IMG/VR virus record: IMGVR_UViG_3300025655_000088
Coordinates: 1-41,235 of that record
Source of the DNA: a virus
Strand: one strand, 5' to 3'
DNA length: 41,235 nt
The notes below the pieces were generated by a model. It was not told the origin of the DNA. It did not search any database and worked only from the letters and a program-made list of their open reading frames with translations. The position numbers and the translations under genes are program-made. This document shows, piece by piece, positions 1 through 41,235 of the stretch. Position 1 is the stretch's first letter, and every line of letters starts with the position of its first letter.

Positions 1-49
1 CCATAATCTACTAGCTGACCCAAAATGGTTAGCTAAAACAGGACTATAA
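1..49 (+). CDS. C-terminal end of an upstream gene (partial)
   Basis: The frame beginning at base 2 is open from the window edge and stops with TAA at 47-49, giving only about 15 residues (HNLLADPKWLAKTGL). The stop directly abuts the ATG of the next gene, as is usual in this operon. Too little is visible to assign a function. Confidence 0.4.
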   Translation, partial: HNLLADPKWLAKTGL

Positions 50-217
50 ATGGAATTCTTTTTCATTCTGGCAAGCGTATGTACCATCGGTTATCTCCTA
101 GATCAACGGAAGAAAGACCGAGAACAAATAAAAACTCAATTCGCGATTATCTCTGATATGATGCGAGAGTTGTCCGAGCTAGGTTCACCCAACGTAAAGG
201 TAATTAATGTCCAATAA
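50..217 (+). CDS. Small predicted membrane protein (55 aa)
   Basis: ATG at 50 follows the TAA of the preceding frame without a gap, and the TAA at 215-217 overlaps the start of the next gene (207) by 11 nt, so it fits the tightly packed operon. The product begins MEFFFILASVCTIGYLLDQR: one N-terminal hydrophobic helix of about 17 residues, then a charged, probably helical cytoplasmic tail of about 37 residues. This resembles the many single-pass accessory proteins of phage early regions, but I do not recognise a family. The tight packing supports translation; the function is unknown. Confidence 0.5.
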   Translation: MEFFFILASVCTIGYLLDQRKKDREQIKTQFAIISDMMRELSELGSPNVKVINVQ

Positions 218-719
218 CAAATACGGTATTAAGATTCAAGTAAACTCATTACTACCTATCGAGAAGGAAGTTAAAAAATTATTCTTTGATATCCTAAACG
301 ATTATGTGGAACGTTTCGATGCAAAAACCGTAATCACGGACACAAAGCTATCAATATGCCTGATAGAATACAACGAAAACTCAGCTGAACAGGGTCTAGC
401 TTGTTACCCAGAAGATCTAGAGCAATTAAATCGTGTGCTAGTTCAAATACGAGACCCAGCTTTAAACGGATGGGAAGGGAATCCCTCAGTAATCTTATTC
501 TATATTGGAACCATGTGTCACGAGTTCGTGCATGTGTGCCAATACCTAACAGGTCGTAAAGGTTTCCCAATCAAAGGTGCCAAATACAACAAGAAAGATC
601 CAAGAGATTCCTACTTCTTTAATCCTGTAGAAGTAGAAGCACGAGCCTTCGAAGCAATATACACATCGTTGTATGGAATGAAACTAGTGGAGAAGTTACT
701 ATGCAGCGACCCAAGCTAA
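207..719 (+). CDS. Putative zincin-type metallopeptidase (170 aa)
   Basis: The product carries H105-E106-F-V-H109, the HExxH zinc-binding and catalytic signature. About 33 residues downstream is a V-E-V-E-A-R-A-F-E segment whose E142 or E144 is placed to be the third zinc ligand, as in ImmA- and SprT-like minimal gluzincins. There is no signal peptide or membrane segment, so it should act in the host cytoplasm. The gene overlaps the small membrane gene before it (11 nt) and the DNA polymerase after it (19 nt), which argues for coupled translation with the replication genes. Role is inferred only: cleavage of a host regulator or of a protein blocking replication would fit. A structural, inactive zincin is the alternative. 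Confidence 0.6.
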   Translation: MSNNKYGIKIQVNSLLPIEKEVKKLFFDILNDYVERFDAKTVITDTKLSICLIEYNENSAEQGLACYPEDLEQLNRVLVQIRDPALNGWEGNPSVILFYIGTMCHEFVHVCQYLTGRKGFPIKGAKYNKKDPRDSYFFNPVEVEARAFEAIYTSLYGMKLVEKLLCSDPS

Positions 720-2554
720 GACTCGGTTTTGATATCGAGACGAATGGATTCCTACCAGAAGTAAATAAAATCTGGTGTTTAGTCCTTGTAGATGCTGATA
801 CTGGAGGGGTATTTAGGTACTCCGATTATGATGATAGTCTTGATAGCCTAGCTGCTGGCCTAGAACACCTAAGCACAGCTGATATCGCCTTCGGGCATAA
901 CGTAATCGGTTATGACTTGCCTGTACTGAAACACATCCTAGGGTTCACACTACCAAGCACCGTAAAGGTAATTGATACATGGATCTTATCATTACTTGTT
1001 CAGTATAAGAGAGCACATAAACACGGGTTAGAAGGATGGGGATCCAAACTAGGATTTCCAAAGCTACCGTTCGATTCTTTTGATCAGTACTCTGAGGAAA
1101 TGCTAACGTATTGTGTACGAGACGTAGAACTCAATGTAATCGTATACAAAGAGCTTGCTGTAGCTGCTTCTAAGATCATCAAGAAGTACCCTCTGTTCGC
1201 TAAGGGTATGGAAGTTGAGATGGAATTCGCTGCTATCGAGTCAGACATCCGAATCAAAGGGTGGAAGTTCGATATGGATGCAGCAATTAAGCTACTAGAC
1301 GAAATCGAATCTAAGATGTCTGCAATTGAAGATACCTTAGAACCACTAATCGGTATGCAATGTGTAAAGGTAGATAGCAAAGATGAATTCAAATCACCAG
1401 CATGGCGTAAAGATGGTTGCTACACCGTGGCTACTGTTAAACACTTCGGATACACACAAGAAAGTGGTCGCCAAGAACGTCCAATCGAAGGCCCGTATAC
1501 CCGTGTTGCTTTTGAACAAGGCAAAGTGGGCCAGCTAGAAGTAGTCAAAAGCTACTTGTATAGTATTGGTTGGGTTCCTGATGAATGGAACGTAGTTAAA
1601 GTAGGTCGTGAGTGGGTTAAGACAGGCCCAAAGATCACTGAATCATCACTAGTAACGCTCGGTGGAGCAGCACCATTGATCAGTGAATATTACACAATCA
1701 GATCTCGTCAAGGGATTCTTAAAGGATGGATAAAAGATGTACAGTCAGAAGCAGATAAACGCTTACACGGCAGGATGTGGACTATCGGGACTCCTACTTT
1801 TAGATGCCGCCACGAAGTTGTTGCGAACATACCATCAGTCGATTCAGTCTACGGAAAAGAAATGCGAAGCCTTCTTATTGCCGAAGAAGGATGCTCCATT
1901 GTAGGTGCTGACTCAGCTGGTAATCAGATGCGAGGTCTATGTCATGACCTTAAGAATGATGAATTCACTAATGAGGTAATCAATGGAGACGTACATCAAC
2001 GGAATGCTGATGCTCTGGGTTGCAGTCGCAAACTCGCCAAGCCTTTTCTTTACGCTTTCTTGTTTGGGGGCGGTGCAGGTAAACTCGGTAGCATCCTCAC
2101 TGGAACAACAGATGCTAAAGTGGGAGCAGCTGCGAAAGAAAAGTTTGCCAATTCGATTCCCGGAATGAAAGAACTAATCACAACACTTGAAGAAGAGTTC
2201 ACCAACTCAGAAGCAGCCTTCGGTAAAGACATGGCATTCATCCGTGGCTTAGATGGTCGTGTTGTGTTTGTCAGTTCTAAACATCAGGTACTAAACTACA
2301 GGTTACAAACCACAGAGGGTATCACCTGTAAGGCAGCTATCGTATGGTTAAAAAAGAAGCTAATCGAAGAAGGAATACATCATTATTTTTCGTTACATTA
2401 CCACGATGAATTCGTTGTCGTATGTAAGGATGAAGATGCCCATCGCGTCGAGGAGCTATCGGTACTGGCATTCACAGAAGCACCAAAAGAATTCGGTGTA
2501 ATGTGTATGAATGGTGCATCACACTCAGGAAAGAATTATGCAGAAGTTCACTAA
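701..2554 (+). CDS. T7-like family A DNA polymerase with 3'-5' exonuclease domain (617 aa)
   Basis: Replicative polymerase. The N-terminal proofreading domain shows Exo I (FDIETNG, D11/E13), Exo II (FGHNVIGYD, near N67) and Exo III (YCVRD, Y137/D141). The C-terminal polymerase domain shows motif A (GADSAG, D404), motif B (RKLAKPFLYAF, with R443, K447, Y451 matching T7 R518, K522, Y526) and motif C (YHDEF, H568-D569-E570). At 617 residues it is shorter than T7 gp5 (704). Residue Y451 corresponds to E. coli Pol I F762; a tyrosine there is reported mainly in virulent phages. The gene starts inside the 3' end of the metallopeptidase gene and precedes the exonuclease, a T7-like order. Whether it needs host thioredoxin cannot be told here. 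Confidence 0.95.
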   Translation: MQRPKLRLGFDIETNGFLPEVNKIWCLVLVDADTGGVFRYSDYDDSLDSLAAGLEHLSTADIAFGHNVIGYDLPVLKHILGFTLPSTVKVIDTWILSLLVQYKRAHKHGLEGWGSKLGFPKLPFDSFDQYSEEMLTYCVRDVELNVIVYKELAVAASKIIKKYPLFAKGMEVEMEFAAIESDIRIKGWKFDMDAAIKLLDEIESKMSAIEDTLEPLIGMQCVKVDSKDEFKSPAWRKDGCYTVATVKHFGYTQESGRQERPIEGPYTRVAFEQGKVGQLEVVKSYLYSIGWVPDEWNVVKVGREWVKTGPKITESSLVTLGGAAPLISEYYTIRSRQGILKGWIKDVQSEADKRLHGRMWTIGTPTFRCRHEVVANIPSVDSVYGKEMRSLLIAEEGCSIVGADSAGNQMRGLCHDLKNDEFTNEVINGDVHQRNADALGCSRKLAKPFLYAFLFGGGAGKLGSILTGTTDAKVGAAAKEKFANSIPGMKELITTLEEEFTNSEAAFGKDMAFIRGLDGRVVFVSSKHQVLNYRLQTTEGITCKAAIVWLKKKLIEEGIHHYFSLHYHDEFVVVCKDEDAHRVEELSVLAFTEAPKEFGVMCMNGASHSGKNYAEVH

Positions 2555-2642
2555 AAGATTACTATACTTTATATTTAGCCCTGTTATTTCATTGTTAGAT
2601 GACAGGGTAGAACAACGAATAATGGAATGGGTATACAAATGA
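2538..2642 (+). CDS. Mini-ORF bridging polymerase and exonuclease (34 aa)
   Basis: An ATG at 2538 lies inside the last codons of the polymerase gene. The frame reads MQKFTKRLLYFIFSPVISLL and on to a TGA at 2640-2642, which overlaps an in-frame ATG of the exonuclease (2639-2641) in the ATGA arrangement typical of translational coupling. The product has a basic N-terminus, a hydrophobic stretch of about 14 residues and an acidic amphipathic tail, so it could be a tiny membrane-associated protein. It may equally serve only as a leader that carries ribosomes onto the exonuclease start. No family recognised. Confidence 0.35.
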   Translation: MQKFTKRLLYFIFSPVISLLDDRVEQRIMEWVYK

Positions 2643-3484
2643 TTGAAGAAGAAGAACGGTTTGACATGGCTATCATTGATGCAGATAGTATTCTGTACCA
2701 GATAGCCCATACAACCACCTCAGAAGCCCTATGTAAGAAGTATACTGATAGGAAGATCGAAGAGATCATGGAAGCTACATCAGCTAAAGCAGGAGTTGTA
2801 CTGGTTAAAGGTCAGAACAACTTTAGGTTCGCAGCTGACTTGGAATACAAAGGTAATCGTAAAGATACCATTGATCCTGATGTACGAGAACGTATCAACA
2901 TGCTATATGAGCATGTAGAAGATATCGCTATGCAAGGAGACAACGGTGAAGCGGATGACTATTGCGCTATCATAGCACAAACATGCCGTGATAACAATCA
3001 GACATATATCATTTGCCACATCGATAAAGACTTGAATTGTATTCCTAGCTACCATTACAATTTCAAGACAGGAACCACAGGTCTGTGGACTCCAGAAGAA
3101 TCCTATCGATTCATGTTCAAACAATTCCTGACAGGGGATGCCGCTGATAACATCAAAGGTATCAAAGGTCTTGGGCCAGTAACAGCAAATAAAATAGTAG
3201 ATAACGCTCAGGTAGACAGGCTTTGGGATACAGTTGTGTCCACATGGCAGGAAAAACAAGGCGCTATCTGGAAAGATAACTTTGTAAAGTGCGTAAACTG
3301 TATCTACATTAGACAATACGAAGCAGACCTACGTGTACTAACATTTGAAGAACTAAAGGAAAAACTAGCATGGAAGACTATGGCCACTGGATTGCTCTCA
3401 CTGAGCGACCGTCCGGAGCTTTCGGATTCATCTACGCAGTCTTCGGGCCAACCGGAAGACAGTACATCGGAAGAAAGCAACTAA
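2627..3484 (+). CDS. T7 gp6-like 5'-3' exonuclease / flap endonuclease (285 aa)
   Basis: PIN/FEN-fold nuclease that removes primers and degrades host DNA in T7-type replication. Visible signatures are the N-terminal acidic motif MAIIDADS, the YKGNRK arch region (74-79), GEADD (E108, D110, D111), HIDKD (D133, D135), GDAADN (D171, D174) and the helix-hairpin-helix-like IKGIKGLGPVTA that follows. Start is uncertain: ATG 2627 lacks a clear ribosome site, while ATG 2639 sits in an ATGA overlap with the preceding mini-ORF and has GGAATGGG about 7 nt upstream. The last 38 residues are a Ser/Glu-rich tail encoded entirely inside the out-of-frame start of the next gene, so the conserved domain really ends near residue 248. 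Confidence 0.9.
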   Translation: MGIQMIEEEERFDMAIIDADSILYQIAHTTTSEALCKKYTDRKIEEIMEATSAKAGVVLVKGQNNFRFAADLEYKGNRKDTIDPDVRERINMLYEHVEDIAMQGDNGEADDYCAIIAQTCRDNNQTYIICHIDKDLNCIPSYHYNFKTGTTGLWTPEESYRFMFKQFLTGDAADNIKGIKGLGPVTANKIVDNAQVDRLWDTVVSTWQEKQGAIWKDNFVKCVNCIYIRQYEADLRVLTFEELKEKLAWKTMATGLLSLSDRPELSDSSTQSSGQPEDSTSEESN

Positions 3485-3783
3485 CAAGTGTCACAACAAA
3501 ACTACCAGCAGGTAAAACCAGACGAGTTAAGTCATACAAGGAATCAGACTGGAGAGGATATACCACCTCATGTTCTGAATTACTGGCTGACATTAGCAGC
3601 TATGGAAAAGATGCCTTCACCTTCGTTATATACGATTGGTGTATGGGAAAGGGCATACTTACTTACCGAGAGTGTCAAGAGCAGTGGGGAAACGAAGTCC
3701 TCTCGCGAGTCGAGACACCTGATGGAGAGCGTTTGTGGTATAATGGGAACATCGGAGCAGTAAAATTTCTTAAACCAAAATGA
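3370..3783 (+). CDS. GIY-YIG-type endonuclease (137 aa), overlapping the exonuclease gene
   Basis: The N-terminus has the two paired strands of the GIY-YIG fold: G19-F-I-Y22 and Y32-I-G34 followed by R-K. Downstream, SDWRGYTTSCSELLADI and DAFTFVIYDW with R100-E101-C-Q-E104 match the arginine/glutamate region of phage GIY-YIG (SegE-like) nucleases. An AAAGGA ribosome site 9 nt before the ATG at 3370 supports this start even though it lies 115 nt inside the exonuclease gene in another frame. Possible roles are a free-standing homing nuclease that invaded downstream of the exonuclease, or a host-DNA or recombination nuclease of the replication module. Only the core domain is present, with no DNA-binding extension. 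Confidence 0.75.
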   Translation: MEDYGHWIALTERPSGAFGFIYAVFGPTGRQYIGRKQLTSVTTKLPAGKTRRVKSYKESDWRGYTTSCSELLADISSYGKDAFTFVIYDWCMGKGILTYRECQEQWGNEVLSRVETPDGERLWYNGNIGAVKFLKPK

Positions 3784-3941
3784 AGCAATACAAAGAACAA
3801 CCTCAACAAGAAACCCCTGAGTTCGATGAACAAAAGGGAGACAACCGAAACAAGTTTAATGAGAAACAATATGTGAATGAACGAAAGAAATCCCGTCGAG
3901 AACAACTCGAAGACCTTATCGATGACCGTTACTGGAGTTAA
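3780..3941 (+). CDS. Small charged protein of unknown function (53 aa)
   Basis: ATG at 3780 overlaps the stop of the nuclease gene (ATGA), and the TAA at 3939-3941 lies 2 nt before the primase-helicase ATG. The product starts MKQYKEQPQQETPEFDEQKG and is very rich in Lys, Arg, Glu and Gln, ending in an acidic-aromatic segment (DLIDDRYWS). It looks like a soluble, partly disordered helix former. The perfect packing between two well-supported genes makes it likely to be translated; no family recognised. Confidence 0.55.
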   Translation: MKQYKEQPQQETPEFDEQKGDNRNKFNEKQYVNERKKSRREQLEDLIDDRYWS

Positions 3942-3943
3942 CT

Positions 3944-5548
3944 ATGTCAAGATGGCTACATACAGCCTGTCCTAAATGCCCTAGCCATGATGCATTCTCT
4001 TTCAAAGAGGGTGATGATTATGGCTATTGCTTTTCTTGTTTTAAAACAGCACCAACAGACCCCGATGCTATCCGGGTTGACTCATTCAAAGAAGATTATT
4101 CAATGCACACACTAACCGAGATCCAAAACTATGATACACGCGGCTTTAAAGAACGAGCTATCACTAAAACTGTTGCAGCCCATTATGGGGTTAAAGTTTC
4201 TTATGCAGAAGATGGCACTGTCAGCTCTCATTTTTATCCATACACACGAGATGGCGCGGTGGTGGCATACAAGGAACGGACTCTACCTAAAAAGTTTACA
4301 ATACACGGAGACTTCAAGGGTGTACAACTCTTCGGGCAAAACGTATCAAGTGGTGGTAAGCGGATTATCATTACAGAAGGGGAACTTGACGCATTGGCAG
4401 TCAGTCAAGCCCAATACGATAAATATCAAAGATTCTATCCGGTAGTAGCCTTACCATCAGCATCTGCAACGGCGATGTTGTTAGAGCAACGTGAATGGTT
4501 ACGTTCATTCGATGAAGTTATCTTGATGCTTGACATGGATGAACCCGGTCAGAAAGCAGCACAGACAGCGGCACGAATCATCGGCTATGACAAAGTTAAA
4601 CTAGCAAAGCTACCTGAGAAAGATCCATGCGATGTATTAGTTAAGCATAGCTCACAAGCCTTAATGAGTTGTATCTTTGATGCTAAAGAGTTCTCACCTG
4701 CAGGAGTAGTTAAGGGTGAAGCAATCTGGGATCAGTTCAAGCTACGCCAAGATGTAGTCTCAGTACCGTATCCAGAATGTTTATCCAGTCTCAATGACAA
4801 GCTACTAGGTATGCGTATGGGTGAGATCGCCCTATTCGCTTCGGGTACAGGCTCTGGTAAGAGTACTGTCATTAAGGAAATCGTATTGGAAGTCTTAGAT
4901 AAGACACCTGATATGGTGGGTATGATCTCACTGGAAGAATCAGTAGGCGAAACAGCTCAGAAGTTTATCGGTATGCAACTGCGTAAAAGCAATACAAGCA
5001 ACGATAGCACTGAGGAAGAACAGTATGCAGCATTCCAAGCAGTGTTCGGTGATGAGCGATTAATCGTACTTGACCACCAAGGTTCTGTTAGTGATGACTC
5101 ACTGGTAGATAAAATCGAGCACCTATGCTTGATGGGTTGCAAGTATATCATCCTAGATCACATCACTATTGCGGTATCTGAAGGTGCTAAAGGTAAGACA
5201 GGTAACGAAGCAGTTGATTCATTCATGTCTGACTTACTGAAGATCACAAAGAAACATAACATCTGGTTAGGTGTTATCTCACATCTACGTAAAGGGGAGA
5301 AACCATTTGAAGAAGGACATCTACCAACTATCGATGACATCAAAGGCAGTGGCTCTATTAAGCAGATTTCCTTTGACATCATCGCATTTGCCCGTAACAT
5401 GGTCGCGGAACTCGAACAAGTTAGGAATACCATTAAGCTGCGAGTTCTTAAATCACGATTCACCGGGCGTACTGGTGATTGCGGAGCCACCAAGTACAAT
5501 ACAGAGACAGGCCGTCTCGAACAATTAAACATTGCTGACTTTGAATAA
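3944..5548 (+). CDS. T7 gp4-like primase-helicase (534 aa)
   Basis: Bifunctional replisome enzyme: the N-terminal half primes the lagging strand and the C-terminal RecA-like half unwinds DNA as a hexamer. Seen in order: a four-cysteine zinc ribbon (C9, C12, C29, C32), a TOPRIM domain (TEGELDA with E145; LDMDEPG with D197 and D199), a linker, Walker A GTGSGKST (301-308), the catalytic-glutamate region SLEES (about 331), Walker B IILDH (D405), and a late basic segment LKSRFTGRTG that would supply the arginine finger. Length is close to T7 gp4 (566). An in-frame ATG (codon 54, base 4103) lies just after the zinc domain, where T7 makes its helicase-only form, but no strong ribosome site precedes it. 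Confidence 0.95.
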   Translation: MSRWLHTACPKCPSHDAFSFKEGDDYGYCFSCFKTAPTDPDAIRVDSFKEDYSMHTLTEIQNYDTRGFKERAITKTVAAHYGVKVSYAEDGTVSSHFYPYTRDGAVVAYKERTLPKKFTIHGDFKGVQLFGQNVSSGGKRIIITEGELDALAVSQAQYDKYQRFYPVVALPSASATAMLLEQREWLRSFDEVILMLDMDEPGQKAAQTAARIIGYDKVKLAKLPEKDPCDVLVKHSSQALMSCIFDAKEFSPAGVVKGEAIWDQFKLRQDVVSVPYPECLSSLNDKLLGMRMGEIALFASGTGSGKSTVIKEIVLEVLDKTPDMVGMISLEESVGETAQKFIGMQLRKSNTSNDSTEEEQYAAFQAVFGDERLIVLDHQGSVSDDSLVDKIEHLCLMGCKYIILDHITIAVSEGAKGKTGNEAVDSFMSDLLKITKKHNIWLGVISHLRKGEKPFEEGHLPTIDDIKGSGSIKQISFDIIAFARNMVAELEQVRNTIKLRVLKSRFTGRTGDCGATKYNTETGRLEQLNIADFE

Positions 5549-5559
5549 GGAAAACTATT

Positions 5560-5715
5560 ATGTGTTGTGAACCCGCAGGAGCAGAAGGTACTCCAAATGA
5601 TGTATGCAAAGATTGTGGTTGCGATGTTGTTGATGGAATCTCGACAGAGATTTGTGGATACTCATCTGAAGAATGCGAGCACTGCTACCGAGCACCTTGT
5701 GATGGCAGTTGCTAA
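5560..5715 (+). CDS. Cysteine-rich mini-protein (51 aa), probable zinc binder
   Basis: ATG at 5560 follows the helicase stop by 11 nt with AAGGAAAA as ribosome site; the TAA at 5713-5715 lies 15 nt before the RNA polymerase ATG. Ten of 51 residues are cysteine (2, 3, 16, 19, 21, 32, 39, 42, 47, 51), with H41 beside C42. CxxCxC at 16-21 and CxxC at 39-42 could form one or two zinc sites. The rest is acidic. It is too small and acidic to be a typical DNA-binding finger; a protein-protein zinc knuckle, metal buffer or polymerase partner is possible. No named family recognised. Confidence 0.6.
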   Translation: MCCEPAGAEGTPNDVCKDCGCDVVDGISTEICGYSSEECEHCYRAPCDGSC

Positions 5716-5730
5716 ATAATTAAGGACAAA

Positions 5731-7947
5731 ATGAATCCAGCACAATATCTAACAGAACGCGTAGCTAAAGTAATAGTAGACTCTGATAAGATATTCAATG
5801 AGGGTGCGAGATTACTTGCTCACTACCCTACATGGGAATATGAGATTGATAACATCGTCAATGAGTCATGGGATACTTTACTTAGGTACTGCATCCGAAA
5901 TAAAAGCACTACATACAGTGCATCAGTTAAACTTACTTTCGCGAGTAACCTAATTGGTGCTCGTATTGCACGCTCCATTGGTATCGATGATACGAATATC
6001 AAATCAACACTTAGCCTAGGTGATCTCCTAATGGAATCATTCTTGCAGGATGGTCTGATTGAGATTTTTCGAGAGTACAATGGACACAAGGCACCCTACA
6101 TGGTGAAGATGAAGGGTGATGTTGACAGTGTTAAGCCTACCTTAATTGGTACAGTGTTTGAACCACCAGAGCCTATCATTGGTTTAATCTCACCTATTAC
6201 CAAGGAACCATTCATCAAAGGATGGACTAACAAGAAACTATTTCATCAATACTTAGATGCTAGGTTCATCAAGTCACTGGAGACTCTACGTCAACAGCCC
6301 TGGGAGATAAATCTACCTGTACTAGAAGCTATGAAAGCTAATCCACCAACAACTAAACTTGAGTTAGTAACTGTTGATGGTGAGATCATCCAGCTAGATG
6401 TGACTGCACAGCATAGCATTAAGGACTTACCTAAAGGAGTTCTGAACATTGATCGTACAGTGTTCCTAGGTAAGGCAGACCCTAAACTACAGAAGCTACT
6501 GTCTAAGTACTATGAGTATCATCAGATCATTCGTAAGGCAGATGCAGTACTAGAGCATGGTCAACCATTCTATCAGGAAGTCTCATGTGACTACCGTGGA
6601 CGAGTGTACTACGCAGAATCATTCCTTGAGTTCCAAGGCAGTGACAATGCACGTAGTCTATTCTTGTTTCACAATAAGAAAGAGATGACTGAGGTAGGCT
6701 ATCGTTGGTTGTGTATCCATACTGCTTCTTGTTACAACGAGTCATATACCCTTGATGAACTCAAAGATATGAAATGGTTGAAGACAGACTACGTTGAGTA
6801 CCTGAAAGAAGAAGGTCTAGATAGTATCTCTCTTGATAAGATGACTCTAGATGACCGTGCTGAATGGGTCGAACAGAATCTGAGCAATATTTGGTTTGTT
6901 GCTGAAGCTAATCAGCCGGATCCTAAAGCTGAGAAGGTATCTTCGTTTCTAGCTTGCTGTATTGAGATCATGGAATACCAGAAGCACCTACTACAAGGTA
7001 CACCTTGTATGAGTGGCTTTCCAATCCCTATCGATGGCAGTAACAATGGCTGGCAACACCTAGCAGCTATCAGTAAAGACAAACAAGCGGGTGGTCTGGT
7101 ATCACTTACACCATCAACCATCCAGAAAGACTTCTATGTAGCGGTAGCTAAAGAGTTAATCACAATCATGCCTGACTGGTTTGCAGAACGAAATATCCCC
7201 ATGAAGCATATCCGAAAGGGTATCGCTAAACGGGGATCAATGACGCGAGCATACTCAGCTGGCAAACAACGTATCGCTAAGAACATGTATGATGACTGTC
7301 ACATGGAAGGCTTCACAAGTAAATATAGTATAGATGAGGCACAATGTGATGTGCTTGCAGGAAATCTAATCAAGGCTATCAATACTGTTTGTGCTGGCCC
7401 CTTAAAGACAACAAAATACTTACAGAAGATTGCTGAACACGAACTCAATAGTGGTAGGCTCAATCTAGAATGGCATACACCAAGCGGTTTTCCAGTAATA
7501 TACAAGGCTTATCTACAACATGAACGTAAACAAAGAGGTACCATCAAAGGTATCGAAGGTAACAAAGATGGGAGGGTTACTCACGTCGTTAAGGTGGACT
7601 TCGTTAACAAAGAGGGTGATAAAGTACCTTGTAGACGGTCGTTCGCCTCTGGCATCAGTCCCAATGTTGTTCATAGCTATGATGCTGCTCACATGGCAAA
7701 CACTATTGTATCTTTCAATGGCTCTTTTGCTGCAGTTCATGACAGCTTTAGTTGCCATGCTGATGATGTTACGTTCTTACAAGAAGTAACTAAGATGACC
7801 TTCATCGCACAATACGATGTACCCAACTCATTCGAGTTAATCGAAGAAGCTTTAATGCTAAACAAAGATTCATTTCAGATGGATCAACCACAACTCGGGG
7901 ATCTCGATGTCAATGACGTCAAGGACTCTGAATATTTCTTTTGCTAA
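5731..7947 (+). CDS. T7-like single-subunit RNA polymerase (738 aa)
   Basis: DNA-directed RNA polymerase of the T7 / mitochondrial type, expected to transcribe phage genes from its own promoters. Catalytic landmarks keep T7 spacing: the SCDYRGRVYY element (about 285-294), motif A PIDGSNNGWQH (D435 = T7 D537), motif B K500-R-G-S-M-T-R-A-Y508 (T7 K631 and Y639), and motif C VHDSF (H670-D671 = T7 H811-D812). It is about 145 residues shorter than T7 RNA polymerase (883), mostly before motif A, so the N-terminal promoter-melting domain is reduced. It lies in the middle of the replication operon rather than at its start, so something else must transcribe it first. I could not identify a repeated promoter sequence for it in this window. 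Confidence 0.95.
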   Translation: MNPAQYLTERVAKVIVDSDKIFNEGARLLAHYPTWEYEIDNIVNESWDTLLRYCIRNKSTTYSASVKLTFASNLIGARIARSIGIDDTNIKSTLSLGDLLMESFLQDGLIEIFREYNGHKAPYMVKMKGDVDSVKPTLIGTVFEPPEPIIGLISPITKEPFIKGWTNKKLFHQYLDARFIKSLETLRQQPWEINLPVLEAMKANPPTTKLELVTVDGEIIQLDVTAQHSIKDLPKGVLNIDRTVFLGKADPKLQKLLSKYYEYHQIIRKADAVLEHGQPFYQEVSCDYRGRVYYAESFLEFQGSDNARSLFLFHNKKEMTEVGYRWLCIHTASCYNESYTLDELKDMKWLKTDYVEYLKEEGLDSISLDKMTLDDRAEWVEQNLSNIWFVAEANQPDPKAEKVSSFLACCIEIMEYQKHLLQGTPCMSGFPIPIDGSNNGWQHLAAISKDKQAGGLVSLTPSTIQKDFYVAVAKELITIMPDWFAERNIPMKHIRKGIAKRGSMTRAYSAGKQRIAKNMYDDCHMEGFTSKYSIDEAQCDVLAGNLIKAINTVCAGPLKTTKYLQKIAEHELNSGRLNLEWHTPSGFPVIYKAYLQHERKQRGTIKGIEGNKDGRVTHVVKVDFVNKEGDKVPCRRSFASGISPNVVHSYDAAHMANTIVSFNGSFAAVHDSFSCHADDVTFLQEVTKMTFIAQYDVPNSFELIEEALMLNKDSFQMDQPQLGDLDVNDVKDSEYFFC

Positions 7948-7963
7948 TTAATCGGAACAATAA

Positions 7964-9838
7964 ATGAATTCATACCAACAACTAATCGCCAAATCACGTT
8001 ATGCCCGTTACCTCCCTGAAGAATCTCGTCGTGAGAATTGGGATGAAACTGCCCATCGTTGGGTTACTTTCTTTAAGAAAGAGCTAGCTGATAAGATCGA
8101 TACAACGGACTCAATCTGGGGTATCCTCGAAGACAGTATCGGAAATCTAAAAGCACTACCATCAATGCGGGGAATTATGACCGCTGGTGAGGCGCTAGAC
8201 CGTACCCACGTAGCTGCATACAACTGCAGTTACTTACCTGTTGACCATCCTCGTGCATTCGATGAGTCAATGTACATCCTACTATGCGGTACTGGAGTAG
8301 GCTTCAGCTGCGAAACACAGTACACACAGAAGTTACCTGTTGTGCCTCAGTTACACCCATCAGAGCATGTCCTCGTTGTCGACGACAGCAAAGAAGGCTG
8401 GTGTACCTCATTCCAAGAGCTAATCAGCTGCTTGTACAAAGGTATTATCCCTACATGGGATGTATCATTAGTCCGTCCTGCAGGAACACCACTGAAAACC
8501 TTTGGTGGACGTGCAAGTGGCCCTGATCCGCTAGTGTCTTTGTTTAATTACACTGTTGATAAGTTTACTAAAGCTTCAGGTCGTAAATTAAAGAACATCG
8601 AAGTGCATGACATCATGTGCAAGATCGGTGAGGTAGTTGTTGTTGGTGGTGTTCGCCGTTCAGCTATGATCTCTCTTGGTGACTTGTCAGATGCTGATCA
8701 TGCTACCGCTAAAACAGGTGCATGGTGGGAAAAGTCTGGAGAGCGTGCATTAGCTAATAACTCAGCAGTGTACAACTCTAAGCCAGCTATTGGTGAGTTC
8801 ATGAAGGAATGGTTAGACATTTACAACTCTCATTCAGGTGAGCGTGGTATCTTTAACCGTGAAGCATCACAGAAGCAAGCAGCTAAGTGGGGTCGTCGTA
8901 GTGCTGAAGTAGACTATGGAACTAACCCATGTGCAGAGATCATTCTCAAGCCATACCAGTTCTGTAACCTATCTACCATTGTGGTGAACTCAAAAGATAC
9001 CTTCGAGGACTTACTCCACAAGGTACGCTTGGCAGCTATCATGGGTACTATGCAATCAACACTAACAAAGTTCCCTTACCTACGTAGCATCTGGCAAGAG
9101 AATACTGAGTCAGAGCGCCTACTAGGTGTGTCCATGACTGGTATCTTTGATAACCCTATTCTCCGTGGTGAAACTAAGTTATCTCTTGAGCATGTACTCA
9201 CTAAGCTACGAGATACTGCTCGTGAAACCAATGAAGAGTGGGCTGAAATCCTTGGCATCAATGCATCAGCTGCTATCACGGCAATCAAGCCAGAAGGAAC
9301 TGTTAGCCAACTAACACAAACTTCATCTGGTATTCACCCCGGGCATGCACCGTTTTATATTCGTCGTATTCGTCAGGATAAGAAAGATCCACTCACTCAG
9401 TTCTTGATTGAGCAAGGTGTACCACACGAAGACTGCGTAATGAAACCTAATGACACTACCGTGTTCTCATTTCCACAGAAGTCACCCGGCTTTACCCGTA
9501 AGGACTTAACTGCATTACAGCATTTAAATATCTGGTTGGCATATCAACGTCATTATTGTGAACACAAGCCCTCAGTAACTATCTCAGTGAAGGATCACGA
9601 GTGGATGGAAGTTGGTGCTTGGTTGTATGAGAACTTCGATGAAGCTACTGGTATCAGTTTCTTACCTGATGACGGTGGAACATATCGTCAGGCTCCATAT
9701 GAAGACTGTACAGAAGAAACATATAAGCAGATGGCTATGGAAGTCCCTGTTATTGGCTGGTCTCAGTTCACTGAGTACACAGACACAGTTGAAGGTGCTC
9801 AGATGCTAGCTTGCAGTGCAGGAGTGTGCTCACTATGA
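7964..9838 (+). CDS. nrdJ: Class II (adenosylcobalamin-dependent) ribonucleotide reductase, monomeric RTPR type (624 aa)
   Basis: Reduces ribonucleotides to deoxyribonucleotides using B12, supplying DNA precursors. The active-site set matches Lactobacillus RTPR in order and spacing: C88 (NCSY) and C334 (QFCNL) as the reducible pair, C323 in TNPCAE as thiyl cysteine with E325, and a C-terminal C617-x4-C622 shuttle pair. The 11-residue gap between C323 and C334 and the 5-residue gap of the tail pair equal those of RTPR (408/419, 731/736). VGGVRRSAMISLGD and GTGVGFS are further family signatures. No small subunit or NrdR-type gene is nearby, as expected for class II. Its ATG lies 16 nt after the RNA polymerase stop. 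The phage therefore depends on host cobalamin. Confidence 0.93.
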   Translation: MNSYQQLIAKSRYARYLPEESRRENWDETAHRWVTFFKKELADKIDTTDSIWGILEDSIGNLKALPSMRGIMTAGEALDRTHVAAYNCSYLPVDHPRAFDESMYILLCGTGVGFSCETQYTQKLPVVPQLHPSEHVLVVDDSKEGWCTSFQELISCLYKGIIPTWDVSLVRPAGTPLKTFGGRASGPDPLVSLFNYTVDKFTKASGRKLKNIEVHDIMCKIGEVVVVGGVRRSAMISLGDLSDADHATAKTGAWWEKSGERALANNSAVYNSKPAIGEFMKEWLDIYNSHSGERGIFNREASQKQAAKWGRRSAEVDYGTNPCAEIILKPYQFCNLSTIVVNSKDTFEDLLHKVRLAAIMGTMQSTLTKFPYLRSIWQENTESERLLGVSMTGIFDNPILRGETKLSLEHVLTKLRDTARETNEEWAEILGINASAAITAIKPEGTVSQLTQTSSGIHPGHAPFYIRRIRQDKKDPLTQFLIEQGVPHEDCVMKPNDTTVFSFPQKSPGFTRKDLTALQHLNIWLAYQRHYCEHKPSVTISVKDHEWMEVGAWLYENFDEATGISFLPDDGGTYRQAPYEDCTEETYKQMAMEVPVIGWSQFTEYTDTVEGAQMLACSAGVCSL

Positions 9839-9981
9839 ACGAACAATTAGAACTCCCTTTAGAAACCGTAGAAGAATATCTCGATAAGATGAATAAGCAT
9901 CAACGAGTGTATCTCTTTGAGGAGGCTAATAAAGTACGATTAATTATGGATGAATATGAACAAGAGGCATACGACGAATAG
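9835..9981 (+). CDS. Small acidic protein of unknown function (48 aa)
   Basis: ATG at 9835 overlaps the reductase stop (ATGA), so translation is probably coupled. The product begins MNEQLELPLETVEEYLDKMN, is rich in Glu and ends acidic (EAYDE); it looks like two short amphipathic helices. No family recognised. It ends 19 nt before the tRNA. Confidence 0.5.
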   Translation: MNEQLELPLETVEEYLDKMNKHQRVYLFEEANKVRLIMDEYEQEAYDE

Positions 9982-10000
9982 CCGGAGCCTATTAGAGATC

Positions 10001-10075
10001 ATGTAGATAGCTTAGTGATAGAGCAGAGTCCCTTATAAGGCTTTGACCTAGGTTTGATTCCTAGTCTACATACCA
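10001..10075 (+). tRNA. tRNA with encoded CCA; anticodon probably UAU (Ile)
   Basis: The acceptor stem is a perfect 7-bp pair (ATGTAGA 10001-10007 with TCTACAT 10065-10071), followed by A and an encoded CCA at 10073-10075. The T arm is a perfect 5-bp stem (CTAGG/CCTAG) around TTTGATT. The D arm is GCTT/GAGC with loop AGTGATA. The anticodon arm is imperfect: the loop CTTATAA closed by CC/GG gives anticodon TAT, reading AUA, but leaves one U-C mismatch in the stem and a short variable loop. A register with a complete stem has an 8-nt loop, so the anticodon call is tentative. A phage tRNA for the rare AUA codon would fit an AT-leaning genome. Confidence 0.82.
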
Positions 10076-10092
10076 ACAAACAAAGGAGTAAT

Positions 10093-10185
10093 ATGAGTAA
10101 AGGCAGTACCCCCCGTCCAGTAGATCCCCAGAAATACAAGGATAACTACGAGCGTATATTTGGTAAAAAGAAAGAGGAGAAATAA
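10093..10185 (+). CDS. Conserved phage mini-protein (30 aa), KGSTPRP type
   Basis: ATG at 10093 has an excellent ribosome site (AAAGGAG) 7 nt upstream. The product begins MSKGSTPRPVDPQKYKDNYE and ends RIFGKKKEEK. From memory, a very short protein with the pattern K-G-S-x-P-R-P ... Y-x-x-N-(W/Y)-x-x-I-F-G-K recurs in many unrelated tailed phages, usually among replication genes, with no established function. Keeping this pattern in 30 residues argues strongly that the frame is real. Confidence 0.65.
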   Translation: MSKGSTPRPVDPQKYKDNYERIFGKKKEEK

Positions 10186-10186
10186 T

Positions 10187-10402
10187 ATGAGTACACCCCA
10201 AGAGTTAGCACAATTAGCATACCTTGAAGCGCATAACAATTACAAACAAGCTGTTGGTACGATTGACGAGTTCACAGCCTACGATGTATTGATGCAGTCA
10301 CGAATTAATGTTATTAACTCAGTAGAGTTATTTGTAGCCGAGGCTAAAACAGAAAATGAAGCAGCTCAAGCAGCACGAGACCTAACTTCAGGTATACTGT
10401 AA
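10187..10402 (+). CDS. Small helical protein of unknown function (71 aa)
   Basis: The frame is open further upstream to a TTG at 10160, but the ATG at 10187 is the likely start: it follows the previous stop by 1 nt and has GAGGAG upstream. The product begins MSTPQELAQLAYLEAHNNYK and is acidic, without Cys, membrane segments or known motifs, and predicted to be mostly alpha-helical. It ends 9 nt before the Dps-like gene. Confidence 0.6.
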   Translation: MSTPQELAQLAYLEAHNNYKQAVGTIDEFTAYDVLMQSRINVINSVELFVAEAKTENEAAQAARDLTSGIL

Positions 10403-10411
10403 AGGAATACA

Positions 10412-10864
10412 ATGAGTGATACACTAGTACAACCATTAATGCAACTATTCGCAGATAACTTTGTTGTCTACTATAAATCGCATGGGTTCCACTTCAATGT
10501 AGAAGGCCCAACATTTAGCCAAGATCATGGGTTACTAAATGAAATCTATGATTTCCTTTGGGCATCCCACGATGATCTTGGAGAACAAATTCGTCAATTA
10601 GATAAACCAGCACCTAGGAGCCTCAAAGAGATTTTAGATCTCAGTGATATCAAAGAGTCAGTTAAGGCTCGACTAGACAATAAAGATATGCTGGTTGCCT
10701 TATCTGCTGACTTCGATGACCTACGTGAAGATGCTCAGTTGCTATACGATGCGGCTGGCTCTTGTGGATGCGGCGGTTTAGAAACACTAGTAGGAGACTA
10801 CCTTAAAGCATTATCCAAGCTACATTGGAAAGTAAAAGCAACAATAGGAAAGAGTTTTAAATGA
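10412..10864 (+). CDS. Dps / ferritin-like protein (150 aa)
   Basis: Four-helix ferritin-like protein of the Dps branch, which as a dodecamer oxidises and stores iron and protects DNA from oxidative damage. The intersubunit ferroxidase ligands keep Dps spacing: H27 (in HFNVEGPTF), H39, D54 and E58 match Listeria H31, H43, D58 and E62; the fifth position (D47) is N43 here. The length is typical. There is no Lys-rich DNA-binding N-tail, but the C-terminus is basic (KVKATIGKSFK). A Cys-rich loop (GSCGCGG, about 127-133) is unusual for Dps. It sits at the end of the + strand operon with the reductase, suggesting protection of DNA or metal centres. The last 4 nt overlap the next start. Confidence 0.88.
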   Translation: MSDTLVQPLMQLFADNFVVYYKSHGFHFNVEGPTFSQDHGLLNEIYDFLWASHDDLGEQIRQLDKPAPRSLKEILDLSDIKESVKARLDNKDMLVALSADFDDLREDAQLLYDAAGSCGCGGLETLVGDYLKALSKLHWKVKATIGKSFK

Positions 10865-11148
10865 AAAGTTTTAATACACAAGCCCTTCGAGGTAATCAAC
10901 AGTATGACGATCACCAATTCAAACAAGACATGATTGATACCCACGGTATGGTCATTCCAGACCACTTACTTTACAAGCCTGAAATGAATGACTACGTTCT
11001 AAACGAGATTTATAAGCAGTCATGCCGGGAACTTCAAGATCAAACCAATCCAAATACAAGTGCAAACTACACAGCTAAAGAAGCTATGGAACATGCATCT
11101 GAGCTACGTTCAACAGCTAAAAAGAATATTAATAATCTTCAAGGCTAA
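10861..11148 (+). CDS. Hypothetical protein (95 aa), last gene of the + strand operon
   Basis: ATGA overlap with the Dps-like gene stop; ribosome site GGAAAG upstream. The product begins MKSFNTQALRGNQQYDDHQF and is hydrophilic and mixed-charge, with no membrane segments or cysteine pairs and a probable C-terminal helix rich in Ala, Glu and Lys. No family recognised. It is followed immediately by the convergent terminator. Confidence 0.6.
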   Translation: MKSFNTQALRGNQQYDDHQFKQDMIDTHGMVIPDHLLYKPEMNDYVLNEIYKQSCRELQDQTNPNTSANYTAKEAMEHASELRSTAKKNINNLQG

Positions 11149-11159
11149 ACAAATTAAAA

Positions 11160-11191
11160 CCCCCATAGGAGTAATCCTATAGGGGTTTTTT
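11160..11191. terminator. Bidirectional intrinsic terminator between convergent operons
   Basis: Inverted repeat CCCC-C-ATAGGA / TCCTAT-A-GGGG (one C-A mismatch) around a GTAA loop. It is followed by nine T on the + strand and preceded by AAAA, which gives a U run on the - strand too. It lies exactly where the + strand operon and the - strand late operon meet, so it can stop transcription from both sides. Confidence 0.9.
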
Positions 11192-11192
11192 T

Positions 11193-14100
11193 TTAGAACA
11201 TGAAGTAAATTCCACCGTTCTTAGCTTTAGCTGCAATAGCGCTTTCTTGTTTTTGTTTATTTAATTTACCCTGCACAGCCCAGGTAGTTGGGAGGAATGT
11301 ACCTCCTGCTTTACCCTTACCATACAAAGTAACATTCATAAATGCTTTCACTAATGAGACAACTTTAGCTGAAGGTAACGCTTGGTTATCACTACGACCC
11401 TCTTTGTTAATAATAAACCCTGAAGCATCTGACTCGATATACTTAATAAACTCTTGTTGTTCAGGACTCAAGCTCCATCCCTTGCTTTGGTTCTCTTTTA
11501 AGTAACCGTACTGACGATCAATAGCAACAGTCACACCGTAGTATGGGCCATTCTTACCGATAACAACTTCAGATTGCTTATTCAGGTCATCACGACCCTC
11601 CTGCATCTTAATGTTAAAGTCCTTAATGAGGTTACTACGAACATCCCATGCCATAATTTTAGGTAAGGCAATGTTGTTAGCTGCATACATAGTCTGCAAT
11701 AGACTATCGGAAGCCACAACAAAGTTATCAAATACGGGTTGCTGGAATAACATCTCACTAGGTTTCTTACCACCATTAACAATCTTCATTGTCTCTGCAA
11801 CAAGGACTGACTCACGGTACTGACCCAATACAGGGCCAACTTGGTTCATAGCAGCAGAACCGGGGCCGGGAACTAGTAGCTTATGCTCTCCAGTTTCCTC
11901 ATCCATAACAGTCTTAGGCCGTGCTGGTGCCATAGGGTCTAGAGTACGTTTAGTACCTGGAACACTACGGGTATCACCGGAAGCACTACGCAATGTGGTA
12001 TAAGTACCATCTTCTTTAGGCATATAGCTTCCGATACTCATAGGCTCATGCCAATAACCTTCGGGTGATGGTACCTTATTAAGCATACCAAGAGTAGCAA
12101 CAATATCTTTGGGTAATTGCTGTTGCCACGAATCCATAGTATCAGATAGTGATGCACCGTAGATAGCATTAAGATCATTAATCATACCTTTAGAATCATT
12201 ACTATCATAGTAAGGGGCAAGCGCATCCCGGAATTGTGGGTTCTTGGCTAAGAACTTACGAGCAGTATCATGGTGGAAAGACTTAGGCTTACCGTAGTCA
12301 GTCTGTAGTAGAACACCTTTACCAAACTCATCTGCAAACTTAGTACTCTTATTAGCTTCCAGTAGTCCTGCCCAAGCCTCACGAACAGCGAACCGATCAG
12401 TACTGATAGCCTTCTGAACACCTTGCTTGTAAGCTACTTCTAAGAAGAACTGACGAGGGTTTCCTGAAGGAATTGTGTTAGCTAAACCACCAACCAACGT
12501 TGGGTTGTAAAGAATACCAACACGCTTAAGCACTTCAACATCACCATCATCATTAGCAAGGAAGGTACGACCAGCTGAACTCATATCAATCTCAGTAGTA
12601 ACCCGTGGAGTAAATGCCAAACCATTCTTCTTAGCATTCAAATAGTTATTAGCATCCATATAAGCCTGCAAGCGATATCCCCAATCCTTTTTACCAGAAG
12701 ACGCGATGAAGTTATTCAACACACCCAACTGTTGTGGGGTTAGGTTAAGTTTTAACTTAGTCATGTCAAGGTTAATAGCTGCAACAGCGGATGTACTCTG
12801 TGGTACAATGCTTGAAAGCACTTGTCCAATGATAGCTGCTTGAGAAAGGAACTCAGGGGTGACTAGTGAGGCTAAACCGGGAGCAGTCAATGTGTGAGTC
12901 TCAACACCAACTGTTTTACCTACATCAAGTACGTGTCCCATAGTAACATACCAAGCAAACTCACGTTGTGTCGGTGTTAAACTCATATCACCATTGCGAA
13001 CCTTAGAACCAATAGAATCAAAATGATTTTGAGCTACTGATAAGGGCAATCCGGTTAGGTGGTAATTAGTACCACCGAAATTTACAGGTGAGCTAATGCT
13101 ATTAATAACAGCACGAGTCATCAGATCCCGTTGTGCATTAATATCTTCTGAGTCGTTATACATACGGTGAACAGCGTAATCTTCCCAATACTTTGAGTAA
13201 CGGGGTACTGATTCAGAAACGTTCTGACCATAGTAGTTATTTAACTTGATAAGGCCATTAGCTTTAGTCTTAGTAGAGTTCTCATCATCAGCAGCAGTGA
13301 AACCAAGTAACGCCTTAGTACTGGATAACCCTTGAATCGGTTCTCCTGCGCGAGCACGAGGATGGTTTGGATTAACCTTTTGAGGTGGTTGGCCGGGAAT
13401 TGGTGCTGGTGCAGGATAAATTTCATTGATAGCTTGACTAGAGAATAGAGCAGCAAAGAATGATTTGATAGGGCTAGTTAAAACACCTACGCTGCCAGCA
13501 ATACGCTTGGCTTCTTTCATTGTTGCGACACGAGTGTAACCTGTCTTTTCTTTATCTCCTGTACGAGTAGTACGACTAGCACCAACGTATTCACCAGTAT
13601 CTGTAACCGGAACTGATTGACTACGTCCACGAGTTAAGTCACCTACTTCACGGGACATGTTCCGAGCAGCCATGTAGAACTTCATACCCATCTCGGGGCT
13701 AAGTCTAAACACTTCATTACCAGACGTCTTGTCAGAAACCAAATAGCCCTTATCAACTAATGCTTGTGTGACGCTAGCTCCAAGAGTACGCGCACTGATA
13801 TTAGTTTGTTTAGGTTGTAATGGATTACCTTGTTGGTCTACGTTACCCATCTGATGGAGTTTCATAGCGGAATTACCTAGAAGACCATACATAGTCTCCG
13901 CTGGTAGACCGCCATTCTCTGCCTTCAAAGCAACAGACTGAACTTCAACACCTTGAATATCATTACCCCAAGCATGGAGTTCTTGGGTATCCTGATCGTT
14001 GATCTCTCCCGCAACTGTTTCAGAAGCACCAGCTAGCACCGGGGCGATCATAGCAAATGATGTAGCACTCAAGCTACCTGCCTTGACAGCACTAATACCA

Positions 14101-14744
14101 AGACCTTGCTTGATATTCTGCATAGCAGACATCTTATGTGGTGCTAAAGAGTTCTCAGAAGTAGCGCCAATTTCGGTATTGATATTAGCAAGACCATCAC
14201 TGATAGCTCGTGCTGCAGTGTTAACTGTTCCACGTTGTGTCGGATGAATTGACTTAGGATATGCAGCTTCGAGAGAAGCCTCATCGTTCCAGTCAACATT
14301 AAGACCATTAGCTTTACGGGATTGCTCAAGCTTATTACGCTCAGTCAACCCGCGTACTTGCTCTTCGTTCATAGGCATACCACGCTGATTAAGCATAGCC
14401 ATCTGAGGGCTGCCTTGATTAGTCATCTGTGGTTGCTGAGACTGATCTTGCCAGCTACTTTCATCGGACATCATCGGCTCCTGACCCATACCAGCACTCT
14501 GTTGTGCTTGAGTATTCTCAGGGATATCTGCCATAGCATTTGAACGAGCGTAATCAATAGCCTCTTGAGGCCGCTGATACTGTTCTGGCTCTGCTAGCTC
14601 TGATGGTGGAACTGATTGCTCAAGAGCAGAGGGTGGAACCTCCAACCCTTGCTTTCTAAGCTCCTCACCCATGTTAACACCGGACGCTGGAATCTCCGGT
14701 ACTGTGTATTGGCCTGAACGACCGACACCTGAATATTTTCCCAT
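11193..14744 (-). CDS. Giant virion protein with divergent single-subunit RNA polymerase-like motifs (1183 aa)
   Basis: Last gene of the late operon, start 14744 with AGGAG in the end of the preceding gene. The first ~200 residues are Gln/Pro/Met-rich and probably disordered. In the C-terminal half I see a pattern like the palm of T7/N4-type RNA polymerases: motif A TTEIDMSSAG (D720), motif B K809-x7-Y817-G818 (GKGVLLQTDYGK) and motif C PVFDNF (D1006). Spacings (A to B 97, K to Y 8, B to C 189) are close to T7 (102, 8, 173). T7 R627 is Asp here and the motif C His is Phe, so it may be divergent or inactive. The position among ejection proteins recalls the injected N4 vRNAP. Alternative: a structural ejection protein with chance motifs. 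Confidence 0.55.
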   Translation of the reverse strand: MGKYSGVGRSGQYTVPEIPASGVNMGEELRKQGLEVPPSALEQSVPPSELAEPEQYQRPQEAIDYARSNAMADIPENTQAQQSAGMGQEPMMSDESSWQDQSQQPQMTNQGSPQMAMLNQRGMPMNEEQVRGLTERNKLEQSRKANGLNVDWNDEASLEAAYPKSIHPTQRGTVNTAARAISDGLANINTEIGATSENSLAPHKMSAMQNIKQGLGISAVKAGSLSATSFAMIAPVLAGASETVAGEINDQDTQELHAWGNDIQGVEVQSVALKAENGGLPAETMYGLLGNSAMKLHQMGNVDQQGNPLQPKQTNISARTLGASVTQALVDKGYLVSDKTSGNEVFRLSPEMGMKFYMAARNMSREVGDLTRGRSQSVPVTDTGEYVGASRTTRTGDKEKTGYTRVATMKEAKRIAGSVGVLTSPIKSFFAALFSSQAINEIYPAPAPIPGQPPQKVNPNHPRARAGEPIQGLSSTKALLGFTAADDENSTKTKANGLIKLNNYYGQNVSESVPRYSKYWEDYAVHRMYNDSEDINAQRDLMTRAVINSISSPVNFGGTNYHLTGLPLSVAQNHFDSIGSKVRNGDMSLTPTQREFAWYVTMGHVLDVGKTVGVETHTLTAPGLASLVTPEFLSQAAIIGQVLSSIVPQSTSAVAAINLDMTKLKLNLTPQQLGVLNNFIASSGKKDWGYRLQAYMDANNYLNAKKNGLAFTPRVTTEIDMSSAGRTFLANDDGDVEVLKRVGILYNPTLVGGLANTIPSGNPRQFFLEVAYKQGVQKAISTDRFAVREAWAGLLEANKSTKFADEFGKGVLLQTDYGKPKSFHHDTARKFLAKNPQFRDALAPYYDSNDSKGMINDLNAIYGASLSDTMDSWQQQLPKDIVATLGMLNKVPSPEGYWHEPMSIGSYMPKEDGTYTTLRSASGDTRSVPGTKRTLDPMAPARPKTVMDEETGEHKLLVPGPGSAAMNQVGPVLGQYRESVLVAETMKIVNGGKKPSEMLFQQPVFDNFVVASDSLLQTMYAANNIALPKIMAWDVRSNLIKDFNIKMQEGRDDLNKQSEVVIGKNGPYYGVTVAIDRQYGYLKENQSKGWSLSPEQQEFIKYIESDASGFIINKEGRSDNQALPSAKVVSLVKAFMNVTLYGKGKAGGTFLPTTWAVQGKLNKQKQESAIAAKAKNGGIYFMF

Positions 14745-17700
14745 TTAATAATCTCCTAGTTCTTGCTGGACATATTTAGCAAAAGCAGGACTAGTACCAA
14801 ACACTGGTATAGTTCTTACTGCCGCTTTCGTTTTACTTCCAGGCTGGGCTGATAACGCATCATTAATTTTGTTAATGTACGCTAGGGCTGGTGCCTGATC
14901 TGATACTTGTGAGTATGCTTTCTGCAGCACACTCTGATTTTGTTTACTTGGAGGTAGTACTGATGATACAGTATCCCAGATACGTTGGCCTGAGCCTAGT
15001 ATTCCAGTTTGACCAATGAAACGCTGAAACCTTTTCTCTTCTTTTAACCACTCAGGGGGTGTCTGACCATACTTAATCATATCCTTGCAAGCAAGAGCAA
15101 AATAAGTTAGAGCCATACCCATAGCTATAGTAGCTGCTGCATTGACCTGATCTTGTGATCCGTTCTTTTGAATATCCTTTATCAACCGTGGTAACACATT
15201 AGCAGTAAATGCTGAAGTATATCCTTGGAACTGAGTAAACAGTTGTAGATATGGATCACTATAAAACTTAGGACGGTTCATCTTTGACGGTTGAATAACA
15301 GCTTCAATAACGAAATTGTGAGTACCCTGTTGAATCTCATGCATGACACGAGCTTCATGAGCTTCTGATTGCATATCTACACTGAGTAAGTATTCAATAT
15401 TAACACCAACACGAACCAAATGCTCTCGGGCATCCTTAGCTGCTTGAGAAGGATTCTGAGGGTCATCCTGCTGAACTGTCTTAACCCAATTAGTAATAGC
15501 ATCTGCACCGATAGACATCTTAGCAAACCGAGTAATATTAGTTATACTAGTTAAGCCTGTTAGTTTAAAGAATCCTTCAGTCCACTTTGAAAAGTAACCA
15601 GTGACGATATCATTTCGTCGACCAATATCACCTTTACCTTGGAAACCACCAGCAAACAGAGCCTCATGATAATCCTGATTAACTTTAGTTTCCTTACCAC
15701 CAAGAGCAGTAAACACACCAGCAGCTTCAGCAACAAAGCCTTTGAGTAATGCTTGAGTAGCTTTAATTGACTGAGGTAAGTTAAGGTTACGGTATATCTG
15801 AGCGAACTCTACAGTAGAACTAATAGCGGCTAATGGTAGTGAGCTAACTGTTGAAAGAAAGTTAATACAACTGAGAGCACCTTTAGCATAAACATTAGTT
15901 ATCTCATGGTAAGTGCCTCTCCGCATAGCAACCCAATCCTTCAGCTCATGAGCTACGAATGATGCACGTTCAGAAGATAACTCTCCATTGCTAACTGCAG
16001 CCTGAATCAGAGTAGCTAACTTACTACCGTCATTACCAATCAAATGCTTGTTAACGTACTTAGCAGCACCTTGAGCAGCTAGGCTATAAGCGTTCTCTAG
16101 CACATCTTGGTTAAGAAACTTACCAAATACACCCGCATGTTTCGGATCATTAAGGATAGCCTCAATATTATCTTTCACAATAGCTGAATTAGGTCGAGTA
16201 GCTGCATCAAACAAATCATCAAACGGGTCTGTCAAGTAGTTTACGCTTGTATCATTTATTAACCTAGCAACTGTTTCTTGTGCTTCCGCTTGGGTAATAC
16301 CTAAATGCTTAACAAGTAACGAAGCAAACTCCGAAGGGTTACGATCTATCGCTGACTTATTCACAGGTTTCATCTCAAGGAATTGCTCAGGAGTAAGCTT
16401 GCTTCCTGTTCTACTGTTGTAGGCATTGATTAATGAATCAATCTTATCAGCGTATTTAGTAATAGCCTCCTTATGTTCGGCATGTTTACCAAGCAGGGTA
16501 TCTAAGCCGCTACCATGAGATAACACAGCTGAGTCCACAGTTGCAGCATTCTCTGCGTGTTTAGCTCCCAATAAGCTTAGTAATGCTTGTTTAACTTCAG
16601 AGCTAGAGAGGATAGAAGAAATATTACTAATAGGTAATCCCTTAAACGCCCTCTTAACCTCATCTACAGAGCCAAAAGTGTTCTGTAATTCCTGCGCAAT
16701 ATGTGATTGTTGCTCTTCAATTGAGCCACCGTTGAATGCCCGGTTAGCACCGAGTAACGTCCATAGAGCAGCAGAATAGCCACCAGCATGGGAATCAGAA
16801 CCTGCAAGGTTACTAGACCATTTACCAAACAAACCACCAAGACCCTTGTCTTTAAAAAATGAAGAAATCTTCCCGATAGCGCCCGAAGCTTGTCTCTTAA
16901 AGCCTTCAGCCCTAGATAACTCCTCTAACGTAGGTTCTCCACCCGGCGTCTGGTCAGACTCAGCATCTTCAATCATGCCACGAGCGGTTTCAACCTTGCC
17001 AAATGTATTCATCATATTCTGACGAAATTCTGTATCGCTGGATTGTGGGGTTGCATTAGGGTTAGCCGTGACAGCATTACGCATTACCCTACCTGCTCCA
17101 CCAAAGGTTCCACCAAGAACTGCACCACCAACACCTGCGTTGATAATACGGTTCTTAAGTTTAATCATCTCATATGGATCATCAGGAAGTGCTATGCCTT
17201 TTTTCTCACCAAAGTATTGGGTAGCTTCCTGAATCATTTCTTCAGGAGCTTCATTAACAACACCTGAAACTACCGCCTTACCTACTTTGCGAGCAGATAA
17301 TTGACTAGCTAGAGCAGAAGCTTCAGCAACATCTTTGAGTCCTTCTTGAATCTTATTAACAATGGTTCTCTCAGCAGCTTCTTGTGTGTAGCCCTTCTTA
17401 ACCATCTGCTCGATTACTTCTTTTTGAGTAGCCTTAGATAGGATACTACCAGTTACTTTACTGATACCAATTGCTTCAACTAGTGACTGTAGGATACCAG
17501 ATCCAACAGCCCAAGATACATCCTTCTTTTCTCCTTGGCCTTCCCATGTTTGACCTGCATAAATAATAGCTGGAATGGCGAGTGAAGTACCCATAGTCAT
17601 GGGTGCAGCTAAGGTAGCCGCTACTGATAGCATCATTTGTGGTGCAGAGGAAGCAGCAGTACCTAGCATGTAGTCAGCTACTTCACTTAAGGAATTTAGA

Positions 17701-18548
17701 TTCCAACTACCATCAGGAGATATAGCTTCACCACTACGTAATGAAGGTAGGTTAGCTAAGTTACTCTTGTAAGTATCTGACTTAGACTTCCCTGCATTTT
17801 GTAGGTATTCGGAGCCTGTAGCTGTTCCAAGGATGTCAAGAGCATTCCATGCACCTTGAACCATACCCTGATAACCGGATGACAATCCCGTTTTAAAGTT
17901 GCTACGAGCCTCACCTTTGTAAGTCTCGTCAGGGGAGATATATGCAGCACCAGCGTACCTGTCACTATCACCACGAGCATCAAGAGAAGCGCCATACTGT
18001 GCTGCAGTATTTGCATATGGCTTTGCTTCCATAGGTACGCGATTACGATCGTAATTTAATGCGTCACGCATCGCAGTCGCAATATTTGTTGGAGCGTGAT
18101 TTGAAATATCACGATCACGATATAAGTCAGCTACAGCTATTCCAGTCTGTTGCTGTTGTGTCGGCATGAGGCTATCAGCTAAACGATTCTGTAATAGGTA
18201 GTCACTTAATGACTCACCCTTCTCGTTCACCAGATCACCAAGCTCCCGTTGGTACTTGTCCTTCTCTCCCGAGAATTTAGGAATAGTAAACCCGTTATCT
18301 TGGATAGCCCTACGGACTATTTGCTGTTGTGTATCAGCACCGTACTCTGCAGGACGGAAAGACTCGACAGTGTTCCCTGCCTTTTGAGTCTCATATGTGT
18401 TTACGCCTTTTAAACGTAAAGTCCTACCATCAGAAAGCCCAAAGGTATCTCCGTCCTTAGAGTAGATGCCTCCGGGTAGTAAGAAACCAGAGGTATCTGC
18501 AGGATCAAAACCTTCAGCGGTCAATGTTTGATCAAAAATATTATCCAT
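14745..18548 (-). CDS. Large internal virion / ejection protein with N-terminal SNase-like nuclease domain (1267 aa)
   Basis: Residues about 28-115 match the staphylococcal nuclease (TNase) fold: DGDT (D34 = D21), L-R45-L-K-G-V-N-T-Y-E53 (R45 = R35, T51 = T41, E53 = E43; N50 replaces D40) and DKYQR101 (R101 = R87). The three main catalytic residues are kept. The remaining ~1100 residues resemble T7 gp15/gp16-type channel proteins: a long hydrophobic Ala-rich segment (about 291-332), helical stretches, NRPKFYSDPYLQLFTQFQGY near the C-terminus and another hydrophobic stretch (about 1137-1155). It is expected to be ejected with the genome and to line a channel across the envelope. The gene abuts the next one (stop next to start). 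The ejection role is inferred from size and context. Confidence 0.75.
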   Translation of the reverse strand: MDNIFDQTLTAEGFDPADTSGFLLPGGIYSKDGDTFGLSDGRTLRLKGVNTYETQKAGNTVESFRPAEYGADTQQQIVRRAIQDNGFTIPKFSGEKDKYQRELGDLVNEKGESLSDYLLQNRLADSLMPTQQQQTGIAVADLYRDRDISNHAPTNIATAMRDALNYDRNRVPMEAKPYANTAAQYGASLDARGDSDRYAGAAYISPDETYKGEARSNFKTGLSSGYQGMVQGAWNALDILGTATGSEYLQNAGKSKSDTYKSNLANLPSLRSGEAISPDGSWNLNSLSEVADYMLGTAASSAPQMMLSVAATLAAPMTMGTSLAIPAIIYAGQTWEGQGEKKDVSWAVGSGILQSLVEAIGISKVTGSILSKATQKEVIEQMVKKGYTQEAAERTIVNKIQEGLKDVAEASALASQLSARKVGKAVVSGVVNEAPEEMIQEATQYFGEKKGIALPDDPYEMIKLKNRIINAGVGGAVLGGTFGGAGRVMRNAVTANPNATPQSSDTEFRQNMMNTFGKVETARGMIEDAESDQTPGGEPTLEELSRAEGFKRQASGAIGKISSFFKDKGLGGLFGKWSSNLAGSDSHAGGYSAALWTLLGANRAFNGGSIEEQQSHIAQELQNTFGSVDEVKRAFKGLPISNISSILSSSEVKQALLSLLGAKHAENAATVDSAVLSHGSGLDTLLGKHAEHKEAITKYADKIDSLINAYNSRTGSKLTPEQFLEMKPVNKSAIDRNPSEFASLLVKHLGITQAEAQETVARLINDTSVNYLTDPFDDLFDAATRPNSAIVKDNIEAILNDPKHAGVFGKFLNQDVLENAYSLAAQGAAKYVNKHLIGNDGSKLATLIQAAVSNGELSSERASFVAHELKDWVAMRRGTYHEITNVYAKGALSCINFLSTVSSLPLAAISSTVEFAQIYRNLNLPQSIKATQALLKGFVAEAAGVFTALGGKETKVNQDYHEALFAGGFQGKGDIGRRNDIVTGYFSKWTEGFFKLTGLTSITNITRFAKMSIGADAITNWVKTVQQDDPQNPSQAAKDAREHLVRVGVNIEYLLSVDMQSEAHEARVMHEIQQGTHNFVIEAVIQPSKMNRPKFYSDPYLQLFTQFQGYTSAFTANVLPRLIKDIQKNGSQDQVNAAATIAMGMALTYFALACKDMIKYGQTPPEWLKEEKRFQRFIGQTGILGSGQRIWDTVSSVLPPSKQNQSVLQKAYSQVSDQAPALAYINKINDALSAQPGSKTKAAVRTIPVFGTSPAFAKYVQQELGDY

Positions 18549-18566
18549 AATACCCCTTAGTTTAGT

Positions 18567-21278
18567 TTATTTTAAATTACCCATTACATATCGGTAGAAG
18601 CCTGTTTCAGCATCGCCTTCGTTAGAGTATTTCTGTTGTAAAGCTTTATTACTATTGTATGTTTCGTACATAGCTTTTAACTTAACATTCTTCTTCTGTT
18701 CAAGATCAGAACCATTCACTGGCTTATCAGTCTTAATGACAGCACCTTTAAGTGCATTCTCCAGATCGACAATCTTTCCGGGATTCATTGGTTTACCAGT
18801 ACCTAAATCAAATGCCGTAGATGGCACACCAGATTTACCTACTAGCATAGCCTTAGCTAAGAACGGTTCAAATGAAACGACCTTACCACCTGATGCCTTA
18901 TGTGAGAGAGTCATATCCTCCAAAGCAACTTGAGCAACACCTTTCATGGAGTTCCTTAAGCTAGCGTCTGTAGGGTCAAAGTCTCGCGCCTTCATAAATG
19001 CCGCTGTTTGTTGTTCTATCTTAGATAGTGTAGGCAAACCTTGCAATTTAGGATTTGATTGTCCTTTGATAAGCTCACCGCCGTACTCCTGATCAAAGTG
19101 ATCTTTAGCAGTCTCACGGATATCCTTGTTGAGATCAGCCATACGCTGTACTTTAGCTTCTGGACTATGAACTGTTTTGTCATACTCAGAAACCTTAATA
19201 CCATTAAGAGTTTCACCATTAAACACATGACCATTGTAAGTCCACTCAGTACCGTCTTTGTTCTTACCGGAGACAACATTCTCCTTAGTCAAAACAATTT
19301 CTTTACCTTTTAGTGGGCCTTCTTCAGTAACCACCATGCGCTTGGTATCACCCGTAGGTTTACGTTGCGTAGTACGTGGCCCAAGTAATGTTGAATCCTT
19401 ACCACCACTATCCAGAAATTTAGTAATGCCCTCCGCGCTATAACCTTGGCCCATTAGGTTGTTGATCATAACTTTACGTTCACTTGCATCTTGCGCTTTT
19501 GTAGCACGGGCTTCCAGAGCTTGTTCTTTATCACGAGCATCTACTTGTTGGAGGGTATCCTTAGCAGCATAGCGGAGTGACCCACCAACAGAGCCACCAG
19601 TAAGCATACCGCCAGCACCAATAACTGCGAACCTAGTTAAGTCCTTAGCATTGAACAATCCTGTTTTTCCAAACAAGTTGGATAAGAAGCTCTGCATGAA
19701 GGTCTTTTGTTCTTCAGGTGGAAGATCCTTAGCCTGTTCTTTTGCTGCTTCAATAGCGGGTGCAGATTGTTGAGCAAAGCTTGAAAGAATAGAGTCTCTT
19801 TCTTGAGGACTAACTGTAACGGTAGACTCAGGGCTAGCAGGTGGAACCTCCTCATCACTTACGGGATTAGAAGGTAACTTAGGAATACCCACGTTAGGGT
19901 CTAGTCTGGTATTGTCATCCCAACCCATCACAGGAACCTTCTTAAGGTCATCTGAGAACTTAATTAAACGACCTTCAGCATCGAACTGAGGTGGTGGTGT
20001 TGGTGCTCCCGAAGCTTGTTTTTGTTGAGTAACAGTTTCCATTCTTGGTTTAGGTACTGGCTGATCAATTTGGCTGTAGGTTCCTGTTGGATTACCCATA
20101 GCATCCATGTCAGGAACACTAAGACTGGTAGCTGCTTGATCCATAGTTGGAACAGACTTACCAGCATTCTGAGCCATCTTCTTAGCGTTAGAAGCTTGGA
20201 AGTCAGCAACAGTCATGTTTTTAAGATCAGGGTTTGCAGCCATAACACGACCCGGTAATATTTGAGCTAAGGGGGTGCTTGGGTCAGTAGACATCACTTT
20301 AGTAAAGTCAGGCACACCTAGTCGATGAGCGCCATACATGTTAGCATTGCTGGTAGGAATCTTAGCTTTAGACAAGGAAGCAGCAGCCTCATTGTTATAG
20401 TCATTTAAAGCAGCAGTTTGATTTGAAGCGTTATAGAACTCTGGAGATCCGAATTCAACATTAGCATACGAAGATGATGGGTTGTTTTGACGTAAACCAT
20501 TCCAAGTATCTTTAACAAACTGAGCACGACCTGAAGCCGATGAGAGTTTATTCTTTGCGTAATCATCACCACTAGACTCAGCACCAAAGGTTCTCTTGTT
20601 GTAGTCATCCCACTGTCCTGTTTGAGCAACAAACGAGGGATCGCCTAAACCTGAGTATGAGTTGGGTGTATCATCATTCCAACCACTTAAACCGGAGTAT
20701 GAGTTGGGTGTATCATCATCCCAACCACCTACATCAGTACTACCTAAGGCGTAACCCGGCTGCGGGGGTGCGTTAGTTCTATTCACTGTACGGACATCCT
20801 TAAGTGTGGGTACTGAGGTAGTACCGTTTGCAAATGCCGTGTATGGTGTGTCCTGTCGTGCATGTGAACCTAGTTCAGCAGAGCCTACAGAAGATACACC
20901 ATTAGCGTATCCCTCACCACGACCTTCAGCGACAAGGCGTTGAATGATTTCTTTGTTATCAGGGTTCTGTGCAGCAGACTTAGGAATAACCGCTTCACCG
21001 GGAGTTAGCATAGCAGGAATAGTATCCGACTTAGCGACAGGGTGAGCTAGCTCTTTTTGATGTGTCTTAGCACCTAAAGGAGAACCACTCATTTTAACTT
21101 CGTGTAACTGCTCTTTGTGATTGAGACCTTGCCCCGCCTTAGCTCGGGCTTCCTCTAGCTTAATTTCGTGAAGTTCCTCCTTACGGGACTCATCACGATC
21201 CATCTTAATATCCTCACGGCGTTGTTGCCCTTGATGCTTAAGATTTTCTCTGTGTTGTTTCAAGGACAATGGCCCCAT
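18567..21278 (-). CDS. Virion-associated lytic transglycosylase-type protein (903 aa)
   Basis: Residues about 225-365 look like an SLT-type peptidoglycan lytic transglycosylase: FGAESSG (E234 as catalytic acid), SSASGRAQFVKDTW, then MYGAHRLGVPDF and PLAQILPGR. These match the order seen in phage tail lysozymes. The N-terminus is highly charged and helical (1-60) and is followed by SDTIPAMLTPGEAVIPKSAA (84-103), a motif common in large phage structural proteins. A 14-residue tandem repeat (GWDDDTPNSYSGL) lies near 185-211. The rest is low complexity with no clear domain. It probably opens the cell wall locally during genome entry, the job of T7 gp16's N-terminus. It lies next to the other giant ejection proteins. 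Confidence 0.75.
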   Translation of the reverse strand: MGPLSLKQHRENLKHQGQQRREDIKMDRDESRKEELHEIKLEEARAKAGQGLNHKEQLHEVKMSGSPLGAKTHQKELAHPVAKSDTIPAMLTPGEAVIPKSAAQNPDNKEIIQRLVAEGRGEGYANGVSSVGSAELGSHARQDTPYTAFANGTTSVPTLKDVRTVNRTNAPPQPGYALGSTDVGGWDDDTPNSYSGLSGWNDDTPNSYSGLGDPSFVAQTGQWDDYNKRTFGAESSGDDYAKNKLSSASGRAQFVKDTWNGLRQNNPSSSYANVEFGSPEFYNASNQTAALNDYNNEAAASLSKAKIPTSNANMYGAHRLGVPDFTKVMSTDPSTPLAQILPGRVMAANPDLKNMTVADFQASNAKKMAQNAGKSVPTMDQAATSLSVPDMDAMGNPTGTYSQIDQPVPKPRMETVTQQKQASGAPTPPPQFDAEGRLIKFSDDLKKVPVMGWDDNTRLDPNVGIPKLPSNPVSDEEVPPASPESTVTVSPQERDSILSSFAQQSAPAIEAAKEQAKDLPPEEQKTFMQSFLSNLFGKTGLFNAKDLTRFAVIGAGGMLTGGSVGGSLRYAAKDTLQQVDARDKEQALEARATKAQDASERKVMINNLMGQGYSAEGITKFLDSGGKDSTLLGPRTTQRKPTGDTKRMVVTEEGPLKGKEIVLTKENVVSGKNKDGTEWTYNGHVFNGETLNGIKVSEYDKTVHSPEAKVQRMADLNKDIRETAKDHFDQEYGGELIKGQSNPKLQGLPTLSKIEQQTAAFMKARDFDPTDASLRNSMKGVAQVALEDMTLSHKASGGKVVSFEPFLAKAMLVGKSGVPSTAFDLGTGKPMNPGKIVDLENALKGAVIKTDKPVNGSDLEQKKNVKLKAMYETYNSNKALQQKYSNEGDAETGFYRYVMGNLK
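20653..20730. repeat. Tandem 42-bp in-frame repeat inside the transglycosylase gene
   Basis: A 36-bp block starting GAGTATGAGTTGGGTGTATC at 20653 recurs at 20695 with two C/T differences. The 42-bp period keeps the reading frame and encodes two copies of a W-(D/N)-D-D-T-P-N-S-Y-S-G-L segment. It looks like a recent duplication in a linker region. Confidence 0.85.
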
Positions 21279-21290
21279 ATTAATTTCTCC

Positions 21291-21956
21291 TTACCAAAGT
21301 TTAAACGTTTTTCCTAGGCTGTAACCAGCTAAGGCCCAACCTACAGGGCCACCCATTAATTCAGCAGCTGCAGTCCCCATACCACCAAGACCCCCTAATG
21401 CACTTAGTGCTTCAGGGGCTGCAGCAGTAGCAGCACTACCAACAGCTTCAGCTATCGGAGCAGCTGCTGCAAGACCTGCTTCAGCTGTAGGGAGCGCGGC
21501 AGCACTTAAAGCCTCAGCACCTAAAGCCTCAGCACCCAATGGTGCAGACAATGTTTGTGGTAAAGCTGCGATCTCCTCTGTTTGAATTGCTGAAGCGACA
21601 GATGTACTATTGGGTACCGCAGCACCATTAAAAGTAGTACCTACTGATGTGCCAGCGTTCTCAATAGGTACCGGCCCCATTGGGCCAGCTCCTTGAGCTA
21701 CTTGACCTAGTGGCCCACGACCAGCGGCATCTCTGCCAAAAGTAGGTAGTTTATTTTCAACATACTTTTCTGCTTTGCCCATAGCTCTGTTTTTAGCCAT
21801 ACCACCAATTTGCTCGGTAAGGCCGGGTTCCCCTTTCATTAAACCAGCTTGATGTACTGGAGGGGCTTGTTCTTGTTGCATCGGGGGTAGCGTATTACCT
21901 ACTGCTCGTTGTTGTGGCTGTTCATTAGTCCATGCCCAAGGGTCTTGATTATTCAT
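21291..21956 (-). CDS. Ala/Gly-rich virion protein, putative ejection-complex component (221 aa)
   Basis: The start ATG at 21956 overlaps the stop of the preceding gene by 1 nt. The N-terminal third is Pro/Gln-rich (NNQDPWAWTNEQPQQR), the middle is Gly-rich, and the C-terminal 90 residues are an Ala/Gly/Leu-rich, weakly hydrophobic stretch (GALGGLGGMGTAAAELMGG) that could insert into a membrane. It sits where T7 encodes gp14, which forms the outer-membrane part of the ejection channel, and that is my best guess. I see no direct family motif. Confidence 0.55.
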   Translation of the reverse strand: MNNQDPWAWTNEQPQQRAVGNTLPPMQQEQAPPVHQAGLMKGEPGLTEQIGGMAKNRAMGKAEKYVENKLPTFGRDAAGRGPLGQVAQGAGPMGPVPIENAGTSVGTTFNGAAVPNSTSVASAIQTEEIAALPQTLSAPLGAEALGAEALSAAALPTAEAGLAAAAPIAEAVGSAATAAAPEALSALGGLGGMGTAAAELMGGPVGWALAGYSLGKTFKLW

Positions 21957-22603
21957 TATTTACCTCCCCCACCACCGCCACCACCATCACCAGCGGCAGC
22001 ACCGCTAGTACCATCACCATCAGTGCCATCGTTACCGCTCCCAACAGTCCCGCCAATGCCATCCGCATCAGCAGAAGCATCAGAAGTACTAGATGCTGAT
22101 CCGTCACCAAACCCACCACCCATAGCAGCGGTAGTCCCGCCACCATCCGCAGCTTGGCCAGCACCAATAGTACCTAGTCCAATACCTTCTGTACTTAATG
22201 CCTCTGCCGCTGCTGCAGGACTCATAGTTGACATGTCTACTACAGGTGCGAGTGACAAAGGTGAAGATTGCACACCCTGAGTACTTTGAGAGCCAAATGC
22301 GTCACCGCTACCAGCCCCTGATCCAAACGAACTCGAATAAGATGAACCCGTAAGAGGTGCTGCAAAGGTATTCGTAGCTTGCTGTGCTTGAAGTAATTCA
22401 GGGCTAAAGCCTAATGGTGAATATGATATGTTATTGCGACTAGGTAATCCTGTATTAACATTTGGGTTCATACCATGCCATGTACCACCTTGGGTAGAGA
22501 AGTCGCTACTGCCCCCTTTACCACCAGTAGCTGGTTGTTGCCCCTGTGTTTGTGTCAGCTGATCTGCAGCCCCACCGATCGCTTGACTTGCTGTTCCTGC
22601 CAT
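21956..22603 (-). CDS. Gly/Ser-rich low-complexity virion protein (215 aa)
   Basis: The sequence is dominated by Gly, Ser, Ala, Asp and Thr and ends in an unbroken run of nine Gly before a terminal Lys. A short more ordered part (NISYSPLGFSPELLQAQQ, about 59-76) resembles a helix. No catalytic or membrane motif. The long open frame, ribosome site (AGGAGACAT) and position between two other virion genes support expression. The polyglycine tail is also seen, shorter, at the end of the neighbouring 22629-23348 product (SGGGGK), which suggests related tails or recombination. Confidence 0.55.
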   Translation of the reverse strand: MAGTASQAIGGAADQLTQTQGQQPATGGKGGSSDFSTQGGTWHGMNPNVNTGLPSRNNISYSPLGFSPELLQAQQATNTFAAPLTGSSYSSSFGSGAGSGDAFGSQSTQGVQSSPLSLAPVVDMSTMSPAAAAEALSTEGIGLGTIGAGQAADGGGTTAAMGGGFGDGSASSTSDASADADGIGGTVGSGNDGTDGDGTSGAAAGDGGGGGGGGK

Positions 22604-22628
22604 TATATGTCTCCTTTATAATTCATAA

Positions 22629-23348
22629 TTACTTACCACCACCACCGCTTTGAACAGTAGAAGCTTGGTTACGACCCGGTTGTCCGTAGATCGTGGAAGC
22701 ATAACGTTGTAGACCCTGCCAAGGAGCGTCTAGTTGTTGTTGACTAATGGTTCGTTCTTGAGCGCCTAAATTAGCTAAAGCACTGGTAGAGCTTGAAGCT
22801 AAATTAGCTCCAGCATTAACAGATTGACCTAGCGCACCTTCAGCAGTCATCTTATTTTGGAAATTTTGTTGTGCAGCATCGCGATCAATACCAGCGAACT
22901 GCGCAGCAGTAGCAGCGTTCTGAGCGCCTTGAGCTACAGCTTGGCGACCTGAACCTAGGGTACCACTCGCGCCATATTGGTTTCCTAATGCTGCGGTTTT
23001 AGCACCAGCTTCAAGGATAGCTTTGTCTTTAAGAGCACCTGTGTCGTAGCCCCCTGACTGAGTGGCTGATGTTAAACGGCCTTGTTGTGCAGATAATGCG
23101 TCTAGCCCACTACCAGTAGTGCCAGCGATAGCATTAGCACCAGCGCCAAAAGCCATATCTTGTGCTTGTGAAGTACCAGCAACACGGCTTAAATCACCGC
23201 CACCGTAGATATTCTGAGTGCTACCTAACGTATTTTGAACATAAGGAACAGCCCAATCGGGTAATGTTGGTGTGTTAACAGTGCTAGAACTAGGGGAGCC
23301 GCCACCACCGCCGTAACGTTTAGTTACTTTTAATGTCTTATATTTCAT
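22629..23348 (-). CDS. Putative internal virion / DNA ejection protein (239 aa)
   Basis: A basic start (MKYKTLKVTKRYGGGGG) is followed by LPDWAVPYVQNTLG and long Ala/Gln/Gly helices with repeated NA-A-A and GA-A patterns (about 90-200), then a Gly tail. The pattern 'P-x-W-x-x-P-Y-V ... Y-G-x-G-x-L-x-S-G-R' is familiar from small structural proteins placed just before the big ejection proteins in many podoviruses. I infer membership of the ejection complex; no enzymatic residues are apparent. Confidence 0.6.
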   Translation of the reverse strand: MKYKTLKVTKRYGGGGGSPSSSTVNTPTLPDWAVPYVQNTLGSTQNIYGGGDLSRVAGTSQAQDMAFGAGANAIAGTTGSGLDALSAQQGRLTSATQSGGYDTGALKDKAILEAGAKTAALGNQYGASGTLGSGRQAVAQGAQNAATAAQFAGIDRDAAQQNFQNKMTAEGALGQSVNAGANLASSSTSALANLGAQERTISQQQLDAPWQGLQRYASTIYGQPGRNQASTVQSGGGGK

Positions 23349-23357
23349 TTTAATCCT

Positions 23358-23771
23358 TTACAAATCTTTTCTCATTACTGTGTATACCTCATGGAAACCC
23401 GGTACATACCTAGGAAGTACCTTAGCCCACCCAGGTCTACCCCATTGTTCAATTGCTTTACAACCCTCAGCTTTTGCAAAGGCTTCTACTATAGGAAACA
23501 TCTTGGATTGCTCCTCAAAGTCTGTTCCTGTGAATAGGATAATATGTAGGGTCTTATGTTGTGAGTAATACATAAACTCAGTTAAGCCAGCAGCTGTGAT
23601 CTTGTCGTCTTCCAAAATAACCCAGCACTGCGCATGTTTATTAAGGATCTTTTTCATATAGTCGGACATAGAGGATTCCCCTTGCCCCTTATCGTATGCC
23701 TGTTTAAACAGAGCACTGATAGTTGCCCAATGAGCAAGTGCATCATCGGGACTTATCATAATCATATTCAT
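23358..23771 (-). CDS. T7 gp13-like internal virion protein with GNAT-like fold (137 aa)
   Basis: Length (137) and position, between tail genes and ejection proteins, match T7 gp13. The sequence follows a GNAT-type order: a strand with QCWVILEDDKITAAGLTEF, a strand TLHIILFTGTDF, then helix and strand EAFAKAEGCKAIEQWGRPGW and YVPGFHEVYTVMRK. The acetyl-CoA pyrophosphate loop (Q/RxxGxG/A) is not evident, so it is probably structural or assembly-related rather than an acetyltransferase. Confidence 0.7.
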   Translation of the reverse strand: MNMIMISPDDALAHWATISALFKQAYDKGQGESSMSDYMKKILNKHAQCWVILEDDKITAAGLTEFMYYSQHKTLHIILFTGTDFEEQSKMFPIVEAFAKAEGCKAIEQWGRPGWAKVLPRYVPGFHEVYTVMRKDL

Positions 23772-23787
23772 AAAGATCCTTTTTAAG

Positions 23788-25722
23788 TTATCCTATTAGA
23801 GTTCGGAAAGCAGGAACAATCACTGTTCCAGCAGTTGTTCCCGGTAGGTTGGTGGTATTAAGCGTAATTGTAGCATCAGCCCAAAAGAAGAATCGTGCTT
23901 GTAACCCCTTGGGGAAATACTTTGTTAATGTAATAATCATCTGTGTAGCTGAATTATTTAGAAGCTCCTGAGACCTACCAGAGTTTTTAACTATTGTCCA
24001 CCCGGAGCCTGCATAGTTAGTTTCCCCATAGTAATACAATGTCTTATTGGAAGCCGACGCTGTGGCGTTTACTGTAATTGTAACGGTGTACGATTTACTT
24101 TCTAAAAACGTGTAGATACCTGTAGCTGAATCATATGTTATACCCGCAGCACCAGCGACAGTAGTAGCTGGTTTATATACAGTGGGTGTTGTCGGTAACG
24201 CAATACCAGATGCAGTATCTACTGTTTCGATATTGCTATGGTATACACCCCTCTCAACGTGAACATAGATTTTACCAACAGTGGAACTAATCGCAGTAGC
24301 ATAACCAACACGAATACTGTAGTTAGGCTGCAATGGTTCTACATTAGTAACACCACCTGCAGTAGTACCAGATAGATATAACGGTTGTCCTGCAGTGTAA
24401 GCACTTGTATCTACATTATTAATACTACCACCAACCCAAACAAGACCTCGTGTTCCATCAGGAATAGCAGCACCAGCTAACCCAATAGTAGCATCAGAGG
24501 TAGCAATGACGTCTGCTCTTGCAAGAGTTACTGCTGGAGTTATTCCTGATGCACCGCTGATGTATACTACTGCTCCAGCAGGAATAGTAGCACCTGTACC
24601 GTTGTAACAACGAGTCACAAGAACACGACCCATCTGAATAGGTAAGTTAGTTACTGTATCATAGTAGTTCAATGAGTCCTGATTCGTGTCATACCACACC
24701 CTACCTTCTAGGAAGGATGGCACTGCGATAGGGGTAAAGTCAATGTAATCCACACCAGTAGGGCGAACAGTATTTCCTTGTAGCTTCTGAATAGCCGTAA
24801 GAACAGTGTCAGTAGCCGTAATAGTTCCAGCGCCAGCAACATAGCCAGTAAGAACCTTGCTAATAACAGCTGAGTTAGTTACTGTAGCTGCGTTACCTAA
24901 TGATGTTACCTCGCCTGTTAAGTTGGCATTGGTTGTTACGTGTCCTGCAGTAAGGTTAGCAGCGGTACCTGTAATATTAGTTCCAACGAGAGCTGATGGG
25001 GTTCCCAAAGCAGGAGTTACTAGGGTAGGACTTGTTGCGAATACAGCAGCTCCCGAGCCAGTCTCATCGGTGAGTGCTGTTTTTAATTGTAAAGAAGTAA
25101 ATGAACCTAATGCAGTATCATTACCAACAGACGTAATTGCACCAGTCATATCTGCATTAGTTAGTACAGTCCCAGCGGTCAGACCATCAGCTATACCTGT
25201 GCAGAATGTTAAATCGCCCGCAAGTGGTGTTCCTAGGTTATTAGAAATATCTGTTAAGACTGAAACATTAATATCGTCGGCAGTCACAGTACCCATAAGT
25301 ACAGGTGAATCGAGGTCAATAGCAGCACCAGGGTCAATAATCCACTTATCTGTTGGTGCCGTAGTGCCAATATTGAATCGAACACTACGGTAGCCTACGT
25401 TAATTAGGTATAATTCTTTATTTGTACTAAAACCAGAGGGGTACGATGACCACAGATAATCGGTAGCAACAGTAGATTCACTTGAGGTAACTTTGTTAGA
25501 CACCCCCCAATAATATTTATTAGTAGGGTTATTACTCATACCTTCACCAGATAGCGTATCCGCATACTTAATCCAGAGGTACTGGTTAGAATACGTAATA
25601 ACATCACCGGAACCGGGAGGTACTGCTCTTTTAACATTAGTGCTACCGGATTCACTATCAGTATACACCTGGTACATCCAAGCATTTAGCGCTGGATCAT
25701 CAGTCTGTGGGGGTGCTTGCAT
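23788..25722 (-). CDS. Tail fibre / adhesin protein (644 aa)
   Basis: After a short N-terminal region (MQAPPQTDDPALNAWMYQVY) that presumably anchors to the tail, the middle (about 190-315) carries typical fibre repeats: TDETGSGAAVFATSPTLVTP, ALGTPSALVGTNITGTAANL, and a near-duplicated pair TNADMTGAITSVGN / TNANLTGEVTSLGN. The C-terminal ~300 residues are beta-rich with no visible chaperone/peptidase signature and would be the receptor-binding end. It follows the tail nozzle gene by 2 nt. Receptor unknown. Confidence 0.8.
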   Translation of the reverse strand: MQAPPQTDDPALNAWMYQVYTDSESGSTNVKRAVPPGSGDVITYSNQYLWIKYADTLSGEGMSNNPTNKYYWGVSNKVTSSESTVATDYLWSSYPSGFSTNKELYLINVGYRSVRFNIGTTAPTDKWIIDPGAAIDLDSPVLMGTVTADDINVSVLTDISNNLGTPLAGDLTFCTGIADGLTAGTVLTNADMTGAITSVGNDTALGSFTSLQLKTALTDETGSGAAVFATSPTLVTPALGTPSALVGTNITGTAANLTAGHVTTNANLTGEVTSLGNAATVTNSAVISKVLTGYVAGAGTITATDTVLTAIQKLQGNTVRPTGVDYIDFTPIAVPSFLEGRVWYDTNQDSLNYYDTVTNLPIQMGRVLVTRCYNGTGATIPAGAVVYISGASGITPAVTLARADVIATSDATIGLAGAAIPDGTRGLVWVGGSINNVDTSAYTAGQPLYLSGTTAGGVTNVEPLQPNYSIRVGYATAISSTVGKIYVHVERGVYHSNIETVDTASGIALPTTPTVYKPATTVAGAAGITYDSATGIYTFLESKSYTVTITVNATASASNKTLYYYGETNYAGSGWTIVKNSGRSQELLNNSATQMIITLTKYFPKGLQARFFFWADATITLNTTNLPGTTAGTVIVPAFRTLIG

Positions 25723-25724
25723 AG

Positions 25725-27449
25725 TTATCTCCTATCTGCAGGTCGTAAATCAAATGACAAAGTAGGTAAGCGCCAATGGCCAATACCTGTGATACGGAAA
25801 TTGAGCAGCCTACCATTAGTGCGAGGTTCTACTTTGTAGCCTTGTGCTTGATGGTTATATGGTAAAAATGTAAATAGATCTTTTGAACCTTGATCAGTCA
25901 AAGATAAATCAGAGTCTTCAATATAGTTGTTCTGACCTGTCACTCTTATATCGATATTAGCATCAACAGGTGCTATATCAATCATTGGGTATATTGCTGA
26001 GATAAGAGAGCTACCTGTCACATCACCTGTATTTAGTTTCTTTTTCTCGACATAAGCCTTAACTGGAACAAAGAAAGGAGCAGTACCATAATTAGCGGTT
26101 AATGGCCATGAGTAAGGGCCGGGGCCATAATCAGGAATATTAACTAAAGACGCCATAGAATAGCTGTTGTCAGTAATAAGATTAGTAATTGTACCGGAAT
26201 CTACAGGTGCTCTACAGAGCATGTAAACCATTGTACGTGTATAATCAAAAGATCCAGCAGAGAAGTCAGGATAGGTTGCTGTGTTATCTGGGCCAGTAAA
26301 CAAATGATTAGTTGGAAACAATTGTCTCTTAGTCCATGTATTATTTTTATATTGATAAATTAAAGCTTCAGTGCATTTACCTTGCAGATCTATACCGCTA
26401 AATCCCGTAGTATTCCCATAGGAATCTTGTTTCTTTGGATAAGCAATCCAGATTTCTTTATTATAGCTGTCTTTAACAACATGCACGTTTTTTGAGAAGG
26501 TAGTATCTAAATTGTCAAAAAAGTATTTCTTTATTCTCCAATCAGCTAATGACTGGATATTACCAGAGCCATTGTGAGTATAAATATCCCCATTACCCAC
26601 TACTAAGTGGTTACCATCATACTCACAAACACAGCCAGTAGTTAATATACCGTAAGTCTTTGAGTAAGGGGATACCCTAGTAGAAGCTCCAATAGTTAAT
26701 ATATTTATTTCCTCTTGGGAATATACAAACATATTACCACGTAATTCTAGCATATCTAATATCGGGCTAGTTGAACTTAATTCAAACTCGTCAGCGGTAT
26801 CAGTTGTCAATCCCGGTTGCCATATAGTTGGGATACTTCCAGTGGCGGCTTGTACAGATATCCTAATAGTTCCGGGTGCATATGTGTAATCATAACTAGG
26901 GCCGTTATCAACCTTAATAGTTAAATTAGCAGCAACTAACGCATAATTGAGTGGCCGCATAACTTTGCATGATACAAAAGTACCTGACACATAATTCCAA
27001 CCGGGTAGTGGGGTGATATTAGCTTCGGATACCGCATCGCCATACAAACTATAATGCGGTGTATTTTGGCCATCATTAATAATGACAGCATATCCACCAT
27101 TAAAAGTACAACTCTGGATTACATTGCCGCTATCCGATGCAAAACCAGCAGGCACTAAAGGGGAGATATCAGTGATATTGCCTTGAGCATCCTCACTGGT
27201 AACGCGAACACCCGTAAGTGGTCGGTCGTATGACACATAAACATTCTTACCACCATCAGGTGTTCTCCAGTGGAGACCGTGTTGGCTATCATCATTCAGA
27301 GTGTAGCTACGTTCACCAGTTATTGTCTGTACAGCTTCATCATCGAAGCGTACATTCATCACATCTGTGAATACATTCATAGGTAACAACATAGGAGAGA
27401 CATCGGTATTTAGACCGCCTCTTCCGAGTTCTTTAATTTGTTCTGCCAT
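25725..27449 (-). CDS. Tail nozzle protein, gp12-like (T7 tail tube B / P22 gp10 role) (574 aa)
   Basis: The N-terminus KELGRGGLNTDVSPMLLPMN and the following FTDVMNVRFDDEAVQTITGE are typical of podovirus nozzle proteins, where an early 'G-G-L-N-x-D' and 'A-x-N-V-R-F' pattern precedes beta-propeller-like repeats. The middle has repeated beta strands with Gly-Asn loops (CEYDGNHLVVGNGDIYTHNG). The C-terminus ends in LRPADRR. It likely forms the distal tail tube onto which the fibre gene product just downstream attaches. The lysis genes separate it from the adaptor gene. Confidence 0.75.
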   Translation of the reverse strand: MAEQIKELGRGGLNTDVSPMLLPMNVFTDVMNVRFDDEAVQTITGERSYTLNDDSQHGLHWRTPDGGKNVYVSYDRPLTGVRVTSEDAQGNITDISPLVPAGFASDSGNVIQSCTFNGGYAVIINDGQNTPHYSLYGDAVSEANITPLPGWNYVSGTFVSCKVMRPLNYALVAANLTIKVDNGPSYDYTYAPGTIRISVQAATGSIPTIWQPGLTTDTADEFELSSTSPILDMLELRGNMFVYSQEEINILTIGASTRVSPYSKTYGILTTGCVCEYDGNHLVVGNGDIYTHNGSGNIQSLADWRIKKYFFDNLDTTFSKNVHVVKDSYNKEIWIAYPKKQDSYGNTTGFSGIDLQGKCTEALIYQYKNNTWTKRQLFPTNHLFTGPDNTATYPDFSAGSFDYTRTMVYMLCRAPVDSGTITNLITDNSYSMASLVNIPDYGPGPYSWPLTANYGTAPFFVPVKAYVEKKKLNTGDVTGSSLISAIYPMIDIAPVDANIDIRVTGQNNYIEDSDLSLTDQGSKDLFTFLPYNHQAQGYKVEPRTNGRLLNFRITGIGHWRLPTLSFDLRPADRR

Positions 27450-27481
27450 TTTTTCTCCTGTTGTTTTCTATAAGGTACCGA

Positions 27482-27724
27482 CTAGGTGCGTGTCATTACA
27501 TATGATCTAATGAGTTCCAATAAGCCAATGCCAGCAGCTGCGAGTAACGACCATAGCAAGCTCGATACAGTCTTCTCTATGATACTGTTTCGAAATGCAA
27601 TTGTTTGTGCTTCTTTCCTGATAGCAAGTTTAACCCATTGATGCTCATCTTCTGATAGTTGTGCAGTTGCTGCTAAAACTAATCGTAGGTCTTCTACTAG
27701 TTGTGCTCGTTCTGTATTGTTCAT
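27482..27724 (-). CDS. Single-pass membrane protein, candidate holin or holin partner (80 aa)
   Basis: The N-terminal ~50 residues are charged and helical (LSEDEHQWVKLAIRKEAQTI), followed by one hydrophobic helix of about 20 residues (SSLLWSLLAAAGIGLLELI) and a short tail. This layout is common among small phage membrane proteins found beside endolysins and sometimes annotated as holins. Its start overlaps the end of Rz by 1 nt, so it belongs to the lysis cassette. A second, better two-helix holin candidate lies at 28620-28928, so this one may be an antiholin or accessory protein. Confidence 0.6.
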   Translation of the reverse strand: MNNTERAQLVEDLRLVLAATAQLSEDEHQWVKLAIRKEAQTIAFRNSIIEKTVSSLLWSLLAAAGIGLLELIRSYVMTRT

Positions 27725-28194
27725 TACTTAACTCCTTTGTTTAAGGTCTCAGCAATGACGTTATACTGCTCAACCAGTGATAAATATTCTAATCTTATTT
27801 TGTCGGCTCTGGCAGCTTCCCCTGCAAGAAATTCTGCATCCGAGGTAAAAAGGCTGGCCCCACTGCAGGAGTGTCCAGTGTCGGTACTCGGGGTGTACTC
27901 GGGGGGACGGTCGGTTGGGTGCTGCATCCTGATGATAGACTTAGCGCTATCGAGATCAATAGCAAGCTTAATGATTTGTTCATTGGATTCCTTCCTTATG
28001 TTGTCTACCGAAGTTTGCATTGATACTTCTTTAGAGTGGTTAATCTCAGCAGCTTGTGCTGAAGCTAACTTAAATTCGATTTGTGCTTTGTTGTAACCGA
28101 TACCTTCAATATGCCTTTCAGCGAAGAATAGTCCGGCTACTAATGCGAGTAAGCAGCCTATTCGCAGCAGCCAAGGGCTTAGTAAGTTAATCAT
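27724..28194 (-). CDS. Rz: Rz-like inner-membrane spanin (156 aa)
   Basis: The frame is open to 28251, but the ATG at 28194 is chosen: it has AAGGAG 8 nt upstream and overlaps the lysozyme stop by 8 nt. The product starts MINLLSPWLLRIG with a single N-terminal membrane helix (about 3-22), then a long periplasmic helical region rich in Ala, Gln and Glu, as in i-spanins. An entire Rz1-type lipoprotein gene lies inside it in another frame. Together they would fuse inner and outer membranes at lysis, which implies a Gram-negative host. Confidence 0.85.
   Translation of the reverse strand: MINLLSPWLLRIGCLLALVAGLFFAERHIEGIGYNKAQIEFKLASAQAAEINHSKEVSMQTSVDNIRKESNEQIIKLAIDLDSAKSIIRMQHPTDRPPEYTPSTDTGHSCSGASLFTSDAEFLAGEAARADKIRLEYLSLVEQYNVIAETLNKGVK
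27795..27983 (-). CDS. Rz1: Rz1-like outer-membrane lipoprotein spanin, nested in Rz (62 aa)
   Basis: Strong ribosome site (AAGGAAGGA) before the ATG at 27983. The signal peptide MNKSLSLLLISIALSLSSGC ends in a lipobox (LSSGC) with C20 as the lipidated residue. The mature 43-residue peptide is Pro/Thr-rich (TQPTVPPSTPRVPTLDTP), the hallmark of Rz1. It is wholly embedded out of frame in the Rz gene, like lambda Rz/Rz1. Confidence 0.88.
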   Translation of the reverse strand: MNKSLSLLLISIALSLSSGCSTQPTVPPSTPRVPTLDTPAVGPAFLPRMQNFLQGKLPEPTK

Positions 28195-28627
28195 CAGTTG
28201 GCTCCTTAAATAAATCTCGTTCAGCCATACGCCTGTTAGTGAGTCCACCAACCACTACGCCGTTATCTTTATTCCATCTAAGGAATTGATTAGCGGCTTC
28301 GTCTTCTAAACCTTTGTTTAGTAGCTTTAGTAGAGTACTTCTAATGAATGCCCCACATCCGATGTTGTAAACAAGATCGACGCAAGCATCAAATTGGTTT
28401 TGGTTTATATCCCAGATAACGTTATCGTTGACACAATCAACAGCTTCTTGAATATTATTAACAAGATCTGCATCTGCTTGGTCTTGGGTAATCTTAACAT
28501 TAACCATGACATTGTGGGTGTTACCCCAACCATTTGTCAATACACCACCACCATCACGGTAAGGTGTTAGTCTACAACCTTCAAAACGCTTTGTTAGTTC
28601 ATAACCGCGTGAGCTGTAGCTACGCAT
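28187..28627 (-). CDS. T4-type lysozyme endolysin (GH24 muramidase, 146 aa)
   Basis: The catalytic triad E16-x8-D25-x5-T31 (FEGCRLTPYRDGGGVLTNGW) has exactly the T4 lysozyme spacing. NQNQFDACVDLVYNIGCGAF, FLRWNKDNG and GLTNRRMAERDLF are further GH24 signatures. The frame is open to 28684, but those 19 residues are the shadow of the preceding holin gene; the ATG at 28627 gives the usual family length and overlaps that gene by 8 nt, the same geometry as the Rz start. No signal or SAR segment, so it needs a holin to reach the wall. Confidence 0.92.
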   Translation of the reverse strand: MRSYSSRGYELTKRFEGCRLTPYRDGGGVLTNGWGNTHNVMVNVKITQDQADADLVNNIQEAVDCVNDNVIWDINQNQFDACVDLVYNIGCGAFIRSTLLKLLNKGLEDEAANQFLRWNKDNGVVVGGLTNRRMAERDLFKEPTDD

Positions 28628-28928
28628 CCGGTGTTGGCTCAGTGTCCTTTTTAAGGAACAAAGCACCTGCATGAGCCGCAACAACTACACCTAATGCAGT
28701 TGCAAATTGAACAAGGTCAACAGGTAGTCCGTTGTAGCTGTTAACGACAACGCCACCCACTACACCTACTGTGGAAGCTACCCAGCTAACTCGACCCAAG
28801 TCTAAGGTAGTATTGTCTTTACCTGTAATTAACTCAAGTAATTTTTTCATAATTATTTTTCCCTTTTGAAATAGTTCGTTAGCAATAAAGCCAATGAGGA
28901 TCAATATTAAAGCAATAGAAATCCTCAT
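28620..28928 (-). CDS. Holin candidate with two possible starts (102 or 76 aa)
   Basis: From the internal ATG at 28850 the product (MKKLLELITGKDNTTLDLGR...) has two hydrophobic helices (VSWVASTVGVVGGVVV and VQFATALGVVVAAHAGALF) and a charged C-terminus, a class II holin layout, with AAGGG some 12 nt upstream. The earlier in-frame ATG at 28928 adds 26 residues forming another helix (ISIALILILIGFIANELF) and follows the previous gene by 5 nt without a clear ribosome site. Two products with two or three membrane passes could act as holin and antiholin. The lysozyme gene directly follows. Confidence 0.7.
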   Translation of the reverse strand: MRISIALILILIGFIANELFQKGKIIMKKLLELITGKDNTTLDLGRVSWVASTVGVVGGVVVNSYNGLPVDLVQFATALGVVVAAHAGALFLKKDTEPTPDA

Positions 28929-28933
28929 AATAC

Positions 28934-29332
28934 TTAGACGAAAGTTAATTCTTTCCAGCCACTAGAAATGGTTTTAACAAATACAGCATCTAGTGTAATG
29001 TCAAAAATCATAGTGCCTGCGTTACATACATAACCTATTCTCTCAGTGGTTTCCATTGGGTGTAACCTGCTACCTACGCTATACCAAACTGAGCCATCAA
29101 AGGTCTCAAGGAGGTCATGCTGAGTGCTTTGTCGAGTGTACCCTTGTACAGCAGCAACATCCCGTTGAGCCTCATTACCCGAAGGTAACGAAGCAGAACC
29201 TGTACTACTAGTAACTGGAACAAAGAAAACCTTGGTGGTTGTTCCGTCAACAAATGAGGTACCGTTATAGCCCTCATATTGCCCACCATCGGAGACGTTT
29301 AGGCTAAAGCCCGGTGTTTGTTGGTATCCCAT
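28934..29332 (-). CDS. Beta-rich virion-associated protein of unknown function (132 aa)
   Basis: The sequence (MGYQQTPGFSLNVSDGGQYE...) has Gly/Ser/Thr-rich beta segments and motifs such as TFDGSVWYSVG and RIGYVCNAGTMIFDIT. No signal peptide, membrane helix or catalytic motif is seen. It lies between the tail adaptor and the lysis genes. Similar beta-rich small proteins serve as capsid or tail decorations, but I do not recognise this family. Confidence 0.5.
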   Translation of the reverse strand: MGYQQTPGFSLNVSDGGQYEGYNGTSFVDGTTTKVFFVPVTSSTGSASLPSGNEAQRDVAAVQGYTRQSTQHDLLETFDGSVWYSVGSRLHPMETTERIGYVCNAGTMIFDITLDAVFVKTISSGWKELTFV

Positions 29333-29341
29333 ATCATCTCC

Positions 29342-30295
29342 TTAAATTAAACTACCACCATTAAAATTCATCTGGACATTACCACCAGATGCTCTACGCC
29401 ATTTCTCTTCTTTATTTAGAGAATTAAGAGTATCATTGAATCGCATAGAATACCTTTGCTCCATCTTATCATCAAATAGATAGCCAGCGATATTAGCAAG
29501 AGAACCCCAAAGTAGTAGCCTTTCGTTCTCGTCACGTAACCAATTAGGCACTTCTCTACCAGTAAATTCTTTTAGGTAGGGAACACCACCAGCGGTAACA
29601 GCATAATTAACCGCTTCAGCCTCTGTTGCAAAGCACAGTTCATCAACACCAGTGCCAGAGAACCATAACGGGGTTACATTCTCGTAGTCAATATCAACTA
29701 AGTTTATCTCAAGATATGGCTGGTTAGCATCTGCTACACCAATAACATAATTCAATGGGTTAACTTCGTACATTGCATTGAGAGCGCATAATCGGCAGTA
29801 GTAGTTAATATCTACTTGAGCACCTGCTTCTAGCTGAGGGTGAATATAAATCCTGTTGTTCATCCACATCCAGTTATAAAGAGAATACTTCTCGCCACGC
29901 ATATCGAAGAAGGTTCTCTTGTCTGTTACTTCATTAAACACAATTGTAGAAGTACCGGGATACATCGAGTAAGGAGTACCTAAATTTGGATTCGGTAATG
30001 CCCTTAACATATTAAACTGTGTAAGATCCTCTGGGATTAGAAAGGAAGTGTACGCTTGAATACTAGGGAAACTTACACCACCTAGCTCTGTGCTATCATT
30101 TTTGTTGTCTACATCCGTGACGGTGTATACTGTTGACTTTTCTAATGGTGGTATCCGTAGTACACGGTAGCACTCATCAGCAGCGTATGTTAAGCAGTCT
30201 TCGATAACTGCGTCAGGTAAAGCGTTTGTGTCAGGCTTATTAGCCCAACCTCTGACCTTTTTAACTAGGCCATTAAATTTAGCATTGTTCGCCAT
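29342..30295 (-). CDS. Head-tail adaptor / tail tube A-like protein (317 aa)
   Basis: The N-terminus is helical (FNGLVKKVRGWANKPDTNAL then PDAVIEDCLTYAADECYRVL), as in podovirus adaptor proteins that dock to the portal. A beta-rich middle contains YLIPEDLTQFNMLRAL-like and KRTFFDMRGEKYSLYNWMW segments, and a C-terminal helical part (RLLLWGSLANIAGYLFDD) follows. This order recalls phage adaptor / T7 gp11-type proteins. It should join the portal to the nozzle. Confidence 0.65.
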   Translation of the reverse strand: MANNAKFNGLVKKVRGWANKPDTNALPDAVIEDCLTYAADECYRVLRIPPLEKSTVYTVTDVDNKNDSTELGGVSFPSIQAYTSFLIPEDLTQFNMLRALPNPNLGTPYSMYPGTSTIVFNEVTDKRTFFDMRGEKYSLYNWMWMNNRIYIHPQLEAGAQVDINYYCRLCALNAMYEVNPLNYVIGVADANQPYLEINLVDIDYENVTPLWFSGTGVDELCFATEAEAVNYAVTAGGVPYLKEFTGREVPNWLRDENERLLLWGSLANIAGYLFDDKMEQRYSMRFNDTLNSLNKEEKWRRASGGNVQMNFNGGSLI

Positions 30296-30296
30296 A

Positions 30297-30569
30297 TTAG
30301 TTCCTCACTTTAATTTGGATATCAAACTTCTTCTTACGACCTAAGGCAGTTGTCATAAGCGTAGAGAATGTGTATGTGCGACCAATAGTACCACCAGTAA
30401 CCCAGATCTTGATAATACCTGTAGTAGGGTAAACTAAGAAACTAAATTCAATAGCAGGTGATACGGTTGTAACAGCAGTGGCTAGGGTGTCACCCATACC
30501 AGCTAACCACCGTGTGTAATTAACATCGTAATCCTGCACGTCAGCAGGTTGTTTTTCAAAAATATCCAT
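30297..30569 (-). CDS. Small Ig-like or beta-sandwich virion protein (90 aa)
   Basis: The sequence follows a pattern I recall from small proteins in phage head-tail gene clusters: an N-terminal D-x-x-D-Y-x-x-x-(Y/W)-x-x-W-L (DYDVNYTRWLAGMGDTLAT), then a beta strand pair with WVTGGTIGRTYTFSTLMTT and a basic end (GRKKKFDIQIKVRN). This suggests an Ig-like or fibronectin-like domain. Function unknown; probably a capsid or neck component. It lies 1 nt before the adaptor gene. Confidence 0.55.
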   Translation of the reverse strand: MDIFEKQPADVQDYDVNYTRWLAGMGDTLATAVTTVSPAIEFSFLVYPTTGIIKIWVTGGTIGRTYTFSTLMTTALGRKKKFDIQIKVRN

Positions 30570-30585
30570 AGTTCCCCTTAATTAT

Positions 30586-30939
30586 TTAAAAAGGTACCTG
30601 TATTTGGAACCCATTACCGTTAGCATATTTCTCCGTTGGCACGAATGCTCGGAACCTAGAATCACTCCAAGGAGTACCCGGAGTTTGAGCTACAATACCC
30701 GTGGTTAAACTGTCTATTTTTAGACAACCAGTGCTTTGGAGTCTGTAGATTAAACTCAAAGCATTAGAAGATAAGATACTCACTTGTGTATTTAAACCAC
30801 CAAACAAAATCTTAGAATTTGAACCGACTGATGATAAGTTTATCTGTGTCGAGGTATCCGCTACAAGTACTATATCGGTCACGGGTGAATTAGAAGAAAT
30901 TACTTCTAAAACAATTTGTTCAAGCAGCGCAGTACTCAT
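30586..30939 (-). CDS. Short repeat-containing virion protein (117 aa)
   Basis: Two copies of a ~22-residue beta repeat (TSTQINLSSVGSNSKIL and NTQVSILSSNALSLIYRL) are followed by a C-terminal cap F-R-A-F-V-P-T-E-K-Y-A-N-G-N-G-F-Q-I. Both the repeat and the cap recur in the 334-residue product at 32106-33110, so the two genes are related and differ mainly in repeat number. A fibrous or surface-decorating role is inferred. Confidence 0.6.
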   Translation of the reverse strand: MSTALLEQIVLEVISSNSPVTDIVLVADTSTQINLSSVGSNSKILFGGLNTQVSILSSNALSLIYRLQSTGCLKIDSLTTGIVAQTPGTPWSDSRFRAFVPTEKYANGNGFQIQVPF

Positions 30940-30966
30940 AGAAATACTCTCCTTTATACTTTATTA

Positions 30967-32040
30967 TTATTCCAATACAGCACCTACTTCAATCGCATTA
31001 ACTGAGGTCTCATCCCAATTAGCTCCAATAGAATCTCTATCCATAACGTACAAACTCATACCTGGATTTGCATCTAGGGGTAAGGGAGTGTCTGGCATAT
31101 TAGTTAAATCAATTACAACTTTTAAATCAAGAGGTTCAACACCCGATTTTTTAGCAGATGCTATCGCTTGCACAGCGTGTATCGCAAGAGTTCCTGTAAT
31201 CGTAGGTAGAGCATCCATACCATACAGATCCATTTGACCTGGGGTGTCTCCGGAAACATAAGTACCCGTAGATGGTAACGGGTTATTAACTAACACAAAA
31301 TGGTCAGTTCCAATACTAGGAACCATATCTAGGGCACTACCATCGGCATTTGGGTAGAGAGTATCTACTCGGCAGTCACCTAAGAAATCAATATTATTAG
31401 TAGTCTGGTCATCACAAATATAGAGATCAGCAATGTCTGTATTAAAACCCGTTGTGCCACCCCCAATAAACATAGCATACCCAACACCCGGATAGAGTGC
31501 ATCTGTTGCTGGTAAATTAGTTTCCTCGCCTCCAGTATTCGACCCGACAAGAACACCGTTAACCCGTAGTTGACAGGCTCCAGCAGGACATGCGGGAGAC
31601 ACTGTATATTTAAATTCAATATAGGTGTATACACCAACAGGGATAATTGTGGTAGTACTAATTAGCTCAGGGCCAGTCGATAAGTAAGCTCTGAGGTTTC
31701 CAAAAGTATCGGTAATGAGGTATCCTAGAACATCCTCAGTAACTGTGTTTGGACTCAATAAATAAAAAATGTCCTTACTCCATTCGGATATTTTAACAGC
31801 AAAACCAGTGATAATAGTTGTTATAGGTATTGGCGAGGATACTGGTATTTTTGCGTAATACATAGCTGTTTCATCGCTAAGTAACCTTAGGCACCCATTA
31901 CCTCGACGACCGTCTGAAGGCATTATCTGAAAATATGCAGGAGGATAGGGTGTTCCCCCTTGGAAAGATTGAATCCACCCCTTCTGACCTGCATTATCAG
32001 TATCATAATGACTAAAGCCATCCATAAATAGTAAACTCAT
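30967..32040 (-). CDS. Virion protein with N-terminal concanavalin/LamG-like jelly roll (357 aa)
   Basis: The start MSLLFMDGFSHYDTDNAGQK is typical of a phage protein family with a 'F-x-D-G-F-D-H-Y' opening and a concanavalin-like beta sandwich (about 1-210) containing YTYIEFKYTV and CQLRVNGVLVG strand motifs. The C-terminal part has beta strands and ends NWDETSVNAIEVGAVLE. Such proteins often bind glycans, as capsid decorations or tail appendages. It is flanked by the two repeat-protein genes. Confidence 0.6.
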   Translation of the reverse strand: MSLLFMDGFSHYDTDNAGQKGWIQSFQGGTPYPPAYFQIMPSDGRRGNGCLRLLSDETAMYYAKIPVSSPIPITTIITGFAVKISEWSKDIFYLLSPNTVTEDVLGYLITDTFGNLRAYLSTGPELISTTTIIPVGVYTYIEFKYTVSPACPAGACQLRVNGVLVGSNTGGEETNLPATDALYPGVGYAMFIGGGTTGFNTDIADLYICDDQTTNNIDFLGDCRVDTLYPNADGSALDMVPSIGTDHFVLVNNPLPSTGTYVSGDTPGQMDLYGMDALPTITGTLAIHAVQAIASAKKSGVEPLDLKVVIDLTNMPDTPLPLDANPGMSLYVMDRDSIGANWDETSVNAIEVGAVLE

Positions 32041-32105
32041 TATGTATCCTTATTGTTAATTACCTGACTAAGTAGCCCACTTCTTATTACCTTATTATTG
32101 GGTTA
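32041..32105. other. 65-nt intergenic gap, the longest within the late operon
   Basis: On the - strand it holds two AGGTAAT boxes and a short AAGT-GGGCT-ACTT inverted repeat without a T tract, then AAGGATACATA before the next ATG. It is not a convincing terminator. A phage promoter or processing site is possible, but I find no second copy of this sequence to support it. Confidence 0.3.
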
Positions 32106-33110
32106 TTAGTCTGGTACGAATATTTGTAGGCCATTTCCATTAGCATACTTATCAGTAGGTACGTATGCGGTGTATGCGGCGGCGTTTTTAGGTGGAGTAA
32201 CAATAGTTACAACAATTGCATTTTCTGAAGAAGTAGCATTTTGAACACCAGTTGTTCTAGTTAAAATGTGTATTACAAGTATAGGTGTAGCACTAGATAA
32301 ATTAATCTCGTAGTTGCTTTGCCCAAGTAAATTACCCTCGGTTTTTATTGCCCCACCAGTACTTTCGTTAAGCTGTCGGCAATCAATAAAAGGAGCATAA
32401 CCTAGTAACACACCATCTTGGATTACTTCGTCAGAAGGTGAGTAGTTGCGGTTAATAGATCCATAACCTTGCTGTAGTACCATTAGTTGAGTGAGAATGC
32501 CAGTACCCAAGGTAGGTGTCTGAACGTTAGTTCCAAACTCCAAGGGTACTGCTTGATCCACAGGTAATGCACTAGACAAACTAATTTGTATATTTGCATC
32601 ACTGATTAGAACATGGATCTCTTCAACTAATCCAGTATCTGATAAGCTAATTTGAACACTATTGTTCGTTTGTAGCACATGTTCAGTACCCGTTGCAGCA
32701 TCGCTACAAGTGTTAATTTCAGTGCTAGTACCACCAGTTAATGGCGTTAATATATCTATGTTACTAATACTCAGTAAGTTGCCCTGAATACTTGTATCAC
32801 TAAATAGCATTTGCACTTGAACTATTACACTTGCTTCTGATACACTTGTTTGAATACAAGTCGCAGTGTCTAATGTTATAGGTACTACAAGAATACCATC
32901 ACTAGATAAACTTGTCTGGCCACTGTCATCCCCAGCAAGGAAATTATCCGTTGCTATTGTGCCATTACCTGATATACCCACTTGAACACTTGCGGCTCCA
33001 GTTAACGGAGGTATCTGGGTTATAACCCCTGTTTCTGATACACCTATTTGTGCAGTGTTATCACCTAATAGTCCTGTCCCTGCTGCTGTTAAAGCTAGTA
33101 ATAGGGACAT
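32106..33110 (-). CDS. Repeat-rich beta-solenoid-like virion protein (334 aa)
   Basis: About nine copies of a 22-23-residue degenerate repeat fill residues ~18-220, each with a core (V/I)-Q-(I/V/T)-x-(L/I/V)-S-(x)-(x)-G/A, for example VQVGISGNGTI, GQTSLSSDGIL, IQTSVSEASVI, VQISLSDTGLV and IQISLSSALPV. The C-terminal ~20 residues (YTAYVPTDKYANGNGLQIF) match the end of the 117-residue product at 30586-30939. The regular period suggests a beta-solenoid or stacked-hairpin fibre. There is no enzymatic motif. Candidate head fibre or adhesin shaft; I recognise no named family. Confidence 0.6.
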   Translation of the reverse strand: MSLLLALTAAGTGLLGDNTAQIGVSETGVITQIPPLTGAASVQVGISGNGTIATDNFLAGDDSGQTSLSSDGILVVPITLDTATCIQTSVSEASVIVQVQMLFSDTSIQGNLLSISNIDILTPLTGGTSTEINTCSDAATGTEHVLQTNNSVQISLSDTGLVEEIHVLISDANIQISLSSALPVDQAVPLEFGTNVQTPTLGTGILTQLMVLQQGYGSINRNYSPSDEVIQDGVLLGYAPFIDCRQLNESTGGAIKTEGNLLGQSNYEINLSSATPILVIHILTRTTGVQNATSSENAIVVTIVTPPKNAAAYTAYVPTDKYANGNGLQIFVPD

Positions 33111-33115
33111 TTAAA

Positions 33116-34621
33116 TTACTCCCAGCTATAGTCGAAACTTAGCGCATGAGTGATTACACCAACAGTACCTACAACGCCTTGGTGGTAAGTAATTAACGCA
33201 ATGAATTCACCGGGATTAACATAAAGTGGTGTATTAAATTTATGGTAAGAGGCGCTAGCAAAATTGGGCGCACCGGGCGCGTGTGTCGCTGTGTAATGCT
33301 GAACAATACTCGTTGGAACCCTACGGCATGCTTTAGTTGTTACGGTATCCGCAGTGACGCCTGTTAGTGATAGTGCCGTTGATCCATAGGCAATATAGAA
33401 AAACTTAGAAAAGCCACCAGTAGCGAATGCAGTGGTAACACCAGAGGTAACGCTCACACCGTCAATCCGTAAACGGCGGTTCTGTAAGAAGGTAGTACCG
33501 GGTGCTACAGGTAAAGCAGGAACCTGATATGACATGAGAATAGCATCTGTACCGAGAGCTAATGTTCCATTTTCAACATAAATACCTGCAAGAGATGCTA
33601 GTGTTGACGTTGTATTGTTGGGCACTTGCCCTACTGGTCGAGTAATAGATCCCGCTGTGATAGTTTGGGCAGCTGTTGTAGTCAAAGTTCCAGCTGAGTA
33701 GATCGATTCAGAAGTTCGTGCGCTTTGCTCACCTACAGTAGTAGCTAGTGCTAAACCACCACGACGAACGTGGTATCGTGATACAGATAAACTAGTCGCA
33801 GTCGCTGGTGCGCTTGCGCTATTGTTCTGTTTAAAAATCACCTGTGTAGCAGGTGACGCCATCGGTGATCCGTAACCCGAAGGTGTTTGTAAAATACCTG
33901 CTAGCCAAATTTCAGCAGAAATAGGATCTCTAATCCAAAATTGCACTTCTCGGTTTGACAAGTATACGATATACTGGTATTTAACTGCAGGGGTTGGTTG
34001 AAATAACACACCTGATGTATCAGTGAATAGCGATGTTGTAGATATATCAGAAGTGCTGTTATTCCTAACTACCCCTTGTAAACCTGTTGAGTTAGCTCTA
34101 ATAAATACACCATCAAAAATAGCGTATGGTGCAGTAGTAGCCGCCAATCCAAATCCAAACTCAATGGTAGTGTTCACTGGTATTACAGCACTGATTGCTG
34201 CTTCAACATCTAATGAAACTGTTTCGGTACCATCTAGTGAAAAAGTTTTGTATGTTCGAAAAGAAGCAGCGGAATTACCAGTTGTAATATTCGTTGAATT
34301 AAAATTGATACCTAAAAGCGTGAATGCTGGAACATAGGTATTAATATGTAGCGCATGCTTTGTAAAATTTTGTGCTGTATATACCAAATCTTCTTCATCT
34401 AACGAAAGATCTGTGGCAACGCGAAGTCGGTAATCAGTGTCTACTTCAGGAGAAGAGAGTAGGGGAACGCCACCTACCGCTAGACCTGTATCGTTCTCAC
34501 TGAAATTACGAAAGCCACCCATGTACAAGGGATTGTTAGAGGTAACTACCTTGATATTATTATCTGCATCTACCTCTACTACATTTCCAGAGGTGTTACC
34601 CTCAATTCTAAATCCTGCCAT
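33116..34621 (-). CDS. Virion surface protein, downstream member of a tandem paralogue pair (501 aa)
   Basis: It shares with its upstream neighbour (34646-36172) the start MAGFRIEGNTSGNVVEVDAD, the 'R-N-F-S-E-N-D-x-G-L' and 'L-L-S-P-E' segments, a central Q-x-x-V-Y-x-x-x-R-E-V-x-F-W-I-x-D-P motif, GGFSKFFYIA, and an end with HYTATHAPG ... YHKF and FDYSWE. The N-terminal ~35 residues resemble an anchoring module seen in several phage virion proteins. The body is beta-rich. A duplicated capsid or tail decoration/adhesin is inferred. Confidence 0.65.
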   Translation of the reverse strand: MAGFRIEGNTSGNVVEVDADNNIKVVTSNNPLYMGGFRNFSENDTGLAVGGVPLLSSPEVDTDYRLRVATDLSLDEEDLVYTAQNFTKHALHINTYVPAFTLLGINFNSTNITTGNSAASFRTYKTFSLDGTETVSLDVEAAISAVIPVNTTIEFGFGLAATTAPYAIFDGVFIRANSTGLQGVVRNNSTSDISTTSLFTDTSGVLFQPTPAVKYQYIVYLSNREVQFWIRDPISAEIWLAGILQTPSGYGSPMASPATQVIFKQNNSASAPATATSLSVSRYHVRRGGLALATTVGEQSARTSESIYSAGTLTTTAAQTITAGSITRPVGQVPNNTTSTLASLAGIYVENGTLALGTDAILMSYQVPALPVAPGTTFLQNRRLRIDGVSVTSGVTTAFATGGFSKFFYIAYGSTALSLTGVTADTVTTKACRRVPTSIVQHYTATHAPGAPNFASASYHKFNTPLYVNPGEFIALITYHQGVVGTVGVITHALSFDYSWE

Positions 34622-34645
34622 TATTCTTCTCCTTAATTAATTAAT

Positions 34646-36172
34646 TTATTCCCAGCAGTAATCGAACTGGACAACGTGTGTGATAATACCGCCAACACCT
34701 GCAGCTGCACCCTCGTTAAAAGTGGCAAGAGCTATGTCTTCTTGGTAGTTGCAGTATATTGGATTTTTAAACTTATGGTATGTCACGTTTTGTTCATTCG
34801 TGACACCCGGCTGGTGCGTTGCTGTGTAGTGTTGTACAAATGGCAGCATCACCATTCGGTAAGCTTTACCCGGGCCATTACCTTCTGGGGAGTCTGTTCC
34901 GTTACCATAAAGACCATTTAAGTTACTACCTGTTGCATAACCCGCAAACGCAATATAAAAGAACTTAGAAAAGCCTCCAGCAGTAAATGCAGTAGTCACT
35001 GCTGAAGCGATACTTACACCATCTATACGAAGTCTCGAATAATTACCAGGGTTATATAAGTTCATATGCATTAGCACACCATCAACACCTAATGCCATCG
35101 TACCGTTTTCTTTTACAATCCCGTTTAATACATTTAAGCGGGTTGAACCGTTGTTAGCTGGCACAAGCGCGGCATTCCTAGTTAAGCTACCTGACGTAGT
35201 TAATGGCCCCATACCAGCCTGCACTTTACCCATTTGGTAGGCGTGCTCAGAGATTCTGGCTTGTTGTTCATTAAATGAGGGTAATGCACCTATCCCGCCC
35301 TTACGTAGTGTGTATCTTTTAAGTATAAAATTACAAGCTGTAACTGGAGGGGTTGTAGTGCGAAAATTATGCGCCATAACTTTATAGTCAGAAGAAGATA
35401 TTAGAGGTGAGGCATAACCAGATGGTGTAACAATCCGACCTGCTAACCACGTTAAACCTAATACAGGGTCTTGTATCCAAAACGTTACTTCACGAACATT
35501 AACGTACATAGTTGTATTATATTGACGTCCGTAAGTAGTGACAAAAGGAGAGCCATCAGCTCCTTTTAAAGTTACGGAACTGATATAGGTACCTCCTTGC
35601 CGAATAACTCCGGTGAGACCTACTGCATCGAAAAGAAATCCAACATAATCAGAAGCTTCATTATTGGCTGGTCCACCAACAACAAGACCCATATACAGCC
35701 TATTGTAAGTAGCATTTGTGTGAGAAAGAGTCCAGCTCAAATCTAGCGAAATAATTTCAGAACCCATAAGCTTTACGCCTTTATACGCCTGAAACCTAGC
35801 GTAAGCACCGAGGTTAGTAGCAACCATAGTAGTATCCGTATTCCAACCCGCGCCTGTTATTAGCGCGTTTGTACTAATGTTTGTAGTACTAAACTTACTT
35901 GAATTAAAGTAAGTAATAACTTCATCATCTAAGAGGTTCTCTAGGGTCACTTTTAATTGTGACTCACTGTTTGTTTCAGGGGATAATAAGTAAGGAGTTC
36001 CAGTACCTAGTCCCGCATCGTTTTCACTAAAGTTACGTACGCTACCGACTGTTGTGTTAGAAAGAACTAGCGGGTCAGCAATAGTCACCGCACCCGCAAT
36101 TTTTAAATTGTTACTAGCATCTACTTCTACTACGTTTCCAGAGGTCGATCCCTCAATTCTTAATCCTGCCAT
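34646..36172 (-). CDS. Virion surface protein, upstream member of a tandem paralogue pair (508 aa)
   Basis: This is a full-length paralogue of the next gene, starting MAGLRIEGSTSGNVVEVDAS and ending HYTATHQPGVTNEQ ... FDYCWE, with conserved blocks throughout (RNFSENDAGLG, VREVTFWIQDP, LTWLAGRI, SGYASPL, GGFSKFFYIAFAG). Identity is highest at both ends and lower in the middle. No catalytic motif. It follows two small virion genes after the capsid, so it may decorate the capsid or bind host glycans. The pair could form hetero-oligomers or provide alternative receptor specificities. Confidence 0.65.
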   Translation of the reverse strand: MAGLRIEGSTSGNVVEVDASNNLKIAGAVTIADPLVLSNTTVGSVRNFSENDAGLGTGTPYLLSPETNSESQLKVTLENLLDDEVITYFNSSKFSTTNISTNALITGAGWNTDTTMVATNLGAYARFQAYKGVKLMGSEIISLDLSWTLSHTNATYNRLYMGLVVGGPANNEASDYVGFLFDAVGLTGVIRQGGTYISSVTLKGADGSPFVTTYGRQYNTTMYVNVREVTFWIQDPVLGLTWLAGRIVTPSGYASPLISSSDYKVMAHNFRTTTPPVTACNFILKRYTLRKGGIGALPSFNEQQARISEHAYQMGKVQAGMGPLTTSGSLTRNAALVPANNGSTRLNVLNGIVKENGTMALGVDGVLMHMNLYNPGNYSRLRIDGVSIASAVTTAFTAGGFSKFFYIAFAGYATGSNLNGLYGNGTDSPEGNGPGKAYRMVMLPFVQHYTATHQPGVTNEQNVTYHKFKNPIYCNYQEDIALATFNEGAAAGVGGIITHVVQFDYCWE

Positions 36173-36182
36173 TTATTTCTCC

Positions 36183-36476
36183 TTAGTCAGCCCATACGTA
36201 TCGAGCAGTTATTGTTCCATTTAAGCGAAGCATTGTTGCAGCTTGTGCCGTAAAACCTACACCCGCCGTAACTGCGATGGGTGTTAATTGAAGACTACCT
36301 AGCGCCAATATAGCGTGCTCGTATGCGTTGTGTGTTGCAGTACTATCAGTACCCATAATATAAATTTCAACCTTGGAAGTACCGCTAATAGATGAATCAG
36401 CTACCTCAGTAGTGACTACATTGGTGCCGGGGGCAGATCCAAAATTAAATACAACTGATCCTTGACCTGTAGCCAT
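36183..36476 (-). CDS. Small conserved virion protein (97 aa)
   Basis: A single beta-sandwich-sized protein with SSISGTSKVEIYIMG-type strand, THNAYEHAI, GVGFTAQA and the terminal ARYVWAD. This pattern (SKV-x-A/I ... H-x-x-Y-E-H ... G-x-G-F-T ... V-x-W) is one I recall from small proteins close to capsid genes in many phages, with no fixed function. Likely a decoration or head-closure component. Confidence 0.6.
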   Translation of the reverse strand: MATGQGSVVFNFGSAPGTNVVTTEVADSSISGTSKVEIYIMGTDSTATHNAYEHAILALGSLQLTPIAVTAGVGFTAQAATMLRLNGTITARYVWAD

Positions 36477-36485
36477 AATACTCCT

Positions 36486-36869
36486 TTAGACTGGTTGTGT
36501 TGACGTGTAAGTCAATGCTGGAAAATTCAAAGTGTTACCTGCAGTGATTGGTTGGTTAGTTGTCTCATCAGTCACCCAGATCACTTGAGAAGAACCATCA
36601 GTGAAAGCGAAGTGTAGGTCAGGTGTTCCAGTTGCTGATGCAGTAGCTGCAGCTGTTTTAACAGCAGTAGTTAATACGCGTGATGTTCCTGATGTTGATA
36701 ATACGAGGTCAGCAGGAGCCATTGTAATGCCCGCATTTAGCGCATTAGCAATAACCGTAGCGTAGCTATTGCCAACAGAATATGCTGAGAGAAGGTACAT
36801 CTTTGTCACTGTTGAATTAATATAATTTAAGCCACCGTCTAGAACGCCAGCTGATACCCATTTTGCCAT
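36486..36869 (-). CDS. Small conserved virion protein, possible capsid decoration (127 aa)
   Basis: The start MAKWVSAGVLDGGLNYINST matches a pattern common in phage genes a little downstream of the capsid gene (W-x-x-x-x-V-L-D-x-x-L-x-Y-I). The body is Ala/Thr-rich and beta-forming, ending NTLNFPALTYTSTQPV. No enzymatic residues. Spacing and strand place it in the head module; function inferred only. Confidence 0.6.
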   Translation of the reverse strand: MAKWVSAGVLDGGLNYINSTVTKMYLLSAYSVGNSYATVIANALNAGITMAPADLVLSTSGTSRVLTTAVKTAAATASATGTPDLHFAFTDGSSQVIWVTDETTNQPITAGNTLNFPALTYTSTQPV

Positions 36870-36903
36870 TTTAAATACTCCTTAATTGTTTACTAATTGC
36901 TTA

Positions 36904-37227
36904 TTAAGCGTTTTTGATGTTGCTTGTTTGTAGCAACGGATAATCAGAAATGATAATCTGCTTCAGCTTACGTAGCTGTGCAGGGTCATTCATGAATTCA
37001 GGGTGATGAATGTCTAGACCATACTTAGTCAAGATATCGATAGCAACGATGTCAGGGATGATCGCGAATGAACGGTATTGACGACCAGCTCTCGCATCGG
37101 AGTCTAGAGCACGTTGCTGTGCTGCATAATCCTTATAAGCTTCAACATTTTGTTCCAGCTTAAAATCCTTATCTTGCTCTTTAACGGTGAAGCTATAGGC
37201 TAAACCATCGATTGAATTGTATCCCAT
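36904..37227 (-). CDS. Small head-module protein of unknown function (107 aa)
   Basis: The frame is open to 37278, but the ATG at 37227 has AAGGAAGAG 5 nt upstream and lies 16 nt after the previous gene, so it is the chosen start (MGYNSIDGLAYSF). The central ARAGRQYRSFAIIPDIVAID and the following LTKYGLDIHHPEFMNDPAQL-type helix, then DYPLLQTS, resemble a short family found between capsid and tail genes. Largely helical, no catalytic motif. Confidence 0.6.
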   Translation of the reverse strand: MGYNSIDGLAYSFTVKEQDKDFKLEQNVEAYKDYAAQQRALDSDARAGRQYRSFAIIPDIVAIDILTKYGLDIHHPEFMNDPAQLRKLKQIIISDYPLLQTSNIKNA

Positions 37228-37243
37228 TGTGTCTCTTCCTTCT

Positions 37244-37534
37244 TTAGTTTGACATGGCGGCGTTGAATGCACCGTCAAAGGTCTTGCAGCCGTATTCGTA
37301 ACGAATAGAACCTGTTCCTGCGTAAGCAGGGATTGCTGCTACAGTTACCCATGAGAACACAGTTCCGGTAACAACCGCGTAGCTGACCTCATTGATACGT
37401 CCACGAATAACCTTAGGTGCGCTGTAATTAGAACCCGCATCGAGTGTATCAGCTGTTGCATGTACATGCACAACGTAGTTATCAGGGATGTACGTGATAG
37501 TACCATCCACTGCTGTAATCTTTAGAAACTCCAT
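37244..37534 (-). CDS. Small virion protein (96 aa)
   Basis: Beta-rich sequence (MEFLKITAVDGTITYIPDNY ... VVHVHATADTLDAG) of the size of a capsid decoration or head-completion protein. It is the first gene after the capsid gene and is separated from it by a hairpin terminator, so it is probably expressed at a lower level than the capsid. No recognised family. Confidence 0.55.
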   Translation of the reverse strand: MEFLKITAVDGTITYIPDNYVVHVHATADTLDAGSNYSAPKVIRGRINEVSYAVVTGTVFSWVTVAAIPAYAGTGSIRYEYGCKTFDGAFNAAMSN

Positions 37535-37550
37535 ATTTATTTCTCCAAAT

Positions 37551-37582
37551 AAAAAAGGGAAAGGATTTCTCCCCTCCCTTTA
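37551..37582 (-). terminator. Intrinsic terminator just downstream of the major capsid gene
   Basis: On the - strand an AAAGGGA stem arm (37581-37575) pairs with TCCCTTT (37560-37554), with further G-C pairing possible in the 14-nt loop, and is followed by TTT (37553-37551), making a continuous T6 run. It lies between the capsid stop and the next gene's start, so it would reduce downstream transcription, as T7 Tphi does after gene 10. Confidence 0.75.
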
Positions 37583-37587
37583 ATTAA

Positions 37588-38703
37588 TTATAGACCTGAA
37601 AGACCGAAGATCAAGCCACAACCTTTAGGGTTACGGCACTCTAGGGAACCTTCTTCCACGATCTGACCGATGATGGAGTCACCAAGCTGGCCTAGGTCAA
37701 CTTCTTGCAAAGGACGTAGGGAAGCGTAGCTGAACCACATTGGGTCGTATACGAATGCGCTAAAGTTAGCAGCGTTGTCAAGACCAGAGATGGAAGTATT
37801 AGAAATACCCATAACGTAGTTAGGAACAACCATGATGTCACCGAAGTCAGACATGTAAACTTCAACTGACTGACGGATTTTACCATCAGTGTCGATGTTA
37901 CGACGAACGTTACCGTCACCAGTAGAACCAGTCACTGAACCAGCGGACTGAGCCTTGGCTGAGAACACACGACGGTTAGCAGGGCTGACCATGAGCTTAG
38001 TGGCTTTACCACCATTCTCATAGATAGCTTGCATAACTGTGTCAATGTGAGCAAGAGTCAAGGAGACTTTGTCAGCAGAGGTAACAGTTGTGAAGGTACC
38101 AGCAACACCACCACCTTGGTTTGTAGGGGCAGTGTACTCAGCAGGAGTAGTCAACACATTGAGTGCAGTAGCTGGTGTGGTGTAAGCAGTGGTGTAGTTC
38201 ACCCAAGCTTGGTATCCACCGAAGGTACGAGTGCCAGAGCCATTGCTGGACTTCCAGCCATTGACCAAGTCAAACTCGACATCACGGCGAAGTTCGGTAC
38301 CACGCTTCTTGAGCTGATACGCGTATTCGTCAGCAACACCAGCTTGATCGACAGCACGTTTGGTACCAGTAACGGTAACAGTTTTGCTGTTGATCTGGGT
38401 GTAGTTACCTAGACGAGTACGGAAAGGCTCGGCAGCTTGTGCAGACTGCTGAGTCACATAAGAAACACCTTCAGCGACAGCTGCAGAAGCAGGTGCTGAG
38501 AGTTCGTCGGTTTGCCATTCGTGGAGAACAGCGGTAGCTTTGGTCTTACCAATTGAGCTTAAGAAAGGGGTCTCATCACGAGAGATCATGCTAATGAAAT
38601 TAGCGAGGTCTTCCTTTTCTCCGGCGTTGACAGAGTTACCAGTAGCGGCAGAGCTACGAGCGGCGGCTTTGGAGCCACCAGTTGCGAAATTATTTCCAGC
38701 CAT
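37588..38703 (-). CDS. Major capsid protein, SU10/DUF5309 type (371 aa)
   Basis: HK97-fold coat protein forming the icosahedral head. Family features: an early ISMISRDETPFLSSIGKTKA block, HEWQTDEL, then RLGNYTQINSKTVTVTGTKR, AVDQAGVADEYAYQLKKRGT (E-loop and spine helix) and ELRRDVEFDLV, and a C-terminal PLQEVDLGQLGDSIIGQIVE followed by EGSLECRNPKGCG. The order and wording match the SU10-type family, and length is as expected. It directly follows the scaffold gene and precedes a terminator. No Ig-like insertion or protease gene is present. Confidence 0.9.
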   Translation of the reverse strand: MAGNNFATGGSKAAARSSAATGNSVNAGEKEDLANFISMISRDETPFLSSIGKTKATAVLHEWQTDELSAPASAAVAEGVSYVTQQSAQAAEPFRTRLGNYTQINSKTVTVTGTKRAVDQAGVADEYAYQLKKRGTELRRDVEFDLVNGWKSSNGSGTRTFGGYQAWVNYTTAYTTPATALNVLTTPAEYTAPTNQGGGVAGTFTTVTSADKVSLTLAHIDTVMQAIYENGGKATKLMVSPANRRVFSAKAQSAGSVTGSTGDGNVRRNIDTDGKIRQSVEVYMSDFGDIMVVPNYVMGISNTSISGLDNAANFSAFVYDPMWFSYASLRPLQEVDLGQLGDSIIGQIVEEGSLECRNPKGCGLIFGLSGL

Positions 38704-38726
38704 TTTAATTTTCCTTCATAGATTGA

Positions 38727-39872
38727 TTATAGTTTTTTGCTTACAGAAGAAATACGTTTTAGAAAATCTAATTCGTCTTGTTTAGAACCGTTACCTGTTA
38801 AAACCTTTGAGCGTGAGTTGCTTGCATTTTCCTGTTCCCGGCGCTGTGGAGTAACACCACTCTTAGTGGGTATCGACTTTGTCGGTGCAGGAGCAGTGCG
38901 TTTAGCAGCGCCTACTTCTTTAGCGGTCTTAAGTTTGCGGTAGTCATTGATGAATTTCACGACCGTTGGGTCATAAATTGATTCGAGTAATTGTGCAGGA
39001 ATTCCTTCCTTGAGTGCAAACTCACGAACAGACTTAGCAACTTTATCTGAGTAATCAGGGATCAGCTTGCTGATATTTGCCCCATACGCTTTCAGTAACT
39101 CTTGTTGCCTTTCCTGTTGATCTTTTTGCAATCGCTTGCTAATAAGCTCTGTCTTTTCTTCACGACTTTTACGCGCTTTCCAGTATTGTTCTTGAATAGT
39201 TTCACGTTGTTCTTTTAACTCACGAGCAGCGTAAGTATCACCCTCATCACGGGCCTTTTCGAAATCGGCATTGATTTTGTGATACTGTGAGCTAAGTGAG
39301 GTCTCCACGGCGGTTAGTTCTTCATGAACCAACGTACCCATTTCGATTAAACTGTTTAGCTTTTCTGAACGTTCTAGTTCTAATTGCTTCTTCTGTTCTC
39401 CGAGTTCCCGACCTTTACTTGACAGATGTTTGTCAGTAGCGTAACCCTTACGGATTTCTTCTAGGGTCAAATGTTCAGTTTTACCATTGATGGTAACTGG
39501 AACTTTGTATTCCCAATCGATATCTTCCTCAGTAGGTAATTCATAATCAGAGGTAGACTTATCATCTTCTGATTTAGCATCATCTTCTGAGTCTTCATTC
39601 GACTCTTCATTATCTGTACTCTCCTCATCTTCAGAACCTTCGGGTACTTCGTTGTCAGATTCTGATTCTTGAGCTGGGACAACCTCATCCTCTTCTGGTA
39701 GAGACCCGGTATCAATCCCGAGAGCAGCAGCTGCAGGGGAGTTACGTAGGATATCATCTAGGAAGGCTTGTTCGCTCCGTTCACTATTGCCGCTGTCATC
39801 GTTAAAACTAGCACTAGAAATTTCTGATGCTGGTGTATTGGTAGAGAGTTGTGCGATATGTGGTAATGTCAT
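38727..39872 (-). CDS. Capsid scaffolding protein (381 aa)
   Basis: Position immediately before the capsid gene and composition both fit a scaffold. The N-terminal ~110 residues are strongly acidic and disordered (long Glu/Asp/Ser runs around 62-115). They are followed by a short EYKVPVTINGKTEHLTLEEI segment, a long charged coiled coil (about 150-265), then a basic C-terminus (KRTAPAPTKSIPTKSG) that would bind the capsid interior. It would be lost from mature heads. Confidence 0.85.
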   Translation of the reverse strand: MTLPHIAQLSTNTPASEISSASFNDDSGNSERSEQAFLDDILRNSPAAAALGIDTGSLPEEDEVVPAQESESDNEVPEGSEDEESTDNEESNEDSEDDAKSEDDKSTSDYELPTEEDIDWEYKVPVTINGKTEHLTLEEIRKGYATDKHLSSKGRELGEQKKQLELERSEKLNSLIEMGTLVHEELTAVETSLSSQYHKINADFEKARDEGDTYAARELKEQRETIQEQYWKARKSREEKTELISKRLQKDQQERQQELLKAYGANISKLIPDYSDKVAKSVREFALKEGIPAQLLESIYDPTVVKFINDYRKLKTAKEVGAAKRTAPAPTKSIPTKSGVTPQRREQENASNSRSKVLTGNGSKQDELDFLKRISSVSKKL

Positions 39873-39899
39873 TATATATTAGTCCTTGTGTCTTGTTGG

Positions 39900-40142
39900 T
39901 TAAGCTGTCTTATGTGCGCGTACTTCTGCCATGCGCTCGGAATTCGTCTTAAGCGCGGGAACTTTAATTTCCTCTGCCTGGATAAGCCGATCGATAACAT
40001 CAATAGCCCCTTGAATGTGGACTAGTTGCGGTGCATAAGCACCAGCGCGACCTGCTCCTCCGGCTTTGCCAGAAAAGGCAATATCCCGTACGAGTTCGTC
40101 CCGTACACGGAGCAGTGTGACTTTAGCTTCTTGATTACTCAT
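39900..40142 (-). CDS. Small head-module protein (80 aa)
   Basis: Starts 8 nt inside the end of the preceding gene (ATG 40142), so translation is likely coupled. Helical N-terminus (VTLLRVRDELVRDIAFSG), a Gly/Ala-rich hinge (KAGGAGRAGAY), then a helix (LVHIQGAIDVIDRLIQ). No membrane segment or known motif. Being between portal and scaffold it may assist head assembly. Confidence 0.5.
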   Translation of the reverse strand: MSNQEAKVTLLRVRDELVRDIAFSGKAGGAGRAGAYAPQLVHIQGAIDVIDRLIQAEEIKVPALKTNSERMAEVRAHKTA

Positions 40143-40491
40143 TGTTTTCCTCTTCCCCTTCTTGGGATTTTTGTTGGATATATTTCACATTGTTACCATA
40201 GGTTTCAATGCGTACTAGTTTCTCTTTAACTGAACCAAGTGCCATAGCAGTGCTATACAGGTACTCTCGTTCTTTAGTTGCATGTGGCTCTGACTTGAGC
40301 CATGTGATAAAGAGATCACTTAAGATCTCCCCATATGCGTCACCAAAGAACTGCTCTCGTTCACGATTAACGAATTGAGCGCGGCCTAGGGCTACTTGTG
40401 CATCACGAAATGGTTCTACCTTATAGGTACCGTCTTCATGATTCTGTTTTGGTTTAACCTTACTATTAAAGGCTTCACGATATTTGTCCAT
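40135..40491 (-). CDS. Helical head-module protein of unknown function (118 aa)
   Basis: Mostly alpha-helical, with a conserved-looking core FGDAYGEILSDLFITWLKSE, then REYLYSTAMALGSVKEKLVR and an acidic tail (EGEEENNE). Similar small proteins occur between portal and scaffold in some podoviruses, but I cannot name the family. It follows a terminator after the portal gene, so its level may be set by read-through. Confidence 0.55.
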   Translation of the reverse strand: MDKYREAFNSKVKPKQNHEDGTYKVEPFRDAQVALGRAQFVNREREQFFGDAYGEILSDLFITWLKSEPHATKEREYLYSTAMALGSVKEKLVRIETYGNNVKYIQQKSQEGEEENNE

Positions 40492-40501
40492 TGTGTCCTT
40501 C

Positions 40502-40537
40502 TAAAAAATCACCACGTACTTACGCAGAGGTGGTGAC
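40502..40537 (-). terminator. Intrinsic terminator just downstream of the portal gene
   Basis: On the - strand TCACCAC (40536-40530) and GTGGTGA (40515-40509) form a 7-bp perfect stem with a 14-nt loop, followed by TTTTTT (40508-40503). The next gene starts only a few bases beyond, at 40491. This suits partial termination, giving a step in expression after the portal. Confidence 0.75.
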
Positions 40538-40545
40538 CATGTTAT

Positions 40546-41235
40546 TTACATCATATCAGGTGCAGCAGCAGCAGGGCCGGGTAGCGGTGTGGGTGCTGTA
40601 CTACCTTTTGGGGCAGTGGCATCATTACCTGAATAGCTGGCTACGAACTTGCTGGCTACAGCTAATAGCTGTTCTGGTGGTGTATGTGGTGGAAGCTCAA
40701 CGCCTTCCTTAGCAGCAGCAATCCAGAGCTTTGCCCATTCTTGTTGCGACTTATCCAACGCTACCATCATCTGTTTAGCGTTATCCTGCATAGCATTCTT
40801 TGCTTGAATATTAGTCAAGTCAAGAGTAGCTTGCTTTTGTGCCATATTAAGCATTACTTCTGCTTCTGCTAGCTTCTGTTTCTTCTCGTTAGCAGCTACT
40901 TCACCCTGACGGGATTGTTCTGCTTGTGCTTTGAATTCATCAGAAGTATAGTCAACTAGGTAGTCAAGTGGATCAAGATCCATTGCTTCAAGTGTCTTAC
41001 ATGCGATACGAATAGCAGCTTGTGGGTTGATAGCACCACCAGCACCAGCGGCAGTCAGGGCAGGGATTAGCTTATTGCCAACCATGTCCATCTTCTTGAT
41101 GATATTGCTGTTGCTGTTGTCACCTACATCAGAATCAATATACATAAGCATATTGTCTGGTAATGTCTGTGGATCAACTGATTTGAATACTGCATTCTTG
41201 TCGTAGTACTTAACTGACTTACCGCGCATCTTCGT
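40546..41235 (-). CDS. Portal protein, C-terminal part (open at the right edge, 229 aa visible)
   Basis: The frame is still open at the window edge, with two codons before the first ATG (41229), so this is an internal part of a longer protein. The early part (KYYDKNAVFKSVDPQTLPDN) is beta-rich; a long helix rich in Ala, Gln, Lys and Glu follows (about 115-195), and the tail is Pro/Ala-rich and disordered (PLPGPAAAAPDMM). The order portal, small genes, scaffold, capsid is the usual one in podoviruses. Assignment rests mainly on context and on the helical barrel-like C-terminus. Confidence 0.6.
   Translation of the reverse strand, partial: TKMRGKSVKYYDKNAVFKSVDPQTLPDNMLMYIDSDVGDNSNSNIIKKMDMVGNKLIPALTAAGAGGAINPQAAIRIACKTLEAMDLDPLDYLVDYTSDEFKAQAEQSRQGEVAANEKKQKLAEAEVMLNMAQKQATLDLTNIQAKNAMQDNAKQMMVALDKSQQEWAKLWIAAAKEGVELPPHTPPEQLLAVASKFVASYSGNDATAPKGSTAPTPLPGPAAAAPDMM

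Follow-up and report, generated by a model that had tools for sequence, protein, structure and literature searches.

A compact virion-type single-subunit RNA polymerase candidate at the end of the late operon of an uncultured podovirus

Single-subunit virion RNA polymerases (vRNAPs) have so far been regarded as a hallmark of the N4-like family; the locus described here raises the question of whether such an enzyme is also encoded by podoviruses outside it. The window, i.e., the whole stretch of 41,235 nucleotides analyzed (IMG/VR record IMGVR_UViG_3300025655_000088), had been given a first-pass annotation that placed a 1183-residue product with polymerase-like motifs at the end of the late operon, in addition to a normal T7-like RNA polymerase (RNAP). 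Both genes are real. The open reading frame list and translation of the window give P0002 as 1183 codons running from 14744 to 11193 on the minus strand, with stops throughout the plus-strand reading of the same interval, and P0001 is a complete T7-like RNAP (Table 1). P0002 is the final gene of a long minus-strand late (particle-building) operon, which begins in the capsid region on the far right of the record, and lies at the convergent junction with the plus-strand early operon, which encodes a DNA polymerase, an exonuclease-like protein, a primase-helicase, the T7-like RNAP, a class II ribonucleotide reductase, a tRNA and a ferritin-like protein. The annotation had also spoken of a compact podovirus, which holds for the polymerase but not for the phage: the 41-kb record is a fragment, because portal and terminase genes are missing at its end and CRP-7 and near-complete relatives measure 58-62 kb.

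Table 1. Positions of P0002, its sequence elements and other features of the window
Feature	Position	Strand	Basis or remark
SegE-like GIY-YIG endonuclease	3370-3783	+	PF19835 E = 1e-27; overlaps the end of the exonuclease-like gene
P0001, 738 aa, complete single-chain T7-like RNAP	5731-7947	+	PF00940 E = 1.4e-53; phrog_414 E = 4e-94
tRNA-Ile, anticodon TAT	10001-10075	+	Early operon, close to the convergent junction
Ferritin-like (Dps-type) gene	10412-10864	+	PF00210 E = 1.1e-8; in a phage early operon
Terminator-like hairpin at the convergent early/late operon junction	11156-11189		15 pairs, T-rich tail
P0002, probable compact virion-type single-subunit RNAP, 1183 aa, last gene of the late operon	11193-14744	-	Sequence, profiles, fold, tree
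P0002 motif C, residues 1003-1007 (PVFDN; predicted catalytic D1006)	11724-11738	-	Alignments; D1006 in beta-hairpin turn of model
P0002 residues 975-978 (QYRE), counterpart of the T7-like HSxD element preceding motif C	11811-11822	-	Alignments
P0002 residues 906-936, long beta hairpin between motifs B and C	11937-12029	-	Secondary structure of model
P0002 motif B / O helix, residues 805-819 (D805, K809, Y817, G818)	12288-12332	-	Alignments; model helix 801-816
P0002 motif A, residues 716-726 (TTEIDMSSAGR; predicted catalytic D720, E718 = N4 E557)	12567-12599	-	Alignments, N4 sequence
P0002 residues 520-544, counterpart of T7 DxxGR / N4 TxxGR (R527) and N4 NPQSxKxxR (R544)	13113-13187	-	Near-invariant columns, N4 sequence, combined alignment
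P0002 residues 1-118, predicted disordered low-complexity N-terminal extension	14391-14744	-	AlphaFold2 pLDDT <50 for 1-29 and 32-118
P0003, probable ejection protein (1267 aa); relative of a Bruynoghevirus virion structural protein	14745-18548	-	Sequence matches
P0004, probable ejection protein (903 aa) that lacks cysteine; contains a transglycosylase-like segment	18567-21278	-	Sequence matches

A family of late genes beside a T7-like RNA polymerase

In single-sequence searches, P0002 hit nothing meaningful in PHROGs, Pfam, the PDB sequences or a set of 50,697 named phages, its counterpart gp33 of Roseobacter phage CRP-7 gave nothing useful in PHROGs, PDB or the named phages, and representatives of three other sub-clades matched no named phage; a scan of genome contigs likewise found no relative. 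Across the whole family alignment, no stretch shows enough conservation to be used for such a scan. CRP-7 is the nearest named phage, its RNAP being the best match to P0001 and its gene order the same. We collected relatives with the RNAP as bait, which yielded 80 contigs. About 60 of these carry, behind the RNAP, a minus-strand gene of the P0002 family, in each case the last late gene beside the T7-like RNAP, and CRP-7 gp33 is a more distant member. Each of the 15 whole records checked gave a match; in 14 the E value was 4e-48 or lower, and the fifteenth, a short contig, matched only via its RNAP. Complete homologues are about 1160-1370 residues long. Since iterated profile searches absorb T7-like RNAPs from the second or third round on, the alignments used as evidence were restricted to late genes. 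Identity inside the window's clade is 33-36%, and the P0002 gene is under purifying selection there, with dN/dS values of 0.06-0.16 for non-identical pairs of members.

Relationship to RNA polymerases and state of the active site

In profile-profile comparisons, the family matched ten vRNAP domains of Schitoviridae (E = 2.1e-16, 727 columns, N-terminal regions included) and 22 co-resident T7-like RNAPs (E = 6.4e-14, 577 columns), while the mutual E value of these two reference sets was just 0.0084. The window clade alone reached E = 1.3e-5, and the negative control, consisting of the neighbour P0003 and its CRP-7 counterpart, gave E = 0.63. Individually, nine of 45 members matched phrog_414 ('RNA polymerase', best 4.7e-8) and five matched phrog_2206 ('virion RNA polymerase', best 3.9e-11). 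Against PDB sequences the family profile produced chance coiled-coil matches only; sequence profiles alone therefore miss the solved RNAPs, which profile-profile and fold comparison reach.

An AlphaFold2 model of P0002, built from a 45-sequence alignment, had a pLDDT of 77 and a pTM of 0.81, with nearly all of residues 1-118 at low confidence. The predicted fold is the cupped right hand of RNAPs: the best 50 PDB fold matches are all single-subunit RNAPs (T7, mitochondrial and N4 enzymes, including mini-vRNAP) with E values from 6e-12 to 6e-9, at modest whole-chain TM-scores of 0.35-0.42 and high rmsd, and phage RNAPs and vRNAPs make up most of the best viral fold matches. Strand 716-721 of the model carries motif A, helix 801-816 carries motif B, and D1006 sits in a beta-hairpin turn, the arrangement that a palm calls for. 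The hairpin of residues 906-936 is, judged by its position, a candidate specificity loop.

We then placed the family in a FastTree phylogeny of 70 sequences comprising the late family, the Schitoviridae vRNAPs and T7-like RNAPs. The late family is monophyletic (0.987) and adjoins the Schitoviridae vRNAPs (1.0), apart from the T7-like RNAPs, so that tree and profile comparison both put it nearer to N4 vRNAP than to the T7-like enzymes. A sister relation to Schitoviridae vRNAP is probable rather than certain, because branches are long, identity between the P0002 family and N4 vRNAP is about 10%, and the tree is limited to these three sets of single-subunit RNAPs. The overall resemblance is more than chance, because some 60 homologues at the equivalent genomic place keep the motifs, two known RNAP sets align with the family and the control fails; P0002 is almost certainly homologous to RNA polymerases.

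The motif residues are those claimed in the first-pass annotation, namely E718-I-D720-M-S-S-A-G725, D805, K809, Y817-G818 and V1004-F1005-D1006-N1007, and its spacings of 97 (A to B) and 189 (B to C) hold when motif B is counted from the Tyr (D720-Y817 and Y817-D1006). It had proposed conservation in homologues and structure prediction as checks; the residues are conserved and the predicted fold is that of an RNAP. The order of motif-A Asp, K-x7-Y and motif-C Asp is conserved: R527, D720, position 813, Y817, G818, D1006 and N1023 show little or no variation in the family, position 813 being Met in the family and Leu in P0002, and K809 is Lys or Arg. The near-invariant R527 is the Arg of the DxxGR/TxxGR element, its preceding Gly being His in the window's clade, and R544 corresponds to N4 R440. 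The N4 mini-vRNAP motifs read EADGVTNG, RGIAKNPLTITIYG and KIFDG.

P0002 might nevertheless descend from a virion RNAP but have become catalytically inactive, its remaining role being purely that of a structural or ejection protein. The ten N4-type enzymes compared all have Arg at R666 and Lys at K437, where P0002 has Asp805 and Leu541, and throughout the window clade the motif-A Asp is followed by Met instead of Gly, the N4-type ExDGxxxG reading EIDMSSAG in P0002. However, both catalytic Asp residues, K809, Y817-G818, R527 and R544 are kept at the low identity within the clade, the dN/dS values argue against decay, and sister sub-clades retain near-canonical motifs, several of them with ExDGxxxG itself (e.g., AEMDGKTHG in L021). 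Two residues had been put forward in the annotation as possible signs of an inactive relic. The Asp at the site of T7 R627 (N4 R666) is indeed present, but within the window clade four members have Asp and six have Lys at this site, and further conserved sub-clades have Ala or Asn. The Phe that precedes the motif-C Asp (His or Tyr in other sub-clades) is N4-like and not a sign of decay, because the mini-vRNAP of N4, an active enzyme, has it too. The variable R627 site, the shared Phe and purifying selection weaken the relic reading. Given the conserved motifs and this selection, a dead relic is unlikely, and P0002 is predicted to be catalytically active.

Proposed packaging, early transcription and gene exchange

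In N4, gp50 lies at the convergent end of the late operon after the virion proteins gp51 and gp52, the three being ejected together (PMC12633501), and P0002 is likewise the last late gene behind probable ejection proteins. P0002 and P0004 are free of cysteine and P0003 contains two, whereas the residue makes up 1.1% of the other proteins of the window that were examined; at this rate, the chance of zero cysteines in 1183 residues is about 2e-6, and some other late proteins of the window are also cysteine-poor. Of the 45 family members in the alignment, 43 lack cysteine, as do the three CRP-7 counterparts. By analogy with N4, gene position and cysteine content suggest that P0002 is packaged in the virion and ejected. 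Residues 43-128 of P0003 resemble a staphylococcal nuclease (SNase-like N-terminal domain, PF00565 E = 2.1e-5), which is unusual in an internal virion protein.

In the reading that we consider likely, P0002 is an active, packaged, early-transcribing vRNAP of N4 type; support for a second single-subunit RNAP of virion type comes from profile comparison, the predicted fold, the conserved catalytic motifs, the gene's position and the tree. As a DNA-dependent RNA polymerase of the T7 superfamily, from a lineage that is probably sister to N4-like gp50, it would be made late, packaged with the two adjoining large ejection proteins, and enter the cell through the tail along with the first DNA. Inside the cell it would transcribe the early genes, the resident T7-like RNAP gene among them, and the T7-like RNAP would then take over transcription. 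A search for hairpin promoters in early regions found no excess over shuffles in four of six relatives and a slight excess in CRP-7 and G017, with no shared motif; the window is without the left early end. One hairpin conserved in G017 (7948) and G018 (10659) was dropped as a promoter candidate, as it lies within a larger terminator-like palindrome.

An active RNAP could also be expressed late and remain unpackaged, serving late or very late transcription. The case for packaging is one of gene position and cysteine content, and without this enzyme a single RNAP would have to cover all of the phage's transcription. Yet the gene stands directly behind two probable ejection proteins and appears to be replaced together with one of them (L011 versus the window, below), the N4 homologue at the equivalent place is packaged (PMC12633501, PMC4496689), and the cysteine depletion is like that of the adjoining ejection proteins, which makes an unpackaged enzyme quite unlikely. 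The probability that P0002 is an ordinary internal virion protein with a chance likeness to polymerase motifs, as its lack of any single-sequence database match might suggest, is negligible in view of independent profile, fold, motif and tree evidence and a clean negative control (E = 2.1e-16 for the vRNAP profile match versus 0.63).

Relatives with a similar RNAP differ strongly in this part of the genome. L120 has 70% identity to the window in the RNAP, 33% in the vRNAP-like protein and 40% in the P0003 counterpart, whereas in L011 the RNAP is 72% identical, the vRNAP-like protein is barely detectable and the P0003 counterpart is about 25% identical in pieces. L011 and L014 together have RNAPs 60-72% identical to that of the window, a barely detectable vRNAP-like gene and an ejection gene that is also far more divergent. 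This pattern suggests that the vRNAP and the adjoining ejection gene were replaced as one cassette, very fast divergence being the alternative. In a further relative, the T7-like RNAP gene (L116:5113-8045, minus strand) is split between residues 440 and 441 (P0001 numbering), inside motif A (between DGSNNG and WQH), and the insertion is a group I intron (Rfam RF00028, E = 8.6e-18) with an ORF resembling a GIY-YIG homing endonuclease.

The family as a whole suggests that a widespread, little-studied group of phages delivers a transcription enzyme of its own to the host. If so, vRNAPs of about 1.2 kaa occur in podoviruses outside the Schitoviridae, with one culturable member (CRP-7), and host-independent early transcription extends to a widespread phage group. 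Such an enzyme would be a natural minimal vRNAP, with which the role of the N4 extensions, packaging and ejection become testable. As a tentative extension, this mostly uncultured aquatic podovirus group may start infection with a compact vRNAP that moves, as one cassette together with the ejection protein that is its partner, between phages about 70% identical in their other RNAP, which would reset early-promoter specificity, and the giant N4 enzyme might be a later, enlarged form.

Comparison with known systems

The P0002 family can be aligned with N4 gp50 over most of the mini-vRNAP domain (residues 998-2103). P0002 and N4 vRNAP have in common the motif-A Glu at -2 and the Phe in motif C, NPQSxKxxR is also found in several sub-clades of the P0002 family, and the family has no or almost no cysteine, as in N4 vRNAP (PMC10747016). 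In contrast, the family measures about 1200 residues against 2842-3820 for Schitoviridae vRNAPs (PMC10654107), and P0002 is without the long N- and C-terminal extensions of N4 vRNAP, which are thought to serve packaging; their lack counts against the proposed reading. The window's phage group has a complete single-chain second RNAP where N4 has the heterodimeric RNAPII, and the major capsid protein (phrog_1328 in the window group, 1357 in N4) and large terminase (phrog_2 in CRP-7, 38 in N4) belong to different families. Of the N4-type capsid, terminase and portal proteins, only the portal is matched, in CRP-7 (L004:37612-39846, minus strand); it shares phrog_1216 with N4, and portal and vRNAP may have travelled together. 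We do not file P0002 under the Schitoviridae gp50 family, because it lacks the giant size and ExDGxxxG and because the capsid and terminase families differ.

Within the same genomes, the co-resident T7-like RNAP (P0001; CRP-7 gp30) has the same fold and motif order as P0002, but it is the product of an early gene, has 700-820 residues, 13-14 cysteines and an HDS motif C, and occupies a separate branch of the tree. CRP-7 gp33, recorded as a hypothetical protein of 1235 residues and not as an RNAP, belongs to the P0002 family with the same gene order; its motifs are ADxRQSN, R-x7-YGK and IHDA, and it differs from P0002 in its sub-clade and in having Arg for Lys in motif B. In the available text of the CRP-7 genome paper, ORF30 alone is described as an RNAP (PMC6918029). 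A published IMG/VR survey for N4 vRNAPs dropped candidates of <2500 residues, regarding them as T7-like (PMC10654107), and the StenR_269 paper suggests a compact vRNAP outside the Schitoviridae, arguing solely from protein size, helix content and the absence of cysteine (PMC10747016). Our literature search found no report of a compact single-subunit vRNAP outside the Schitoviridae with motif or fold evidence, a novelty that is provisional because most subscription journals lie outside its coverage.

The crAss-like phages also carry an RNAP in the particle for the start of early transcription, and theirs is a relative of the multisubunit-type enzymes of cells. Thermus phage P23-45 (PMC10770324) and phiKZ (PMC10612078) have a particle-carried RNAP that starts early transcription, as proposed here for P0002; the virion RNAPs of P23-45 and phiKZ-like phages are related to the cellular multisubunit type, whereas P0002 has the predicted single-subunit fold of the T7 and N4 enzymes.
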